Part shown: piece by piece, positions 1 to 64,000 of the stretch
Layout: each line of letters starts with the position of its first letter
How positions within the stretch are numbered: the stretch's first letter is position 1
Assembly: GCF_009495355.1 (NCBI RefSeq)
Contig: NZ_VZAD01000063.1
Location: 1-64,000 of the forward strand
Direction of reading: 5' to 3'
Length of the DNA stretch: 64,000 nt
From: Segatella copri
Lineage (GTDB): Bacteria; Bacteroidota; Bacteroidia; Bacteroidales; Bacteroidaceae
The notes under the pieces: generated by a model
What the model saw: only the letters and a program-made list of their open reading frames with translations
Told to the model about the DNA's origin: nothing
Database searches by the model: none
Made by a program: the position numbers and the translations under genes

Positions 1-59
1 TTCGAACCCTAGACCCACTGATTAAGAGTCAGTTGCTCTACCAACTGAGCTAAGGGTGC
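1..59 (-). tRNA. tRNA-Lys (CTT), 3' part cut by the window edge
   Basis: Read on the minus strand, the sequence starts at 59 with a seven-base acceptor strand (GCACCCT), then TA, a D-arm (GCTCAGTTGGTAGAGC), an anticodon stem-loop with loop CTCTTAA, a variable loop and the T-arm motif GGTTCGAA. The anticodon is CTT, which reads the lysine codon AAG. The 3' acceptor strand lies beyond base 1, so the gene is incomplete here. A canonical promoter sits just upstream at 91-122. Confidence 0.95.
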
Positions 60-90
60 AACGTTAAGCCTCATTTCTGAATTGCGAGTG

Positions 91-122
91 CAAAGGTACT
101 GCTTTTATTTTATTCCACCAAA
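91..122 (-). promoter_or_regulatory. Promoter of the tRNA-Lys gene
   Basis: On the minus strand, TTTG (119-122), a 20-base spacer and TACCTTTG (91-98) match the Bacteroidota -33/-7 consensus. The box and about 47 bases around it are nearly identical to the promoter of the tRNA-Asp pair at 6881-6912. The upstream part overlaps the last codons of the glycosidase gene that ends at 105. Confidence 0.85.
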
Positions 123-1850
123 TTTTTTATCAACTTTTTTCTGTTTTTTTTGAGCGCTTTTCTTGATAAAGGTGCCCAAAGTGTGCTCTATGTTCTTGTA
201 ATTCACGCAGTTGAGTGTGTATATGCCATCCTTGATTTTTTTGATATTTATTTTGCCGTTCTGGGGCTTGGTGATGTATACCGCTTGTTCCTGCATGTTT
301 TTTACGATGATGTATTGGCAGTCTGTTTCGTGTATCGAGGACGACAAAATGATGCTTTCACCCGTTGTGGTCAGTCTGCAGGCTTTGCCATATCTTGTCG
401 CTGTCTTCACCACGGCTGTCTGGTTCTGTTGTTTTGCCCGGCTCTCGTTGCCAAAGCCGTCGGTAGTTGTCACAGCATAATAGGTGGGTGTGTTGTCAGT
501 CCTTGTCGTCAGTTGCCGTCTAGTGGTTCTTGTCAGTATCAGGTTGCGGGCATCATGGACGTCCACCGGATATTCTTTGCTCGCGTACACATTATTATAT
601 ATAGAGGGTGTCTTGATGGCGGTTCCGTCCTCGTATTGCAGTCTGTTGTCCCATCTCAGCGTGGTGGTTCCTTCATTCTCTTCTATGCAGAGTGTAACCG
701 GTTGCTGTGGTCGCTTGTTGCTTTCCCATGTCATGGGAGGCACAAGGGCAGGGTAGCGGTTGAAGTGGGCAGTCACGAAGTCGTATATACCCTGATGGTT
801 GTCGAGCAGGAACTTGTTGCGGAAGAATGCATGTCCCTCGCCGATGTTGCGCAGGTGGTACAGTTCGCTTGTTATGTCGCTGATATTCCATTTCCCCTCC
901 TTGGGGTCGAGGAAGTAAATGCCCAGTCCCGGTGCGATGATTTTGCCATAGCTATGCTCTTTCCAGTCGATGGCGAAGGGGAAGAACTGGTCGCCTCTGA
1001 AGTACATCATAGGGAATAGCTCGTCCATGAGTCCGTCTTTCAGCCATGCCTGGGCGTCCTGCGCCACCTTGGTATAGGCATTCCATCCATGGCTCCAGTA
1101 TCTGCTCAGGTCGTCGAACTTGCCTATCGGCGAGCAACTCATCTTCACCCATGGCTTTTCCTTTTTCACCGCCTGATGGATCTTCTCCACAATGCGGGTA
1201 ATGTTACCGCGTGCCTGGTCTTTGCTTATTCTGAACTTCCAGGTCTCGGGATAGCGTATGTAGTCGAGGTGGATGCCGTCCACATCGTATCGCTGTACGA
1301 TTTCGCGACACATTTCAGCCAAGTAGCAGCCCGTCTGTGTCGCTTCAGGGTCCATGTATCCATCCTGGTCTATTCGCTTGATGAGTCTTGGAAATTTCTT
1401 TCTCAGCTGTCTGCATCCGTAAGAGTTCCATTTTCCCACGGGTATGGTCACTACCCATGCATGCACCTCCATGCCTCTTTTGTGGCATTCGTCGATGGCA
1501 AACTGCAGGGCGTCATAGCCGGGCGACTTTCCGGGGAATCCCGACAGACAGCCGTCCCAAGGCTCGTATTGCGAGGGATAGATAGTGGTGGCACGGATGC
1601 GTGTTTGCAGCAGTACGGTGTTGATGTTGGCTTTCTGCAGTCGGTCGAGGATAGCTCTCAGTTCCTCTTTCTGTTTCTCTGCCGAACGTTCCGACTGAGC
1701 ATAAGAGTGGGGCCAGTCTATGCCCCCTATGGTGGTTAGCCACACGGCTCTTACTTCGTATTTTGGATTGGGGTTGACGGCATAGAAACTCTGGCCATAC
1801 GAGGCCACTGCAAGGTGAAAAAGTATAAATATTATATATAAATAGCGCAT
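105..1850 (-). CDS. Secreted family 10-like glycoside hydrolase (DUF187/GHL10)
   Basis: The protein has 581 residues. A signal peptide covers about residues 1-20 (hydrophobic, ending SYGQ), so it is exported. RAVWLTT (about 34-40) and DGIHLDYIRYP (191-201) are hallmarks of the DUF187/GHL10 TIM-barrel family, whose members act on glycans and possibly on peptidoglycan-like sugars. The substrate cannot be read from sequence. The C-terminus is basic and low in complexity, and its last ten or so codons double as the upstream half of the tRNA-Lys promoter. A -7 box TATCTTTG lies at 1869-1876 on the minus strand, 18 bases before the ATG. It is divergent from the CstA-like gene. Confidence 0.85.
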   Translation of the reverse strand: MRYLYIIFILFHLAVASYGQSFYAVNPNPKYEVRAVWLTTIGGIDWPHSYAQSERSAEKQKEELRAILDRLQKANINTVLLQTRIRATTIYPSQYEPWDGCLSGFPGKSPGYDALQFAIDECHKRGMEVHAWVVTIPVGKWNSYGCRQLRKKFPRLIKRIDQDGYMDPEATQTGCYLAEMCREIVQRYDVDGIHLDYIRYPETWKFRISKDQARGNITRIVEKIHQAVKKEKPWVKMSCSPIGKFDDLSRYWSHGWNAYTKVAQDAQAWLKDGLMDELFPMMYFRGDQFFPFAIDWKEHSYGKIIAPGLGIYFLDPKEGKWNISDITSELYHLRNIGEGHAFFRNKFLLDNHQGIYDFVTAHFNRYPALVPPMTWESNKRPQQPVTLCIEENEGTTTLRWDNRLQYEDGTAIKTPSIYNNVYASKEYPVDVHDARNLILTRTTRRQLTTRTDNTPTYYAVTTTDGFGNESRAKQQNQTAVVKTATRYGKACRLTTTGESIILSSSIHETDCQYIIVKNMQEQAVYITKPQNGKINIKKIKDGIYTLNCVNYKNIEHTLGTFIKKSAQKKQKKVDKKFGGIK

Positions 1851-1868
1851 AATCTTTCAATTTGGCAA

Positions 1869-1876
1869 CAAAGATA
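1869..1876 (-). promoter_or_regulatory. -7 promoter box for the DUF187 glycosidase
   Basis: TATCTTTG on the minus strand, 18 bases before the start codon at 1850. It shares a short intergenic region with the divergent box at 1909. Confidence 0.65.
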
Positions 1877-1908
1877 CTGATATTTTTTCTTATTCCAAAT
1901 AAAAATGT

Positions 1909-1916
1909 TACTTTTG
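1909..1916 (+). promoter_or_regulatory. -7 promoter box for the cstA-like gene
   Basis: TACTTTTG, 28 bases before the ATG at 1945. It fits TAnnTTTG. Confidence 0.65.
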
Positions 1917-1944
1917 CCAAGAAATTTAAACAAAAAAAGAAGAA

Positions 1945-3468
1945 ATGGTTAGCTTTTTACTGAGTTTGGTAGCCCTCGTTCTGGGTTATCTCTTTTATGG
2001 AAAGTTTGTGGCCCACGTGTTTGGACCCGACGACCGTCCTACGCCAGCAGTGACTAAGGCGGATGGGGTAGACTTTATCGTGCTGCCCAGTTGGAAAATC
2101 TTCATGATCCAGTTTCTCAACATTGCAGGTACCGGGCCTATCTTTGGCGCCATCATGGGTGCATGGTATGGTCCTGTGGCCTATCTCTGGATTGTATTGG
2201 GCTGTATCTTTGCCGGTGCCATGCACGACTATATGAGTGGAATGCTCAGTATCCGCCATGGCGGAGCAGGTCTTCCCGAACTGGTGGGCAAGTATCTGGG
2301 CGGCACCACCCGCAAGGTGATGCTTGTCTTCTCTGTGCTGTTGCTGATGATGGTGGGCGTTGTCTTCGTCTACAGTCCTGCCATTATCCTCGAGTCGATA
2401 TGTGGTTCCAAGATGTTCTGGATCATCGCCATCTTCGTCTATTACATCATCGCCACCCTGTTGCCTATCGACAAGATAATAGGCAAGGTTTATCCTCTCT
2501 TCGCCATCTCGCTTCTCTTCATGGCTGCAGCTCTGATGATAGGTCTGATCGTCAAGATGCCTGCCATCCCAGAGTTGTGGGACAATTTGTCGGAGAGCAA
2601 TCTCAATGCCAATCCGGCATGGTTGGGTGCCGAGCCTTTTATGAGTAAGAACCCCTTGTTCCCTTGTCTTTTCATCACGATAGCCTGCGGTGCCATCAGT
2701 GGTTTCCATGCCACTCAGAGCCCGTTGATGGCTCGTTGTATGAAGTCGGAGAAGTTGGGTCGTCCCATCTTCTATGGGTCAATGATTACCGAGGGCATCG
2801 TGGCGCTCATCTGGGCCACCGTTTCTATGTATTTCTTCTATTATGGAGGCTGGCGAGAGGTGGTTTCTCCAGAGGTGGTACAGCAGTTTACTGCCCAGGC
2901 TGCCGATGGCGGCAAGACCTTGGTGCAGTATTTTGATGCGCCCACAGTCGTCAAGTTGGTTTGCTCCTCTTGGTTAGGAGTGGCAGGTGGCGTGCTTGCC
3001 CTCCTGGGCGTAGTGGCAGCACCTATCACCAGTGGCGATACAGCATTCCGCAGCGCGCGTCTTATCATTGCCGAGGCCATAGGACTGGAGCAGCACTCCA
3101 TGCACCGTCGTCTCTATATCTGCATCCCTATGTTTGTTGCCGCCATCCTTCTCTTGGTATGGCAGATGAACAATCCTGACGGCTTCAATGTCATCTGGCA
3201 GTATTTCGGATGGGCCAACCAGACCCTCTCTGTTTTCACCCTCTGGACACTCACCGTCTATCTGGTGCAGAGACAGAAACCCTTCATTGTCACCTTAGTG
3301 CCAGCCTTGTTCATGACGGTGGTTTGTTCCACCTTCCTGCTTATTTCCAAGCAGGCTCTCGGCTTGCAGTCTACTGTGGCCTACACGGGTAGCATCATCA
3401 TCCTGGTGCTGGCATTGGTTTGGTTCTTCGCCTGGTACACCAAGTATCAGCGTACGATTCATTCATAA
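1945..3468 (+). CDS. cstA: CstA-family transporter (short form)
   Basis: An inner-membrane protein of 507 residues with many hydrophobic segments from residue 1 on. The segments NIAGTGPIFGAI, GAMHDYMSGM and FHATQSPLMARC are typical of the CstA family, which takes up pyruvate and peptides during carbon limitation. It is clearly shorter than the roughly 700-residue E. coli CstA; short forms are common in Bacteroidota. It has its own -7 box and is followed 29 bases later by the barrel protein gene. The family is clear, the substrate is inferred. Confidence 0.88.
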   Translation: MVSFLLSLVALVLGYLFYGKFVAHVFGPDDRPTPAVTKADGVDFIVLPSWKIFMIQFLNIAGTGPIFGAIMGAWYGPVAYLWIVLGCIFAGAMHDYMSGMLSIRHGGAGLPELVGKYLGGTTRKVMLVFSVLLLMMVGVVFVYSPAIILESICGSKMFWIIAIFVYYIIATLLPIDKIIGKVYPLFAISLLFMAAALMIGLIVKMPAIPELWDNLSESNLNANPAWLGAEPFMSKNPLFPCLFITIACGAISGFHATQSPLMARCMKSEKLGRPIFYGSMITEGIVALIWATVSMYFFYYGGWREVVSPEVVQQFTAQAADGGKTLVQYFDAPTVVKLVCSSWLGVAGGVLALLGVVAAPITSGDTAFRSARLIIAEAIGLEQHSMHRRLYICIPMFVAAILLLVWQMNNPDGFNVIWQYFGWANQTLSVFTLWTLTVYLVQRQKPFIVTLVPALFMTVVCSTFLLISKQALGLQSTVAYTGSIIILVLALVWFFAWYTKYQRTIHS

Positions 3469-3497
3469 TCATTTATTATAAACAACGTACAATTCAC

Positions 3498-3980
3498 ATG
3501 AAAAAATTAGTAGTTATGCTGGTAGCCCTGTTGATGACAGTAGCTGCCAATGCACAGTTTGAGGAAGGAAAAGTATATTGTGGCGCATCGCTCTCAAGCC
3601 TTGATTTGAGTTATAGCGGAAGCTCCGAACTGAAGTTCGGCATCAATGCCCAGGCAGGTTATCTTTTTGCCGACAACCTGATGGCAGTGGGAACCGTGGC
3701 TTATAATCATGTGGGCTCTTCAGATGTGAGCGACTATGTTTCTGTAGGAGCACAGGGACGCTATTACATCATTCAGAACGGACTCTATTTGGGCTTGGGT
3801 GCCAAGTATGTACATTCTGGTGGCTACAACGATGTGATGCCCGGACTCGAGGTGGGCTATGCCTTCTTTGTGAGCAAGACGGTAACCGTCGAGCCTGCAG
3901 TGTATTACGACCAGAGCTTAAAGGATCACTCCGATTTCTCAACCATCGGTTTCAAGGTCGGTGTTGGCGTATACCTCTAA
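3498..3980 (+). CDS. Small outer-membrane beta-barrel protein
   Basis: A protein of 160 residues from the ATG at 3498. The open frame extends upstream into cstA, but the signal peptide starts here ([20 protein letters not shown], cleaved after about residue 20). The rest alternates polar and hydrophobic residues with many Gly and aromatics, as in a roughly eight-stranded barrel of the OmpW/OmpA-like fold, and it ends VGVGVYL, a terminal strand. The function is unknown. It lies between the cstA-like gene and recR, five bases from the latter, so the three may be cotranscribed. Confidence 0.75.
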
Positions 3981-3985
3981 GAGTT

Positions 3986-4597
3986 ATGATGCGCCAATAT
4001 CCTTCGGCCTTGCTTAACAAGGCGGTGGGCGAGTTTGCCAAACTTCCAGGAATCGGGCGCAAGACAGCCTTGCGCTTGGTTCTTCACATGCTTCGACAGA
4101 GTGATGAGGATGTGACGGCCTTTGCCGAAGCCGTAGAACGGCTGAAGAAAGAGGTGAAGTACTGCAGGGTGTGTCACAACATCAGCGATACGGATGTTTG
4201 CCCCATCTGCAGCGATCCGCGCCGCGATGCTTCCACAATCTGTGTGGTGGAGAATGTGCAGGACGTCATGGCAGTGGAGAACACCCAGCAGTTTCATGGA
4301 CTCTATCATGTTCTGGGAGGCATCATCTCGCCAATGGACGGCATAGGTCCCAACGACTTGGAGATAGACTCGCTTGTAGAGCGGGTGGCTCAGGGTGGGG
4401 TGAAGGAAGTTATCCTGGCGCTGAGCAGCACCATGGAGGGCGATACCACCAACTTCTTTATCTCTCGCAAGTTGGCTTCCTTTCCTGTCAGTCTTTCAGT
4501 GATAGCCCGTGGCATCTCTGTGGGCGACGAACTGGAGTATACCGACGAGGTGACCCTGGGACGTTCCATTCTCAACCGCACCCCCTTTGCTCAGTAG
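3986..4597 (+). CDS. recR: Recombination mediator RecR
   Basis: A protein of 203 residues, normal for RecR. It has an N-terminal helix-hairpin-helix ([17 protein letters not shown]), a C4 zinc finger with Cys 60, 63, 72 and 75, and a Toprim domain beginning near CVVENVQD. RecR acts with RecF/RecO to load RecA on gapped DNA. It starts five bases after the barrel gene and is followed by a membrane protein gene 62 bases on. Confidence 0.97.
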
Positions 4598-4659
4598 CTG
4601 GGGGGTCATCTTAGACAGTCCTCAAAACTTGTATATATTAATACCTTCTATAAAAAAGT

Positions 4660-5103
4660 ATGTTAGATCTCAAATTAGTACAGCGTTACCTCATGCTCAA
4701 TTTCTGGGTGATGGTGGGCGTCTGTCTGCTGATAGTAGTGCTCTATGAGACAGAGGTGCTTCTGCCTCTCGAGCAGTTCGACAATCCCCAGTTGGAGTTC
4801 TTCCTGCAGGTAGTCATGGAGTTTGCCTCCATCATCGTCATACCTGTAGCCCTGAAGCTCTTCTCCATACCGTCGGTGCGTCGTCGGCTGTTGGAACATA
4901 AGGGCTCGGCATTGATTACCTGGGGCACCGCACGCATACAGATGCTCTGCGTGCCCATGTCCATAGACACTTTCTTGTATTATCAGACCATGTGGCCAGG
5001 TTTTGGCTATCTGGGCATCATTCTTTTGTTGTGTCTCTTCTTCGTCTATCCCTCTATGGGCAGATGTATGGACGAGACAACCGAATCCTCTAAAAAAGAT
5101 TAG
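4660..5103 (+). CDS. Small integral membrane protein, function unknown
   Basis: A protein of 147 residues with about four membrane segments: near residues 10-28 (LMLNFWVMVGVCLLIVVLY), 48-66, 85-110 and 115-135. The tail is charged (ETTESSKKD). I do not recognise a family or catalytic motif. It lies three bases before the glycosyltransferase gene and is probably translated with it. Confidence 0.7.
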   Translation: MLDLKLVQRYLMLNFWVMVGVCLLIVVLYETEVLLPLEQFDNPQLEFFLQVVMEFASIIVIPVALKLFSIPSVRRRLLEHKGSALITWGTARIQMLCVPMSIDTFLYYQTMWPGFGYLGIILLLCLFFVYPSMGRCMDETTESSKKD

Positions 5104-5106
5104 GCT

Positions 5107-6312
5107 GTGAAACTGTCAGTAGTAATCGTCAACTATAACGTAAAGAATTATGTAGAGCAGTGTCTTCTTTCGCTCCATAAGGCGTTGGAGGGAATCGAAG
5201 CCGAGGTGTTGCTGGTGGACAATCATTCTGTCGACGGTTCGGTGGAGTATCTGCGCGAGCACTTCGACTGGGTTCGCATAGTGGCGAGCCGGCATAATCT
5301 GGGCTTTGCCCGAGCCAATAACCTCGCCATCCGCATGAGTCATGGCGAGTATGTGCTTTTGCTCAATCCCGACACCATCGTGGCAGAGCCCACACTGCGT
5401 GAGGCTTTGGCGTGGATGGATGGCCATGCAGATACCGGTTCCTTGGGTGTTCGCATGCTGAATGCCTGTGGCGAGTCGGCAAGAGAGAGCCGTCGTGGAG
5501 TTCCTACGCCGATGGTGGCATTCTGGAAAATGATAGGACTCTGCGAAAGAATGCCCGCACATCATCGCTTCGGACATTATTATATGGGTTATCTCGACTG
5601 GAACACACCGGCAGCCATCGAGGTGGTGAGTGGAGCTTTCTGCATGCTGCGGCGCGAGGCGCTCGACAAGGTGGGACTCCTCGACGAGGATTTCTTTATG
5701 TATGGCGAGGATATCGACCTGTCTTATCGTGTCCTCAAGGGCGGCTATCGCAACTATTATCTGCCATCGCTCATCCTTCACTACAAGGGCGAGAGCACGC
5801 AGAAGTCCAGTTTCCGTTATGTCCATGTGTTCTATGAGGCGATGCTCATCTTCTTCCGTAAGCACAATTCGGGCATGTCGCTGCTGCTCACAGTGCCCAT
5901 CAGCGCTGCCATATATGCGCGTGCCAGCGTGGCTGCTTTCGGCATGCTGCTCTCCAAGTTGCGCAAGAGCTTGGGCTTCACGCCCCGTCGCGAGGCTTCG
6001 CCCCGTTATCTCTTCTTGGGCAGTCAGCAGATGCTCGACGACTGTCGTTCCCTCAGTATGGAGAATGGACTCGATGCCCAGTTCGTCCTGGCAGATGCAC
6101 AGACTATGCCCGATGGACACCTGTCGGTTTCTGTTCAGGCGATGTTGCAGGGTATGGGCAAGTCGGTGGTCAATATCGTCTACGATGCCGATTCCTACGA
6201 CTATCAGCACATCTTCGGTCTCTTCATGCAGCAACCGCAGCGCCAGTGGAGGATAGGCACCTATCATGCCGCTACGCACAAGATAGTGACCGACCGTGAT
6301 GTGATAAGCTGA
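5107..6312 (+). CDS. Family 2 glycosyltransferase (rhamnosyl-like)
   Basis: A protein of 401 residues starting at GTG 5107, three bases after the previous stop. It begins with the GT-A pattern SVVIVNYNV, followed by LLVDNHSVDGS, NLGFARANN and the DxD-like NPD at about 87-89. EDIDLSYRV supplies the usual ED catalytic region. This arrangement matches WbbL-type family 2 enzymes that build cell-surface polysaccharides at the cytoplasmic face. The C-terminal third, after a hydrophobic stretch, is less typical and looks like a Rossmann-like nucleotide-binding extension (YLFLGSQQML). The sugar is unknown. Confidence 0.88.
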   Translation: MKLSVVIVNYNVKNYVEQCLLSLHKALEGIEAEVLLVDNHSVDGSVEYLREHFDWVRIVASRHNLGFARANNLAIRMSHGEYVLLLNPDTIVAEPTLREALAWMDGHADTGSLGVRMLNACGESARESRRGVPTPMVAFWKMIGLCERMPAHHRFGHYYMGYLDWNTPAAIEVVSGAFCMLRREALDKVGLLDEDFFMYGEDIDLSYRVLKGGYRNYYLPSLILHYKGESTQKSSFRYVHVFYEAMLIFFRKHNSGMSLLLTVPISAAIYARASVAAFGMLLSKLRKSLGFTPRREASPRYLFLGSQQMLDDCRSLSMENGLDAQFVLADAQTMPDGHLSVSVQAMLQGMGKSVVNIVYDADSYDYQHIFGLFMQQPQRQWRIGTYHAATHKIVTDRDVIS

Positions 6313-6333
6313 TGTATCTTTTATTTCTGAAAT

Positions 6334-6864
6334 ATGCTATCCACCGAAACTATGAAATCTTTCCCTCCAGTCAGTCTGCGAGCCATGGAGCCCGAAGACC
6401 TTGACACGCTCTATACGTTGGAGAACGACCGTACGGTATGGGGCGTGAGTGCCACCAATGTGCCTTATTCGCGCAGCGTGCTGATCGACTACATCACTTC
6501 TTCCAAAAGCGATATTTATGCCGACGGGCAAGTGCGGCTGATGGTTGACAACGAAGAAGGAGAGACGGTCGGTACAGTCGACTTGACCAATTTTGACCCC
6601 AAGCATCGCCGGGCAGAGCTTGGAATAGCCATAAAAAAAGAGTTTCGCGGTCAGGGATATGGCAAGTCTGTTCTGCACGAAATATTTGGGTATAGCCGCA
6701 ATGTGATACATCTGCATCAAATTTATGCCATTGTGGGTTGCGACAATGCAGGATGCCTCAAACTTTTGAAATCGTTTGGGTTTCAGGGAGATATCTGTTT
6801 GAAAGACTGGATTTTCTCAGGAAAAGAGTATGGCGATGCCTATTTCTTGCAAAAAATTTTGTAA
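6334..6864 (+). CDS. GNAT-family N-acetyltransferase (RimJ/RimL-like)
   Basis: A protein of 176 residues; a start at Met7 (6352) is also possible. It has the RimJ-type opening VSLRAMEPEDLDTLYTLEND, the acetyl-CoA loop EFRGQGYGKSVL, and a C-terminal AIVGCDNAGCLKLLKSFGF. A SpeG-like or protein/antibiotic acetyltransferase role is possible; the substrate is not visible. Its stop lies 16 bases before the TTTG box of the tRNA-Asp promoter. Confidence 0.87.
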   Translation: MLSTETMKSFPPVSLRAMEPEDLDTLYTLENDRTVWGVSATNVPYSRSVLIDYITSSKSDIYADGQVRLMVDNEEGETVGTVDLTNFDPKHRRAELGIAIKKEFRGQGYGKSVLHEIFGYSRNVIHLHQIYAIVGCDNAGCLKLLKSFGFQGDICLKDWIFSGKEYGDAYFLQKIL

Positions 6865-6880
6865 AAAAGTTGCAGAAAAA

Positions 6881-6912
6881 TTTGGTGGAATCAAATAAAA
6901 GCAGTACCTTTG
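6881..6912 (+). promoter_or_regulatory. Promoter of the tRNA-Asp pair
   Basis: TTTG (6881-6884), a 20-base spacer and TACCTTTG (6905-6912). The surrounding block closely matches the tRNA-Lys promoter at 91-122 in sequence and spacing. Confidence 0.88.
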
Positions 6913-6963
6913 CAACCGCAAATGAGAAATGAACCTCAAGCGGTTAAGATTTAATCTTCTTTT

Positions 6964-7037
6964 GGTGCGTTAGTTCAGTTGGTTAGAATGCCTGCCTGTC
7001 ACGCAGGAGGTCACGAGTTCGAGTCTCGTACGCACCG
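6964..7037 (+). tRNA. tRNA-Asp (GTC), copy 1
   Basis: 74 bases with a complete cloverleaf. Acceptor GGTGCGT pairs with ACGCACC, and the discriminator is G. The anticodon stem CCTGC/GCAGG encloses loop CTGTCAC, giving anticodon GTC. No CCA is encoded. Identical to copy 2 at 7068-7141, separated by 30 bases. Confidence 0.97.
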
Positions 7038-7067
7038 CTTGTTCATCTCATCATTTCGACCTTAACT

Positions 7068-7141
7068 GGTGCGTTAGTTCAGTTGGTTAGAATGCCTGCC
7101 TGTCACGCAGGAGGTCACGAGTTCGAGTCTCGTACGCACCG
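7068..7141 (+). tRNA. tRNA-Asp (GTC), copy 2
   Basis: Identical over 74 bases to copy 1. It has no promoter box in the 30-base spacer, so both copies are probably processed from one transcript that ends at the terminator at 7145-7179. Confidence 0.97.
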
Positions 7142-7144
7142 CAG

Positions 7145-7179
7145 AAAAGCCTTCAAGATTATTCTTGAAGGTTTTTTTT
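7145..7179 (+). terminator. Rho-independent terminator of the tRNA-Asp operon
   Basis: Perfect stem CCTTCAAGA (7150-7158) with TCTTGAAGG (7163-7171), loop TTAT. An A-run precedes it and eight T follow. Confidence 0.9.
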
Positions 7180-8090
7180 GTTGGTATGCCTGGAAAGTAT
7201 TGTCTATATGTTTATTTACTTCTCTTACGAAAGTTAAGTATAAAAATGAGGAAAATGTCATTAAATGATGTGTTTTATTGGCTCATTGTGTGTATTCAAA
7301 GTAGGTTTTCTTGTCAACAATGATAGGAAAAATGGTGATATGGCAAGACGGTTTGCTTTCGCTGATGACTTTCTTTATGTGAAATTGATGACAGAGAAAA
7401 CGAGAAGAAGATGCTGTTTTGTAAAATCTGTTTACAATGTTCTTTTGCACCGAAAATTCCTGTTTTTCAATAATGTATATTTATACATTATGCCTTGACG
7501 ATGTGGCTTAGTATATTTATACAAATCAAAACATGGATAATAGCAATAAGTATTCATATAAAAGTTAAATATGAGTTAAATAACTTTCTTTGTGTTATAT
7601 ATTGTTAATTTATAACCTTACGTTTTTCTTTTTTATGAACAGATTTTAAAGAAAGTCTGGACTTCTGAATATGATTATTTTTCTGTTTTTGTACTACTGA
7701 TAGATGGTGAACGTGTAAGATTACTTTACTTTGTGCTTAGCTGTAAATTGTGGTCAAAGTGGTCATGGTCAAAGTGGTCAAACTCGAAATCTGATGAGAA
7801 AAAAAGTTCTAAAGATAGTATATATAAATAATATATATTATTTATATATACTATCTTTAGAAGAGAAAAATACTTTCAAAAAATCGAGTTTGACCACTTT
7901 GACCATGACCACTTTGACCACATTTGTATTATTTCCAAAAGTTACAATGTAGAGCAACAGATATAAGATGTAAAAAAGCGTTATATACGTATTCCGCACA
8001 TACTCAGTAACTTACAGCACTGTTTCTTGCCATTTTTGACCTGTTTTGCTTAACAAGTCATTCTACAAATGATCAAATAGCCGAAAAATG
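7180..8090. other. About 0.9 kb without a credible gene
   Basis: AT-rich. Short frames at 7265-7498 and 7731-7952 have odd composition and no family resemblance; the second runs through a large inverted repeat. Apart from that repeat (7749-7922) I see no gene. Confidence 0.6.
7749..7922. repeat. 174-base nested inverted repeat
   Basis: Perfect 39-base arms at 7749-7787 and 7884-7922. Each arm carries two tandem copies of TGGTCAAAGTGGTCA or its complement. Between them lies a second, perfect 56-base AT-rich palindrome (7807-7862, centre 7834/7835). No transposase, and no target-site duplication, is visible next to it. Confidence 0.92.
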
Positions 8091-8093
8091 TTG

Positions 8094-8101
8094 TATCTTT
8101 G
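8094..8101 (+). promoter_or_regulatory. -7 promoter box before the structured leader
   Basis: TATCTTTG, followed by GCAG. It is 14 bases before the closing stem of the candidate leader RNA, so the leader should be transcribed. No clear -33 box. Confidence 0.6.
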
Positions 8102-8115
8102 CAGCGTCAACCAAT

Positions 8116-8220
8116 GAAAGTGCTCAGGGAGCCTCGCAGGAGGCATCTATTACGACCAAGGGCGGTCACAATAGACGACAGGCGCCGGTCATCTATTAAG
8201 ACCCAAAAGGTGGCACTTTC
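8116..8220 (+). ncRNA. Candidate structured leader RNA
   Basis: An 8-base closing stem (GAAAGTGC 8116-8123 with GCACTTTC 8213-8220) encloses three hairpins: GCCTC/GAGGC (8131-8135 with 8140-8144), GACC/GGTC (8154-8157 with 8164-8167), and AATAGA/TCTATT (8170-8175 with 8192-8197, extended by GAC/GTC inside). This multibranch fold lies between a promoter box and the HU-like fragment at 8268. I do not recognise it as a known riboswitch class. Only the pairing is observed; function is inferred. Confidence 0.5.
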
Positions 8221-8267
8221 GGGCAGCTGACAAAGTATTAAACTATCATTCCAAAACCTACAGAACT

Positions 8268-8375
8268 ATGATTAATTACAGCATCGTAAAGCGCAGCGTG
8301 AACGCAAACCTCATCGAAATCAACCAGGCAAAGTCACGCATCAACCAGGCAAAGAAGGGGGGCAAGACTCTATAG
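8268..8375 (+). pseudogene. 5' fragment of an HU-like DNA-binding protein gene
   Basis: A frame of 35 codons, MINYSIVKRS... ending KKGGKTL then TAG. From memory the sequence resembles the N-terminal extension of the longer HU-family proteins of Prevotella (YSIVKRSVN, EINQAKSRINQAKK), but it stops before the HU fold. No continuation is seen in any frame before the next gene at 8400. It therefore looks like a truncated copy, although a short real peptide cannot be excluded. The candidate leader RNA lies just upstream. Confidence 0.5.
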
Positions 8376-8399
8376 CCAGCCGACCTTGCACAATTTCTC

Positions 8400-8768
8400 T
8401 TACTTCATGAACACGAAGTAGACGGCGGCAATGAGGCAGAGGAAGGCTGCAAAGTGGTTCCAGTGCAGACTTTCACCCTGGAAGAGAATGTTGGCAATGA
8501 CGGCGAAGACGATGAGGGATACGCATTCCTGTATCACCTTGAGCTGAACCAATGAGAAGGGGCCGCCGTTGTCGATAAAGCCAATACGGTTGGCGGGTAC
8601 CTGACAGCAGTACTCAAAGAAAGCGATAGACCAACTGAAAGCGATCACACCTACTAAGGGCCAGTGGCTACTGACGCCTGTTTGCTGCAGTTTGAGGTGT
8701 CCATACCATGCAATAGTCATAAAGATGTTGCTTAACACTAAGAGAAGTATTGTGTATATTCCGTTCAT
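8400..8768 (-). CDS. DMT_6 (DUF486) small membrane protein
   Basis: A protein of 122 residues with four membrane segments, near residues 3-22, 36-54, 72-94 and 103-120. The motifs FMTIAWYGHLK and FEYCCQVPANRIG are typical of DUF486, a four-helix relative of the drug/metabolite transporters. The substrate is unknown. It is the last gene of the long minus-strand run, 77 bases beyond hrpB. Confidence 0.85.
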   Translation of the reverse strand: MNGIYTILLLVLSNIFMTIAWYGHLKLQQTGVSSHWPLVGVIAFSWSIAFFEYCCQVPANRIGFIDNGGPFSLVQLKVIQECVSLIVFAVIANILFQGESLHWNHFAAFLCLIAAVYFVFMK

Positions 8769-8845
8769 TGTTTTTTTATTTGTAAAAGTACATAAATTAC
8801 TGAAAAAGCAGTCGGTTTTGGGGAGAAAAGTGAAGAAGCGGGCTT

Positions 8846-11347
8846 TTATTTTCTTTTCACTCCTCTCACAGCCTCGCTCTCTAAAGGGTTCTCGGGCCAG
8901 TAATGTTTGGGATAACGGCGCTTCAGCTCCTTGCGTACCTCAAAGTAGGTGCCTTGCCAGAAACTGGCGAGGTCTTGCGTGAGTTGTACGGGTTTGAAGC
9001 CCGGAGACAGGAGCTCCATCAGCAGGGGTTGCCTGCCGTTGTCTACCTTGGGTGTCTGAGTCATACCGAAACATTCCTGCAGTCGTACACTCAATACTGG
9101 CGCCTCGGTTCCTGGCCGATAGTCGATGCGGATGCGACTGCCCGAAGGTACTGCGATATGGGTAGGAGCCCAATGGTCTATCTCTTCCTGAAGCTCGTAG
9201 GGAACTTGTGCCCATAGTATCTCGGCAAGGTCGAGTTTCCTGAGCTCGGCTGTAGTCGTTCTCAGTTTTCCCTCTTGTTCTATATAGAAGGGAAGCCAGG
9301 CAGAGGCTGTCGTCAATAGGTGCTCGGTGGTAAGGTTGGGCACGTTCATTTCCGGGTGCCATTGCTTTACCTTTTCCACTCTCTGCTGCAGTCGTTTCAC
9401 CTTCTCGTTCCAGTCGAGCATGCTGAGTCCTTCTTTTCTGACGGCAGAGCAGATGATGTCGATGATCTGTCCTTTGTCTGCGTCGTGGATGGGTTTGCTT
9501 TCTACGACGAGCTGCCCGATTCGTCTTTCACTTTGCATACGCACTGCTCCTGCCTTGCTGTCCCACGAGATATTGGTGAACGTAGATGTGGGCAGGTCGT
9601 TGATGCTGACGGGAGCGGAGAGGAATACCTTACCCTTGGAGCCTGCTGAGTTGAGCGAAGCGATGGCAAGCCAGGAGTGCAGGGACATGGGATCGTTTCG
9701 GTCGATGAAGATGTTCTGTCCGCCCGACATTCTGAAGTTGCCGATATTGTCGACAGCCATGGCAATTCGCTCCGGATAGGCTGAGGCGATCAGGCTTCCC
9801 ACTTCCTCGGGGTCGACAGGATGGTTGTCCTCCTTCACCTTGAGCATCCTGCGATACTCCTGGGCTATCTGTGCGATGCGTGCCCATTTGCCCAAGTTCT
9901 TTCTCTCTCTTTGTGAACGCAGCATGGCGATGCGGAGTGTCATGTCTGAGTCCTCATGTTCGCTCATTGGGTCTTTCTCCTCCAGTACGGCTGCCATGTC
10001 GCATGCCAAGGCTTTCTGTGCATCTGTCCTGGAGTTGAGCATCATCTTGGCTATGCGGGGATGGCAGGGCAGGGATGCCATCTTTCTGCCAAGTAGCGTG
10101 ACACTACCGTCCTCGTTGATTGCTTGAAGTGACAGGAGTAAGTGTTTGGCATTAAATATGTTGCTATGGGAAGGAGGCGTGAGCCAGGGGAGCGACATGG
10201 GGTCGCTCTCGCCAAAGGCTGCAATGTCGAGAACCATCGGGGTGAGGTCGGCTTCTTCTATCTCGGGCTTTCTTTGTTCCTGCATCAGGTGTTCTGAGGT
10301 CTTCGACCATAGTCGGTAACAGATTCCTTCTGCCACTCTGCCTGCTCGTCCTCTTCGCTGGATGGCCATGTCTTTACTGATGCGCACAGTCTCAAGATGA
10401 CTGAGCCCTGTCCGGGCATCGTACACCAACTGACGGCAAAATCCTGAGTCTATTACGATTCTCACGCCTTCGATGGTGAGTGATGTCTCGGCAATGGGGG
10501 TGGCAAGAACGATTTTGCGCTCGCCTTGAAGGGAAGGGGCTATGGTCTTTCGTTGTCTCTCGGGCGAGAGATTGCCATAGAGTGGATACACCTGTGTCTG
10601 TGTGTCGGCAAGATTAGCGATAAGGAGTTCCTCGCATCTCTGTATGTCGGCTTGTCCGGGCAGGAAGGCAAGGATGTCGCCCTCGTGTTCGCGGTGGGCC
10701 CGCATCACGGCAGCTGCCACCTCTTTATATATAGTGTACTTGTCGGTATCGGTCTCGGCATAGAGGGTCTTCACGGGAAACATTTTTCCGGCACACTCGA
10801 TGAGCGGTGCATGAAGGGCCTGACAGATGGCAGATGTGTCGATAGTGGCCGACATGATGATGATTTTCAGGTCGGGGCGGATGATATTTTGTGCCTGCAG
10901 GGTTAGTGCCAATGCCAGGTCGGAATGGATGCTTCTTTCGTGGAACTCGTCGAAGATAATCACGTCGACACCCTCGAGGGTGGCATCATTGACGAGCATT
11001 CGGGTAAGGATGCCTTCGGTGAGAACTTCGATGCGTGTCTCGGCCGACACCTTGTTCTCAAATCGTACACGATAGCCTACCGTCTTGCCTGCTGGTTCAC
11101 CTATGAGACTTGCCATTCGTTCGGCTATCTGTCGGGCGGCGAGGCGTCTGGGTTCCAACATGAGGATTTTCCCCTTGCCGTTCATTCCTTCGAGGATGGT
11201 GAGAGGCAGCAGGGTAGACTTGCCGGCTCCTGGAGGGGCTGTGACAACAAGATTAGCCGACTCTCTCAAGGTTTGATTGATGGAGTCGGCTATGCTGAAT
11301 GCTGGCAAGTTGCTGGCCAAGGAATTGATTTTCGTATTATCTGTCAT
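8846..11347 (-). CDS. hrpB: ATP-dependent helicase HrpB
   Basis: A DExH-box helicase of 833 residues, usual length for HrpB. Walker A PPGAGKS is at about 38-44, LEPRRLAAR at 64-72, DEFH at 133-136, SAT and QRRGRAGR in the second RecA domain. The C-terminal half ends in the HrpB-specific extension with PGTEAPVLSVRLQECFG and KRYPKHYWPENP. The cellular role is poorly defined (RNA helicase family). The downstream gene is the DMT_6 protein, the upstream one a hypothetical protein 29 bases away. Confidence 0.95.
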   Translation of the reverse strand: MTDNTKINSLASNLPAFSIADSINQTLRESANLVVTAPPGAGKSTLLPLTILEGMNGKGKILMLEPRRLAARQIAERMASLIGEPAGKTVGYRVRFENKVSAETRIEVLTEGILTRMLVNDATLEGVDVIIFDEFHERSIHSDLALALTLQAQNIIRPDLKIIIMSATIDTSAICQALHAPLIECAGKMFPVKTLYAETDTDKYTIYKEVAAAVMRAHREHEGDILAFLPGQADIQRCEELLIANLADTQTQVYPLYGNLSPERQRKTIAPSLQGERKIVLATPIAETSLTIEGVRIVIDSGFCRQLVYDARTGLSHLETVRISKDMAIQRRGRAGRVAEGICYRLWSKTSEHLMQEQRKPEIEEADLTPMVLDIAAFGESDPMSLPWLTPPSHSNIFNAKHLLLSLQAINEDGSVTLLGRKMASLPCHPRIAKMMLNSRTDAQKALACDMAAVLEEKDPMSEHEDSDMTLRIAMLRSQRERKNLGKWARIAQIAQEYRRMLKVKEDNHPVDPEEVGSLIASAYPERIAMAVDNIGNFRMSGGQNIFIDRNDPMSLHSWLAIASLNSAGSKGKVFLSAPVSINDLPTSTFTNISWDSKAGAVRMQSERRIGQLVVESKPIHDADKGQIIDIICSAVRKEGLSMLDWNEKVKRLQQRVEKVKQWHPEMNVPNLTTEHLLTTASAWLPFYIEQEGKLRTTTAELRKLDLAEILWAQVPYELQEEIDHWAPTHIAVPSGSRIRIDYRPGTEAPVLSVRLQECFGMTQTPKVDNGRQPLLMELLSPGFKPVQLTQDLASFWQGTYFEVRKELKRRYPKHYWPENPLESEAVRGVKRK

Positions 11348-11376
11348 GAATGGAGTGAGTCATACAGGGTTGATGG

Positions 11377-12156
11377 TTATTTGATGTATTTCAGGATCTG
11401 TCTGCTCTTTCTGCCTTTCCTGGCAGGCAGAGGCATGAATCCCTCGGTGAGTCCTGTCTTCTCGGTCATGGCATCAAAGACGGCAGCTGCATACTTGTCA
11501 AGTTTCTGCTTGGCGAGTTCGGCCTGGATGGCATCCTCGTCGTAGTTGTCGGCATAGAGCAGGGTGTGCAGGTCGTCGATGTATTTTTGCGGAATGTTAC
11601 GGTGCGGCATCCTGCTTTTTATCTGCATGATTTGTGCGATGATAGGCTCGTCGGTCTTCGCAGCTATGGCTTCTGCCTTTCGCTTCTCGTAGTTGGTGAA
11701 GGTGATGGTGTCAGTGTCAGCGCTTTGCCAGTCTTCTGTCATGGCCGACTGTGAGGTGAGCTGGCTGTAACTGAAATATCGGATGAGCGAGATGTGGCTG
11801 TTCCACCCTAAAGCGGTGAGATATTCTTTCTCCAAGGGTGTGGTGGCGATGATGAGTTCTGCCGACTTGCACATTGTCTTCTGATAGATAAGGGTTTGCA
11901 GGCTTCTCTTCATGCCAGGATTATGGCAGTTTCTCTCCGAGATGTCGCCCAAAGGACAAACGATGTATGGGATTCCCATCTTTTTGGAACGTTGTGCCAG
12001 TCGGAATCCCTGGTATGACCATGCACCAAGAAACAATACCACGTCGGCATCCTCGATGTTGTCGGCGATGTCGAGTCTCTGCTGTAAAGTCTCTATATAG
12101 GCTTTGTACATGGCGTATTGCCTTTTTTTCTTGGTTATGAATAAATATATTTTCAT
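11377..12156 (-). CDS. Hypothetical protein, glycosyltransferase-like N-terminus
   Basis: A protein of 259 residues that I cannot assign firmly. The first 130 residues look like a Rossmann half-domain of a GT-B type enzyme: ADVVLFLGAWSYQGFRLAQRS, GIPYIVCPLGD and AELIIATTPLEKEYL are similar in style to nucleotide-sugar transferases. The second half is helical and charged, ending ARKGRKSRQILKYIK. It lies 53 bases after the family 2 glycosyltransferase gene, so a joint role in envelope sugars is plausible. Confidence 0.65.
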   Translation of the reverse strand: MKIYLFITKKKRQYAMYKAYIETLQQRLDIADNIEDADVVLFLGAWSYQGFRLAQRSKKMGIPYIVCPLGDISERNCHNPGMKRSLQTLIYQKTMCKSAELIIATTPLEKEYLTALGWNSHISLIRYFSYSQLTSQSAMTEDWQSADTDTITFTNYEKRKAEAIAAKTDEPIIAQIMQIKSRMPHRNIPQKYIDDLHTLLYADNYDEDAIQAELAKQKLDKYAAAVFDAMTEKTGLTEGFMPLPARKGRKSRQILKYIK

Positions 12157-12209
12157 CGTTGATTATTTAAGCTTTTTGTAAACAGTCTCGCTGAGTCCTT
12201 GTATTGTCC

Positions 12210-13388
12210 TCAAAGTTTGTGGCTGGTGAAGTCGTTCTTGTCGGCTCGCCAGTAACGCACTTTGTTGGCGAAGTTTCGCCAGATGATTCCGTAATCGTAG
12301 AAGGGCAACTTATACGTAGGAATGAGAGAATCGAAACGGGCGACTGCCCTGTGGGCGATGATGGTTCGAAGAACGATGAGCAGCAACAGAGCAAAACCTG
12401 CACAGCCCGTCAGTATCCAGTCTTTCATCACGACGGAGCACGCCAAAACTGCTATAGAGGCGATAAGGCTGAGGTGGGGAAAGAGATGGTCGAAGAACAT
12501 CAGGGTTCTCATAGACAGGTTGCGATTGAGTGACTTGCGCGAAGCCTGCAGGTAGAGGCTCTTGTTGTGCCAGCTCTTATCGGTAGGGGCTTCCTGCTGA
12601 AGCCATGCTGATGGTGCCAGTTCGACAGCAGTGTCGCCACACAGGGCATACTTGTTGACCAGGAAGTCATATTCGCCGCGCACATATTCCAAGTTGCCCT
12701 GATAGCCCTGCTCGCGCATGAAGTCGCTCTTGCGGAAGATGACGTTGGGCATATTGGTGCGGTAGCCGTAGGAGCGTTGTGCTCTGCGCAACAGGTAATA
12801 GGCTTTTCTGATCATGTCGAACCGACGCACACTCTTGCAACTTTCCTCTGTGCTTACGTAGCCTAATACCAGATGGTTAGGCTCCTGGCACTGACGGGTC
12901 ATGCTGGCAAGCCAGTCCTCGCTGCAGGCCATGCAGGCAGGTTCGGTGAGCAGAATCCACTCATACTTGGCAGCTTTCACACCTACGGTAATCTGCAGTT
13001 TCTTTCGGCTCATATAGCGTGAGCTCTCTGGTATGAAGGTATAATAAAGGTGTGGATTTTCTGAAGACTGACGTTTCAGAAAATCGATCGTCTCACCGTC
13101 GCTGCTCTGGCAGACAACCACTACCTGATAGTTGGCAGGATATTTCTGCTCAAGGAAAGTATGCAGGTTGCGTTCCAGCTCAGGCAGGTTGTCATGAGCT
13201 GTGATAAGTATGGTGACTGGAGGAAGTGGCTGGGTTGCGGCTGCATCTTCAGTCGTTCCCTCGGCAGACGGTTCTTCCTCTTTATTGAGACGCAATGAGC
13301 GCAGAAATGGATTGATCAGCGATCCGAGGACTGCCAATAAAACCACTGCTGCGCCAGCGATAATAGTAGTTAAACTGATTATCATCAT
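12210..13388 (-). CDS. Membrane-bound family 2 glycosyltransferase
   Basis: A protein of 392 residues (MM start; the second Met is equally possible). A membrane anchor covers residues 3-30. The GT2 core begins at VTILITAHDNLPELERNL, with VVVVCQSSDGET and WILLTEPACMACSEDW taking the place of the usual acidic motif region. Two further membrane segments lie near residues 305-350. Unusual for GT2, the canonical DxD is not obvious. The product was not identified. Confidence 0.8.
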   Translation of the reverse strand: MMIISLTTIIAGAAVVLLAVLGSLINPFLRSLRLNKEEEPSAEGTTEDAAATQPLPPVTILITAHDNLPELERNLHTFLEQKYPANYQVVVVCQSSDGETIDFLKRQSSENPHLYYTFIPESSRYMSRKKLQITVGVKAAKYEWILLTEPACMACSEDWLASMTRQCQEPNHLVLGYVSTEESCKSVRRFDMIRKAYYLLRRAQRSYGYRTNMPNVIFRKSDFMREQGYQGNLEYVRGEYDFLVNKYALCGDTAVELAPSAWLQQEAPTDKSWHNKSLYLQASRKSLNRNLSMRTLMFFDHLFPHLSLIASIAVLACSVVMKDWILTGCAGFALLLLIVLRTIIAHRAVARFDSLIPTYKLPFYDYGIIWRNFANKVRYWRADKNDFTSHKL

Positions 13389-13455
13389 TTTAGTTTTTTA
13401 ACTTCCTCGTTTGAGAAAGTTGAGTTATTTTCTTTTCTCGTATTGTTAAGGTGCC

Positions 13456-14613
13456 TTACATTTCTTCTGTGATGTAGCCTTTAGGCAACTGACGGCAGTT
13501 GTACTGACTTGCCATAATCTCGCCATAGGCTCCTGCCGAACGTAGTGCAATGAGGTCGCCACGATGGGTCTTGTTCAGGTCGATAGCCTTGGCAAAGACG
13601 TCGCTTGACTCACAGATTGGGCCTACTACATCGTAGGTTTCTACAGGCTCCTCGCTCGTGATGTTCTCTATTTTGTGATAAGCTTGGTAGAGGGCAGGGC
13701 GTATGAGGTCGGTCATGCCGGCATCTACGATGGCAAACTGCTTGGCTGTGCCTTGTTTTACATAGAGGGTTCTTGTGATGAGTGATCCCATTTGGCCTAC
13801 CACTGCACGGCCCAATTCGAAATGCACCTTCTGTCCGTCGCGCAGTTTCAGGTGCTTGGCATAGGTGTCGAAGTAAGACTTGAAGTCGGGTATGGGCACG
13901 CGGTTGGGATGCTTGTAGTCTATGCCGAGTCCGCCGCCCACATTGATGTTCTTTACTTCGATGTGGTGAGCTTCCAACTGGTTTTGCAGTTCATTGATTC
14001 TGTTGCAGAGAGCCTCGAAGTCACCCATGTCAAGTATCTGACTGCCAATGTGGAAGTGCAGGCCGAGGAACTTGATGTTCTTCATGGTTGCAGCTTCTGC
14101 AATGACACTCTCCATGTCTTGCATGGCAATACCGAATTTATTTTCTGCCAGTCCTGTGGTGATGTTGGCATGTGTGTGTGCTCCTACGTTAGGATTGATG
14201 CGAAAGCAAACCTGTGCTGTCTTGTTCTTTCTGGCAGCCAGCTCGTTGATGATTTCCAGTTCGGGAATACTCTCCACGTTGAAGCAGAAGATGCCTTTCT
14301 CCAGTCCGAGATTGATCTCCCAGTCGCTCTTGCCCACACCGGCATATACAATCTTGTTGGCAGGAAATCCTGCGTTGACAGCAGCTTGTATTTCTCCTCC
14401 GCTCACGCAGTCGGCTCCTAATCCTGCCTGGCTGATGATGCCCAGCACTTTAGGATTGGCGTTTGCTTTTACGGCATAGTGTACCTCGAAACCAGGATGT
14501 TTACCTGCTTCCTCGCAGATGGTTCTGAGGGTTTGTCTCAGCAGGGCTGTGTCGTAATAGTAGAACGGAGTCTGTGTCTCCTGAAACTTATCTATAGGAA
14601 ATGTTCCTTTCAT
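13456..14613 (-). CDS. lysA: Diaminopimelate decarboxylase
   Basis: A protein of 385 residues that makes L-lysine from meso-diaminopimelate, the last step of lysine synthesis. The fold III PLP site is at HYAVKANANP with Lys 49. Further motifs are GLHFHIGSQI, NVGGGLGIDY, and the C-terminal CESSDVFAK and AYGEIMASQYN. It lies downstream of lysC, with 140 bases containing a hairpin between them. Confidence 0.97.
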   Translation of the reverse strand: MKGTFPIDKFQETQTPFYYYDTALLRQTLRTICEEAGKHPGFEVHYAVKANANPKVLGIISQAGLGADCVSGGEIQAAVNAGFPANKIVYAGVGKSDWEINLGLEKGIFCFNVESIPELEIINELAARKNKTAQVCFRINPNVGAHTHANITTGLAENKFGIAMQDMESVIAEAATMKNIKFLGLHFHIGSQILDMGDFEALCNRINELQNQLEAHHIEVKNINVGGGLGIDYKHPNRVPIPDFKSYFDTYAKHLKLRDGQKVHFELGRAVVGQMGSLITRTLYVKQGTAKQFAIVDAGMTDLIRPALYQAYHKIENITSEEPVETYDVVGPICESSDVFAKAIDLNKTHRGDLIALRSAGAYGEIMASQYNCRQLPKGYITEEM

Positions 14614-14686
14614 TTCACTTAAATCTAAAATTAATATCTTATATAGTCAAATTAGAAAATCCAATTTATTGTAAATCAGAATATCC

Positions 14687-14749
14687 AACGAAGAGTGAGT
14701 AGGAAGCATTGCATACGAATTCTTCACTCTTCACTCTTCGTTCTTCACT
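14687..14749. repeat. Hairpin with dispersed 31-base repeat, downstream of lysC
   Basis: AACGAAGAGTGA (14687-14698) pairs with TCACTCTTCGTT (14731-14742). The part at 14719-14749 matches 16138-16168 at 29 of 31 positions. It starts five bases past the lysC stop and may act as a 3' hairpin or terminator. Confidence 0.7.
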
Positions 14750-14753
14750 TAAA

Positions 14754-16073
14754 TTACTTTTCAAACAGGTTGTCGCTCAAGTTCTGCAAAGCCTGCTTCT
14801 TGTCTCTTTCTCTGATGAGGAATGAGATGTTGTAGTTGGAACCTCCGTAAGAAATCATTCTTACAGGGATGTTCTTCATTGCCTCTGTGGCAAGTGTCTC
14901 GAAACCTACGTTGCTCCAGTCGAGGTCGCCTACCACGCAGATGATACACATATCTGTGTCGACAGTGACAGTACCATATTTCTTCAACTCGTTGACGATG
15001 TCGTTCAGGTGGGCGTCATTGTCAATACTCATGCTTACACCCACCTCAGAGGTGGCAATCATGTCGATAGGAGTCTGATAGCTCTCGAAGATCTCGAACA
15101 CCTTGCGCAGGAAACCTGTAGCCAGCAACATACGGCTGCTCTTGATCTTGATGGCGGTGATGTTGTCCTTGGCTGCCACAGCCTTGATCTTGCCACGTAC
15201 TATCACGTTGTCGATGATGGTTCCGTCGGCCTTAGGGTCGAGGGTGTTCTTCAGTCTTACTGGAATGCCGGCATACTTGGCTGGCTGTACGCAGGTAGGG
15301 TGAAGAATCTTGGCACCGAAGTAAGCCAGTTCGGCAGCCTCTTCGAAGTTGAGCTGATGTACTGCCTCTGTATGCTCTACCACTCGTGGGTCGTTGTTGT
15401 GCATGCCATCGATGTCGGTCCATATCTGGATCTCGTCGGCAGGAAGGGCTGCACCGATGAGCGATGCTGTATAGTCGCTGCCGCCTCGCTGCAGGTTGTC
15501 AACCTCGCCATAAGCATTGCGGCAGATGAAACCCTGCGTGATGTAGATCTGCTGGTCCTTGTTCTTCTCCATGATGTCGGCAAGCTTTTCCTTGATGTAC
15601 TGTGGGTCTGGCTCGGCATTCTTGTCGGTACGCATGAAGTCGAGCGCATTGAGCAGCACTGCCTTGATGCCCTGCTCCTTCAAATAGTTGACCACCATGT
15701 TGGTGCTCATGATCTCACCCTGGGCCACGATACTCTTCTCCTCGAAAGAGGTGAAAAGATCCTTGGTGAAGGAACGCAGATAATCGAATTCGCTATGAAG
15801 GAATTCGCTTGTGGTTTTCTTCATCTCCTCGGTAGAGTAGAGCTCTTCCACATGCTGCATGTATTTCTTCTCCAAGTTGTTGATTACCTCGTTGGCGCCC
15901 TCTGGATTCTTCTTGTAGAGATAGTCAGAGATTTCAACGAGTGAGTTTGTTGTACCGCTCATCGCAGAAAGTACGATGAAAGTAGGTTCACCTGATTCTG
16001 TAACCAAGGAGGCTACTCCCTTCATGCGCTCAGGTGAGCCAACCGAAGTACCTCCGAATTTCATTACCTTCAT
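14754..16073 (-). CDS. lysC: Aspartate kinase
   Basis: A monofunctional aspartokinase of 439 residues, catalysing ATP-dependent phosphorylation of aspartate at the head of the Lys/Thr/Met/DAP pathway. It opens with KVMKFGGTSVGSPE, has RGGSDYTASLIGAAL near the middle, and ends with two ACT domains (EVGVSMSIDN, CIICVVGDLD). Pairing with lysA suggests the lysine/DAP branch, while the fused aspartokinase at 41642-44077 serves threonine. Confidence 0.95.
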   Translation of the reverse strand: MKVMKFGGTSVGSPERMKGVASLVTESGEPTFIVLSAMSGTTNSLVEISDYLYKKNPEGANEVINNLEKKYMQHVEELYSTEEMKKTTSEFLHSEFDYLRSFTKDLFTSFEEKSIVAQGEIMSTNMVVNYLKEQGIKAVLLNALDFMRTDKNAEPDPQYIKEKLADIMEKNKDQQIYITQGFICRNAYGEVDNLQRGGSDYTASLIGAALPADEIQIWTDIDGMHNNDPRVVEHTEAVHQLNFEEAAELAYFGAKILHPTCVQPAKYAGIPVRLKNTLDPKADGTIIDNVIVRGKIKAVAAKDNITAIKIKSSRMLLATGFLRKVFEIFESYQTPIDMIATSEVGVSMSIDNDAHLNDIVNELKKYGTVTVDTDMCIICVVGDLDWSNVGFETLATEAMKNIPVRMISYGGSNYNISFLIRERDKKQALQNLSDNLFEK

Positions 16074-16137
16074 AGTCTTAATATTATATTAATGTTTAAT
16101 TTTATTGTTTTATTTTATTGTTTAATGAGGGTGTTGA

Positions 16138-16168
16138 ATTCTTCACTCTTCATTCTTCGTTCTTTACT
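16138..16168. repeat. Dispersed 31-base repeat, second copy
   Basis: 29 of 31 bases match 14719-14749. Both copies sit at the 3' end of a minus-strand gene (here the FtsE-like ATPase; the last base overlaps its stop region). Confidence 0.75.
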
Positions 16169-16884
16169 CAACTTTCCTCGCCGTCTTCGGTCAGGTCGAT
16201 GTGGTTGTACTCATTGGTCACATCGTGCAGACTTCCGTCTTTGCATCGATATACGATGCCTGGGAACTTGTCGAGCATGGGGATGTTGTGGGTCGACATG
16301 ACGACAGTAGTTCCCTGCTTGGTGATGTCTTTCAGCAGACTGACGATATGGCTTGCCGTTTCGGGGTCGAGGTTGCCTGTAGGCTCATCGGCAATGATGA
16401 GTTTAGGGTTGTTGAGCAGTGCCCGTGCTATGGCTATGCGCTGCTGCTCGCCACCCGACAGCTCGTGAGGCATCTTGTCTGCTTTCTCGCTCATGCCTAC
16501 CTCCTCGAGAACTTCTGCGATGCGTTCGTTGCGGGCTTTCTTGTCTTTCCAGCCTGTGGCTTTCAGTACAAATTCGAAGTTCTTGTGTACACTGCGGTCG
16601 TGCAGCAACTGGAAGTCCTGGAAGATGATGCCCAACTCCTTTCTCAGCGCAGGAATATCCTTGCGTCTGATGGTCGTGAGGTCTCTGCCTAAGATTTCTG
16701 CCTTCTCAGTCTCACCTTCTACGAGGTCGAGCTCGCAGTACAGAGTCTTGAGCAGTGAACTTTTTCCCGATCCTACCTTTCCGATGAGATAAGTGAACTC
16801 GCCCTCGTCAACATGGAAGTTCACGTCCTTGAGGATACACTTGTCGGCTTGGTAGATGCTTACGTTTTTATATTCTATCAACAT
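16168..16884 (-). CDS. ftsE: ABC ATPase, FtsE-like
   Basis: A protein of 238 residues. Walker A GKVGSGKSS is at about 35-43, the ABC signature LSGGEQQRIAIARAL follows, then Walker B KLIIADEPTGNLDPETA and the switch histidine in STHN. Layout and length match FtsE, the ATPase that with FtsX controls cell-wall hydrolysis at the septum. No ftsX is in the window, so a LolD/MacB-like role remains possible. It lies between lysC and hisIE, with its own spacing of 33 bases from hisIE. Confidence 0.82.
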   Translation of the reverse strand: MLIEYKNVSIYQADKCILKDVNFHVDEGEFTYLIGKVGSGKSSLLKTLYCELDLVEGETEKAEILGRDLTTIRRKDIPALRKELGIIFQDFQLLHDRSVHKNFEFVLKATGWKDKKARNERIAEVLEEVGMSEKADKMPHELSGGEQQRIAIARALLNNPKLIIADEPTGNLDPETASHIVSLLKDITKQGTTVVMSTHNIPMLDKFPGIVYRCKDGSLHDVTNEYNHIDLTEDGEES

Positions 16885-16917
16885 CCTAATTTTTTCTCCT
16901 TATTATATATATATGTA

Positions 16918-17571
16918 TTACTTCATTTCACCCTTGCTCTTTGCTGTACGGCGCTTCTTGTCCCATTCTGGGTCGTGGCGCATCTGCAGCTCTTTTGCCA
17001 CGTCCTCGATGCGCAGCTTTTTGCTGGTAAGCAGAACGATGAGGTGGTAGAGCAGGTCGGAGGATTCGTAAACGAGTTTCTCGTCGTTGCCGTTTGTGGC
17101 CTCGATGATGGTTTCCACTGCTTCTTCGCCTACCTTCTGTGCCATTTTGTTCACTCCTTTCTGGAACAGGCTGGTGGTATAGCTTCCCTCGGGCATTTCC
17201 TCATGACGCTTGTTGATGAAGTCCTGCAACTCTGAGAGGAAGAGGATAGGGTTCAGCGTGTTGTCCTCGCCCCAGCAGGTGTCTGTTCCCTTATGGCAGG
17301 TTGGACCCTGTGGATGTACCTTGACGAGCAGCGTGTCTTTGTCGCAGTCGTTCTGAATGCTGACAAGGTTGAGGTAGTTGCCCGATGTTTCACCTTTGGT
17401 CCACAGACAGTTGCGTGAACGGCTCCAGAAGGTGACTTTCTTTGTGGCTATGGTCTTTTCGTATGCCTCCTTGTTCATGAATCCCAACATCAGTACGTTT
17501 TTGGTTACTGCGTCCTGGATGATGGCTGGAACAAGGCCGCCCATTTTCTCGAAATCTATTTCCATTTCCAT
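16918..17571 (-). CDS. hisIE: Bifunctional phosphoribosyl-AMP cyclohydrolase / phosphoribosyl-ATP pyrophosphatase
   Basis: A protein of 217 residues with two histidine enzymes. The N-terminal HisI domain (about 1-110) has SRSRNCLWTKGETSGN, NDCDKDTLL and the zinc-binding CHKGTDTCW. The C-terminal HisE domain has EGSYTTSLF, KVGEEAVETIIEA and SSDLLYHLIVLL. It catalyses steps 2 and 3 of histidine synthesis. The start may be the first Met or the second Met two codons on. It ends the hisH-A-F-IE cluster. Confidence 0.95.
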   Translation of the reverse strand: MEMEIDFEKMGGLVPAIIQDAVTKNVLMLGFMNKEAYEKTIATKKVTFWSRSRNCLWTKGETSGNYLNLVSIQNDCDKDTLLVKVHPQGPTCHKGTDTCWGEDNTLNPILFLSELQDFINKRHEEMPEGSYTTSLFQKGVNKMAQKVGEEAVETIIEATNGNDEKLVYESSDLLYHLIVLLTSKKLRIEDVAKELQMRHDPEWDKKRRTAKSKGEMK

Positions 17572-17633
17572 ATCTATTTCTTTTTGCTTTATTTCTTAGT
17601 CTATATACTTCTGCTATGTGTTAGCTTCGTTTA

Positions 17634-18413
17634 TTATATTCTCACGTTGATACCTTCATTGCGCAGGTATTTCTTGAGGTCGGGTATGGCAATCTCTCCG
17701 AAGTGGAACACACTGGCAGCCAGTGCTGCATCGGCCTTGCCCAAGGTGAAGGCATCACGGAAATGCTGCATGTTGCCTGCTCCTCCAGATGCAATGACTG
17801 GAATGCTCAACTCGTCGGCAAGTCTTGCCAAAGCCTCATTGGCGAAACCTTGCTTCACGCCATCGTGGTCCATGCTGGTGAAGAGAATTTCGCCAGCACC
17901 ACGGTCGGCAACTTCCTTTGCCCAGTCGAAGAGTCCCAGTTCCACTCTTTCTCTTCCTCCCTTTACGTAGCAGTGCCATCCGTCGCTGTCGAGCCTGGCG
18001 TCTATGGCACATACACACACCTGAGAACCATAGTGTCCGGCTATCTTGTCGATGAGACCGGGGTTGCGTATGGCTGCACTGTTGATACTTACCTTGTCGG
18101 CTCCGGCATTGAGCAGTCGGTCAACATCTTTCAGTTCGTTGATTCCTCCTCCCACGGTGAAAGGTATGTTGATTTGCTCGGCTACTCGTGTCACCATGTC
18201 GGCAAAGGTCTTTCGCCCTTCAAAGCTGGCTGTGATGTCGAGAAACACGAGCTCGTCGGCTCCTGCATCGCTGTAGGCCTTGCCCAGTTCCACAGGGTCG
18301 CCTGCGCTGCGGAGGTTCACGAAGTTTGTGCCCTTTACGGTCTCTCCGTTCTTCACGTCAAGGCAGGGTATGATTCTCTTCGCCAAACCTTTGCTTATGT
18401 TTTGTTCAACCAT
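17634..18413 (-). CDS. hisF: Imidazole glycerol phosphate synthase, cyclase subunit
   Basis: A (beta/alpha)8 barrel of 259 residues. [11 protein letters not shown] gives the first catalytic Asp, and [10 protein letters not shown] the second. The phosphate-binding motif is VIASGGAGN near the C-terminus. It works with HisH, which supplies ammonia from glutamine, to make imidazole glycerol phosphate and AICAR. It follows hisA by 48 bases. Confidence 0.97.
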
Positions 18414-18461
18414 ATCTCTTTCTTCTTTTTCATTATTGCAGAAATCTCGCTATGAGGGGAC

Positions 18462-19178
18462 TCAAAGACCTAATTTGTCTATGTCGATTTTTCCCTCGTA
18501 GAAAGCTTTGCCGAACACCACCGCAGGAATGCCGGCTGTCTCTAAAGCATCTATATCCTCGTTGCAGCTTACACCTCCCGAGGCAATCAGATGGAGATCG
18601 GGATAGGCTGCCATGATCTCTTTGTAGAGTTCGATGGCTGGCCCCTGCAGGGTTCCGTCCTTGCTGATCTCTGTGCAGAGCACGTTGCGCACACCCTTGT
18701 CGGTGTACTGTTTGAGGAAAGGAAGCAAGTCTTCTGCCGAGTCTTCCTTCCAGCCGTTGATAGATATTTTGCCGTTTCTTACGTCGGCTCCCAAGATAAG
18801 GCGCCCGGCTCCATATTTGTCTATCCAACTAAGGAAAAGCTCTGGGTTAGTTACGGCGATGCTTCCTACTGTCACCATGGCAGCTCCTGCGTCGAATGCT
18901 TTCTCGATATCTTCCTCTGTCTTGATTCCGCCTCCGAAATCTACAGATAGCGAAGTGGCTGACGTGATGGCTTTCAGCACGTTGTCGTTGACGATATGCT
19001 TGGATTTGGCTCCGTCAAGATCCACCACATGCAGACGTTTAAACCCTAATTTCTCAAAGTGTTTTGCCACTTCGGCAGGGTTGTCGTCGTACACTTTTTT
19101 CTGGTCGTAGTCGCCTTTGGTGAGTCTTACGCATTGTCCACCAATGATGTCGATGGCTGGTATGAGTTCTATATTCAT
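18462..19178 (-). CDS. hisA: ProFAR isomerase
   Basis: A barrel protein of 238 residues from the ATG at 19178. A longer frame upstream runs through hisH and is not used. MNIELIPAIDIIGGQCVRL holds the catalytic Asp 10, and LILGADVRNGK the second Asp. GGIK and IASGGV bind phosphate. The start codon overlaps the hisH stop by ATGA, so the two genes are translationally coupled. Confidence 0.97.
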   Translation of the reverse strand: MNIELIPAIDIIGGQCVRLTKGDYDQKKVYDDNPAEVAKHFEKLGFKRLHVVDLDGAKSKHIVNDNVLKAITSATSLSVDFGGGIKTEEDIEKAFDAGAAMVTVGSIAVTNPELFLSWIDKYGAGRLILGADVRNGKISINGWKEDSAEDLLPFLKQYTDKGVRNVLCTEISKDGTLQGPAIELYKEIMAAYPDLHLIASGGVSCNEDIDALETAGIPAVVFGKAFYEGKIDIDKLGL

Positions 19179-19765
19179 AGTTCCATAAAGTTCTTGAGGA
19201 TTTGTTCTCCTACCTTTCCGCTCTTTTCGGGATGAAACTGGCAGGTGTAGAAATTGTCTTTGTGCAGAGCGGCACTGTAGGGCTGTATGTAGTTGGCCGT
19301 AGCAATGGTTTCCTGGCATAGCGGCACGTAGTAGCTATGCACGAAATAAGTGTATGGATTTTCGCCCAGGTCTTTCATCAGGGGTGAAGAGAGGTTGTAG
19401 ATCTCGTTCCATCCCATGGCAGGCACCTTGTCCTGATGCTGCTGGGGCACAAACTTCTTTACGTCGACATCAAAGATGCCGATGCAGTCCACGTCTCCTT
19501 CTTCTGAATGTCGGCACAGGAGCTGCTGTCCCACGCATATTCCCAAGACGGGTTGTGTGAGCGACTTAATGGTTTCGTCGAGCCCGTGTGCTTTGAGATA
19601 AAGCATGGCTTCTCTGGCCTGTCCCTGCCCGGGAAAGAGCACACGATCGGCCTTACGCAGGGTTTCTGCGTCGTCGGTGAGGATGGGGGAGATGCCGAGT
19701 CTCTTCATGGCATTCACCACGGAGTAGATGTTACCGGCGTTGTATTTTACGATTGCTACATCCAT
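19175..19765 (-). CDS. hisH: Imidazole glycerol phosphate synthase, glutaminase subunit
   Basis: A class I glutamine amidotransferase of 196 residues. The nucleophile is the Cys in LGICVGQQLL (near residue 79), and QFHPEKSG carries the His and Glu of the triad. The nucleophile loop reads GICVGQQ, where GICLGMQ is the more usual form. It is first in the hisH-A-F-IE block and overlaps hisA by four bases. Confidence 0.96.
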   Translation of the reverse strand: MDVAIVKYNAGNIYSVVNAMKRLGISPILTDDAETLRKADRVLFPGQGQAREAMLYLKAHGLDETIKSLTQPVLGICVGQQLLCRHSEEGDVDCIGIFDVDVKKFVPQQHQDKVPAMGWNEIYNLSSPLMKDLGENPYTYFVHSYYVPLCQETIATANYIQPYSAALHKDNFYTCQFHPEKSGKVGEQILKNFMEL

Positions 19766-19795
19766 AAGCTGACGTTAATCTTAAGTTTACAGATG

Positions 19796-19803
19796 CAAAG
19801 ATA
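19796..19803 (-). promoter_or_regulatory. -7 promoter box for the his block
   Basis: TATCTTTG on the minus strand, 30 bases before hisH. No attenuator with a histidine-rich leader peptide was seen between it and hisH. Confidence 0.65.
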
Positions 19804-19892
19804 CGCATTTTCTTGCAATATAAAGAAAATATTGGCAAAAAGATTATAAAAGTGTGCGAATTTCTTTCAGATAGTAAGCGAAAATGGTATAA

Positions 19893-20426
19893 TTATTCGT
19901 CTTTATTATCTGCGGAGCGTAAAATGATGGAAGTGGCTCCGATGGTAAAGAGTGTGCCGTCTTCTATGACGCGGCGCTCTCTGTCGCCCAAGATCACATT
20001 GTCGACAAAGGTTCCTGTATAGCTGGGACCGTCGCGCAATACATATTTCAAGTTGCCTTTCTTGTCGCGACTCACATTGATGACACAATGGTTCATGTCG
20101 ACACTGGGGTCTACGGTCTCGATGGGGCAGTTGATGCCGCTGTTCTTCATGTATCGTCCTATGATGTTGTCGCCCATCTGCAGGGGAATGACCTGCTTGT
20201 AGGCGAAGACATTCTCTATCACAACGATAGAGCCAAAACCATGCTCGTTGGCTCTTTCGTCGAGCTTTTCCTCCTTTTGAGTCTCGCGCAACTTGGACAC
20301 ACCCATGCGTATGCCGAACTGCTTGTTGCATTGTGGGCATACAAAGACGAGACTTTGTCCTGCCTGGTACTTGGTCTCGTCGAATGTGATAAAGTTGTCA
20401 CACTTGGGGCATCTTACTCTTTTCAT
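19893..20426 (-). CDS. Zinc-ribbon and FHA domain protein
   Basis: A protein of 177 residues. The N-terminus is a zinc ribbon with CPKC at about 6-9 and CPQC at about 30-33. After a charged linker comes an FHA domain (about residues 85-170) with the pattern IIGRYMKNSG, DPSVDMNHC and GTFVDN, which binds phosphothreonine peptides. The usual GR...S...N.H..I layout is largely kept. It lies four bases after the SPOR protein gene, so they form an operon. Signalling partners are not evident. Confidence 0.82.
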   Translation of the reverse strand: MKRVRCPKCDNFITFDETKYQAGQSLVFVCPQCNKQFGIRMGVSKLRETQKEEKLDERANEHGFGSIVVIENVFAYKQVIPLQMGDNIIGRYMKNSGINCPIETVDPSVDMNHCVINVSRDKKGNLKYVLRDGPSYTGTFVDNVILGDRERRVIEDGTLFTIGATSIILRSADNKDE

Positions 20427-20430
20427 GCGT

Positions 20431-21528
20431 TTATTCTTTTACGAGGGTTACCCATCCGTCGGCAAAGGCCTCGTGGTGGTGCAGCTGGTTGAGCGCTGTG
20501 TAAGCTTGTTGCTCGGTTTCATAGGAACCATAGACCACCTTTACATTGTTGGATGTAATGAGTACTCTGGTGTCCTTGAAGCCCTTGGCCTGCAGACTCT
20601 CCGTATAGGTAGCTGCATTGCGCTTGGTAACACGACTTGCCAGCACGATGCAATAGTGTGGCTTGGCTATTTCTTGCTTTTCAATCTCTGCTTTGTCTGT
20701 ACGTTCGGCATTCCCCGCAATCTCTGTTTTCTTCTCGACTTCGCTGGCTACAGCCTCGAGTGCCTTGATGCTGTTGTCCTTTACCATTTCCTTAGGCATA
20801 AGACGGTTCAACATGCTGATGTCTACCTTGCTCTTCTGCACCTGTGGTGTGTCGAGTGGGGTAGAGAGTGTGAAGAAGGCAATAAGGGCGATACATGCAG
20901 CCACGGCATTGCGCAGCCAGCTCTTTCTGATCTGTACGAACTCGCTGCTTTCCTCTTCCTCCTCCTCTTGTTCGTTTAAGGACACGGTATCTGTTGTGGC
21001 TTGTCGGCTGCCCTCGTTTTCTTCCACCTGTTGGTTGGAATTGCTGTCGAAAGGTATGATTTCGGCTGATGCCGCTGTCTCCTCGTTGCTGGCAGATGCG
21101 CCAAGCTCCGCAAGTGGCTGCATGACAAAGCCGTCCAAACCATAGTAGTTTGGAGTCAGCAGGCCAGCCTCGCAGGGCTTAAAGGTATATGTGCCCTGGC
21201 TGTTGAGGTAGAGAGTACCTATGTCCGTCAATTCGTATTTTCCGTTGATGTCGAGCTCGGCACGAATCTCTCTCACGTCTTCTGCGATACGGCTCAGGGC
21301 ATCAGGATAGCTGATGTCGTAGGCCTCTACATATGAAAGCGCGAGGAGCGAATCGTTCATAGTGAGCTGTGGATTGAAGCCAATAGTCCTCAGTGGTGGC
21401 AAAAACATGTTGTCTCTGCCATCATATCTTGCATCTACATGATGAGCCATGAAGCCTCCAAAGTCGGGGACTATCACGCAATCGTTGCTCAAAAGTAGGA
21501 TCTCTATATGTCTTTCCAGTTCAATCAC
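20431..21528 (-). CDS. HU-CCDC81 and SPOR domain membrane protein
   Basis: A protein of 365 residues from the GTG at 21528. The N-terminal HU-CCDC81 region begins IELERHIEILLLSNDC with VPDFGGFMAHH soon after, which is why the GTG is preferred over the upstream ATG at 21567. A single membrane helix lies near residues 170-188. The C-terminal SPOR domain (about 285-365) is typical for binding denuded septal peptidoglycan. A -7 box TATCTTTG lies five bases upstream of the GTG, so the mRNA may be leaderless. Confidence 0.83.
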   Translation of the reverse strand: MIELERHIEILLLSNDCVIVPDFGGFMAHHVDARYDGRDNMFLPPLRTIGFNPQLTMNDSLLALSYVEAYDISYPDALSRIAEDVREIRAELDINGKYELTDIGTLYLNSQGTYTFKPCEAGLLTPNYYGLDGFVMQPLAELGASASNEETAASAEIIPFDSNSNQQVEENEGSRQATTDTVSLNEQEEEEEESSEFVQIRKSWLRNAVAACIALIAFFTLSTPLDTPQVQKSKVDISMLNRLMPKEMVKDNSIKALEAVASEVEKKTEIAGNAERTDKAEIEKQEIAKPHYCIVLASRVTKRNAATYTESLQAKGFKDTRVLITSNNVKVVYGSYETEQQAYTALNQLHHHEAFADGWVTLVKE

Positions 21529-21533
21529 GTTTG

Positions 21534-21541
21534 CAAAGATA
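21534..21541 (-). promoter_or_regulatory. -7 box five bases before a GTG start
   Basis: TATCTTTG then CAAAC then GTG on the minus strand. A TTG about 21 bases upstream can serve as -33. Confidence 0.6.
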
Positions 21542-21612
21542 GTTATTTTTTTTCTTCCCGCCAACAATTTTATATAAAAAATAAGTAATAGACGATAAAA
21601 AGTTTTATTTGT

Positions 21613-21643
21613 TTTGCCGTTTCAAAAAAATATATTATCTTTG
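21613..21643 (+). promoter_or_regulatory. Promoter of rfbC
   Basis: TTTG (21613-21616), a 19-base spacer and TATCTTTG (21636-21643). The rfbC ATG is 76 bases downstream, a longer leader than average. Confidence 0.75.
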
Positions 21644-21719
21644 CCATATATATAAAATAAGGTATAGTGCTATTGCTTGCTGGAAACGGTTCAGGCGAAG
21701 CAGAATAAACTAAAGAGTA

Positions 21720-22274
21720 ATGGAATATTTGAAGACTGAGATTGATGGGGTCTACGTGTTGGAGCCCAGGGTTTTTCGTGATGCACGTGGCTATTTCTTT
21801 GAGTCATGGAGACAGGCTGATTTCGATCAGCATATAGGTCGTCATGTAGAGTTTATACAGGACAATGAGTCCAAGTCGAGCTATGGTGTTCTTCGTGGAC
21901 TGCATTATCAGAAGGGCGAATACTCACAGGCCAAGTTGGTGCGTGTCATCCGTGGACGTGTGCTCGATGTGGCTGTCGATATTCGTAAGAGCAGTCCTAC
22001 TTTTGGAAAGTATGTGGCTGTGGAACTGAGCGAGGACAACAAACGGCAGCTTTTCATCCCTCGTGGCTTTGCTCACGGTTTCCTGGTTTTGAGCGACGAG
22101 GCTGTGTTTACCTATAAAGTAGATAATGTGTACGCTCCACAGCACGAGGCCAGCATCCGCTGGAATGATAAGGACATCCACATCGAGTGGCCTATTTCTG
22201 CCGATGATGTGCTCACCTCAGAGAAAGATCTCCTCAAGGCTACATCGCTGAAGGATGCCGAGGTCTTCGAGTAA
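21720..22274 (+). CDS. rfbC: dTDP-4-dehydrorhamnose 3,5-epimerase
   Basis: A cupin-fold epimerase of 184 residues, the normal length. It has GVYVLEPRVFRDARGYFFESW, the catalytic His in GVLRGLHYQ, and RVIRGRVLDVAVDIRK. It converts dTDP-4-keto-6-deoxyglucose toward dTDP-L-rhamnose for surface polysaccharides. The other rml genes are not in the window. Confidence 0.96.
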   Translation: MEYLKTEIDGVYVLEPRVFRDARGYFFESWRQADFDQHIGRHVEFIQDNESKSSYGVLRGLHYQKGEYSQAKLVRVIRGRVLDVAVDIRKSSPTFGKYVAVELSEDNKRQLFIPRGFAHGFLVLSDEAVFTYKVDNVYAPQHEASIRWNDKDIHIEWPISADDVLTSEKDLLKATSLKDAEVFE

Positions 22275-22333
22275 AGAGAGAACAGTGTGACCCATTTTTT
22301 TCACAGTCACAGAAAAGGAAAATTAAATCATTG

Positions 22334-23131
22334 ATGAAACGCAATATTATATTATTGGTCATAGGGTGCCTGATGGTGTTTTCGGCCTGTAAGGAACGTG
22401 CCCAGAAGGAAACGTTCAAAGAAGACATGAAGGCCAAGCAGATGCTGCAGGGCATGTGGATTGACGAGGATGACGAGGATGTGGTCTTTCGGGTGTAGGG
22501 CGACACTATTTATTATCCAGACTCTACCAGTATGCCTGCCTATTTTTATGTGTCGGCAGACACCTTGGTGATACGTGGCGCCAGTGATATTCGCTATGCT
22601 ATCGTGAAACAGGCCGCTCATCTCTTCGAGTTCAAGACTCAGAATGGAGATGTGCTTAGGTTGGTGAAGACCAATGACAAGACCTATCTCAGTTCTTTCA
22701 AGCATCAGCAGCCCGTGGTGCTCAATCAGGGACAGCTGGTTCGGAGAGACACCATCGTGACTTTTGGGGCAGAGAAGTATCATCTTTATACACAGGTCAA
22801 TCCTACAACCTATAAGGTGCTCAAGAGTACCTATAATGAAGATGGAGTGGGGGTAGACAATGTGTATTATGACAACATAGTAAATGTGAATGTCTATCAT
22901 GGAGCCTCGCGCCTTTTCGGGCGTGACTTCCGCAAGCAGGACTTCAGCCGTAAGGTGCCTGACTCTTTCCTGAAGCAGGCGGTGCTGAGCGATATCGTTT
23001 TCCGTGCTGCCGACAAGGCGGGCGTACATTTCCGTGCTGTCCTTGCCATGCCCGACAGCTCTGTCAGCTATCAGGTAGAAGTGACTGTTTCCTTTGATGG
23101 TCAGCTTAAGATCAGTACTGCAGGCGCTTGA
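22334..23131 (+). pseudogene. DUF4738-like lipoprotein interrupted by an in-frame TAG
   Basis: ATG 22334 opens a lipoprotein signal (LLVIGCLMVFSAC, Cys 19 as lipobox). The frame reads to DEDVVFRV, then TAG at 22496-22498 (codon 55), then resumes in the same frame with GDTIYYPDS through to a stop at 23129-23131. The whole would be 265 codons. The continuous frame on both sides points to one substitution, probably from a Lys, Gln or Glu codon. It resembles DUF4738 lipoproteins of Bacteroidales, of unknown function. The downstream Met at 22532 could give a cytoplasmic 199-residue remnant. Confidence 0.8.
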
Positions 23132-23166
23132 TGTGTCTCTGTACTGATTTTTTTTGCCTCATTTCT

Positions 23167-23197
23167 TTTGTCATTTACGAAAAAATAAGTAGCTTTG
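23167..23197 (+). promoter_or_regulatory. Promoter abutting the SLC13 start
   Basis: TTTG (23167-23170), a 19-base spacer and TAGCTTTG (23190-23197). Only five bases (CAAAC) separate the -7 box from the ATG at 23203. Confidence 0.75.
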
Positions 23198-23202
23198 CAA
23201 AC

Positions 23203-25065
23203 ATGACAGTAACGCTTATCATTTTAATCATTACCGTTGCCATGTTTATATGGGGCAGGGTGAGGGCTGACATCGTGGCACTTACCGCCCTGGCAGCACT
23301 CCTTGTTTTCGGAATTCTTACTCCCACAGAAGCTCTTGCAGGCTTCTCCTCGCCTATTGTCATCATGATGATAGGACTCTTTGTGGTGGGTGGGGCCATC
23401 ATGCAGACTGGTCTTGCCAAGTTGACGGGCAACAAACTTATGGCGCTTTCGCACGGCAACGAAACCATTACCTTTCTCTTGGTGATGCTCGTCACCTCGT
23501 TTATCGGAGCCTTTGTCAGCAATACGGGTACGGTGGCTCTGATGATGCCCATCATCGTAAGCCTTGCCGCAGCATCAGGCTTACAGTCCTCACGTTTCCT
23601 CATGCCCCTTGCCTTTGCAGGTAGCTTAGGCGGAATGCTTACGCTTATCGGTACTCCGCCCAACCTTGTCATCGACGAGGTGCTGACCGAGGCTGGCTAT
23701 CAGTCGCTCAGCTTCTTCTCTTTCATGCCAGTGGGCCTTATCGTCATTGCCATTGGCATCATCGTGCTCATGCCTCTGAGCCGGGTGTTCTTGAGTCGTA
23801 AGCAGAGTGGAAAGAAAAAGCAGAGTGGCAAATCGCTCGACGACTTGGTGCAGGAATATCGTCTGCTCGACAATCTGCATCGGTTTATTGTGCCAAGCCA
23901 TCGTTCTTCTGCAGCTATCGATGAAAAGGGTGAGAAGCTTGATATAGTGGGCAAGACGCTCAAGGAACTCAGTATACAGAAGCTTTATGGAGTGAGTGTC
24001 ATCGAGATAAGAAACGAGAAAAAGTCGCGCTTGGGACTGATGAAGGACATCAACCAGAATATGGCGAAGAGCAGCAGCGTCATTGGAGAGCATGACACCT
24101 TATATATAATGGGTGACGAGGCTAAGATGCAGCGCTTTGCAGCCGACTATGGTCTGCGCAAGATGAAGGACGTGAAGATAGACTTTTATGACTTGGGACT
24201 TTCCGAGATTGTCGTCATGCCTACTTCTCATTTTGCTGGACTCAGAATCGGTGAGGCCAATCTGCGTAAACGCTTCGGCATGAATGTATTGGGAATCCGT
24301 AGAGGAGACGAGTACATCACCGACAATCTTATTGGCACCCGACTGCATGTGGGCGACATGCTCCTGGTGCAGGGCGAGTGGACCAACCTGGCTCACCTTG
24401 CTGCCGATACAGCCAACTGGGTGGTGCTCGACCAGCCTGAGAAGACTGCCGACAAGGTGCTTCTCGACTACAAGGCTCCTGTGGCCGCTGCCATCATGTT
24501 GCTGATGGTGGTGATGATGGTTTTCGACTTTATTCCTGTTGCTCCTGTAACAGCGGTTATCATTGCCGGTCTGCTGACTGTCTTTGCCGGATGTTTCCGA
24601 AATGTGGAGGCTGCCTATAAGACCATCAACTGGGAGAGCATCGTGCTCATTGCCGCCATGATGCCCATGTCTACAGCCCTTGAGAAGACAGGAGTCTCGG
24701 CTTTGGTGTCGCAGACCCTGGTAGACAGCTTAGGAGCCTTAGGTCCCACAGCCCTTTTGGCAGGCATCTATTTCACCACCTCGCTCATGACCATGTTTAT
24801 CAGCAATACAGCCACGGCAGTCCTCATGGCACCTATAGCTCTGGTAGCAGCCCAGCAGGTAGGGGTCAGTCCTTATGCTTTCCTCTTTGCCGTCACCTTG
24901 GGAGCCAGTATGTGTTTCGCCTCTCCCTTCTCCACACCGCCCAATGCGCTGGTGATGAAAGCAGGAGGCTATACGTTTATGGATTATGTCAAGGTGGGTT
25001 TGCCTTTGCAGATTATTATCGGCATTGTCATGACCTTCGTGCTTCCCTTGCTGTTCCCGTATTAG
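23203..25065 (+). CDS. SLC13/DASS-family permease with two RCK_C domains
   Basis: A protein of 620 residues from the ATG at 23203; the longer frame upstream includes promoter sequence and is not used. Membrane bundles lie at the N-terminus (about 1-205) and the C-terminus (about 420-620). Both repeats have the family motifs: SNTGTVALMMPI with TPPNLVIDE, and SNTATAVLMAPI with STPPNALVM. Two cytoplasmic RCK_C/TrkA-C domains lie between. The family moves dicarboxylates or sulfate with Na+; the substrate is not determined. Its promoter suggests a leaderless transcript. Confidence 0.88.
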   Translation: MTVTLIILIITVAMFIWGRVRADIVALTALAALLVFGILTPTEALAGFSSPIVIMMIGLFVVGGAIMQTGLAKLTGNKLMALSHGNETITFLLVMLVTSFIGAFVSNTGTVALMMPIIVSLAAASGLQSSRFLMPLAFAGSLGGMLTLIGTPPNLVIDEVLTEAGYQSLSFFSFMPVGLIVIAIGIIVLMPLSRVFLSRKQSGKKKQSGKSLDDLVQEYRLLDNLHRFIVPSHRSSAAIDEKGEKLDIVGKTLKELSIQKLYGVSVIEIRNEKKSRLGLMKDINQNMAKSSSVIGEHDTLYIMGDEAKMQRFAADYGLRKMKDVKIDFYDLGLSEIVVMPTSHFAGLRIGEANLRKRFGMNVLGIRRGDEYITDNLIGTRLHVGDMLLVQGEWTNLAHLAADTANWVVLDQPEKTADKVLLDYKAPVAAAIMLLMVVMMVFDFIPVAPVTAVIIAGLLTVFAGCFRNVEAAYKTINWESIVLIAAMMPMSTALEKTGVSALVSQTLVDSLGALGPTALLAGIYFTTSLMTMFISNTATAVLMAPIALVAAQQVGVSPYAFLFAVTLGASMCFASPFSTPPNALVMKAGGYTFMDYVKVGLPLQIIIGIVMTFVLPLLFPY

Positions 25066-25169
25066 CGCTTTGTCATTTTGGTCATTAGTCATTTTCGGCT
25101 GTTAGAAGTTATAGGAATGTTTTTTTCTTTTTTAACTCTCGATGCTTACTCTTGTTGAATAAAAATAAC

Positions 25170-25177
25170 TATCTTTG
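25170..25177 (+). promoter_or_regulatory. -7 promoter box for the PIF1-like helicase
   Basis: TATCTTTG, 48 bases before the ATG at 25226. Confidence 0.6.
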
Positions 25178-25225
25178 TGCGATAATTGAACCTATTTTCG
25201 TCACACATTAAAAATACACAGCAAG

Positions 25226-27394
25226 ATGGAAATGAACGAGGAGTCCCTGAAAGCCTGGGACATTATAGAGAAGACGAGTGCCAATTTGTTTCTTACAGGT
25301 AAGGCGGGTACAGGAAAGACAACCTTCCTGAAGGAACTCAAGCGCAGGTCGCCCAAGCGAATGGTGGTTCTGGCTCCTACAGGAATCGCTGCCATCAATG
25401 CCGGTGGTGTGACCATTCATTCATTCTTTCAGCTGCCCCTTTCGCCTTATCTTCCGGGTACTACATTCGCTGGTGGTGAGAAGAAGCGGTTTCAATTCAG
25501 CAAGGTGAAGCGAAACATCATTCGTACGATGGATCTCTTGGTCATCGACGAGATTAGTATGGTGCGCAGCGACTTGCTTGATGCCATCGACTCGGTGATG
25601 CGCCGTTATCGTAAGCACGATCTGCCCTTTGGCGGCGTTCAGTTGCTCATGATAGGCGACCTGCAGCAGTTGGCTCCCGTTGTGACAGAACATGAGGAAA
25701 GTATGTTGCGCCAGTATTACGACACTCCTTTCTTTTTTTCGAGCAAGGCGTTGCAACAGGCAAGCTATCTCACCATAGAACTGCAGACCGTCTATCGTCA
25801 GCAGGACGAGAGGTTTGTGGCGCTTCTCAACCAGATAAGGGAGAACAAGGCAAGCGACGAAACCCTTGCTGCACTTAATCAACGTTATATTCCCGATTTT
25901 CAGCCTCCTAAGGGTGGTGACTACATTCGGCTTACTACACATAATATCCCTGCTCAGCATATCAATGAGCAGGAATTAGGCAACTTACCCTCTCAAGTAT
26001 ATAGTTTCACGGCAGAGGTGGAGGGCAACTTCCCCGAGACGTCCTATCCTGCCGATTTCAAGCTGCTGCTGAAGAAGGGAGCTCAGATTATGTTTATCAA
26101 GAACGATGCTGACCACCGGTTCTATAATGGTATGATAGGCGAGGTGACGGCTATTGATAACCAGGAGATCAGGGTCATGGGAAAGGACAATGGCGAAGAG
26201 TTTATACTGGAAAAGGCAGAATGGAGCAACTCGAAATACACACTCAATGAGCAGACGCAGGAGATAGAGGAAACCGTGGAGGGCACTTTCCGACAGTATC
26301 CCGTTCGACTGGCATGGGCCATCACTATCCACAAGAGTCAGGGACTTACCTTCGAGCATGCCATCATTGACGCCTCGCGATCCTTCACCCATGGTCAGAC
26401 CTATGTGGCGCTGAGCCGTTGCAAATCGTTGGAGGGAATGGTGCTCAGCAGCCCTTTGTCTCGTTCTGCCATCATCAGCGACAGTACCGTCGATTCGTAC
26501 AACGATCGTATGGTTTCTCCTACGAAGGAGCAGATTGCTACGCTGCAGCAGCTCTATGTTCAGCAATGTATAGCCGAGCTTTTCGACTTCCGTTCCCTGC
26601 AGCAAAGCTATGACTTGCTGTTGCGTTGCTTGGTGGAGTATTTCATGAGCAATTATCCACGACTCGTAGGCGAGTATCAGAAACTTGGGGTGGTGCTGAA
26701 GAGTCTGGCTGCTGTTTCCGACAAGTTCAGGGTGCAGTATTCCTGCATGCTGAATGCCAATCCCGATGTGAGCGATGAGGCATTGCAGGAGCGCATACAC
26801 AAGGCTGCTCAATACTTCTGGCAAAAGACGGGTATACTGACCGACCTGCTGAAGAAGACGAATGTTTCGACCGACAACAAGACTGCGAAGAAGCAGTTTG
26901 CCGACCGATTCGGGACCTTTGCCGATGAAACGCTGCTCAAGCAGTCGCTCCTGCGTTATGAGCAGGAAGCCGAGTTCTCGGTGAGCGACTATCTGAAGAA
27001 GAAAGCGCTGTTTATTCTTTCGCGTGCAGACGAGGAATCAATGGGGGCGGGTAGTGGTCGCAAGCGCAAGTCGGCAGCCAAGGAACCCAAAGAGCCTAAG
27101 GCTCCCAAGACGCCTACTCGTCAGATCACTCTCGACCTCTTCAAGGAGGGCATGAATGTGCAGCAAATAGCCACAGCCCGCGGACTTGCCCAGAGTACCA
27201 TCATCACTCATTTGTCACATTATGTGCGTGAGCGAGAGATTGGTCTCAGGACTCTCATCTCTTCGAGTCGCGAAAAGAAGATTCGTGACTTTATGCAGGC
27301 TCATCCTGAAATGAAGCAGATTTCTGAAATCAAGCAAGCCATGGGTGGCGACTATGAGTATTGGGAAATCATACTTGTCAGGGATGTGGAGTAG
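25226..27394 (+). CDS. PIF1-like helicase with C-terminal helix-turn-helix
   Basis: A protein of 722 residues. Walker A GKAGTGKTTF is near residues 26-35, LLVIDEISMVRSDLLD is motif II, FGGVQLLMIGDLQQLAPV is motif III, and AWAITIHKSQGLTFEHAIID with TYVALSRCKSLEGMVL close the helicase core. A basic linker follows (KRKSAAKEPKEPKAPK). A C-terminal HTH_40-like region (TLDLFKEGMNVQQIATARGL) probably binds DNA or RNA. The role is likely in genome maintenance. It converges on relA across the repeat array at 27408-27543. Confidence 0.9.
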   Translation: MEMNEESLKAWDIIEKTSANLFLTGKAGTGKTTFLKELKRRSPKRMVVLAPTGIAAINAGGVTIHSFFQLPLSPYLPGTTFAGGEKKRFQFSKVKRNIIRTMDLLVIDEISMVRSDLLDAIDSVMRRYRKHDLPFGGVQLLMIGDLQQLAPVVTEHEESMLRQYYDTPFFFSSKALQQASYLTIELQTVYRQQDERFVALLNQIRENKASDETLAALNQRYIPDFQPPKGGDYIRLTTHNIPAQHINEQELGNLPSQVYSFTAEVEGNFPETSYPADFKLLLKKGAQIMFIKNDADHRFYNGMIGEVTAIDNQEIRVMGKDNGEEFILEKAEWSNSKYTLNEQTQEIEETVEGTFRQYPVRLAWAITIHKSQGLTFEHAIIDASRSFTHGQTYVALSRCKSLEGMVLSSPLSRSAIISDSTVDSYNDRMVSPTKEQIATLQQLYVQQCIAELFDFRSLQQSYDLLLRCLVEYFMSNYPRLVGEYQKLGVVLKSLAAVSDKFRVQYSCMLNANPDVSDEALQERIHKAAQYFWQKTGILTDLLKKTNVSTDNKTAKKQFADRFGTFADETLLKQSLLRYEQEAEFSVSDYLKKKALFILSRADEESMGAGSGRKRKSAAKEPKEPKAPKTPTRQITLDLFKEGMNVQQIATARGLAQSTIITHLSHYVREREIGLRTLISSSREKKIRDFMQAHPEMKQISEIKQAMGGDYEYWEIILVRDVE

Positions 27395-27407
27395 GAAAAA
27401 TGCACAA

Positions 27408-27543
27408 AAAAAATGAAAGTACTTGCGATGACAAACGCAAGTACTTTCAACTGCTTATGAAAGTACTTTCAACTGCTTATGAAAGTGCTTTCAACTGCTT
27501 ATGAAAGTGCTTTCAACTGCTAACGCAAGTACTTTCATTTTTT
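27408..27543. repeat. 22-base-period array within a 20-base inverted repeat
   Basis: A motif GTACTTTC or GTGCTTTC recurs at exactly 22-base steps, at 27441, 27463, 27485, 27507 and 27529. The outer arms (27408-27427 and 27524-27543) are perfect complements. The left arm also pairs with 27436-27449 as a 14-base hairpin. It lies between convergent genes and may act as a bidirectional terminator. Confidence 0.92.
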
Positions 27544-27556
27544 AGGGGTATCTGGC

Positions 27557-29773
27557 TTAAATTCTCATGACTTGTTTTACACCCTTCACAGCACTCAACT
27601 TTTTGATGAGAGCTTCGGTGCGTGAGGCATCATCAATCATCACCGTGATGTTGCCCGAGAAGAGACCGTCTTTCGACGAGATGTTGATGCCTCTCATCAC
27701 GAGTTTATCCTCTTTGGATATGATGTTGGTGATGTTGCTCACGATTCCAATATCATCATTGCCGATGATTCGCAGGGTAATGGCGTACTTGGAGGTTCCC
27801 TTGCCGCTCCACTTTGCCTTGACGATGCGATAGCCGAAACGTCGCTGCAGTTCCTTGGCATTGGGACAGTCGGAACGATGCACCTTGATGCCTTTGCTTA
27901 CGGTGACGAAGCCGAAGATGGGGTCGCCATAGATAGGGTGGCAGCAATGGGCCAACTCGAAGTCTATTCCCTTCAGATTTTCATCGATGACGAGCACGTC
28001 GTCGTTCTGTCGCATCATTTCCTCGGTAGGATTCTCATACTCGAACTCGGCAGCACTGGCGGCAGGACGTGTGGTGTTGGTCACGTTCAGGTCGTGGTCG
28101 CGTTCGGCGATGTATTTCTCAATGATGCTGTTGGGGTCTATCTTCTCCTCGGCAATGTCCTTGTAGAAATCAGAGTTCTCCTTGTAGCCCATCTTCTTGA
28201 TGGTGCGTGCCATGATGCTCTCTTCTATTTCCAACTTTCTGTTCTTGAATCGTCGCTCCAGGAGTTCCTTGGCAAAGAGACCTTCCTTCTTCTGTGTCTC
28301 CTTGATGGCGAGGCGGATCTTGGCCTTGGCTTTCGAGGTCTTCACGATGTTGATCCATTCCTGACGTGGCTTCTGGTTGCTCTGTGTCAGGATTTCTATT
28401 TGGTCGCCCGAGTGCAGCTCTTGTCTGAAGCTTACTGCGCGCCCGTTGATCTTTCCTCCCACACAGGTGTTGCCGATACGTGAGTGGATGTAGTAGGCGA
28501 AGTCGAGCACCGTGGCTCCCTTGGGGAAGTTGAGCAGGTCGCCCTTAGGTGTAAATACATACACCTCGTCTTCCTTCAGGTCCATCTTGAACTGGTCCAT
28601 CAGCTGCAGGTCGTCGTTGTTCTCGAGTGCGCTTCTGATGTTGGCGAGCCATTCGTCGATGCCTCCCTTCTCGCTCTTGATACCTTTATAGCGCCAATGG
28701 GCAGCCAGTCCGTGCTCAGCAATCTCGTCCATACGCTCTGTGCGAATCTGTACCTCCACCCATTTGTTCTCGGGTCCGAGCACGGTGGTGTGCAGACTCT
28801 CGTAACCATTGCTCTTAGGCACAGAGAGCCAGTCGCGCATACGTTTAGGGTTGGGCTGATACATGGCCGTGATGAGAGCGAACACCTGCCAGCATTGCAT
28901 GTATTCCTTGTCGCGTGGCGAGTCGAGGATGATGCGGATGGCAAAGAGGTCGTACACGCCCTCGAAGCCGCATTGTTGTTTCTTCATCTTCTGCCAGATG
29001 GAGTGGATGCTCTTGGTGCGTCCCTTCATGTGGTATTTCAGTCCGGCAGCATCCAACTTCTCCTGTATAGGCTTGATGAATCGTGCTATGTAGGCGTCGC
29101 GCGAAGCCTTTGTGGCGTTGAGCTTCTCCTTAATCATATAGTAGGCATCGTGCTCCAAATATTTCAGACTCAGGTCCTCGAGCTCGCTCTTCAGTTTGTA
29201 CAGACCCAGTTTGTGGGCAAGGGGAGCATACAGATAGCTTGCCTCTTCGCTCACACGCTGCTTGGCTTCGAGCTGGTCGGTGTCTCTGATTTGCCTCATC
29301 ATATTGACACGGTTGGCTATCATGATCAGGATCACACGCATGTCTTCCGAGAACGAGACGAGCAGGTTGCGGAAGTTCTCGCTCTCTATGACAGGATTGC
29401 GCTTGTAGAGTTCGTTGATTCTCAACAGACCGCGGATGATGTGCGCCACGCCTTCGCCATATTTCTTCTCTATGTCGTCGAGCGTCTGGTAACCGTCCAC
29501 CACACTGGTCTGCATCAGGATGGCGATTACTCCGTCGCGTCTGAGTCCTATTTCGTTGACTGCTATCTCGGCTGTCTGCAGAGCATACAGTATGGGATTG
29601 AGCCCAAAGACATCTCGGCTTATCTGATGGTTGATGAATGCGTGATGAATATCTTCTCTGATCAGTTTCTCATCCTGGGCGCTGAAAGTGTTGCCGACAG
29701 CAGTACGCAATCGTTCCAGAATGGTGAGGGTTTGTTCCCTTTCTTCGGGTGTAAAAGTGAATTTTTCGTCCAT
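27557..29773 (-). CDS. relA: RelA/SpoT-family (p)ppGpp synthetase with degenerate hydrolase site
   Basis: A protein of 738 residues with the long RSH layout: hydrolase-like domain, synthetase, TGS and C-terminal ACT. The synthetase keeps GVYDLFAIRIIL and YESLHTTVLGPENKWVEVQIRT. In the hydrolase domain the HDxxED-type site is replaced by LMQTSVVDG (residues 86-94), so hydrolysis is probably lost, as in RelA. A separate SpoT-like hydrolase would have to be elsewhere. The -7 box TACCTTTG is at 29803-29810, minus strand. It is divergent from the DUF4301 gene. Confidence 0.9.
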   Translation of the reverse strand: MDEKFTFTPEEREQTLTILERLRTAVGNTFSAQDEKLIREDIHHAFINHQISRDVFGLNPILYALQTAEIAVNEIGLRRDGVIAILMQTSVVDGYQTLDDIEKKYGEGVAHIIRGLLRINELYKRNPVIESENFRNLLVSFSEDMRVILIMIANRVNMMRQIRDTDQLEAKQRVSEEASYLYAPLAHKLGLYKLKSELEDLSLKYLEHDAYYMIKEKLNATKASRDAYIARFIKPIQEKLDAAGLKYHMKGRTKSIHSIWQKMKKQQCGFEGVYDLFAIRIILDSPRDKEYMQCWQVFALITAMYQPNPKRMRDWLSVPKSNGYESLHTTVLGPENKWVEVQIRTERMDEIAEHGLAAHWRYKGIKSEKGGIDEWLANIRSALENNDDLQLMDQFKMDLKEDEVYVFTPKGDLLNFPKGATVLDFAYYIHSRIGNTCVGGKINGRAVSFRQELHSGDQIEILTQSNQKPRQEWINIVKTSKAKAKIRLAIKETQKKEGLFAKELLERRFKNRKLEIEESIMARTIKKMGYKENSDFYKDIAEEKIDPNSIIEKYIAERDHDLNVTNTTRPAASAAEFEYENPTEEMMRQNDDVLVIDENLKGIDFELAHCCHPIYGDPIFGFVTVSKGIKVHRSDCPNAKELQRRFGYRIVKAKWSGKGTSKYAITLRIIGNDDIGIVSNITNIISKEDKLVMRGINISSKDGLFSGNITVMIDDASRTEALIKKLSAVKGVKQVMRI

Positions 29774-29802
29774 AATTCTTCCCTTTTCTTAAAAACTTAT
29801 TG

Positions 29803-29810
29803 CAAAGGTA
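29803..29810 (-). promoter_or_regulatory. -7 promoter box for relA
   Basis: TACCTTTG on the minus strand, 29 bases before the ATG at 29773. Confidence 0.7.
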
Positions 29811-29852
29811 CAAAAAATCGTCATAAAATTTCTTTTTTTCAAAAAAACTTAC

Positions 29853-29860
29853 TACATTTG
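29853..29860 (+). promoter_or_regulatory. -7 promoter box for the DUF4301 gene
   Basis: TACATTTG, 38 bases before the ATG at 29899. Confidence 0.65.
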
Positions 29861-29898
29861 TAGCACAACTAAAGAAAAAATAACATAAATATGGTATC

Positions 29899-31428
29899 AT
29901 GAATCAGCAAGAACTAACCCAAATTGCAGCTCGCGGCATTTCGGAGCAGCAAATAGCAAAACAATTGGAGCAAATCAAAAATGGTTTCCCTTTCCTTCGT
30001 CTCGAAGGTGCTGCAGCCATTGGTAAGGGAATTATGTCTCCCGACGCAGAGGAGGTAAAGAAGTATGAACAGGTGTGGGACGAGTACAAGAAGCAGGGTC
30101 ACCGCATTGTGAAGTTTGTGCCAGCATCGGGTGCGGCAAGCAGAATGTTCAAGGATCTCTTTGCGTTCCTTGATGCGCCTTATGATGTGCCTACTACCGA
30201 CTTCGAGAAGCATTTCTTCGACAATATCAAGAAGTTTGCCTTCCGTAAGTCTCTCTGCAGCAAGTGCAAGGAGAACGAGGGCAGCTGCGTATGCGACCTG
30301 ATCAAGGCAGGCAAGTACAAGGCTGTGGTGGCAAATCTGCTGAAGGAAAGCGGACTCAACTATGGTCAGTTGCCCAAGGGCTTGCTGCAGTTCCATGAGT
30401 ATTCCGACGAAGAGGTTCGCACGCCTATGGAGGAGCACCTGGTTGAGGCTGCGCTTTATGCCAGCAGTAACGGTGAGGCAAATGTCCACTTTACCGTTTC
30501 GCACGACCATCTGGAGCTCTTCGAAAAGATGGTGGCAGATAAGGTAGAGGGCTACGCCAAGAAATTCGGTGTGAAGTACAACATCTCTTTCTCTGAGCAG
30601 AAGCCAAGTACCGACACCATCGCCGCCAATCCCGACAACACTCCCTTCCACAATGAGGATGGCTCGCTGCTCTTCCGTCCAGGCGGTCATGGAGCGCTGA
30701 TAGAAAATCTGAACGAGATAGATGCCGACGTGGTGTTCATCAAGAATATAGATAATGTGGTGCCCGACCGTCTGAAGGCCGACACCGTGACCTACAAGCA
30801 GGTGATTGCCGGCATCTTGGTTTCGCTGCAGCAGAAGGCATTCGAGTATCTGCGCGTTCTCGACTCGGGTACTTACAATCATGAGAAGTTGGAGGAGATT
30901 ATCCGATTCCTGCAGCGCGACCTGTGCTGCCGTCGTGCCGACATCAAGGAACTGGAGGATGCTGACCTGGTGATTTATCTGCGCAAGAAGCTGAACCGTC
31001 CGATGCGTGTATGTGGCGTGGTAAAGAATGTGGGCGAGCCTGGTGGCGGACCTTTCCTTACCTACAACAGCGACGGAACGGTGAGTCTGCAGATTCTGGA
31101 AAGCTCACAGATCGACAAGAACAACAAGCAATACATGGATATGTTTGCGCAGGGCACTCACTTCAATCCTGTAGACCTTGTTTGCGCTACTAAGGACTAT
31201 AAGGGCAACGATTTCGACCTGCCTAAGTATGTGGATCCCAAGACAGGATTTATCAGCAACAAGAGCAAGAACGGCAAGGAACTGAAGGCGCTCGAACTGC
31301 CTGGTCTTTGGAATGGTGCGATGAGCGACTGGAACACGGTGTTCGTAGAGGTTCCTCTCAGCACTTTCAACCCAGTGAAGACGGTCAATGACCTGCTTCG
31401 CGACCAGCATCAGGCGAAAGCTGAGTAA
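29899..31428 (+). CDS. DUF4301 protein
   Basis: A protein of 509 residues with the DUF4301 features VKFVPASGAASRMFKDLF near the N-terminus and RPGGHGALIENLNEIDADVVFIKNIDNVVPD in the middle. The GHGAL and IDNV motifs resemble sugar-nucleotide pyrophosphorylases, so a nucleotidyltransferase-like fold is likely. The reaction is not established to my knowledge. A cysteine group (CSKCKENEGSCVCD) may bind a metal. The start is the first ATG after its own -7 box, and a hairpin terminator follows at 31530-31572. Confidence 0.82.
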   Translation: MNQQELTQIAARGISEQQIAKQLEQIKNGFPFLRLEGAAAIGKGIMSPDAEEVKKYEQVWDEYKKQGHRIVKFVPASGAASRMFKDLFAFLDAPYDVPTTDFEKHFFDNIKKFAFRKSLCSKCKENEGSCVCDLIKAGKYKAVVANLLKESGLNYGQLPKGLLQFHEYSDEEVRTPMEEHLVEAALYASSNGEANVHFTVSHDHLELFEKMVADKVEGYAKKFGVKYNISFSEQKPSTDTIAANPDNTPFHNEDGSLLFRPGGHGALIENLNEIDADVVFIKNIDNVVPDRLKADTVTYKQVIAGILVSLQQKAFEYLRVLDSGTYNHEKLEEIIRFLQRDLCCRRADIKELEDADLVIYLRKKLNRPMRVCGVVKNVGEPGGGPFLTYNSDGTVSLQILESSQIDKNNKQYMDMFAQGTHFNPVDLVCATKDYKGNDFDLPKYVDPKTGFISNKSKNGKELKALELPGLWNGAMSDWNTVFVEVPLSTFNPVKTVNDLLRDQHQAKAE

Positions 31429-31529
31429 AGCAACTCAACTTACGCAAATTGGTAAGTGAAGAATTTAAAGAAGTTGGAGAAACTAAACCAATAAGCCTTA
31501 AGGGAATGTTTCTTCAGAGCAAAGGAGTC

Positions 31530-31572
31530 AAGGGAGCTGAGGGAGTTTAGAAATAACTCCCTCAGCTCCCTT
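31530..31572. terminator. Strong hairpin after the DUF4301 gene
   Basis: Perfect 18-base arms (31530-31547 and 31555-31572) around a seven-base loop. A run of T appears 15 bases further (CCTTTTTTT). It probably ends the DUF4301 transcript. Confidence 0.65.
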
Positions 31573-31630
31573 AATTCTGTAATACCTTTTTTTACCGTCA
31601 CTTAGTGACTTCAGCCCCCAGCGATAGATG

Positions 31631-31658
31631 CAGGGTTCATATTTTAGTATGAATCCTG
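31631..31658. other. Hairpin of unknown role
   Basis: Eleven-pair stem CAGGGTTCATA (31631-31641) with TATGAATCCTG (31648-31658), one G-T pair, six-base loop. Confidence 0.6.
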
Positions 31659-31676
31659 TCTTTGTTTGACAAAAAA

Positions 31677-31724
31677 CTCACCAACCGCTTTGGGAGGCAT
31701 GATGACCAAAGTAGGGTTGGTGAG
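31677..31724. other. 48-base hairpin of unknown role
   Basis: CTCACCAACC (31677-31686) pairs with GGTTGGTGAG (31715-31724). After a small bulge, CTTTGG (31688-31693) pairs with CCAAAG (31706-31711). Confidence 0.6.
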
Positions 31725-31804
31725 TCGGAGTAGTGGTCAACTAAAATCGTCAAACCACAAGAAATCTTACTCTTATACTATATAAATGTTCTTTTTAGCC
31801 CTAA

Positions 31805-31900
31805 AAATCTATGTTCTAAACTATCGAACTTATGTTCTAAACTTTCGAACTTAAGTTCTAAACTATCGAACTTGTGTTCTAAACTTTAGAACATAGATTT
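31805..31900. repeat. 21-base-period array within a 16-base inverted repeat
   Basis: GTTCTAAACT recurs at 31813, 31834, 31855 and 31876, exactly 21 bases apart. Most units contain a GTTC...GAAC dyad. The outer arms at 31805-31820 and 31885-31900 are perfect complements. Confidence 0.92.
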
Positions 31901-32003
31901 ATAAACTAATAGAAAACAATTTGTATCGTATTAAAGAAATTGCTCGTGGCTATAGGGGTGCTGAGTTGTTACAAAGTATGTTCCAGAAAAGAAAGTTGCA
32001 GTA

Positions 32004-33218
32004 TCATTTTCCTTGATATATTCTTAGTCGATTCTTGGCTGATGATAGTCGTTTGACAATAGCCTTCAGGCGCAGACGATACATGACACATGCCAATATG
32101 CCGTAAACAAACACCTGGCACCACAAACCCACATACTCCTTATGTATATCGGCAATGGACGCACCAGTGCCCATGATGCGCAGGTAGCCGTTCATGCCAA
32201 ATGTAGAAGGGAAGAGCCGTGACACATACTTCCAGAATACAGGAATCTCGGATCCAGGCCACGAAATGCCCGACATGAAAAGCAACGGCACCGAAAGGAA
32301 GACGAACAGCATGATGCAATCTTCTCTTCTGTAAACCAATACAGACAGCACCATCGCCATGAAGATGCAGGCTAAAATGTACGGAATGATGAATCTGAGG
32401 AACACGAAATAGTCACCCACGTCGGGCAATCCAAACCACAGGGTCACAGCGGTGTACATATATATGGCCATCAGCAGATAGAGGATAAAGTAGAAGATGG
32501 CTTTGCCTATTACTATATCCACAGGTCTTCTGTACCATTTGCGCTTGGGCAGCATGTTGGCAAGGCATTTCTCACGCTGGTTTCCCATCGACATGCCGAT
32601 GCCTAAGAAGAGTGTCTGCTGGATAATGAGCATCAACACTGGAGGAATGAGAAATGCAGCAAAACCGCTTTGCGGATTGAAGAGACTGATGTAGTCGTAT
32701 TCTATTGGCATTCGGGCAATCTTTTCATCTTCACGGGTCATCGGATGCAGGTAGTTGTCCACCTTGATGTCTCGGTTCATATCGAGTGAGACATTATTGG
32801 CGGCAAGAAGCAAAGCTTTGTAATACAGCAGCGAACTCATGTCACAGTAAAGTCCGACGGTAGTTTGCTCACCTCTCCAGATATCCAGATTGAAGGTCTT
32901 CGGGATGCGAACCACACCGTATATTTTTCTTTCCATCAGCAGTTGGCGTGCCTCGTTGACATCGTTGCAATGTGCTGCCAGGCTGGCCTCTGGTGTCGCA
33001 TCCATCTTTCGGATGAACTCACGACTCATACTGCTGTTGCAATCATCAATCACAGCAAAAGGCACATCACGCACCACCTCGTTTGTGTAGACATAAGAGT
33101 AGAGCAACGGATAGCAAAGAGGCACAAAGATGATGAAAATCAAGATACCCTTGTCGTGCATGATTTCCCTGAGTTCCGTCATCCAAATCTGTATGATATT
33201 TATGATAGATCTTGTCAT
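32004..33218 (-). CDS. ABC-2 type permease (second of pair)
   Basis: An inner-membrane protein of 404 residues. One helix lies near residues 25-45, a large periplasmic region follows, then about five C-terminal helices from near residue 200. The pattern FVPLCYPLLYSYVYTNEVV and SGISWPGSEIPVFWKYVSRLFPSTFGMNGY is typical of the YhhJ/YbhR export permeases. It begins at ATG 33218, sharing one base with the stop of the first permease (TAATG), so the two are coupled. No ABC ATPase gene is nearby. Confidence 0.87.
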   Translation of the reverse strand: MTRSIINIIQIWMTELREIMHDKGILIFIIFVPLCYPLLYSYVYTNEVVRDVPFAVIDDCNSSMSREFIRKMDATPEASLAAHCNDVNEARQLLMERKIYGVVRIPKTFNLDIWRGEQTTVGLYCDMSSLLYYKALLLAANNVSLDMNRDIKVDNYLHPMTREDEKIARMPIEYDYISLFNPQSGFAAFLIPPVLMLIIQQTLFLGIGMSMGNQREKCLANMLPKRKWYRRPVDIVIGKAIFYFILYLLMAIYMYTAVTLWFGLPDVGDYFVFLRFIIPYILACIFMAMVLSVLVYRREDCIMLFVFLSVPLLFMSGISWPGSEIPVFWKYVSRLFPSTFGMNGYLRIMGTGASIADIHKEYVGLWCQVFVYGILACVMYRLRLKAIVKRLSSAKNRLRIYQGK

Positions 33219-34399
33219 TATGGTATGTACTTAACGTTGATGAATAAACGGCGATAGTGGTGGAGCGTGAGCACTGGCAGTAAGGCGAATATTGCCAGCG
33301 CCAGCACACTATGCCAGACATATACGATGCTGTATCCGTTGAGTGCCTGGTTGACGTACAACAGATAATAGTGGCGCAAAGGAAAGACTACACACAGCTT
33401 CTGCAGGATGGTGTCCATGGCTGTTACCGGGAAGGTGAAACCAGCCAAAGAGAATGACAGGATTCCCCATAGCGAACAGAGACACATGGAGAGTCGCATC
33501 TGTCCACATACACCGAAGAGAAAGGCTGCAAATCCCTGTGCGCCCAACACGGTGAGCATTCCCACGAGTATCATCGCCATGATGCCGCTGTTGCATGGAT
33601 ACTGCAGATAGCGATAAAAATAAACGGCATAGAGAATATAGATGAGCCAGAACACTAAGGTTTGTGGCAACAGTTTTCCCACAAGGGCGGTGAGCGGAGA
33701 CTTTCCCGATATGCGATAGAGTACAAGCTGTGTGTCTCGTTTCCATTCCAGTCCGATGGTGTAGGCTGCGGAGAGCATCACCAGGAGGATGAAGATTCCA
33801 GGTATGAGCATATTGTTGAGATATACTGCATAGTCAAGGTAAGGGTTGTTAAGCGGATGTGTCTCTATCTTGATGGGTTGTATCACGCCCATCGCCTGTC
33901 GTGGGTTCATGCCGTGGGCATAAAGCGTTTCGCGTGTCAGGGCGAGACCTGTCAGCTCGGAAGCGTAGCGCATATCGCGCATCTCCAGGTTGCCCGGAAC
34001 ATAATAGCACTCGTTGGTATAGAACGAGATACGGGGCTGGCGATTGGACAAAGCCTTCTCTGTTGTCTTCTTGGGAAGATAGAAGAAGGCGTAGATTTCT
34101 CCTCGCTGCATGGCTTCTCTTGCCTCGCCGAAGGTAGAATAGTGACGCACGATCTTCACTCCTTCCAAAGAGCCGAGTATTCGGGTGATGGTATGAGTAA
34201 TGTGGGTGTCGTCTTCATCAACCATGGCTGCAGGCATCTTGGTAGGCAAGCCGGCGCTCATCAGCGAGGTGAGGAATATAAGACAGAACAGCGGCGCAAT
34301 GATCATGCAGAAGAGGAAGAGTGGGCGATGCGAGTACATCTTCAGTTCTCTTTTGCCTATCATGGCGAGCCTTCTGATAGTCTTGCTTATGATGTTCAT
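33218..34399 (-). CDS. ABC-2 type permease (first of pair)
   Basis: A protein of 393 residues with the same layout as its partner: a helix near residues 28-48, a periplasmic domain and a C-terminal helix bundle. FCMIIAPLFCLIFLTSLM, GILSFSLAGFTFPVTAMD and PLRHYYLLYVNQALNG match the DrrB/YhhJ type. Likely a heterodimer with the next permease, driven by an ATPase encoded elsewhere. It follows the HlyD-like gene by 21 bases. Confidence 0.87.
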   Translation of the reverse strand: MNIISKTIRRLAMIGKRELKMYSHRPLFLFCMIIAPLFCLIFLTSLMSAGLPTKMPAAMVDEDDTHITHTITRILGSLEGVKIVRHYSTFGEAREAMQRGEIYAFFYLPKKTTEKALSNRQPRISFYTNECYYVPGNLEMRDMRYASELTGLALTRETLYAHGMNPRQAMGVIQPIKIETHPLNNPYLDYAVYLNNMLIPGIFILLVMLSAAYTIGLEWKRDTQLVLYRISGKSPLTALVGKLLPQTLVFWLIYILYAVYFYRYLQYPCNSGIMAMILVGMLTVLGAQGFAAFLFGVCGQMRLSMCLCSLWGILSFSLAGFTFPVTAMDTILQKLCVVFPLRHYYLLYVNQALNGYSIVYVWHSVLALAIFALLPVLTLHHYRRLFINVKYIP

Positions 34400-34420
34400 G
34401 ATGATGATTTTTTATATGCT

Positions 34421-35437
34421 TTAATTCTTTGAGGATTTGTCGGTTGCAGAAGATGACTTTCTCAGTACTGCCGACATGCCCGACATGATGTTGCTTACCG
34501 GCTGTAATGGATGAGCCTGTACCTCGAAGGTCTTCAGGTCGAGATCATCGAGAGCCTTGGTGGCCTTCCATACGGCAAAAGAGCCCACATCCTTCATCAG
34601 GGTGATGCGTACAGGAATGGTCTTGTCTACGGCAGGAACATACACCTCTGCCTCGGTTCCCACGGAATAGCCCTTCAACTTGTCTTCGCGGATATTGAAG
34701 ACAAACCATACATCTTTTACCACCGACACATTCATGATAGGTGCGCCAGTGCCCACCAGTTCGCCTACTTCGGGGAAAATCTCGGTTACCAAGCCGTCGG
34801 CTGTAGCCGTCAGTACCGTCTCCTTGATGTAGGAATGTACTTCGGCAATGGCACCCTTAGCACGGTTGGCCTGTGCCTGTGCCATAGATTTTTCCTCTTT
34901 TCGGGCACCGTTCACAGCCATGTCGTATTTTGCCTTGGCGGCTTTCTCGGTAGCCACGGCAGCATCATATTGCGCCTTTGCCTCATCGCGCTTCTGCTCA
35001 GCCATCACGCCTCCCTCGAAGAGGCGCTGCACACGGTTGTAGGTCTTGCGCATCACATCCACGGCTGCTATCGACTTCTGCCACATCTCGTAGGCTGCCT
35101 GTATTTCTTCTTGTCGGGCACCACTGTACACTTTGTCCTCCATAGCTTTGGCGGCATCGTAGGCGGCAGTGGCCTGAGAAAGCTTTGCCTCAACATCGGG
35201 AGCTTCGAGTACTACAAGTGTATCACCTTTGTGAACAAAGTCACCTTCTTTTACTCTCAACTCCAATACGCGTGAAGGTACTTTGGAAGAGAGACGGTAG
35301 TCGGTCGTTTCTGCCTGTCCCTCAAGGGTTTCTTCCTTGGTGGTTTTGAACAGACCTACCGTGATGACAACGATGATGACGGCAATGAGCACCAAGGCGA
35401 TTGCCAGAATACTGGTGATGATTCTATTCTTTTTCAT
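34421..35437 (-). CDS. HlyD/EmrA-type periplasmic adaptor
   Basis: A protein of 338 residues with a single N-terminal membrane anchor (about 8-28). A lipoyl-like half motif (SSKVPSRVLELRVKEGDFVHKGDTLVVL) is followed by a long alanine-rich coiled coil, the second half lipoyl motif (VLTATADGLVTEIFPEVGELVGTGAP) and a beta barrel. It links the inner-membrane permeases to the TolC-like channel. It lies 34 bases after the tolC-like gene, second in the operon. Confidence 0.92.
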   Translation of the reverse strand: MKKNRIITSILAIALVLIAVIIVVITVGLFKTTKEETLEGQAETTDYRLSSKVPSRVLELRVKEGDFVHKGDTLVVLEAPDVEAKLSQATAAYDAAKAMEDKVYSGARQEEIQAAYEMWQKSIAAVDVMRKTYNRVQRLFEGGVMAEQKRDEAKAQYDAAVATEKAAKAKYDMAVNGARKEEKSMAQAQANRAKGAIAEVHSYIKETVLTATADGLVTEIFPEVGELVGTGAPIMNVSVVKDVWFVFNIREDKLKGYSVGTEAEVYVPAVDKTIPVRITLMKDVGSFAVWKATKALDDLDLKTFEVQAHPLQPVSNIMSGMSAVLRKSSSATDKSSKN

Positions 35438-35471
35438 TTCTAAGTTATTTCAGATTTAACATTGTTGTATT

Positions 35472-36911
35472 TTAAATATGTGTATCGATAGAACCGATGG
35501 CTTTTCGCAGATAGAGATTGGCAAGGCGTACGTCCACCTGTGCGTTTACCCATTCCGATTTAGCCTTGAGCCATGCAGTCTGTGCCTCCATCACATTGCT
35601 CAGCGTAATTACGCCTTCCTTCATGCCGAGGTTGGCGTAACGGAGGTTTTCTTCTGCCTCGTCCACACTGCGCAGGGTGGTCTGGTAACGCTCCAGACTC
35701 TCCTGAAGTTTCTGACGGCATTGGTTCACCTGCAGCTCAATCTTTTCCTTCACCTCTTCGGTTTCAAATCTGTGCATCAGGGCTTCTGCCTTGGCAGTCT
35801 TCACCTTGTAAGAGCGGTCGCCCCAGGTGAGGATGGGGACGTTCAGCGTGACACCTACATTCCACATACCTTTCATCTTGCGTTCAAAGCTGTTGAATAC
35901 CGATGGGTTGCTGGCCAGATAGCCTCCCATCAGGGCTACCTTGGGCAGGTATTCGGCACGTGCCAACTTGATTTTCTCATCGTAAATCTTGTTCTGAAGT
36001 CCTAAGGCCTGCAGCTCTTTGCGGTTGCCTTCTGCCTGTTCTACCAGGTTGTCTGTCTTCGAATTGACCATTTCCACCTGGCCCATTATCGCTGTGCTTT
36101 GGCTCTTCTCGTCGATGGCATCTTCTACCTCTACTGCTTCGTTCATGTCAAGTCCGCAGATCCTGCAGAGGTTCATTCTTGACAGTTCTATGCCATTGTT
36201 CACCTGAATGAGTGTCACACCGGCTTCGTTCACCTTCACCTTTACACTCAGGAGGTCGGCCTTGGTAGCCATGCCTTCCTTTACCAGTTTCTCTACATCT
36301 CTTTCCAATTTGTCAACCAAAGCCTTGTAGCCCTCGGCAAGTTTCTTCTTGCTGTACAGCGCCACTAAGTTCCAGTAAGCATCGTCCACCTCTACAATGA
36401 TGTCTTGCAATTCCTTGTCGTACAGGGTTCCGGCAGCCTCTTCGGCATATTGGGTAATCTTATTGTATGCTCTGATTTTGCCTCCCATATAAATAGGTTG
36501 AGTCAGGGTAACCGCTACGACACCTGCATTACGGGTATCGGTATGAAGGGCATCCACGACTCCTTGTCCTACAGAGTTGATGGTAGAACTCATTGGAGCG
36601 AGATTGGGAACTGCTGCAGATAGTCCTGTTCCTATATTAGATAAGGTGTGCTTCTGCTCATCGCTCAGCAGCGACAACTCGCGGCTTGTGTACATATATG
36701 CACCTGTAGCTGATACTTTTGGCAGGTAGTTGGTGGTTGCAGATTTATGGGTGTAATGGGCTGCTACCTTTTTCTGCCCAGCCATAAGTAGGGATTTATT
36801 GTTGCTGATGGCTCTGGCTCTTAATGAGTCGAGTGACCAACTTTTGCCGACGGCATTTGTATTGACCAATACAAGCGACAACAATCCAAGCATTAATACT
36901 TTTTTCTTCAT
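35472..36911 (-). CDS. TolC-family outer-membrane efflux channel
   Basis: A protein of 479 residues with a signal peptide (about 1-22, cleaved near VNTNAVGKS). Two repeats of long helices and short strands follow, including TLTQPIYMGGKIRA and VGVTLNVPILTWGDRSYKVKTAKAEA, as in the outer-membrane efflux family. First gene of the exporter operon and divergent from an AraC regulator, with direct and inverted repeats between them. Confidence 0.92.
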   Translation of the reverse strand: MKKKVLMLGLLSLVLVNTNAVGKSWSLDSLRARAISNNKSLLMAGQKKVAAHYTHKSATTNYLPKVSATGAYMYTSRELSLLSDEQKHTLSNIGTGLSAAVPNLAPMSSTINSVGQGVVDALHTDTRNAGVVAVTLTQPIYMGGKIRAYNKITQYAEEAAGTLYDKELQDIIVEVDDAYWNLVALYSKKKLAEGYKALVDKLERDVEKLVKEGMATKADLLSVKVKVNEAGVTLIQVNNGIELSRMNLCRICGLDMNEAVEVEDAIDEKSQSTAIMGQVEMVNSKTDNLVEQAEGNRKELQALGLQNKIYDEKIKLARAEYLPKVALMGGYLASNPSVFNSFERKMKGMWNVGVTLNVPILTWGDRSYKVKTAKAEALMHRFETEEVKEKIELQVNQCRQKLQESLERYQTTLRSVDEAEENLRYANLGMKEGVITLSNVMEAQTAWLKAKSEWVNAQVDVRLANLYLRKAIGSIDTHI

Positions 36912-36955
36912 TATTTTCTATCTGTTTTTATAATTCATGCGGCAAAATTACTACT

Positions 36956-37004
36956 ATTAGAACACTATTTGGTGCTCTAATAGGTCTGTATGGTGTTCTT
37001 TTAG
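36956..37004. promoter_or_regulatory. Candidate AraC-type operator
   Basis: ATTAGAACAC (36956-36965) and GTGCTCTAAT (36972-36981) form a 9/10 inverted repeat. A third copy GTGTTCTTTTAG starts at 36993, exactly 21 bases after GTGCTCTAAT. Direct half-sites two helical turns apart are usual for AraC-type regulators. It lies in the divergent tolC/araC spacer. Confidence 0.5.
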
Positions 37005-37098
37005 GGAAGTTGTTATGTGAAAGAACAATAAATCTACCTTTTAGACCACTAAACGTGTATGTTTTTTTACTAAATTTGCCAGCAAAAAGAACTAAAGT

Positions 37099-38001
37099 AT
37101 GGCAAAGTTTGAAAAAATAGACATTTCTGACATCAGACTCATAGCGAATGCAGAGTTTATAGACTATGCAGACAACGACGTGGTTATTATTGATGACCTG
37201 CGCAATTTCTCGAGGTTGCAAGCCATCAAGGTGGATTTCCTTTTGATCATAGTCATCAAGTCGGGGCGTGTGGCCATGCAGGCAGACAAAGAAGAAGCCA
37301 CGGCCTCTTCCAACGACATTATTATTTGCCAGCCCAACACCATTATGAACGATTGCTTGTTTAGTTTTGACTTTAGTGCCAAGGCTGTTTGTCTATCGTC
37401 AAAGATAGCTCGAAGCATGTTGCACATTGGTGATGTGGTGGATATTTCTTTCTATTTGAAGAATAGACCTATCATTCATGTGGGTGAGTCGAATATGAGT
37501 ACATTCGAAAAATATCATGCACTCTTGTCTGAGCAAATAGTAAAAGAAAATTCTAAATATAAGAAGCTGATTGTGGGAAGTTTGGTGAATTCTTTCCTGT
37601 TTTGCTTGCTGAGCATCATAGAACAAAGTTCTCCGGAAAGGGAAACGCTCCATGTCTCAAGGGGCAGTCTGTTGTTCAAGCAATTTATAGAACTGTTGTC
37701 TTCCTTGGAGGTAAAACCAAGAAACGTGGATTTCTATAGCAAGAAACTTTGTATTACCCGAAAATACCTGTCGAATGTCTGTAAGGACAACAGTGGGAAA
37801 ACTGCTTACGAGTGGATCATTGAATATTCGATAGAAGATATCAGCCGTCTTTTGTCTCATTCGGATATGAGTGTAAAGGAAATCGCCAACTATTTGAACT
37901 TTCCAAATCTTTCTTTTTTCGGCAAGTTTGTTAAATCTCATCTGGGTTGCTCACCGACTCAGTTCAGAATGATGAAAGGTAAAAATGCAGCTGAGAAATA
38001 G
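37099..38001 (+). CDS. AraC-family transcriptional regulator
   Basis: A protein of 300 residues. The N-terminal cupin-like sensor half contains LLIIVIKSGRVAMQADKEE. The C-terminal DNA-binding domain (about 200-295) has two helix-turn-helix units, with LCITRKYLSNVCKDNSGKTA and MSVKEIANYLNFPNLSFFGKFVKSHLGCSPTQF. Divergent orientation and the repeat set at 36956-37004 suggest that it controls the exporter operon. The ligand is unknown. Confidence 0.9.
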   Translation: MAKFEKIDISDIRLIANAEFIDYADNDVVIIDDLRNFSRLQAIKVDFLLIIVIKSGRVAMQADKEEATASSNDIIICQPNTIMNDCLFSFDFSAKAVCLSSKIARSMLHIGDVVDISFYLKNRPIIHVGESNMSTFEKYHALLSEQIVKENSKYKKLIVGSLVNSFLFCLLSIIEQSSPERETLHVSRGSLLFKQFIELLSSLEVKPRNVDFYSKKLCITRKYLSNVCKDNSGKTAYEWIIEYSIEDISRLLSHSDMSVKEIANYLNFPNLSFFGKFVKSHLGCSPTQFRMMKGKNAAEK

Positions 38002-38064
38002 TATGTTGGCAGAGAACTCATCGTTTTATTGCGAAGTGTTCTTTGACTGTGTAATGATAAGTAA

Positions 38065-38853
38065 ATGATGATGTATTTTAAAAAAACAACCATAAAGGTA
38101 AGTCCCAGGCACCCTGAGATGAGAGACTTCATTGAGCGCATTCCTGAGGTGTTCGAGCAGGAGGGACAATGTGTTTATATAGGAAGAAATGTGATTAAGG
38201 CATTTTGGATAAAGGTGAATGGTGAGGACAAAGAAGTGATGGTGAAAAGATACAGGCAACCTTACTTTGTCCAAAGAATACACTATACTTTATTCCGCCC
38301 CACGAAGGCGTGTCGTGCATACGAGTATTCCTTTAAGTTGCAGGCTAATGGCTTTGCTACCCCCGAAGGCTATGGATATGTGGAGACAAGGATTATGGGA
38401 CTTCTCAAGTATTGCTACTTTATATCTGACGTTGAACATAGTCCTCTCCTTTCTGAGCAACTGAATGAACTAAAGGATTTCAACAAGGTGATGGCGAGTG
38501 ATTTTGCTCGTTTTGTGAATCGTTTACACCAGAAAGGCATCGTGGATCTTGACTTGAATAGCAGCAATATTTTCTATCAGATCCAGGATGATGGTCATTA
38601 CAGATTCTCTCTTATCGACATCAATCGCATGAGGTCCTACAAAGGATATCCTCCGCTGAAAATATGTGTAGAGAACCTGATGAGTTTTACTGGCAGAATA
38701 GATTTGTTCGAGTTTGTGATACAGCAGTATATGAACGTAAGGGGAATTAATGAGAATGTGATCAGGAAAATCTTGGAAGCCAAGAAGGTACATGACAGAC
38801 GATGGAAACATATTAAAGGCTTTACACATTTATTTAAATGGATAAGAAAATAG
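38065..38853 (+). CDS. Lipopolysaccharide kinase-like protein (WaaP/InaA type)
   Basis: A protein of 262 residues, starting at one of three successive ATG codons. It has a kinase-like fold: VMVKRYRQP provides the ATP-binding Lys region, LHQKGIVDLDLNSSNIFY the catalytic loop (Asp-x-x-x-x-Asn), and FSLIDINRMR the metal-binding Asp. Family members phosphorylate Kdo or heptose in the lipopolysaccharide core at the inner membrane. It follows the AraC gene by 63 bases. A bidirectional terminator at 38904-38947 lies after it. Confidence 0.85.
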   Translation: MMMYFKKTTIKVSPRHPEMRDFIERIPEVFEQEGQCVYIGRNVIKAFWIKVNGEDKEVMVKRYRQPYFVQRIHYTLFRPTKACRAYEYSFKLQANGFATPEGYGYVETRIMGLLKYCYFISDVEHSPLLSEQLNELKDFNKVMASDFARFVNRLHQKGIVDLDLNSSNIFYQIQDDGHYRFSLIDINRMRSYKGYPPLKICVENLMSFTGRIDLFEFVIQQYMNVRGINENVIRKILEAKKVHDRRWKHIKGFTHLFKWIRK

Positions 38854-38903
38854 GCGATAACTTCCATAACTTCTGAACTTGCTAAATTTCAGTATAAAAA
38901 AAT

Positions 38904-38947
38904 TTCACCCATCCTCCAACTCTAAACAGAGAAGAAGGATGGGTGAA
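38904..38947. terminator. Bidirectional terminator
   Basis: TTCACCCATCCT (38904-38915) pairs with AGGATGGGTGAA (38936-38947). T runs follow on the plus strand and A runs precede it, so it can stop both the kinase gene and thrC. Confidence 0.9.
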
Positions 38948-38980
38948 GTTTTTTTATGTGTTTGTGACTGTAGAATCTTC

Positions 38981-40282
38981 TTATTCGTTCATCAGATAGT
39001 TCTTGAATGAAGCGAAGTCCTTTGTCATTTCGATGCTCTGCTTCTTGCCCTTCATGAACTCGGCAAGGCGTGCTGGAATCTCGATGTCGGTGCCGAGGAT
39101 GCTGTCCACCTTCTCCTTGAACTTGGCAGGATGGGCAGTCTCGAGGAACACACCAACCTCGCCTGGCTTCAACTGTTCCTTCAAGGCACGATAACCGCAA
39201 GCTCCATGAGGATCAAGCACATACTTGGTGTCGTTGTAACATTGCTTCATGGTCTCGGCTATCTGCTCGTCCTTGTATGTGGCACCGCTGATGTAGGTTG
39301 TGATGGCCTCGTGGTTGCCCTTGTAGAGGTCGTAGATGCGGGCGAAGTTGGATGGGTCGCCCACGTCCATGGCATTGGCTATTGTGGCCTTGCTGGGCTG
39401 AGGATTGTACTCGCCAGTCTGCAGATAGTTGTAGAAAATATCGTTGGCGTTGTTGGCAGCTATGAAGCGATGGATGGGCAGTCCCATCTCATGACCGAAG
39501 AGTCCGGCTGTGATGTTACCGAAGTTTCCGCTGGGCACGCAGATCACCAACTTGTCTGCCAGTCCCTTCTCCTTCATGCGTGCATAGGCGTTGAAGTAGT
39601 AGAAAGCCTGAGGCAGGAATCGTGCCACATTGATAGAGTTGGCCGAGGTGAGCTTCATGTGCTTGTTGAGTTCCTCGTCCATGAAAGCCGACTTGACAAG
39701 CGCCTGGCAGTCGTCGAACACGCCATCCACCTCGAGGGCTGTGATGTTCTGTCCGAGGGTGGTGAACTGGCTTTCCTGAATCTTGCTTACCTTCCCCTTA
39801 GGATAGAGCACATAGACGTGAATGCCGTCAACACCGAGAAATCCGTTGGCTACAGCCGAACCTGTATCGCCCGAAGTAGCAACGAGCACGTTGACTTCCT
39901 CCTTGCCTTCCTGACGCACGAAGTACTGCAGCAGACGGGCCATGAAGCGCGCGCCTACATCCTTGAAGGCGAGGGTAGGGCCATGGAAAAGCTCCAAAGA
40001 GTAGATGTTTGGCTCTACTTCTACCACAGGGCAGTCGAAAGCCAGTGTGTCGTAGACGATCTTCTTCAAAGACTCAGCATCGACGTCCTCGCCGAAGAAG
40101 GCGTCAGCCACCTTGTAGGCAATCTCCTGGAAGGAGAGTTTCTCAATGTTGTCGAAGAAGTCCTGTGGCAACTTCTTGATGACTTCGGGCATGTAGAGAC
40201 CACGGTCTTCTGCCAGTCCTTTTACTACCGCCTTGTGAAGATCGGCGATGGGTGCTTTCTTATTTGTTGAATAATATTTCAT
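38981..40282 (-). CDS. thrC: Threonine synthase
   Basis: A PLP enzyme of 433 residues that makes threonine from O-phosphohomoserine. The PLP Lys is in ELFHGPTLAFKDVGARFMARLL, and ATSGDTGSAVANGF is the serine/threonine dehydratase-type loop. PSGNFGNITAGL is also typical. Last gene of the thrA/PGM-like/thrC operon, seven bases after the PGM-like gene. Confidence 0.97.
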   Translation of the reverse strand: MKYYSTNKKAPIADLHKAVVKGLAEDRGLYMPEVIKKLPQDFFDNIEKLSFQEIAYKVADAFFGEDVDAESLKKIVYDTLAFDCPVVEVEPNIYSLELFHGPTLAFKDVGARFMARLLQYFVRQEGKEEVNVLVATSGDTGSAVANGFLGVDGIHVYVLYPKGKVSKIQESQFTTLGQNITALEVDGVFDDCQALVKSAFMDEELNKHMKLTSANSINVARFLPQAFYYFNAYARMKEKGLADKLVICVPSGNFGNITAGLFGHEMGLPIHRFIAANNANDIFYNYLQTGEYNPQPSKATIANAMDVGDPSNFARIYDLYKGNHEAITTYISGATYKDEQIAETMKQCYNDTKYVLDPHGACGYRALKEQLKPGEVGVFLETAHPAKFKEKVDSILGTDIEIPARLAEFMKGKKQSIEMTKDFASFKNYLMNE

Positions 40283-40289
40283 TTTGATT

Positions 40290-41609
40290 TTAATTGATTG
40301 CCATAAATGTGTTCATAAATTCCTGCAGTTGCAGCAGTCCGTAGCAGCCTCTCACGCAACTTACCTCGTCGTACTTTTCTACGCTGTCGGGCTCGATGCC
40401 GGGATAGTAGATGATGAACGGTACGGGCTCTTTCACGTGGGTGCGAATCTCTACCGGAGTAGGATGGTCGGGCAGGATAGCGATGCATACTGGCTCGTCC
40501 CAAGTGCTTACCTCGTCGAAGATTGGTTTGATGAGTCGCTGGTCGAGGTTTTCGATGGTTTTGAGCTTCAGTTCCAGGTCGCCGTCGTGGCCAGCCTCGT
40601 CGCTCGCCTCTACGTGCACATAAACGAAGTCGTCGCCGTCTTTCAGCGCCTGGATAGCTGCTGCTGCCTTTCCCTCGTAGTTGGTGTTGGCAAGACCGGT
40701 AGCGCCCTCAACGATGATGTTGCGCAGACCGGCGTAATGGCCGATGCCTCGTATCAGGTCTACTGCAGAAATCACAGAACCCTTCTTGATTTGCGGATAC
40801 ATCTGCGAGAGGGTGAGCATGTGCGGACGATAACCTCCGCCCCAAGGCCAGATGATGTTTGCCATGCGCTCGCCACGCTCCTTGCGCGCTACATTGAACG
40901 GATGGTTCTCCAGAATCTCCTGACTCTTCAGAATCAGCTTGTTCAGAAGGTCGGCTGTCTGCTGGGCACTCATGCGATATTCGTCGCTCAGGATACCGCC
41001 GTTCTCAGCCACATCCTCGGCAGGAGTCTTGTCGCTGTTGCCGGCAAGAAGAGCCTCGTCAACACCTTCCATCGGTTTCACCAGCAGCGGTTTCCACTCT
41101 TCGTTAGGATGATCGTGAGGAGGAGCGCAATCTACATATTTGTTTCCGCCCTTGATGATCAGAAGGTGTCGATACTGGATTCCGGTGATGAATTTCACGA
41201 TGCCGGGATACTGGCTGGCAAGCTTCTCGTTGAGGTACTTGATGAGCACGTCGGCGTCTTCTGTCTCCAGGTTACCGCCGTTGTGTGTCACGATGATTCC
41301 ATTGTTCACGTTGATGATGTTGCAGCGCAGAGCGAAGTCGTTAGGACTCATCTCGTAGCCGATGCTTGCAGCTTCGAGCGGTCCGCGTCCCTCGTAAACC
41401 TCGTTCTGGTCGTATCCCATGATAGAACTGTTGGCAACCTCAGATCCAGGATGAAATCCGTCGGGTACGGTTACCAGTCGTCCAGTCTTTCCTTTCTTTG
41501 CCAGCATGTCCATATAAGGTTTGTTGGCGTATTGCAGGAGAGTCTTGCCTCCCAGTCGTTCTACAGCGTGGTCGGCCATGCCGTCGCCAAGTATGATAAT
41601 ATGCTTCAT
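40290..41609 (-). CDS. Archaeal-type phosphoglycerate-mutase-like protein; probable homoserine kinase
   Basis: A protein of 439 residues from the ATG at 41609. It belongs to the alkaline-phosphatase superfamily, with the N-terminal metal site IIILGDGMAD and Ser in ANSSIMGYD (the position of the nucleophile), and ILPDHPTPV plus EASDEAGHDGD further on. It is annotated as cofactor-independent phosphoglycerate mutase in many genomes. Here it lies between thrA and thrC, and no thrB is present, so it most likely phosphorylates homoserine. That role has been proposed or shown for Bacteroides relatives as I recall; here it is inferred from position. Confidence 0.82.
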   Translation of the reverse strand: MKHIIILGDGMADHAVERLGGKTLLQYANKPYMDMLAKKGKTGRLVTVPDGFHPGSEVANSSIMGYDQNEVYEGRGPLEAASIGYEMSPNDFALRCNIINVNNGIIVTHNGGNLETEDADVLIKYLNEKLASQYPGIVKFITGIQYRHLLIIKGGNKYVDCAPPHDHPNEEWKPLLVKPMEGVDEALLAGNSDKTPAEDVAENGGILSDEYRMSAQQTADLLNKLILKSQEILENHPFNVARKERGERMANIIWPWGGGYRPHMLTLSQMYPQIKKGSVISAVDLIRGIGHYAGLRNIIVEGATGLANTNYEGKAAAAIQALKDGDDFVYVHVEASDEAGHDGDLELKLKTIENLDQRLIKPIFDEVSTWDEPVCIAILPDHPTPVEIRTHVKEPVPFIIYYPGIEPDSVEKYDEVSCVRGCYGLLQLQEFMNTFMAIN

Positions 41610-41641
41610 AATTGTTATCCTTTCTATCTGATAAGACAATA

Positions 41642-44077
41642 TTAAATATTAGCGATACTCATGATGTTGGCAAACACACCTGCCGCTGTTACGCTGGCAC
41701 CAGCGCCATAGCCCTGAATCATCATCGGATATTCCTTGTAGCGCTCGGTGGTGAGCAGTACGATGTTGTTGCTTCCCTCCAGGTTGTAGAATGGGTGCTC
41801 TGGGCCTACAGCCTGCAGGCCAACGCTTGTCTTTCCACCATCGAGGGTGGCAACGAATCGCCATCGTTTGTGCTCCAGGTCGAGAGTTTTGCGCTTGGCC
41901 TCGAAGTCAGCATCCAGCTCTGGCAGTTTCTTCCAGAAGTTGTCTATGCTGCCCTTGAAGTAAGAGTCGGGCACGAAGAGGTGCTTCTCCACATCTTCCT
42001 GTTCCACTCTGTATCCAGCCTCTCGAGAGAGGATGACGAGTTTTCGTATTACGTCCATTCCGCTGAGGTCGATGCGTGGATCGGGCTCGCTGTAGCCTTT
42101 CTCTTTGGCCATGCGTACGGTCTCCGAGAATGGTACTACGCCTGAGATGGCGTTGAAGATGAAGTTGAGCGTACCAGAGAGAACAGCCTCAATCTTAAGG
42201 ATTTTGTCGCCCGAGTTGCGCAGGTCGTTGATGGTTCCGATGATAGGCAGACCAGCACCCACGTTGGTTTCGAATCGGAACACCACGCCACGCTGTATGG
42301 CGGTTTTCTTCAGTCGCTCGTAGTTTTCGTATTCGCTTGAGGCTGCAATCTTGTTGGCTGCGATGATGCTCACGTTGTGTTCGAGCAGACTCTGGTAGAG
42401 GGCAGCCACGTCCTTGCTGGCAGTACAGTCAACGAAGACGCTGTTGAAGATGTTCATGGCGAGTATTGTGTCTCGCAGCACCTCGGGTGTGCTGGGGTCT
42501 GAGTTCTTCAGTTCCTCGCGGTAGTTCTCCAGGTCGAGTCCGTCGCGGTTGAAGATGGCGTTCTTGGATGAAGCGATGCCCACCACGTTGAGCTTCAGTT
42601 TGCTGCGCTCCATCAGGTCGGCATACTGGTTCTTGATCTGTTCTATCAGCTTTCCGCCCACGGTTCCCACTCCACAGATGAAGAGGTTGAGCACCTTGTA
42701 TTCAGAGAGGAAGAAGTTGTCGTGCAGCACGTTGAGTGATTTGCGCAGGAAGTCGCTCTTGACGACAAACGAGATGTTGGTCTCCGATGCGCCCTGTGCA
42801 CAGGCGATGACCGAGATTCCGCTTCGTCCGAGCGTTCCGAAGAGTTTACCGGCAATACCTGCAGCATGCTTCATGTTCTCGCCCACGATGGCGATGGTGG
42901 CAAGTCCGCATTCTGCGTGCATGGGGAACATGGCTCCGTCGGCAATCTCGTTCTTGAATTCCTCGTTGAGCACGCGTACAGCCTCGTTTACGTCCTGCTC
43001 GCGCACACCGATAGAGGTAGAGTTCTCTGACGAAGCCTGCGACACCATGAACACGGAGATACCCTCGTTGGCCAGGGCGGTGAAGATGCGTCGGTTGACA
43101 CCGATGACACCCACCATCGACAGACCTGTAACGGTGATCAAAGCCGTTCCGTTGATAGACGAAATACCCTTGATGGGTTTCTGGTCGCCGTCAATTTTGT
43201 TCTTGATTATGGTGCCTGGGGCATCAGGATTGAAGGTGTTCTTCACCTTGATAGGTATATTTTTTACACAAACTGGGTAGATGGTAGGAGGGTAGATGAC
43301 CTTTGCTCCAAAGTTGCAAAGCTCCATGGCCTCGATGTAACTCAGTTCGTTGATGGTATAAGCTGATTTGATGACACGTGGGTCGGCAGTCATGAATCCG
43401 TCGACGTCGGTCCATATCTCGAGCACCTCAGCATCGAGTGCTGCGGCGATGATGGCAGCTGTGTAGTCGCTTCCGCCTCGTCCCAGGTTGGTGGTGCGCT
43501 CTGTGTGCTTGTCGCGGCTGATGAAGCCAGGCACGAGCGAAATGCGGGGCAGCTCGTCGAAGGTTTCTTTCACCAGTTGGGTGGTCAGTTCGCTGTCGAG
43601 GGTGTGCTTTCCACCGATGCGCTCCGTTTTGATAAACTTGCGCGAGTCGAACCACTTGGCGCCACGTATGAGTGTGGCCACAATTTTCGAGCTGAGCCTT
43701 TCTCCGTAGCTCACGATGGCATCCTGTGTCTTCTCGCTGAGGTCGTGGATGAGGTAGACGCCGAAGTAGATGCTCTTCAACTGTTCGAAGAGCGAGTCAA
43801 CCGAAATGAATAAGTTTTCTCTGTCTTTGGTGTCTGTGATGATTGTGTCGATCATCTTGTGGTGACGGTCTACCATGGCGTCGAACTCTTCTTTCCATTG
43901 TTCGTCGCCTTTGAGGGCAAGCTGTGAGGTTTGCAACAACTTGTCTGTGATTCCTCCGAGGGCGCTCACGACTACTACAACACTCTGTTTCTTGGCCTCA
44001 TTCTCTACGATGCGTTTTAAGCTGAGGATGCTTTTTACGGAACCAACCGATGTTCCGCCGAATTTTAATACTTTCAT
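41642..44077 (-). CDS. thrA: Bifunctional aspartokinase / homoserine dehydrogenase
   Basis: A protein of 811 residues from the ATG at 44077. It begins KVLKFGGTSVGSVKS, with RGGSDYTAAIIAAAL in the kinase half and ACT domains near 310-460. The homoserine dehydrogenase starts near LFICGVGTVGGKLI (NADPH-binding) and contains GTLNFIFN and EPDPRIDLSGMDVIRK. It feeds the threonine and methionine branches. A possible start 23 codons upstream lies before the likely transcription start and is not used. Confidence 0.96.
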   Translation of the reverse strand: MKVLKFGGTSVGSVKSILSLKRIVENEAKKQSVVVVVSALGGITDKLLQTSQLALKGDEQWKEEFDAMVDRHHKMIDTIITDTKDRENLFISVDSLFEQLKSIYFGVYLIHDLSEKTQDAIVSYGERLSSKIVATLIRGAKWFDSRKFIKTERIGGKHTLDSELTTQLVKETFDELPRISLVPGFISRDKHTERTTNLGRGGSDYTAAIIAAALDAEVLEIWTDVDGFMTADPRVIKSAYTINELSYIEAMELCNFGAKVIYPPTIYPVCVKNIPIKVKNTFNPDAPGTIIKNKIDGDQKPIKGISSINGTALITVTGLSMVGVIGVNRRIFTALANEGISVFMVSQASSENSTSIGVREQDVNEAVRVLNEEFKNEIADGAMFPMHAECGLATIAIVGENMKHAAGIAGKLFGTLGRSGISVIACAQGASETNISFVVKSDFLRKSLNVLHDNFFLSEYKVLNLFICGVGTVGGKLIEQIKNQYADLMERSKLKLNVVGIASSKNAIFNRDGLDLENYREELKNSDPSTPEVLRDTILAMNIFNSVFVDCTASKDVAALYQSLLEHNVSIIAANKIAASSEYENYERLKKTAIQRGVVFRFETNVGAGLPIIGTINDLRNSGDKILKIEAVLSGTLNFIFNAISGVVPFSETVRMAKEKGYSEPDPRIDLSGMDVIRKLVILSREAGYRVEQEDVEKHLFVPDSYFKGSIDNFWKKLPELDADFEAKRKTLDLEHKRWRFVATLDGGKTSVGLQAVGPEHPFYNLEGSNNIVLLTTERYKEYPMMIQGYGAGASVTAAGVFANIMSIANI

Positions 44078-44106
44078 TGCTTGTTTATTTTGGTAATGTA
44101 ATGCCA

Positions 44107-44123
44107 CCCCCGAAACGACCGGG
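44107..44123 (-). promoter_or_regulatory. GC-rich hairpin in the thrA leader
   Basis: CCCCG (44107-44111) pairs with CGGGG (44119-44123), a short stem in the 5' untranslated region about 30 bases before the thrA start. No leader peptide rich in Thr or Ile was seen, so attenuation is only a possibility. Confidence 0.4.
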
Positions 44124-44143
44124 GCCGAGACAAAACTTGGTTG

Positions 44144-44151
44144 CAAAAGTA
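44144..44151 (-). promoter_or_regulatory. -7 promoter box for the thr operon
   Basis: TACTTTTG on the minus strand, 66 bases before the thrA ATG, with TTGG about 20 bases upstream. Confidence 0.65.
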
Positions 44152-44266
44152 AACAATTTCTATCAAACTGCCAAGGATTTGCTCAAAAAAGTTACAATTT
44201 GTTTCTGAATCCTTGTTTGCGTGCAGTTTTTTATGGGGTCGTATGTTGAGTTTTGATGGAAGCGAA

Positions 44267-45136
44267 TCAGTTTGGGGTGTTTATGATTTTTCCGATGACG
44301 ATTCCTGCTATTGCCATACCGAAGGAAGCGGTGATGTGGCAGAGCGAGCCGTTGATTTGCGCCTTCGTCGAACACCATTCGTGCTCCACCAACTGCTGGT
44401 CACCGGGAGCGTCGTAGACGGCAGTCTCTGTGCCTCTCTCGCCGCTGAGCAATTTGGCCTTGGGGCAGAGGCAGCCTCCGGTGCCGCAGGCTTTGTTCAC
44501 GCCCAGGTTCTGCATCGGCTTCTCCTCGCTGTATACGCATTGGAACTTGCGGCGGGGGAAGGTCTTGTCCTTCTTGAATTTCTTGCGCAAGGCCCGTGCC
44601 AAGGGGTCGCCCTCTATCTTCCAGAACTCAGCCTTCCTGATCATGAAGGGGTCGCAGCGCAGGGCTGCACCCATGGAGGAGACGAAGGTGATGTGTCGGG
44701 GCAGGGCTGTGGCACGTAGAATGAGGTCGGCCTTGTCCTTGAGCGAGTCGATGGCGTCGATGATGTAGTCGTATTCCTCCATGTGGAACTCGTCGGCTGT
44801 CTTGGCCTCGTAGATTTTCTGATAGGCTGTGATGTTGGCGTTGGGGTTGATTTCGAGAAGGCGTTCGCGTAGTGCGTCGACCTTCACCTGTCCGATGGTG
44901 CGGCTTGTGGCCATGAGCTGTCGGTTGCAGTTGGTCACGCAGACGCGGTCGCTGTCCACGATGGTGATGTGGCGCACTCCGCTTCGCACGAGTCCCTCGG
45001 CGCACCATGATCCCACACCTCCTATTCCGAAGATGAGCACGCGTGCTGCCTGCAGTTTCTCAAGATTGTCTTTTCCCAAGAGCAGTTCTGTGCGTCGTTG
45101 CATTCCTTGCTCCATTCTTGTTATTTTGTCTCCCAT
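44267..45136 (-). CDS. tcdA: tRNA threonylcarbamoyladenosine dehydratase
   Basis: A ThiF/E1-like protein of 289 residues. ATP-binding FGIGGVGSWCAEGLVRSG is followed by IVDSDRVCVTNCNRQL and DYIIDAIDSLKDK. The C-terminal part carries GVNKACGTGGCLCPK, with several cysteines, and ends in a hydrophobic anchor. The enzyme cyclises t6A in ANN-reading tRNAs. A box TACCTTTG lies upstream at 45190-45197. Not linked in function to its neighbours. Confidence 0.92.
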   Translation of the reverse strand: MGDKITRMEQGMQRRTELLLGKDNLEKLQAARVLIFGIGGVGSWCAEGLVRSGVRHITIVDSDRVCVTNCNRQLMATSRTIGQVKVDALRERLLEINPNANITAYQKIYEAKTADEFHMEEYDYIIDAIDSLKDKADLILRATALPRHITFVSSMGAALRCDPFMIRKAEFWKIEGDPLARALRKKFKKDKTFPRRKFQCVYSEEKPMQNLGVNKACGTGGCLCPKAKLLSGERGTETAVYDAPGDQQLVEHEWCSTKAQINGSLCHITASFGMAIAGIVIGKIINTPN

Positions 45137-45189
45137 CTTTTCTTGAAAATATGTAATGTGTTGTGTTTAATGCGTTATTTTTTAATTTG

Positions 45190-45197
45190 CAAAGGTA
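45190..45197 (-). promoter_or_regulatory. -7 promoter box for tcdA
   Basis: TACCTTTG on the minus strand, 53 bases before the tcdA start. Confidence 0.65.
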
Positions 45198-45490
45198 CAA
45201 AATAATCACTCAATTTTTGCAAATGGGGAAGTTAAAGAAATTAAAGATGTTGTCTTTTGTGAAGAGTTAAAGGAGGTAGGGGGAGTTAAGACACTACTCC
45301 TATAAGCAGCACGCTCTGGGACCGTGGTGTGATGTACGACACGAGCAGCATCGGAGCGTGTGCTTCTCGACATCTACGAGCATGGCGAGAGTGCTTACAG
45401 CAACTGATTTTTGTGACATCTGAACCCATCGGCGTTTCGATCGTCAGTAGATATATAGAGAAGGGGCGCATGTTTTCCCCTGTAGAACTC
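45198..45490. other. Divergent tcdA/phosphoesterase spacer, no clear gene
   Basis: About 290 bases of mixed composition. Imperfect complementarity exists between AGCACGCTC and GAGCGTGTGCT (about 45306-45365). On the minus strand a frame at 45286-45510 ends in a tail (SYITPRSQSVLLIGVVS) reminiscent of short Bacteroidales peptides, but I do not call a gene. Confidence 0.4.
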
Positions 45491-45569
45491 CTGTAACGAC
45501 ATTGTAGCATTCTTTATGGCCTAATTAAAATCGCTGTAACCTTATTGACACATGATAGCCGTACTTTTG
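45491..45569 (+). promoter_or_regulatory. PHO-box-like repeats and -7 box for the phosphoesterase
   Basis: CTGTAAC GACA TTGTAGC (45491-45508) and CTGTAAC CTTA TTGACAC (45534-45551) are pairs of 7-base direct repeats with a 4-base gap, the layout of PHO boxes. The second ends 10 bases before TACTTTTG (45562-45569). Control by a PhoB-like regulator is inferred. Confidence 0.5.
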
Positions 45570-45620
45570 CACCCGGAATTTAACAAAGAATATTTTATAG
45601 TCATATTTAAAAAAAAGAAA

Positions 45621-46688
45621 ATGGAAAAGAAAATTTCGGGAAAGCATGGCAACAGAATTGCTGTGATGAAAGAGAGAATGGCAGCTGTGGTTTTGACTTC
45701 AGCATTATTGTTGGGCGGCGGCTTGACAGCAAAGGCTCAAAACACGGAAGTAACCACCTGCTCGCAGAGTGCGGCGACCGCCATTCAGCAGAATCCTAAC
45801 TGGAAGGAGAATGCTGCAGAATGGCAGAAGCTGAAGGGCGAAATCACACTCTACATGACCAACGACATGGGCCGCAACGGCTATTACGACCAGAAACCTA
45901 TTGCCGAACTGATGGGCGAGATGGCCGACGTGGTAGGTCCTGAGTGCGTGATTGCAGCCGGCGACATTCATCATTTCAACGGAGTGGCTTCCACCCAGGA
46001 CCCATTGTGGCTTACCAATTACGAATGGGTTTACTCTCATCCCGAACTGATGCTCGACTGGTTCGCCGTTTGCGGCAACCATGAGTATCGTGGCAACACA
46101 CAGGCTTTCATGGACTACGGCAAGGTGAGCCGCCGCTGGATGATGAGAGAGAAATATTACACCAAGGTGTTCGACCACAAGGGAACCACCCTTCGCGTGG
46201 TGTTCCTCGACACCACTCCTCTCATCGACTCTTACCGCAAGGCCTCTGTCAAATATCCCGATGCCTGCAAGCAGGACGTGGAGGCTCAGCTCGCCTGGCT
46301 CGACGAGACCCTGAAGAATGCCAAGGAAGACTGGGTGATCGTAGTGGGCCATCATCCCATCTATGCCTACACCACGAAGAAGGAGAGCGAGCGTCTCGAC
46401 ATGCAGAACCGCCTGTTGCCCGTACTCCATAAATATAATAATGTGGCCATCTACGCCTGCGGACACATCCACAACTTCCAGCACATCCAGAAGAAGGGCG
46501 ACAACATCGACTACGTGGTCAACTCCTCTTCATCTCTGGCCCGTCCTGTGAAGCCTACCGATGGTACTGTGTTCTGCAGTTCAGCCGACGGTTTCTCGGT
46601 CATTTCAGCCGACAAGAAGCAGCTCCGAATGTCGATGATCGACAAGGACGGAAAAATCATCCACACCATAGAAAAGGTGAAGAAGTAA
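45621..46688 (+). CDS. Secreted calcineurin-like phosphoesterase
   Basis: A protein of 355 residues from the ATG at 45621; the frame reaches further upstream but includes the promoter. A long signal peptide ends near GGGLTAKAQ (about residue 40). The metallophosphoesterase motifs GDIHHFN, CGNHEYRG, VVGHHPIYAY and CGHIHNF bind two metal ions. It is probably a periplasmic or surface phosphatase. PHO-box-like repeats upstream and the TonB receptor 36 bases downstream suggest phosphate scavenging. Confidence 0.88.
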   Translation: MEKKISGKHGNRIAVMKERMAAVVLTSALLLGGGLTAKAQNTEVTTCSQSAATAIQQNPNWKENAAEWQKLKGEITLYMTNDMGRNGYYDQKPIAELMGEMADVVGPECVIAAGDIHHFNGVASTQDPLWLTNYEWVYSHPELMLDWFAVCGNHEYRGNTQAFMDYGKVSRRWMMREKYYTKVFDHKGTTLRVVFLDTTPLIDSYRKASVKYPDACKQDVEAQLAWLDETLKNAKEDWVIVVGHHPIYAYTTKKESERLDMQNRLLPVLHKYNNVAIYACGHIHNFQHIQKKGDNIDYVVNSSSSLARPVKPTDGTVFCSSADGFSVISADKKQLRMSMIDKDGKIIHTIEKVKK

Positions 46689-46724
46689 ATTCAAATCGAA
46701 AAAATCATTATACAGGAAAATTTT

Positions 46725-49547
46725 ATGAATCTCAAGAAAGTATTATTCTCGGCCCTGATGCTGACAGCCACAGGCGCAGCAGTCGCCGTGACAGAACCCG
46801 AAAACAATGTCCTGATGGGCGGAGTCATCAGCGGACGTGTTGTCGACGCAGAGCGTCAGGCTTTGCCAGGAGCAACCATCATGGTGGAAGATTTGCATAC
46901 AGGAGTAACAAGCGATGTGAACGGTTTCTACACCCTGCCCAACATGAAGCCCGGAACCTACAAGGTGAAGGTGTCCTACGTGGGCTATTCGCCCAAGACC
47001 TACGTCATCAAGCTGGTGGGCAGGAACGTGGAGCGAAACATCATCCTGAGCGAGGGCAACGAGCTCAAGGAAGTGGTGGTGAACGGAGCCTTCTACGGTC
47101 AGCGCAAGGCCCTGCAGATGCAGAAGGAGAACATGGGTGTGACCAATGTGGTGAGCGCCGACCAGGTGGGCAAGTTCCCCGACTCTAACATCGGCGACGC
47201 CCTGAAACGCATCAACGGCATCAACGTGCAGTACGACCAGGGTGAGGCCAGGTTCGGACAGGTGAGAGGCACTTCTGCCGACCTTACCTCGGTGACCGTC
47301 AACGGCAACAGAATGCCTTCGGCAGAGGGCGACACCCGCAACGTGCAGCTCGACCTGATTCCTGCCGACATGATTCAGACCATCGAGGTGAACAAGGTGG
47401 TGACCTCCGACATGGACGGCGACGCCATCGGTGGCGAAATCAACCTCGTGACCAAAAACACCCCCAGCCACCAGGTGCTCAACTTCAACGTCGGTTCAGG
47501 CTACACATGGATCAGCGGCAAACCACAATGGGACCTGGCAGCAACATGGGGCAACCGATTCTTCCAGAACCGACTGGGCATCATGGCCTCTGCCTCTTAT
47601 CAGTATGCTCCCGGAGGTTCCGACAATACCGAGTTCGAATACGAGGAGAACGACGACAAGGAGATAGAGCTGAAGGAGGCTCAGGTGCGCCAGTACTACG
47701 TCACCCGTGAGCGTCAGAGCTACTCCCTGGCTTTAGACTATAAGTTCAACCCCCTGCACAAGATTTCGTTCAAGGGCATTTACAATCGTCGCAGCGACTG
47801 GGAGAACCGTTACCGCATCAGCTACAAGAAGCTGAACAGCAAGGCTTCCAAGCAGAGCGTCGTGTTACAGACCAAGGCGGGCTCGTCCGACCAGAAGAAC
47901 GCCCGACTGGAGTTGCAGCAGACCATGGACTACACCCTCGACGGAGAGCACCAGCTGGGCAACCTGAAGATGGACTGGGCTGCCAGCTACTCGCGAGCCA
48001 CCGAGGAGCGACCCAACGAGCGCTATGCTTCCTATAAATATAAATATGGTAAGAGTGAAACCGAGTTCATCGACTTCGGCGACGGCTTCCAGGACGTGGG
48101 CGACAAGCAGCCTTACTACGCCAAATCGCTCCCATCACTCGACGACAGCCACTGGGTGCTCGACGAGCTCAACAACTCCAACCAGGACATCGTGGAGAAC
48201 GAGTGGAAGGGACGACTCAACTTCACCCTGCCGCTCTGCAAGGGGCTCTACGGCAACACCCTGAAGTTTGGTGCCAAGTACACCAGCAAGAACAAGAAGC
48301 GCACCACCTCATTCTTCGACTACGACCCCGAGGAGGTGCTGGGCGACGACTGGCGCAGCAACACCTCGCTGCAGATTCGCGACGGCTTCATGCCGGGCAG
48401 CCAGTATCCTGCCAACTCGCCATTCATCTCGATCAGCACGTTGGGTAAAATCGACTTCAGCCAGTATGAGGGAACAGAGAACTACGAGGAGGAAGCCGGC
48501 AACTATAAAATCCGCGAGCAGATAACAGCCGGTTACCTGCGCTTCGACCAGAAGATAGGCAAGAAACTCTCAGCCACCCTGGGTCTGCGCGTTGAGCGTA
48601 CCGACCTGAAGACCAGCGGCTACAATGTGGACATTCCCGAGGACGGCGACCCAACCATGAAGCCTACAGGCGACATCAAGAGTCACTATATAGACCTCCT
48701 GCCAAGCCTCTTGCTGAAGTACAAATACTCGGACGACGGAAGCCTCAGAGCCTCCATCACCAAGACCATCTCGCGTCCTAAGTATTCGGCACTTATCGCC
48801 AACAAGACCTTCAATATTGCCGACGAGGAGGCTACCATCGGCGATCCTAACACCAAGCCAGCAAGAGCGCTCAACATCGACCTCTCTGCCGACCACTACT
48901 TCAAGAGTGTGGGACTGGTGAGCCTGGGACTCTTCTATAAGGACATCAAGAACGTGAACGTGGAGTGGGCTTCCAACAAATACTTGGGCAGCGACCTCGG
49001 ACTCTCGGGCGACAATGCCGACAAGCAGTTTGCGGTGACTCAGAACATCAACGCCTACGACGCCCGTGTGTATGGTGTGGAAGTGGCTTATCAGCGCGAC
49101 TTCGGTTTCATCACACCAGCCCTGAAATGCCTCGGCTTCTACGGCAACTACACCTACACTCACAGCACCACGCGCAACTTCAACGAGCGCCTCGGCATCG
49201 AGGACGGCGACGACGTGAAGGTGGCAGGCTCGCCTGAGCATACTGCCAATGCCTCGCTCTTCTTTGAGAAGTGTGGACTGAGCCTCCGTCTGTCTTACAA
49301 CTTCGCTTCTTCGTTCATCGACCAGATGAGCACCAGCCGTGCTCTCGACCGCTACTACGACAACGTGAACTATCTCGACCTCAACGCCAGCTACACCTGG
49401 GGAAAGAAGCATAAGTTTACAGTCTACGCCAACGCCAACAACCTGCTCAACCAGCCTTTGCGCTACTATCAGGGTGAGAAGAACCGCACCATGCAAGTGG
49501 AGTACTACGGAGTGAAGATCAACGCAGGTATTAAGGTCAACCTGTAA
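46725..49547 (+). CDS. TonB-dependent outer-membrane receptor
   Basis: A protein of 940 residues. A signal peptide covers about 1-22. A carboxypeptidase-like regulatory domain follows (VISGRVVDAERQALPGATIMV), then the plug (GKFPDSNIGDALKRINGINV, IQTIEVNKVVTSDMDGDAIGG) and a 22-strand barrel ending in GIKVNL. No SusD partner lies next to it, so it is not a classical glycan pair. With the phosphoesterase gene upstream it probably imports a phosphate-containing compound or its product; the ligand is inferred. A terminator follows at 49558-49590. Confidence 0.92.
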   Translation: MNLKKVLFSALMLTATGAAVAVTEPENNVLMGGVISGRVVDAERQALPGATIMVEDLHTGVTSDVNGFYTLPNMKPGTYKVKVSYVGYSPKTYVIKLVGRNVERNIILSEGNELKEVVVNGAFYGQRKALQMQKENMGVTNVVSADQVGKFPDSNIGDALKRINGINVQYDQGEARFGQVRGTSADLTSVTVNGNRMPSAEGDTRNVQLDLIPADMIQTIEVNKVVTSDMDGDAIGGEINLVTKNTPSHQVLNFNVGSGYTWISGKPQWDLAATWGNRFFQNRLGIMASASYQYAPGGSDNTEFEYEENDDKEIELKEAQVRQYYVTRERQSYSLALDYKFNPLHKISFKGIYNRRSDWENRYRISYKKLNSKASKQSVVLQTKAGSSDQKNARLELQQTMDYTLDGEHQLGNLKMDWAASYSRATEERPNERYASYKYKYGKSETEFIDFGDGFQDVGDKQPYYAKSLPSLDDSHWVLDELNNSNQDIVENEWKGRLNFTLPLCKGLYGNTLKFGAKYTSKNKKRTTSFFDYDPEEVLGDDWRSNTSLQIRDGFMPGSQYPANSPFISISTLGKIDFSQYEGTENYEEEAGNYKIREQITAGYLRFDQKIGKKLSATLGLRVERTDLKTSGYNVDIPEDGDPTMKPTGDIKSHYIDLLPSLLLKYKYSDDGSLRASITKTISRPKYSALIANKTFNIADEEATIGDPNTKPARALNIDLSADHYFKSVGLVSLGLFYKDIKNVNVEWASNKYLGSDLGLSGDNADKQFAVTQNINAYDARVYGVEVAYQRDFGFITPALKCLGFYGNYTYTHSTTRNFNERLGIEDGDDVKVAGSPEHTANASLFFEKCGLSLRLSYNFASSFIDQMSTSRALDRYYDNVNYLDLNASYTWGKKHKFTVYANANNLLNQPLRYYQGEKNRTMQVEYYGVKINAGIKVNL

Positions 49548-49557
49548 GGGACACAAT

Positions 49558-49590
49558 CAGCACGCCCTACCTTACAGTGCGTGCTGTTTT
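49558..49590 (+). terminator. Terminator of the phosphoesterase-receptor operon
   Basis: CAGCACGC (49558-49565) pairs with GCGTGCTG (49579-49586), followed by four T. Confidence 0.8.
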
Positions 49591-49608
49591 GCGAACCTTC
49601 CGATAAAA

Positions 49609-49666
49609 ATGTCACACGATTGTAACACGTTCTACATCATGGTGTAATATGGCTCTTGTACTTTTG
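49609..49666 (+). promoter_or_regulatory. PHO-box-like repeats and -7 box for the small membrane protein
   Basis: Seven-base elements ATGTCAC (49609), TTGTAAC (49620), TCTACAT (49631) and GTGTAAT (49642) recur every 11 bases. The last ends 10 bases before TACTTTTG (49659-49666). Same layout as upstream of the phosphoesterase. Confidence 0.5.
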
Positions 49667-49692
49667 CATCAGAAAAAGGAAACATGAATTAA

Positions 49693-50070
49693 ATGATTAG
49701 GCTTATGGAACTGACAATGAATCAAGCCAACATGAATCTTGGCAACGCAAACGCAGAGTGGGGCAGTACGGGATGGAGAATGCCCGAGTTTGGCTTTCAG
49801 AAATACGTAGCTGAGGCTGTGAAAAGCATTTTTCACACCATCCACAGCAGTTTCAATTATCACAGCAAGGCAACAACCCGCGAGCTGCTTGTCTTCCTGG
49901 TCTACGCCGTTGTGCTTCAGGGCGTTCTGATTCCTACCGAGTCCTACACCACGCTTCATGCCGATGTGAGCATGATGGCAGCAGCAGGACTTGCCGACCT
50001 CGTGGCCTGCATCCTTCCAGGCGTCGCCTTGGTGTGGAGATGGATAAAAAGCCATTCGAAACTTCAATAA
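49693..50070 (+). CDS. Small membrane protein, function unknown
   Basis: A protein of 125 residues (starts at 49693, or at the internal ATG 49708 or 49720). A helical N-terminus is followed by two hydrophobic segments, near residues 66-82 (LLVFLVYAVVLQGVLIP) and 92-115. No family recognised. A two-codon frame ATG AAT TAA (49684-49692) directly precedes its start, with the purine-rich ribosome site before the two-codon frame. The PHO-box-like repeats suggest phosphate control. Confidence 0.65.
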   Translation: MIRLMELTMNQANMNLGNANAEWGSTGWRMPEFGFQKYVAEAVKSIFHTIHSSFNYHSKATTRELLVFLVYAVVLQGVLIPTESYTTLHADVSMMAAAGLADLVACILPGVALVWRWIKSHSKLQ

Positions 50071-50074
50071 ATTT

Positions 50075-50105
50075 TTTGCCGGTTGCAGGAAAAAATGTAA
50101 CTTTG
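50075..50105 (+). promoter_or_regulatory. Promoter of the FecCD-type permease
   Basis: TTTG (50075-50078), a 19-base spacer and TAACTTTG (50098-50105). The ATG is 37 bases downstream. Confidence 0.78.
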
Positions 50106-50142
50106 CAGTCGTAACATTTTCAAAAGACTCAAAGCTGCATTT

Positions 50143-51165
50143 ATGAAAAGTCCCCAAACCATCGTCGCCCTTACGGCAGCAACCCTGTTGCTGGTTGTGC
50201 TCTTCGTGCTCAACCTCGCCATGGGAAGCGTCAGCATTCCCCTGGCCGACGTATGGGCAGTTCTTACAGGAAACGTTACGGGAGAAGCGTCCGACACCTG
50301 GCGCTTCATCATCATAGAGTCGCGACTGCCTCAGGCCATTATGGCGCTGATGGGAGGAGCGGCTCTTGCTGTTAGCGGACTCCTGTTGCAAACCACCTTC
50401 CGCAATCCTTTGGCGGGTCCCGATGTGTTTGGCATCAACAGCGGAGCAGCCCTTGCGGTGGCAGTCGTCATGCTGGGCATGGGCGGCAGTCTGTCGGCAG
50501 GCTCCCTCTCCCTGGCGGGTTATGCGGCGGTTCTGTTTTCGGCTTTGGTGGGTGCCTTGGCGGTGACGGCGCTCATCTCGGCACTTTCGGCTGTAGTGCG
50601 CAGCAGCACCATGCTGCTCATCATCGGTTTGATGATCGGTTATCTGGCCAACAGCGCCATCACGCTGCTCAACTTCTTTGCCACGAGCGAGGGTGTGAAG
50701 TCTTACACCGTCTGGGGAATGGGCAGTTTTGGCAACGTCTCGCTCTCCAGCATCCCTGTGGCAGCCGTGGTGATCGGTCTTTTCCTCCTGGCGGCTTTGG
50801 CGCTTGTCAAGCCTCTCAATGCCTTTCTCTTGGGCGAGCTGTATGCAGAGAACCTGGGTTACGACACCCGCAAGCTCCGTCTACTGCTGCTCCTTGTCAC
50901 AGGCGTTCTCACCGCCACGGTCACCGCCTTCTGTGGACCCATCGCCTTCATCGGTTTGGCCACGCCCCATATCGCGCGTCTCTTCGTCACGACCGAGAAT
51001 CATCGTGTTCTCTTGCCCTCCACGATGCTCTTGGGTTCGGTCATCGCCCTGCTGTGCAACTGGCTTTGCGCCCTTCCCACCCAGAATGGCATGATTCCCC
51101 TCGGAGCAGTCACCCCACTTCTTGGTGCTCCCGTCATCATCTACGTGCTGCTGAAAAGGAGGTAG
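50143..51165 (+). CDS. FecCD/BtuC-type iron or cobalamin permease (orphan)
   Basis: A permease of 340 residues with about ten membrane helices. LRLPQ-like ESRLPQAIMALMGGAALAVSG, QTTFRNPLAGPDVFGINSGA, GFxxA-type TAFCGPIAFIGLATPHIARL and GAVTPLLGAPVIIYVLLKRR are typical of FecCD permeases for siderophores, haem or cobalamin. The substrate-binding protein and ATPase genes that usually go with it are absent here. It ends at a 1.3 kb gene-poor stretch before the defence island. Confidence 0.92.
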   Translation: MKSPQTIVALTAATLLLVVLFVLNLAMGSVSIPLADVWAVLTGNVTGEASDTWRFIIIESRLPQAIMALMGGAALAVSGLLLQTTFRNPLAGPDVFGINSGAALAVAVVMLGMGGSLSAGSLSLAGYAAVLFSALVGALAVTALISALSAVVRSSTMLLIIGLMIGYLANSAITLLNFFATSEGVKSYTVWGMGSFGNVSLSSIPVAAVVIGLFLLAALALVKPLNAFLLGELYAENLGYDTRKLRLLLLLVTGVLTATVTAFCGPIAFIGLATPHIARLFVTTENHRVLLPSTMLLGSVIALLCNWLCALPTQNGMIPLGAVTPLLGAPVIIYVLLKRR

Positions 51166-51370
51166 TTTAACATTATCTTCTTGTTTTGTAAAAGGAAAAA
51201 ACTCATAGAGGCAGCACGCCCTGAAGGGGGCAGAAGCTCTTAGCCCGTACATAAACTACTTGCGGAACTTGAGTAAAGTTCAATTAATGTTTCATTGCGC
51301 ATGGTATTTTCAACGCTGAGTGTTGACTCATACTCCTCTAAAATTCCCCTTTAGCGGTAGAGATTTCTCT

Positions 51371-51484
51371 GAGCCAAACAGGGGATCGTGGGAGCGAATG
51401 TGACGATTGCCGCATTCGCTCCCATGTATTTTGCATTCGCTCCCACGAATCTCTGTTTCGCTCCCATGAACGTCAGATTCGCTC
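51371..51484. repeat. 21-22-base-period array with inverted first copy
   Basis: Units with core ATTCGCTCCCA start at 51412, 51433, 51455 and 51476 (steps of 21, 22 and 21). The preceding 30 bases (51371-51400) pair imperfectly with 51434-51463. Confidence 0.85.
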
Positions 51485-51591
51485 TGGCAGAATCGTCTGT
51501 AATCCTTAAACAGAGTGGGCTCTCTGCTTCTTCTCTTCTGAGGTTTCTCAACTTCTCTCTTCTGAGAGTGAGGTAATCTCAGCTTCTTTCT

Positions 51592-51648
51592 CTGCCATTT
51601 CTCGTTGGACAGTGAAAGCACTTGTTCTATTTCTGCATCTTTGGCCAT
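51592..51648 (-). pseudogene. Possible 5' remnant of an NTF2-like (SnoaL-type) gene
   Basis: On the minus strand an ATG at 51648 begins a frame whose first 19 codons (MAKDAEIEQVLSLSNEKWQ) resemble from memory the opening of SnoaL/NTF2-like proteins. After that the frame runs on through basic low-complexity sequence and the repeat array to 51328, without family resemblance. Read as a decayed gene start; weak evidence. Confidence 0.3.
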
Positions 51649-52029
51649 ATGTTTGTTGTTTAGATTTCGATTGCAAAGTTCGGAATTTTTTTTGTAACCG
51701 TTGTTATCTCCTATATGAGATAACAACGTTAATTTTGTTACGAAAGTTTAGTATCTCTTAACTCTCTGAGCATTTTTTTCCATCATGCCAAAATGCCGGG
51801 CAAAAAACAACTTTGGGGATTAGAAGCACTTTTTCTAATCCATTTTTCTTGCGTCCCCCTTATTATCAATACTTTATACCATTTTTCTCGCGTTGTTTAT
51901 ATATAAATGTTGAAATGAATCGGCACGGCAGCAGTTTTGGTAGTAATAACTGTTCAAAAAGGGTAGTAAATTCTGTTTCCATCCACTTTTTTAGTTGTGG
52001 ATTTGGTTGGGTTTAGCGAAGTGCATCCA

Positions 52030-52133
52030 CAGGGGATGCGCCCTTTTGGGGAGTGCCCAAATCCCCTGTTTTTAGCCCCGCATCCCCTGTTTTGGGTCCC
52101 GCATCCCCTGTTTTGGGGTGGCAAATCCCCTCA
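52030..52133. repeat. 21-22-base-period array with inverted first copy
   Basis: ATCCCCTG-type units start at 52061, 52082, 52103 and 52125 (the last is ATCCCCTC). An inverted copy CAGGGGATGCG lies at 52030-52040. Confidence 0.85.
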
Positions 52134-52301
52134 TTTCTCCACTTTTTTCGTTTTCTTTTACATCGATTTTGTGTTTTTCTTCATGAATTTTGCATATTTT
52201 CCCATTTTTTTGTCAAATTTTCTGCTTGCGCAAACGCAAATTGGCAGATTTAGGGAGTTTGCCCAGGGCCGCACCTTCCACCTCACCAAGGGCGACTTGA
52301 C

Positions 52302-52336
52302 AGGAATGAGTCTGATTTTGTATTGTGGTCATTTCT
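52302..52336 (+). repeat. Left 35-base direct repeat flanking the defence island
   Basis: Matches 62616-62650 at 34 of 35 positions (T at 52311 against C at 62625). The two copies are 10.3 kb apart and enclose the five-gene restriction-modification operon. Confidence 0.9.
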
Positions 52337-52465
52337 GTCAAAGTCATTTTTGTCATTTTCAACATTTGATGTCTTCCGCATGATTTAGTCATTTCATATC
52401 ATAAAAATAATGCCCCAATAAAATACTTTTTATTGTCTTTATGGCTTCATATCGTTTTTTTTGTG

Positions 52466-52473
52466 TATTTTTG
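52466..52473 (+). promoter_or_regulatory. -7 promoter box for the defence operon
   Basis: TATTTTTG, 41 bases before the first ATG. It is the only box seen before the helicase gene, and all five genes are close enough to be cotranscribed. Confidence 0.55.
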
Positions 52474-52514
52474 CATTTAGAATATCTTTAAACGGGAAGT
52501 CATAATAAAAGAAA

Positions 52515-55500
52515 ATGGAACTGCCTAAGGTAATAAATAATATTTCTGAACGATTGATAGACGATTTGAGAGACAAGTTGTCTAAAGGCTCTCGTGTGTC
52601 AATTGCAGCAGCCTCCTTCTCTATTTATGCTTTTGAGGTATTAAAGGAAGAACTGGAGAATGTGGAAGAATTGCGTTTTATTTTCACCTCACCTACATTT
52701 ATCAAAGACAAGGTGAAAAAGGAGAAACGTGAGTTCTTTATCCCGAAACTCAACCGTGAACGCAACCTTTATGGCTCCGACTTCGAAATCAAACTCCGTA
52801 ACAAACTGGAACAGAAAGCCATCGCCAAGGAATGCGCAGACTGGATCAGACGTAAGGTAAAATTCAAGTCTATCGCTTCTCAGGAACCGATGAGCGGTTT
52901 CCTCTATATCAATGGCGAACCCCCACATACATATACACCTTTCAATGAGTTCACTACCACAGAATTGGGATGCGAGCGGGGTAATAGCGTTTATTCCATG
53001 ATCAATGTCATGCCATCACCCATTGCTGAGCAATATCTGAACGTATTCAATGAACAGTGGAAGAATGGCGATAAGTTTGAAGATGTTACTGCCAAGGTGC
53101 TGGAATACATAGAAACCGTTTATCAGGAAAATTCACCCGAGTTTATCTACTTCATTACGCTATATAATATTTTCAGCGAGTTTCTCGATGATATCAACGA
53201 GGATGTTCTTCCTAACGAGAAGACCGGCTTTCGGGAGAGTGTAATTTGGAAAAAACTTTATAATTTCCAAAAGGATGCAGCCCTGGCTATCATCAATAAA
53301 CTCGAAAAATACAATGGTTGCATCCTTGCCGATTCGGTGGGTCTGGGTAAAACCTTCACGGCGCTGAGCGTCATCAAGTATTACGAAAACCGCAATAAGT
53401 CGGTTCTCGTATTATGCCCTAAGAAGCTCTATGACAACTGGAGTACCTTCAAGACTAATTACAAAAACAATCCTCTTGCCGCCGACCGCCTTCGCTATGA
53501 TATCCTGTTCCACAGCGATTTAAGCCGAGATAGAGGTATGTCAAACGGAATTGATCTTGAAAGAATCAACTGGGGTAACTACGACCTGATAGTCATAGAC
53601 GAAAGCCACAATTTCCGCAATGGCGGTAATGTGGATGACGAGGATGATGAGGCTGACAACCTGGATATATTGGATGATGGTAAGAAGAAGAAGGAAAACC
53701 GCTATCAGCGACTGATGAACAAGGTGATTAGAGCAGGAATCAAGACAAAAGTCCTGATGCTGAGTGCCACTCCAGTCAACAACCGTTTCAACGACCTGAA
53801 GAACCAGTTGCAGCTGGCATACGAAGGTCATGCTGAGCAAATCAACGAGGTTCTTGACATCGACCGCAGCATAGATGATGTGTTCCGCTCTGCACAGTTG
53901 GCATACAACCGATGGACCAAGTTGCAGCCCAAAGAGCGCACCACGCAACGCCTGCTTGAAGAACTGAACTTCGATTTCTTTGAATTGCTGGATGCGGTTA
54001 CCATCGCCCGAAGCCGAAGCCACATCGTGAAATACTACGATACGAAGGATATCGGTAAGTTCCCTACCAGATTGGCTCCTATATCCCGCCGTCCAAAGTT
54101 GACGGATTTGAGCGATAGCATCTCTTTCAGCGAGATTGCTGAACAGCTGAACAGGCTGAATCTGAGCATCTATACGCCGTCACTCTATATCTTTGATAGC
54201 GTGAAGGAGGATTATGAAATCAATATGGAAGGCTCGGGTATTTCTATCGACGGACGAGAGAAGGGTCTCCGCAAGCTGATGGCCACCAACCTGCTCAAAC
54301 GTCTGGAGAGCAGCGTCAACTCCTTCCGTCTTACCTTGCAGCGCATCCAGGAATATATAGACGAAACGCTGAATATCATTGATAGCAACGGGCGCAGCGG
54401 TTCTGTGGATGTTACCGAGTTTACGGATGATTTAGATAGCGCAGATAGCGATAACGACCCATTTGTGGGCAGAAATTCCAAAATCAACCTCCGGGATATT
54501 GATGTGATTCGCTGGTCACGTGATCTTCGCAGCGACCAGGAGAATCTTGCCCTGCTTCAGATGATGCTCCAGGATATTTCTCCCGAGCACGACTCCAAGC
54601 TGCAGATGCTCATCGAAGATTTGAAGCACAAGTTTGAGCATCCCATCAATCCGGGCAACAAGAAGGTGATTATCTTTACAGCCTTTGCTGATACCGCCAA
54701 CTATCTTTACGACCAGCTGGCGGCACGCATCAAGGCGGATTGTGGGTTGAATGTGGCGCTTATCACGGGTTCTACGGATGGCAAATGCACCATACCGAAG
54801 TTCCCGATGAGTTTCAATAATGTGCTGACCTATTTCTCGCCCGTATCGAAAGACCGGGCTGCTCTCTTCCCGAATGCCACCGAGGAGATTGATGTGCTGA
54901 TTGCCACCGACTGCATTTCCGAGGGTCAGAACCTGCAGGATTGTGATTTCCTCATCAACTATGATATCCATTGGAATCCTGTCCGCATCATCCAGCGCTT
55001 CGGCCGTGTGGACCGTATCGGCAGCAGAAACGATGTCATCCAGTTGGTTAACTACTGGCCAGATATGGAGCTGGACCAGTATATCGAACTGAAAGGTCGT
55101 GTAGAGAGCCGTATGAAGGCCACCGTCCTCACCAGTACGGGCGACGACAACCTATTGTCGCAGAACGAGAAGGGTGACCTGGAATACCGTAAGAACCAGC
55201 TCAAGAAGCTTCAGGAAGAAGTGATAGACATAGAGGATATGGATACAGGTATCAACATCATGGATTTGGGACTGAATGAATTCCGCCTCGACCTGCTGGC
55301 ATACGTCAAGGAAAATCCGAATGTAGAACACTCGCCGTTCGGCATGAATGCGGTGGTGGCAAGTTCGAAGCATGCTAAGCCGGGCGTTATCTTCATCCTG
55401 AAGAATAGAAACAGGAATATCAATATAGACCGTAAGAACTTGCTGCATCCGTTCTATATGGTGTATCTGGGCGAAGACGGCTCCGTCATCTGCGACCATC

Positions 55501-55778
55501 TGCAGCCTAAGAAACTGCTCGATGTGATGCGCCACGTTTGCCGAGGCAAGAGCCAGCCGGATAAGGAGTTGTGCGCCATCATCAACCGGGAAACGGCTGA
55601 CGGCCGACAGATGAGCCATTATAGTGATATGTTGGCGAAGGCGGTTGACAGCATTATTTCTGTCAAGGAAGAGTCGGATATCGACAGCCTGTTCTCCATG
55701 GGCGAGACGAGTGCCTTGCTGGGAGATGCCAAGGGGCTGGACGACTTCGAGTTAATAACATTCTTAATTATCAGATAG
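52515..55778 (+). CDS. SNF2-like helicase with degenerate PLD-like N-terminus
   Basis: A protein of 1087 residues. About 1-170 resembles a phospholipase-D-like domain (AAASFSIYAFEVLKEEL; FLYINGE...FTTTELG), but the HxK pair that would make it an active nuclease is not visible. Walker A ADSVGLGKTFTAL lies near residues 270-280, DESHNFRN near 361, LMLSATPVNN next, and GRVDRIGSRND near 829 ends the motor. This SNF2/RapA-like motor moves along double-stranded DNA. Two bases separate it from DUF4391. I could not find a matching named defence family; DISARM DrmD is a distant comparison. Confidence 0.85.
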   Translation: MELPKVINNISERLIDDLRDKLSKGSRVSIAAASFSIYAFEVLKEELENVEELRFIFTSPTFIKDKVKKEKREFFIPKLNRERNLYGSDFEIKLRNKLEQKAIAKECADWIRRKVKFKSIASQEPMSGFLYINGEPPHTYTPFNEFTTTELGCERGNSVYSMINVMPSPIAEQYLNVFNEQWKNGDKFEDVTAKVLEYIETVYQENSPEFIYFITLYNIFSEFLDDINEDVLPNEKTGFRESVIWKKLYNFQKDAALAIINKLEKYNGCILADSVGLGKTFTALSVIKYYENRNKSVLVLCPKKLYDNWSTFKTNYKNNPLAADRLRYDILFHSDLSRDRGMSNGIDLERINWGNYDLIVIDESHNFRNGGNVDDEDDEADNLDILDDGKKKKENRYQRLMNKVIRAGIKTKVLMLSATPVNNRFNDLKNQLQLAYEGHAEQINEVLDIDRSIDDVFRSAQLAYNRWTKLQPKERTTQRLLEELNFDFFELLDAVTIARSRSHIVKYYDTKDIGKFPTRLAPISRRPKLTDLSDSISFSEIAEQLNRLNLSIYTPSLYIFDSVKEDYEINMEGSGISIDGREKGLRKLMATNLLKRLESSVNSFRLTLQRIQEYIDETLNIIDSNGRSGSVDVTEFTDDLDSADSDNDPFVGRNSKINLRDIDVIRWSRDLRSDQENLALLQMMLQDISPEHDSKLQMLIEDLKHKFEHPINPGNKKVIIFTAFADTANYLYDQLAARIKADCGLNVALITGSTDGKCTIPKFPMSFNNVLTYFSPVSKDRAALFPNATEEIDVLIATDCISEGQNLQDCDFLINYDIHWNPVRIIQRFGRVDRIGSRNDVIQLVNYWPDMELDQYIELKGRVESRMKATVLTSTGDDNLLSQNEKGDLEYRKNQLKKLQEEVIDIEDMDTGINIMDLGLNEFRLDLLAYVKENPNVEHSPFGMNAVVASSKHAKPGVIFILKNRNRNINIDRKNLLHPFYMVYLGEDGSVICDHLQPKKLLDVMRHVCRGKSQPDKELCAIINRETADGRQMSHYSDMLAKAVDSIISVKEESDIDSLFSMGETSALLGDAKGLDDFELITFLIIR

Positions 55779-55780
55779 AT

Positions 55781-56473
55781 ATGATAGATTTACATTATCC
55801 TCCAACCACGTTTGTAAGCAAGCCTGTTCCCAAGAACGCTTTCTACAGGCATCTGGAAGTGAATGCGAAGATGAAGCAGCACTTCGTAGATGATGTGGTG
55901 GCTATCAAGTGGCTTTATAAGTTGGCTCCTTCCACCCTCAATGTGGCAGATGGCAAGGAGGTTCACGAGATTGTGGTCTTTTCTGCGCAACTGAAGTCGC
56001 AGGATTGTCCGGATGATGTCTTCCTCTTCATCGATAGGAACATGCCTCGCCACGTGGTGTTTATCCTGGAATATGAGGGGCAGTATAAGCTGTTGCTCAA
56101 CTATAAGGAATGGCTGGATGCCACGGCAGGAACCTTCAGGATAGTGAAGTCTTTCGCTTCGGAATGGCTCCGTGAGGCAGATTTATCTTTGCCTATCCAG
56201 GGACTTACGATGGATGCCATCTATGAAAATATGGCAGGCGTGATTTCCGGCTATGGCACGAGCCGTAGCGAGGAAACTAAGCGCATGGTGGAGCTGGATT
56301 CCTTGATACAGAAGGGCTGGAAAGAGATTGCAGCCTTGCAGAAGCGGGTTAGAACCGAAAAGCAGTTTAACCGGCAGCTGGAACTGAACAACGAGGCTCG
56401 GGCGTTGAAGAAGAAGGTTGCTGAGTGGGAAAAAGAAATGGATGTTTTTAAAAAAGGAGAATATTATGGCTGA
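55781..56473 (+). CDS. DUF4391 protein
   Basis: A protein of 230 residues with the DUF4391 pattern (PVPKNAFYRH, VDDVVAIKWLYKLAPSTLNVADG, HVVFILEYEGQYKLLLNYKEW). The second half is mostly coiled coil (about 165-225, KRMVELDSLIQKGWKEIAALQKR onward). Known neighbours of this family are SNF2-like helicases in restriction islands; the biochemical role is unknown. It is two bases after the helicase and overlaps the nuclease gene by eight bases, so it is likely a partner of the helicase. Confidence 0.83.
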   Translation: MIDLHYPPTTFVSKPVPKNAFYRHLEVNAKMKQHFVDDVVAIKWLYKLAPSTLNVADGKEVHEIVVFSAQLKSQDCPDDVFLFIDRNMPRHVVFILEYEGQYKLLLNYKEWLDATAGTFRIVKSFASEWLREADLSLPIQGLTMDAIYENMAGVISGYGTSRSEETKRMVELDSLIQKGWKEIAALQKRVRTEKQFNRQLELNNEARALKKKVAEWEKEMDVFKKGEYYG

Positions 56474-57509
56474 TTTAAAGAATGATAGTGAAGTCCTAAA
56501 CGATATTCGCAAAATAATAGAGCAGGGGAGACATCAAGCCTATGCTGCTGCGGGACAAGCAGCTATAGCCACTTATTGGGGTATTGGCAGGCGAATAGTA
56601 GAAGAGGAACAGCATGGTGATGAACGTGCTAAATATGGTACACATTTGATTACAGAACTTGCAGCAAAGTTGATACCTATATTTGGAAACAACTATAGTA
56701 AACGCAACCTTCAGCATTATCGCAAATTCTACATTTTATTTCCTGATTATTCAAAAGTGTACGAGTTCGTACACAATTTGAATTGGACACATATTAGGCG
56801 ACTGTTGTCTGTGGTAAATCCGGAAGCACGAATGTGGTATCTAAAAAATGCCTCTGAAGAGATGTGGAGTACGACAACTCTCGATCGTAATATTTCGTCT
56901 CAATACTTCGAGCGTCGTCTGGCTGCACAACGCGCAAATCCAGATATGAAAATGACCGAAGCTGTTGCTCCTTATAATGATAGTGATCCTTTGGAATACA
57001 TAAAAAATCCAATGATTGCTGAATTTATGGGATTCAGGAAAGATACGAAGTTCGATGAATCACAGTTAGAACAGGCTTTAATAGACAACCTACAACAGTT
57101 TATTTTAGAGCTTGGAAGAGGCTTCGCTTTTGTTGACCGTCAGAAGCATATAAAGACCGAAACTGGTGACTATTATATCGACCTTGTCTTCTATAACTTC
57201 CGTATTAAACGTTTTGTTTTGTTTGAACTCAAGACACACACGCTGACTCATCAGGATGTAGGACAATTGGATATGTATGTTCGTATGTACGATGACCTTG
57301 TTAAGGGGGAAGACGATAATCCTACAATAGGTATTTTGCTTTGTGCTGAAACCGATAAAACTATAGCAAAGTATTCTGTATTGCATGAAAGTGAGCAGCT
57401 ATTTGCTGCTAAATATATGGCTTTTATGCCTACAGAAGAGGAGTTGCAATGCGAAATAGAAAAGCAAAAGCGTTTCTTTTTGTCACAACATGGAAATAAT
57501 GAAGAATAA
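56466..57509 (+). CDS. YhcG/DUF1016-type PD-(D/E)XK nuclease
   Basis: A protein of 347 residues from the ATG at 56466; the longer frame begins inside DUF4391. An N-terminal DUF1016_N part (IATYWGIGRRIVEEEQHGDERAKYG, SKRNLQHYRKFYILFP) precedes the nuclease core, with Asp in YYIDLVFYN (about 238) and the ELK of VLFELKT (about 253-255). Base composition is more AT-rich than the helicase, DUF4391 and Res genes. YhcG proteins are common accessory nucleases near restriction systems. It probably joined this operon by transfer. Confidence 0.88.
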   Translation: MADLKNDSEVLNDIRKIIEQGRHQAYAAAGQAAIATYWGIGRRIVEEEQHGDERAKYGTHLITELAAKLIPIFGNNYSKRNLQHYRKFYILFPDYSKVYEFVHNLNWTHIRRLLSVVNPEARMWYLKNASEEMWSTTTLDRNISSQYFERRLAAQRANPDMKMTEAVAPYNDSDPLEYIKNPMIAEFMGFRKDTKFDESQLEQALIDNLQQFILELGRGFAFVDRQKHIKTETGDYYIDLVFYNFRIKRFVLFELKTHTLTHQDVGQLDMYVRMYDDLVKGEDDNPTIGILLCAETDKTIAKYSVLHESEQLFAAKYMAFMPTEEELQCEIEKQKRFFLSQHGNNEE

Positions 57510-57528
57510 TTTATAAAATATAGATAAT

Positions 57529-59481
57529 ATGGATAGACCAAATAGAATGAAATTGCAGTCGGCAGATGGAGTGCAGCTGAATCTGGATGCGCTTTATCAG
57601 ATTGCGCCTTCGTGCTTTACGGAGGTAGCCGACCCTGATTCGGGGGGGGGGGTAAAACGTGTAGTTAATTTTGACGTACTTCGCCAGCTTCTTGGTGACA
57701 ACGCAGTGGAAGATGCTCCTGAGGCATACGAGTTCAACTGGGTTGGCAAGCAGGCAGCTCGTGCCGAAGTTTTGAAGCCTATTAAGAAGACGCTGCGTCC
57801 TGTAAAGGAGGATAGTGTGGATTGGGACAACACACAAAACCTTTATATTGAGGGTGATAACCTCGAAGTGCTTAAACTTCTCCAGAAGTCTTATCTGGGT
57901 AAGGTAAAGATGATTTATATTGATCCGCCTTACAATACGGGTAATGATTTTGTTTATCATGATGATTTTGCGATGTCTGCTGATGAGTATGCTGAGGCTT
58001 CGGGAGCAGTAGATGAGTTGGGCAATAAATATATCAAGAACATGGATTCGAATGGACGTTTTCATTCGGATTGGTGCTCTATGATTTATTCGAGATTGAT
58101 GGTGGCGAGAACGCTGTTGACAGAGGATGGTGTGATTTTTATCTCGATTGATGATAATGAGGTTGAGAATCTGAGAAAGATTTGCGATGAAGTTTTAGGA
58201 GAAAATAATTTTGTGACAAACATAGTATGGCAATCTACAGCTGGTTCAAATACTGGAACTGATATTGTAACTGTTACTGAAAATATATTAGTTTATACAA
58301 AAAATAGAAACGTTTTTAAATTCAACGGAAAATTGAGTGATGAGAACTCTTATACGCTTTCTGATGAATATGAGAATATACGTGGAAAATACTCCTTAGA
58401 TAAGATGGATAGGCGAAGAGTTGGTAGTCACTATTCTGAGGCTTTGAATTATCCAATTACCATGCCTGATGGTAGCTTACGTTATCCTGGAGGTTATTCT
58501 GAAAAATCAGCAGAGGGTTGGAATTATCTTTGGAGCAAGACAAAAGTCGATTGGGGATTAAAGAATGGTTTTATTGTATTTAAGCAAAATAATGGAGTTT
58601 GGAATGTATATAATAAACGTTATAGCAAGGTAGACAATGAAGGAAATGTAATAGAAAGATCCACACCTTATCGTAACTTGATAACATCAGATATTTGTAA
58701 TACTGCACAAGGTACGGCAGAGATAAGAAATCTTTTCGGAAATAGGTTCTTTGATTTTCCTAAGCCAACAAAAATAATAAACATATTGTTAAATACAGTT
58801 GTAAGAAAAGACAAAGATTCCATCATCCTCGACTTCTTCTCCGGCTCCGCCACCACCGCTCATGCTGTGATGCAGCTCAATGCCGAAGATGGAGGCAACC
58901 GTAAATTCATCATGGTTCAGCTTCCTGAAGAAACACCGGAAGATAGCGAGGCAAGAAAGGCTGGCTATAATACCATCCCAGACATCGCCAAAGAAAGAAT
59001 AAGAAGAGCCGGCAAGAAAATCAAGGAGGAATCTCCTTTGACCACTGCCGACCTCGATACCGGTTTCCGTGTCTTTCGTCTCGACGAAGGCAATTACGAA
59101 GATGTAAATCGTACACCAAAGGAATTCAAGCAAGACCAGCTCGATCTGTTCCTGAATAATATCAAGGCCGACCGAAACGACCTCGACCTGCTCTTTGGAT
59201 GCATGCTCGACTGGGGCGTTCAGCTCTCTCTGCCTATGACCCAGGAGGTGGTGGATGGCAAGACCATCTATACCGTGAACGACGGAGACCTGGTGGCCTG
59301 TTTCGCCGAGAACGTATCAGAAGACGTAGTAAAAGCCATGGCAGAAAAGATGCCTTTGCGTGTCATTTTCCGTGACAGTTGCTTTGCCCAGGATGCCGAC
59401 AAGATTAATATCTACGAGACCTTCAAGCAGAAGCTGGATTGGAGCGACCAGGAAGTAGTGAAGAATATTAGAGTGATTTAA
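57529..59481 (+). CDS. Type III DNA methyltransferase (Mod), probably phase-variable
   Basis: A beta-class N6-adenine methyltransferase of 650 residues. Catalytic motif IV DPPYNTG starts at residue 132, and AdoMet motif I LDFFSGSATTAHAV at 435, the type III order with the target-recognition segment between them. The region 58195-58815 is more AT-rich than both ends. A tract of 11 G at 57642-57652 encodes part of SGGGV (38-42). With 10 G the frame ends at TAA at once; with 12 G it ends at TAA about nine codons later. As given, the gene is ON. Confidence 0.92.
   Translation: MDRPNRMKLQSADGVQLNLDALYQIAPSCFTEVADPDSGGGVKRVVNFDVLRQLLGDNAVEDAPEAYEFNWVGKQAARAEVLKPIKKTLRPVKEDSVDWDNTQNLYIEGDNLEVLKLLQKSYLGKVKMIYIDPPYNTGNDFVYHDDFAMSADEYAEASGAVDELGNKYIKNMDSNGRFHSDWCSMIYSRLMVARTLLTEDGVIFISIDDNEVENLRKICDEVLGENNFVTNIVWQSTAGSNTGTDIVTVTENILVYTKNRNVFKFNGKLSDENSYTLSDEYENIRGKYSLDKMDRRRVGSHYSEALNYPITMPDGSLRYPGGYSEKSAEGWNYLWSKTKVDWGLKNGFIVFKQNNGVWNVYNKRYSKVDNEGNVIERSTPYRNLITSDICNTAQGTAEIRNLFGNRFFDFPKPTKIINILLNTVVRKDKDSIILDFFSGSATTAHAVMQLNAEDGGNRKFIMVQLPEETPEDSEARKAGYNTIPDIAKERIRRAGKKIKEESPLTTADLDTGFRVFRLDEGNYEDVNRTPKEFKQDQLDLFLNNIKADRNDLDLLFGCMLDWGVQLSLPMTQEVVDGKTIYTVNDGDLVACFAENVSEDVVKAMAEKMPLRVIFRDSCFAQDADKINIYETFKQKLDWSDQEVVKNIRVI
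57642..57652 (+). repeat. G11 tract in mod
   Basis: Eleven consecutive G, codons 38-42 of mod (TCG GGG GGG GGG GTA). A hotspot for slipped-strand mispairing. Confidence 0.95.
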
Positions 59482-59485
59482 GCCT

Positions 59486-62400
59486 ATGAAACTCAGATAT
59501 AAACATCAACGCTTCCAAACCGAAGCGGCGCTGGCTGTGGCTAATGCCTTTACTGGTCAGCCCAAAAGCGACGGACAGAGCGACCATATCGTGGACCAAG
59601 GAGTTAATCAAGGCCTCTTTGTGGTAAAGGGCTTTGGCAACAAGAATGTTATCCTCGCTCCGGAAGCCGTCTGCGAAAATGTAAGAGCCATACAGACAGA
59701 ACAGGGTCTGAAACCTGTAGAACAGCTGCAGCGACTGCAAGGCGTAGGTACCGCCCTCACCATCGAAATGGAAACGGGTACGGGTAAAACCTATACCTAC
59801 ATAAAGACCATGTATGAACTGAATGCCCGCTATGGCTGGACCAAGTTTGTGGTGGTGCCAAGCATCGCCATCCGAGAAGGCGTATTGAAGAGCTTTGAGA
59901 GCATGCAGGAACATTTTGCCCAGGAATACGGCAAGCGCACGCAATACTTCGTGTATAACTCCAAGCAGCTCAGTAAGATAGATGCCTTTGCCAGCGATGC
60001 CGGCATGCACGTGATGATTATCAATACCCAGGCATTCAACGCATCTATGGATGAGGAGAAGTCAACCGATAAGATGGAGAAAGGAAAATTGAAGAAAGCT
60101 GATAAGGCAGCCCGCATTATCTTCGAACGACGTGATGAGTTCGGCTCCCGCCGTCCTATCGACGTGCTGGCACAGACCCATCCTATCATGATTATCGATG
60201 AACCTCAGTCGGTATTGGGTGTGGACAAGAAAAACAAGACCCGTAAGGGTATTGCCATGTTCAAGCCGCTCTTTACCCTTCTGTATAGCGCCACCCACCG
60301 CAAGGGTGATATATATAATATGGTGTATAAGCTGGATGCCATCAATGCCTACAACCAGAAACTGGTGAAGAAGATTGAAGTGAAGGGCATCAGACAGGTA
60401 GGCAGTACCGCAACCAACGGCTACGTCTATCTGGAGGAAATCGTCATCGGCAAGGGCAATCCGCAGGCTCGCATCAGCTTCGACATCAAGACGCAGACCG
60501 GAACAAAACAGGTAAGCCGACTCGTGGATGAACGCTTCAACCTGAAGGAACTGAGTGGGGGACTTGCCGAGTATGACAACAACTTTATCGTAGAACGCAT
60601 AGACGGCAGGCTGGGAATCGTCCGCTTCCTCAACGGCTTGACTCTGCATGAAGGCGATGCCGTGGGCAGTGTGAACGAAGACTATATCCGTCGTATTCAG
60701 ATTCGTGAAACCATCCGCACCCATCTGGAGCGTGAGCGCCAGCTATATGGACAGAATATCAAGGTGCTCAGTCTCTTCTTCATCGATCATGTGGATAGCT
60801 ACAAACTCTATGAAGGCGAGGATAGCAAGGGAAAGTTTGCCAAGATGTTTGAGGAAGAATATAACCGAGTGCTTTCAGAAATGCTGCCATCATTTACGGA
60901 TGAAGCCTATCTGCGCTATCTTTCAGATCCTCGCAATGCGGCATCCAAGGTGCACAAGGGATACTTCTCCATGGATAAGAAAAGCAAGATGGTGGAATCG
61001 AAGGAAAGGCAGGGCGAGAACGAAGAGCGTGCCTTCGACCTGATTATGAAGGATAAGGAGCGTCTGCTTTCGCTCAGCGAGCCTGTCCGCTTCATCTTTT
61101 CGCATTCCGCTTTGAAGGAAGGTTGGGACAATCCTAATGTGTTCCAGATCTGCACCTTGAAGAACTCGGATAATGAGACCAAGAAACGCCAGGAAGTGGG
61201 ACGAGGAATGCGCCTTTGTGTGAATCAGAAGGGTGAACGCCAGGATGCGGATGTGTTAGGCGATCATGTCTTTGACACCAACATTCTGACCGTGATTGCC
61301 AGTGAGAGCTATGAAGATTTTGCCAAGAAGCTACAGACGGAAATGGCAGAAGCCTGTGCCGACCGACCAACCGTTATCACTCCAAACCTCTTTGAGGATA
61401 AGACTTATACGATGGAAGATGGAACCAATGGCAAGTTGGACATTAATCAGGCAAGAGCTATCTATAATGAACTCATTCGCCAAGATTATGTAAATGACGA
61501 AGGAACGTTGACGGCTCGTTACTTTGATGATAAGCGCAATGGTTCTCTCGATTTCGGCAAGTCGAATGATATGAAGGACAGCATCATTGCTATCCTCGAT
61601 ACAGTCTTCACCCGATCTATAGTGAAGCCAGAGGATGGTAGAAAGCCGAAACTGGCAAAATTCCAAAAGGATAACTTTGCCAAGAAGGAGTTTCAGGAGC
61701 TATGGAAGCGTATCAACCGCCGTACCTACTATCAGGTAAACTTCGATACTTCTGACCTTGTCAAGAAGTCTGTCAAGGCCGTTGACGACCTTTTGAAAGT
61801 TACGGAAATACGTATTGTGGTAGAAGGCGGTTCGATGGAGAATATCCATGATAAGGAATCGCTTGAAGCAGGTGTTGCCATGACTCAGGGAAATATTCGT
61901 ACCATCCATTTAACTGAGGCTGTGGGTAAGGGCGTGACATACGACCTGATCGGTCAGCTGGTAAGTGCAACAGGATTGACAAGAAAGACTATCGTGGAAA
62001 TTTTGAAAGGTATCAAACCAGCTACATTCAGTATGTTCAAGATGAATCCTGAGGAATTTATCATCAAGACTGCACGAATCATCAACGACTGCAAGGCTCT
62101 TGCTGTTATCCAGTGCATCAAGTATGAGAAGTTGAACGATGAATTCTCTACCGATATATTTACCGAGAACGCCCTCCGTGGCAAGTTGGGTGTTAATGCC
62201 ATAGAGTCTGTCAAGTCGCTCTACGACCTTGTGGTGCTTGACAGTATGGGTACAGAGAAAGACTTTGCTGAGTCGTTGGAGCATGAAGATGACGTGGTGG
62301 TTTATACCAAACTGCCTCGTGGCTTCTACATCAATACACCTATGGGTAAGTACAATCCCGACTGGGCTGTGGCTTTCCGTGAAGGCAGCGTAAAGCACGT

Positions 62401-62572
62401 CTATTTCATTGCTGAAACAAAGGGAACGGATGATTTGCCTTCCGATCTGCGTGGCACGGAGAACAGTAAGATAGAGTGTGCCCGTAAGCATTTTGAGGCT
62501 ATCAGCGAAAAGGATGTTATTTTTGATGTGGTCAAGAATTACCAGAAATTGTATGATGTAGTAACAAAATAA
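59486..62572 (+). CDS. Type III restriction endonuclease (Res)
   Basis: A protein of 1028 residues, four bases after mod. Walker A METGTGKTYTYIK lies at residues 95-107, DEPQS near 238 is motif II, and LKEGWDNPNVFQICTLK and RQEVGRGMRL close the superfamily 2 motor. The C-terminal PD-(D/E)XK nuclease has NPDWAV (about 957) and AETKG (about 976). Motor and nuclease look intact, so with Mod it should form a working type III enzyme, which cuts DNA carrying two inversely placed unmodified sites. Confidence 0.93.
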   Translation: MKLRYKHQRFQTEAALAVANAFTGQPKSDGQSDHIVDQGVNQGLFVVKGFGNKNVILAPEAVCENVRAIQTEQGLKPVEQLQRLQGVGTALTIEMETGTGKTYTYIKTMYELNARYGWTKFVVVPSIAIREGVLKSFESMQEHFAQEYGKRTQYFVYNSKQLSKIDAFASDAGMHVMIINTQAFNASMDEEKSTDKMEKGKLKKADKAARIIFERRDEFGSRRPIDVLAQTHPIMIIDEPQSVLGVDKKNKTRKGIAMFKPLFTLLYSATHRKGDIYNMVYKLDAINAYNQKLVKKIEVKGIRQVGSTATNGYVYLEEIVIGKGNPQARISFDIKTQTGTKQVSRLVDERFNLKELSGGLAEYDNNFIVERIDGRLGIVRFLNGLTLHEGDAVGSVNEDYIRRIQIRETIRTHLERERQLYGQNIKVLSLFFIDHVDSYKLYEGEDSKGKFAKMFEEEYNRVLSEMLPSFTDEAYLRYLSDPRNAASKVHKGYFSMDKKSKMVESKERQGENEERAFDLIMKDKERLLSLSEPVRFIFSHSALKEGWDNPNVFQICTLKNSDNETKKRQEVGRGMRLCVNQKGERQDADVLGDHVFDTNILTVIASESYEDFAKKLQTEMAEACADRPTVITPNLFEDKTYTMEDGTNGKLDINQARAIYNELIRQDYVNDEGTLTARYFDDKRNGSLDFGKSNDMKDSIIAILDTVFTRSIVKPEDGRKPKLAKFQKDNFAKKEFQELWKRINRRTYYQVNFDTSDLVKKSVKAVDDLLKVTEIRIVVEGGSMENIHDKESLEAGVAMTQGNIRTIHLTEAVGKGVTYDLIGQLVSATGLTRKTIVEILKGIKPATFSMFKMNPEEFIIKTARIINDCKALAVIQCIKYEKLNDEFSTDIFTENALRGKLGVNAIESVKSLYDLVVLDSMGTEKDFAESLEHEDDVVVYTKLPRGFYINTPMGKYNPDWAVAFREGSVKHVYFIAETKGTDDLPSDLRGTENSKIECARKHFEAISEKDVIFDVVKNYQKLYDVVTK

Positions 62573-62597
62573 TTGCAATAATACAATCTATCTATAC

Positions 62598-62632
62598 AAA
62601 TCAGGCCGCTCCATAAGGAATGAGCCTGATTT
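62598..62632 (+). terminator. Terminator after res
   Basis: AAATCAGGC (62598-62606) pairs with GCCTGATTT (62624-62632), followed by TGTATTGT. The right arm is inside the right direct repeat. Confidence 0.75.
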
Positions 62633-62650
62633 TGTATTGTGGTCATTTCT
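62616..62650 (+). repeat. Right 35-base direct repeat flanking the defence island
   Basis: Matches 52302-52336 at 34 of 35 positions. It ends five bases before the umuD stop codon on the other strand. Confidence 0.9.
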
Positions 62651-62655
62651 TTATG

Positions 62656-63102
62656 TTATTCGGCTATGCGATGAATGACATAGGTGACGACGCCCCATAT
62701 CATGAAGCGGTTGGTCTCGTCGACACGGATGGGAGAGTAGGCCTTGTTCCAGGGAATGAGCCAGCCGAAGGTTCCGCTTTCGTCGATCTTGAATTGCTTG
62801 ATGGTAAACTCGCCATCTACGAAGGCTATGACGAAGTTGCCGTTGGATGGTTCTATCTGGCGGTCTACGATGGCAAGGTCGCCGTCAAGGATGCCGGCTC
62901 CTGTCATGCTGTCGCCTGATATGCGGACATAAAAGGTTGCCTCACGATGACGTATGAGTACTTCGTTGAGGTCTATTTCTCCTTCCATATAGTCTTGGGC
63001 AGGTGAAGGAAAGCCTGCTTTCACACTTTGTCCTGCAAGGGGAATCGGCAGTCTTTCTCCGATTCCGGCTGCATGAATGGTTAGTTTTATCTTGTCTTCC
63101 AT
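62656..63102 (-). CDS. umuD: UmuD-like S24 peptidase
   Basis: A protein of 148 residues from the ATG at 63102; the open frame upstream belongs to nothing else recognisable. It has the S24 catalytic Ser in SGDSMTGAGI and the Lys in FTIKQFKID, with the cleavage region at SPAQDYMEGE. After RecA-stimulated self-cleavage UmuD activates the translesion polymerase. It lies 53 bases downstream of umuC and converges on res. Confidence 0.93.
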   Translation of the reverse strand: MEDKIKLTIHAAGIGERLPIPLAGQSVKAGFPSPAQDYMEGEIDLNEVLIRHREATFYVRISGDSMTGAGILDGDLAIVDRQIEPSNGNFVIAFVDGEFTIKQFKIDESGTFGWLIPWNKAYSPIRVDETNRFMIWGVVTYVIHRIAE

Positions 63103-63155
63103 ATTTTTATTCAAGTTTCGCAAGCTTTTTCCCACACGCCCTGAAATTAACTTCT

Positions 63156-64000
63156 TCAGTTCTTTACTCTTAATATCTCGTCGATGTTTGTTGTAAACCG
63201 TTGCGACATATATTCCCGTTTCAGGTCGAAGCGGCAGGAGGTGCCTTGTATGGCCTGGCGGATGGTGCCGTGTCCGTTCTTGCGGTTGATGGCATCTATG
63301 GCTTCCATGAGTGCTTTCTGACGATGGCGGTCTATGGGGTCGAAGAGGTCTTGCTGACGGGGATTGTCTGGTGATATTTGCCAGAGTATGACGCCTGCTT
63401 TCTTGAACCGGAATGTCAGCTCGGGACGGTCGGGACGACTGTCGATGGGCTTGGGATAGCGGCTGCGCAGAATGGTAAGGGCTGCTCCTACTATCTCGTC
63501 TTGTGCCTGCGTGGCTATGGGAAGTACGAGGGAGTCGTGTAGGGTGTATTCGGGGGCGTTGCCGTTGAAACGAGATGTCCAGGCAAACACGGTAATGCCT
63601 TGACACACACTGCCTTGTCGGCGCAACTTCTCAGTGCATCGCACGGCAAAGTTGGCCACGGCTTCTTCTATCACGTCTTTGTCGGAAATGCCTTCGTCGG
63701 AGAAACTGCGACTCGTGCAGATGCTCTTCTTCTGGGGCAGTTCGTCGATGCTGATACAGCTCTCGCCATTCAGCTCTTTCCAGGTTCTTACCGTGGTGAT
63801 GTTGAAGTGGCTTCTCACCCAGCTCTCTTTCTTGTCGGCAAACTGGGCTGCTGTATGTATTCCCATGTAGTCGAGTCGGCGGGCTGTCTGCCGGCCTATT
63901 CCCCATACGTCTTCTACGGGGAAGAGCGAGAGGGCCTTGTGGCGCCGTTCGTCGGTATCAATGATGCAGCATCCCTGGTAACCCTTGTATTTCTTGGCAA
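63156..64000 (-). CDS. umuC: Y-family DNA polymerase UmuC, N-terminus cut by window edge
   Basis: The C-terminal 280 codons are visible and run out of the window at 64000. VEDVWGIGRQTARRL is the helix-hairpin-helix region typical of UmuC, followed by KSICTSRSFSDEGISD, the polymerase little finger, and LFDPIDRHRQKALMEAID near the end. The catalytic palm is outside. The order umuC-umuD along transcription is the reverse of E. coli. Confidence 0.93.
   Translation of the reverse strand, partial: AKKYKGYQGCCIIDTDERRHKALSLFPVEDVWGIGRQTARRLDYMGIHTAAQFADKKESWVRSHFNITTVRTWKELNGESCISIDELPQKKSICTSRSFSDEGISDKDVIEEAVANFAVRCTEKLRRQGSVCQGITVFAWTSRFNGNAPEYTLHDSLVLPIATQAQDEIVGAALTILRSRYPKPIDSRPDRPELTFRFKKAGVILWQISPDNPRQQDLFDPIDRHRQKALMEAIDAINRKNGHGTIRQAIQGTSCRFDLKREYMSQRFTTNIDEILRVKN

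Follow-up and report, generated by a model that had tools for sequence, protein, structure and literature searches.

A run of eleven guanines inside the mod gene of a Segatella/Prevotella type III restriction-modification system is very probably a contingency switch that works by slipped-strand mispairing, as judged from the sequence and from its comparison with related alleles. The 64,000-nucleotide stretch of DNA analysed here (the window) contains the following elements of the gene:

57529..59481, + strand: mod, type III DNA methyltransferase, 650 aa, intact (ON), assigned by PADLOC, Pfam and EcoP15I homology
57642..57652, + strand: G11 homopolymer, codons 38-42 of mod, coding for SGGGV in a predicted beta-hairpin turn, the ON length
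57653..57655, + strand: latent TAA stop, read if the tract is one G short, giving a product of 41 aa
57666..57668, + strand: latent TAA stop, read if the tract is one G longer, giving a product of 46 aa
58213..58808, + strand: approximate extent of the target recognition domain, which is exchanged from allele to allele

The tract starts at codon 38 in the context TTC-G11-TAAAACG. Out of five tract lengths tried in silico (G9-G13), the 650-aa protein was obtained from G11 only, with G9, G10, G12, and G13 giving products of 45, 41, 46, and 42 aa, respectively. The repeat is thus located inside the mod frame, and the other lengths truncate the product. These results confirm several claims of the first-pass annotation, which had placed eleven Gs at 57642-57652 within codons 38-42 and predicted that one G fewer would bring a TAA directly against the tract (G10), that one G more would bring a TAA within nine codons (G12), and that any single slip would turn the enzyme off. 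The window was also said to hold an ON allele, and the open reading frame is indeed intact.

No other G or C run of at least seven is present in the 64 kb window, and those of at least six are limited to two G6. A first-order Markov model predicts about 0.005 runs of eleven or more Gs for the window, but this is a crude chance model, and the comparative evidence presented below is the stronger support for the tract. When both strands of the source genome (3.14 Mb, 100 contigs) were searched for nine Gs, one other place was found at C44:6849-6857 (L044, L075), in the context TTAACAATTTA-G9-AGGGAAAAAATG. This second run looks intergenic by eye and may adjoin a promoter.

The identification of the product as a type III methyltransferase, already made in the first-pass annotation, was borne out by matches to the PADLOC MTase_III profile (4.7e-214 over residues 5-635) and to Pfam N6_N4_Mtase (above cut-off), as well as by homology to the EcoP15I Mod (PDB 4zcf) over residues 51-607 (7.1e-68, phmmer). 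In type III Mod proteins, the DPPY motif precedes an AdoMet-binding motif of the FxGxG type, and the target domain lies between the two. The same order is found here: D132-Y135 and D435, F437, and G439 are invariant in an alignment of 37 sequences, and the middle of the protein has diverged. Both the sliding identity and the DNA alignment of the window with the L033 allele, which breaks off at 58212 and picks up at 58809, reveal that the target domain is allelic while the rest of mod is constant. In the structure model of Mod (mean pLDDT 79.9; about 70-78 near the tract), the tract site is the turn that joins strands 30-34 and 42-46. The source genome also contains, at C3:62334-63605 (L002, L003), a second methyltransferase relative, a distant one with an open frame of 818 aa.

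Relatives of mod were identified in 37/398 genomes of the genus (E 1e-100) and in 54/393 genomes of the order (E 1e-60). Using the first 342 bases of mod as query, hits were obtained in 36/399 family genomes and in 16/199 relatives of G772, the genome that carries L033. Across these partly overlapping genome sets and one collection scan, four alleles (one ON and three OFF), compared between different species-level genomes, carry a tract at the codon-38 site. The allele of S. copri iA622 (L033, identical to L046) has G7, an upstream frame of 40 aa, and 611 open codons after the tract; that of S. copri Indica (L038, identical to L006) also has G7 and an upstream frame of 40 aa, followed by 630 open codons. 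The third OFF allele (L036), from a Paludibacteraceae metagenome-assembled genome, has G8, an upstream frame of 43 aa, and 604 open codons after the tract, with the proviso that draft assemblies can misstate the length of a homopolymer. In 3/3 cases the upstream frame stops at a TAA that abuts the tract. Tract length therefore differs between related alleles and sets them ON (G11) or OFF (G7, G7, and G8). The two S. copri OFF alleles, both G7, may go back to a single event, and a tract of seven Gs is short for slippage to be fast. The proposal that the tract makes mod phase-variable is well supported by these related alleles, which have other tract lengths and are OFF at exactly the same point. 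Similarly, the description of the host as Prevotella-like holds at the genus level, the host belonging to the same genus as the two S. copri genomes with OFF alleles.

The closest tract-free relatives (L004, identical to L040, as well as L034, L035, L037, L039, and L047-L049) read DPKTGK or DPKTGE in frame at the tract site. The DNA of L035 at this position, ACGGGGGAGGTAAAG, is one base change short of a G8 run, and suggests how such a tract can begin. A scan of IMG/VR for mod gave four pattern matches, none of them a relative, and a scan of the same collection for the tract context gave no match. A plasmid search with mod returned 801 records, all less than 60% identical, the best 20 of the 801 being at most 46.8% identical.

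The mod gene is part of a wider operon, of which the other members are:

59486..62572, + strand: res, type III restriction subunit, 1028 aa (REase_III, 2.3e-279, PADLOC; ResIII and RE_endonuc, Pfam)
56463..57509, + strand: DUF1016/YhcG-like PD-(D/E)XK nuclease (PADLOC PDC-S02), whose place and presence vary between relatives
55781..56473, + strand: DUF4391 protein
52515..55778, + strand: HKD+SNF2 helicase-like protein (PADLOC C3a139)

The res start is located four bases past the mod stop, and the GTGKT, DEPQ, and PD...E.K motifs are all present in Res, so that mod adjoins a restriction subunit with both helicase and endonuclease parts, as in type III systems. The helicase, DUF4391, mod, and res genes are found together in L035 (where res is cut by the contig end), L036, L037, L039, and L040. 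Among the window and its relatives, the slot beside mod is a cassette site of variable content. The DUF1016 gene precedes mod in the window and in L036 (4955-5956), the two being 50% identical, and is located between mod and res in L034 (2220-3221). It is absent in L033, L037, L039, and L040, and internally deleted in L038 (3829-4253), in which the first 36 codons are all that is left of the helicase and the last 29 codons all that is left of DUF4391. In L035, the slot (5308-5868) contains two short frames in place of DUF1016, which look like a toxin-antitoxin pair when their peptides are read.

Type III Res subunits such as those of EcoP1 and EcoP15I need to be in complex with Mod to find their site, so an OFF Mod would also disarm Res. 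One switch would then toggle methylation and restriction together, and no unprotected DNA would be left for cutting. We propose that slippage occurs at a high rate within a clone and that ON lengths are spaced by three bases (such as G8 and G11), each step adding or removing one glycine in a tolerant beta-hairpin turn. In either wrong frame, translation ends no more than nine codons on, at the TAA abutting the tract or at the one just past it. The main benefit would be a population in which cells with this barrier to phages and plasmids coexist with cells that lack it. Regulation of host genes via methylation is possible, and is ranked second.

Because Res is full-length with its helicase and nuclease motifs, and the three OFF relatives also have a Res of full length, phase-variable restriction that gates phages and DNA uptake would be at least as likely as a phasevarion, in which the same switch is selected for a genome-wide change of host expression through methylation. 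We regard a phasevarion as a possible but somewhat unlikely outcome. Type III mods switch in this manner in Haemophilus, Neisseria, Helicobacter, and Moraxella, according to excerpts of PMC7394358 and PMC13076061, and the combination of a constant frame with interchangeable target domains is reminiscent of the modS and modM alleles described in abstracts. However, with an intact Res in the window and at three OFF loci, restriction alone could explain the selection, and the further defence-like genes of the operon also fit selection for restriction.

To place the contingency switch within the mod family, G runs of at least seven were recorded in 115 mod loci, duplicates included and the window left out. 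Runs at codon 38-41 are those of L033, L038, and L036. Further runs are found at codon 121 of L154 (G7), at codon 479 of L066 (G9) and L141 (G7), at codon 507 of L138 (G8), and at codon 564 of L115 (G7), the last of these being in frame. By our own alignment to the window and the structure model, the other runs map to loops before strands 126-131 and 513-519. Counting the window, TAAA directly follows the run in 7/9 cases, and with such an arrangement one wrong frame stops at once. The majority (7/10) of the distinct frameshifted mods break at a G run or within ~20 bases of one, the exceptions being L032, L056, and L145, and a G run of at least seven is present in 1/97 distinct intact relatives (Fisher 3.6e-8, with the window left out and related mods treated as independent). 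For this count, L006/L038, L033/L046, and L054/L154 were merged as duplicates, and L017 was left out, as it consists of two neighbouring mods with the second piece matching the same mod part again; loci whose frame is cut or short (L026, L129, and L140, for example) are outside the 97 intact relatives.

The mod bases of the fetched loci, without the window, contain eight G runs of at least seven and no such C runs in 212.6 kb, compared with two G/C runs in 253 kb of flanks, both at L115. The Markov expectation for runs of seven (1.84 G and 1.07 C per window) exceeds what was observed. Since this model would not call eight runs in 212 kb many, the flanks and the frame breaks were used as controls. 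Beside the run-bearing mods outside the codon-38 site, Res is intact for L154 and L115, open over the part covered for L066 (394 residues) and L138 (526 residues), and contains stops for L141.

In a tree built from residues 43-200 (105 rows, bootstrap not settled), the three S. copri-type alleles make up a clade of their own (100/92), and L036 clusters with L039, which has no tract (100/76). L154 is on its own branch of the wider clade, L066 and L141 are interspersed with tract-free rows in a single clade, and L138 belongs to a different one. The codon-38 site may hence have gained a run twice, or lost it. Frameshifting runs are found at two further places in other Bacteroidales mods, and for this reason the poly-G trait probably arose several times in this group. 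A broader proposal, which we advance tentatively, is that Bacteroidales type III mods are a recurrent substrate for poly-G switches in glycine-tolerant loops (codons ~38, ~121, and ~479-507) that would toggle a restriction barrier with exchangeable specificity in Prevotella/Segatella, as a class of defence bet-hedging distinct in role from the phasevarions of pathogens.

The OFF alleles bear the marks of genes that were off when sampled, rather than of old decay. The dN/dS values (Nei-Gojobori, own script) for the N and C segments after the tract are 0.09/0.12 for the window compared with L033, 0.16/0.23 with L038, and 0.08/0.05 with L036, for which the synonymous distance approaches saturation. 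For L033 compared with L038, both of them OFF alleles of S. copri, they are 0.22/0.30. Res is stop-free and full-length in L033, L038, and L036. It is these low ratios and the intact Res, together with the open downstream codons and the swapped target domain, that argue against old decay. That the tract is instead a chance mutational hot spot, with the OFF alleles being ordinary pseudogenes on their way to loss, appears improbable. Such an origin would suit the 3/10 frameshifted mods that have no such run and the stops in Res beside the OFF mod of G129, but it is difficult to reconcile with low dN/dS over 604-630 open codons past the tract in three OFF alleles, with an intact Res at the three OFF alleles that have the tract at this site, and with runs that occur at several mod loops and are rare in the flanks. 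Plain gene loss looks to occur as well, as the tract-bearing OFF mod of G129 (L141/L177) adjoins a Res with stops.

It is also unlikely that an internal start, or slippage of the RNA polymerase along the Gs, gives an active Mod at every tract length. In-frame internal starts are present at codons 60 (GTG), 82 (TTG), 97 (GTG), and 114 (GTG), and also at codon 128. In the window, AAGGAGG precedes the GTG of codon 97, and AAGGAGGATAGTGTG precedes the catalytic motifs, in frame, in both S. copri OFF alleles as well as in the window. However, purifying selection is strong at codons 10-32 and 46-95, with w of 0.00-0.09 between the window and six intact tract-free relatives (synonymous distances partly saturated), and N18, P27, E32, L51, E65, W71, and K74, all invariant in the 37-sequence alignment, would be lost by a start at codon 97. 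Moreover, the codon at this start is GTA in L034, and neither this locus nor L036 or L037 has the AAGGAGG. Shine-Dalgarno sites are little used in Bacteroidota. The first-pass annotation had raised the case of a downstream start that restores the enzyme: an in-frame GTG with an AAGGAGG does exist at codon 97, but the conserved N-terminal residues would be lost, and given this loss and the absence of AAGGAGG in three relatives, restoration of Mod activity from this codon is unlikely. Finally, although the source is a draft genome of 100 contigs and homopolymers are error-prone, a true length other than G11 in the sampled strain is very improbable, since the frame is open with G11 and the existence of related alleles with G7 or G8 suggests a real variable run.

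Other poly-G runs were noted in the genus. The sequence GGGGGGGGTAAA is found in 164/398 genus genomes, with more than 10 copies in some of them; the first 100 rows of the listing contain 117 copies, compared with 26 of the reversed control. Runs of G8 followed by TAAA were considered as support for a genus phasome and dropped, as in most of the 30 loci (L076-L105) the run is not flanked by a long open frame on each side. Long open frames do adjoin the TAAA-followed runs of L083 (G9), L087 (G9), L093 (G11), and L099 (G8); the frame changes at the run in L083 and L087, while L093 and L099 are in frame. By peptide reading, L083, L087, and L093 resemble surface-polysaccharide or acyltransferase genes, and L099 a radical SAM gene. 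These four are possible further poly-G switches in the genus. In another genome of the same genus, a G16 run followed by TAAAATGG (L092) is surrounded by short open frames only.

Segatella copri is a dominant human gut bacterium that is hard to transform. A switchable restriction barrier in its close relatives could account for phage sensitivity and DNA uptake that differ from strain to strain and within a strain. If the barrier is switchable, genetic tools should be built in the OFF phase, and the methylome of one colony would not be descriptive of the strain. Simple-repeat type III switching would also be extended to a major lineage of commensals, in which it shows signs of having arisen repeatedly.

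Among the matches listed in our literature search, no paper describes a simple-repeat type III mod in Prevotella/Segatella; a 2018 survey of REBASE type III systems, which may list Prevotella, was not covered. In the available part of PMC10333322, on methyltransferases of the Bacteroides fragilis group, neither "homopolymer" nor "Prevotella" was found. According to excerpts of PMC7394358, 17.4% of the type III mods in REBASE, as cited there, carry such repeats, and phase-variable type III mods are also found in commensal and environmental organisms.

The system described here is similar to modA (Haemophilus, Neisseria), modH (Helicobacter pylori), modM (Moraxella), and modS (Streptococcus suis) in having a simple repeat inside a type III mod frame. 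These phasevarions are ON in one frame of three and combine conserved ends with an exchangeable target domain, and the same is found here. Unlike them, the present system has a Bacteroidota host, an intact Res, and helicase and DUF4391 genes in the operon, and its wider mod family has runs at several loops, probably of several origins. We know of no phase-variation repeat in EcoP15I. The order helicase-DUF4391-mod-res is shared with plasmid pP97_c of Phaeobacter porticola, which has one extra gene between mod and res, but that plasmid is alphaproteobacterial and its mod is 44.1% identical.

Type I switching of the S. pneumoniae kind changes specificity by hsdS rearrangement. In the available part of PMC5690328, phase-variable type I systems are reported for five Porphyromonas gingivalis strains and for each of the three sequenced strains of Prevotella intermedia, and are likened to the S. 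pneumoniae system. They are examples of phase-variable restriction-modification in the same bacterial order, but here it is a type III mod that would be switched off by a poly-G frameshift. The poly-G mod switch would thus join an established class of phase-variable type III mods, its repeated origin being possibly a new pattern.
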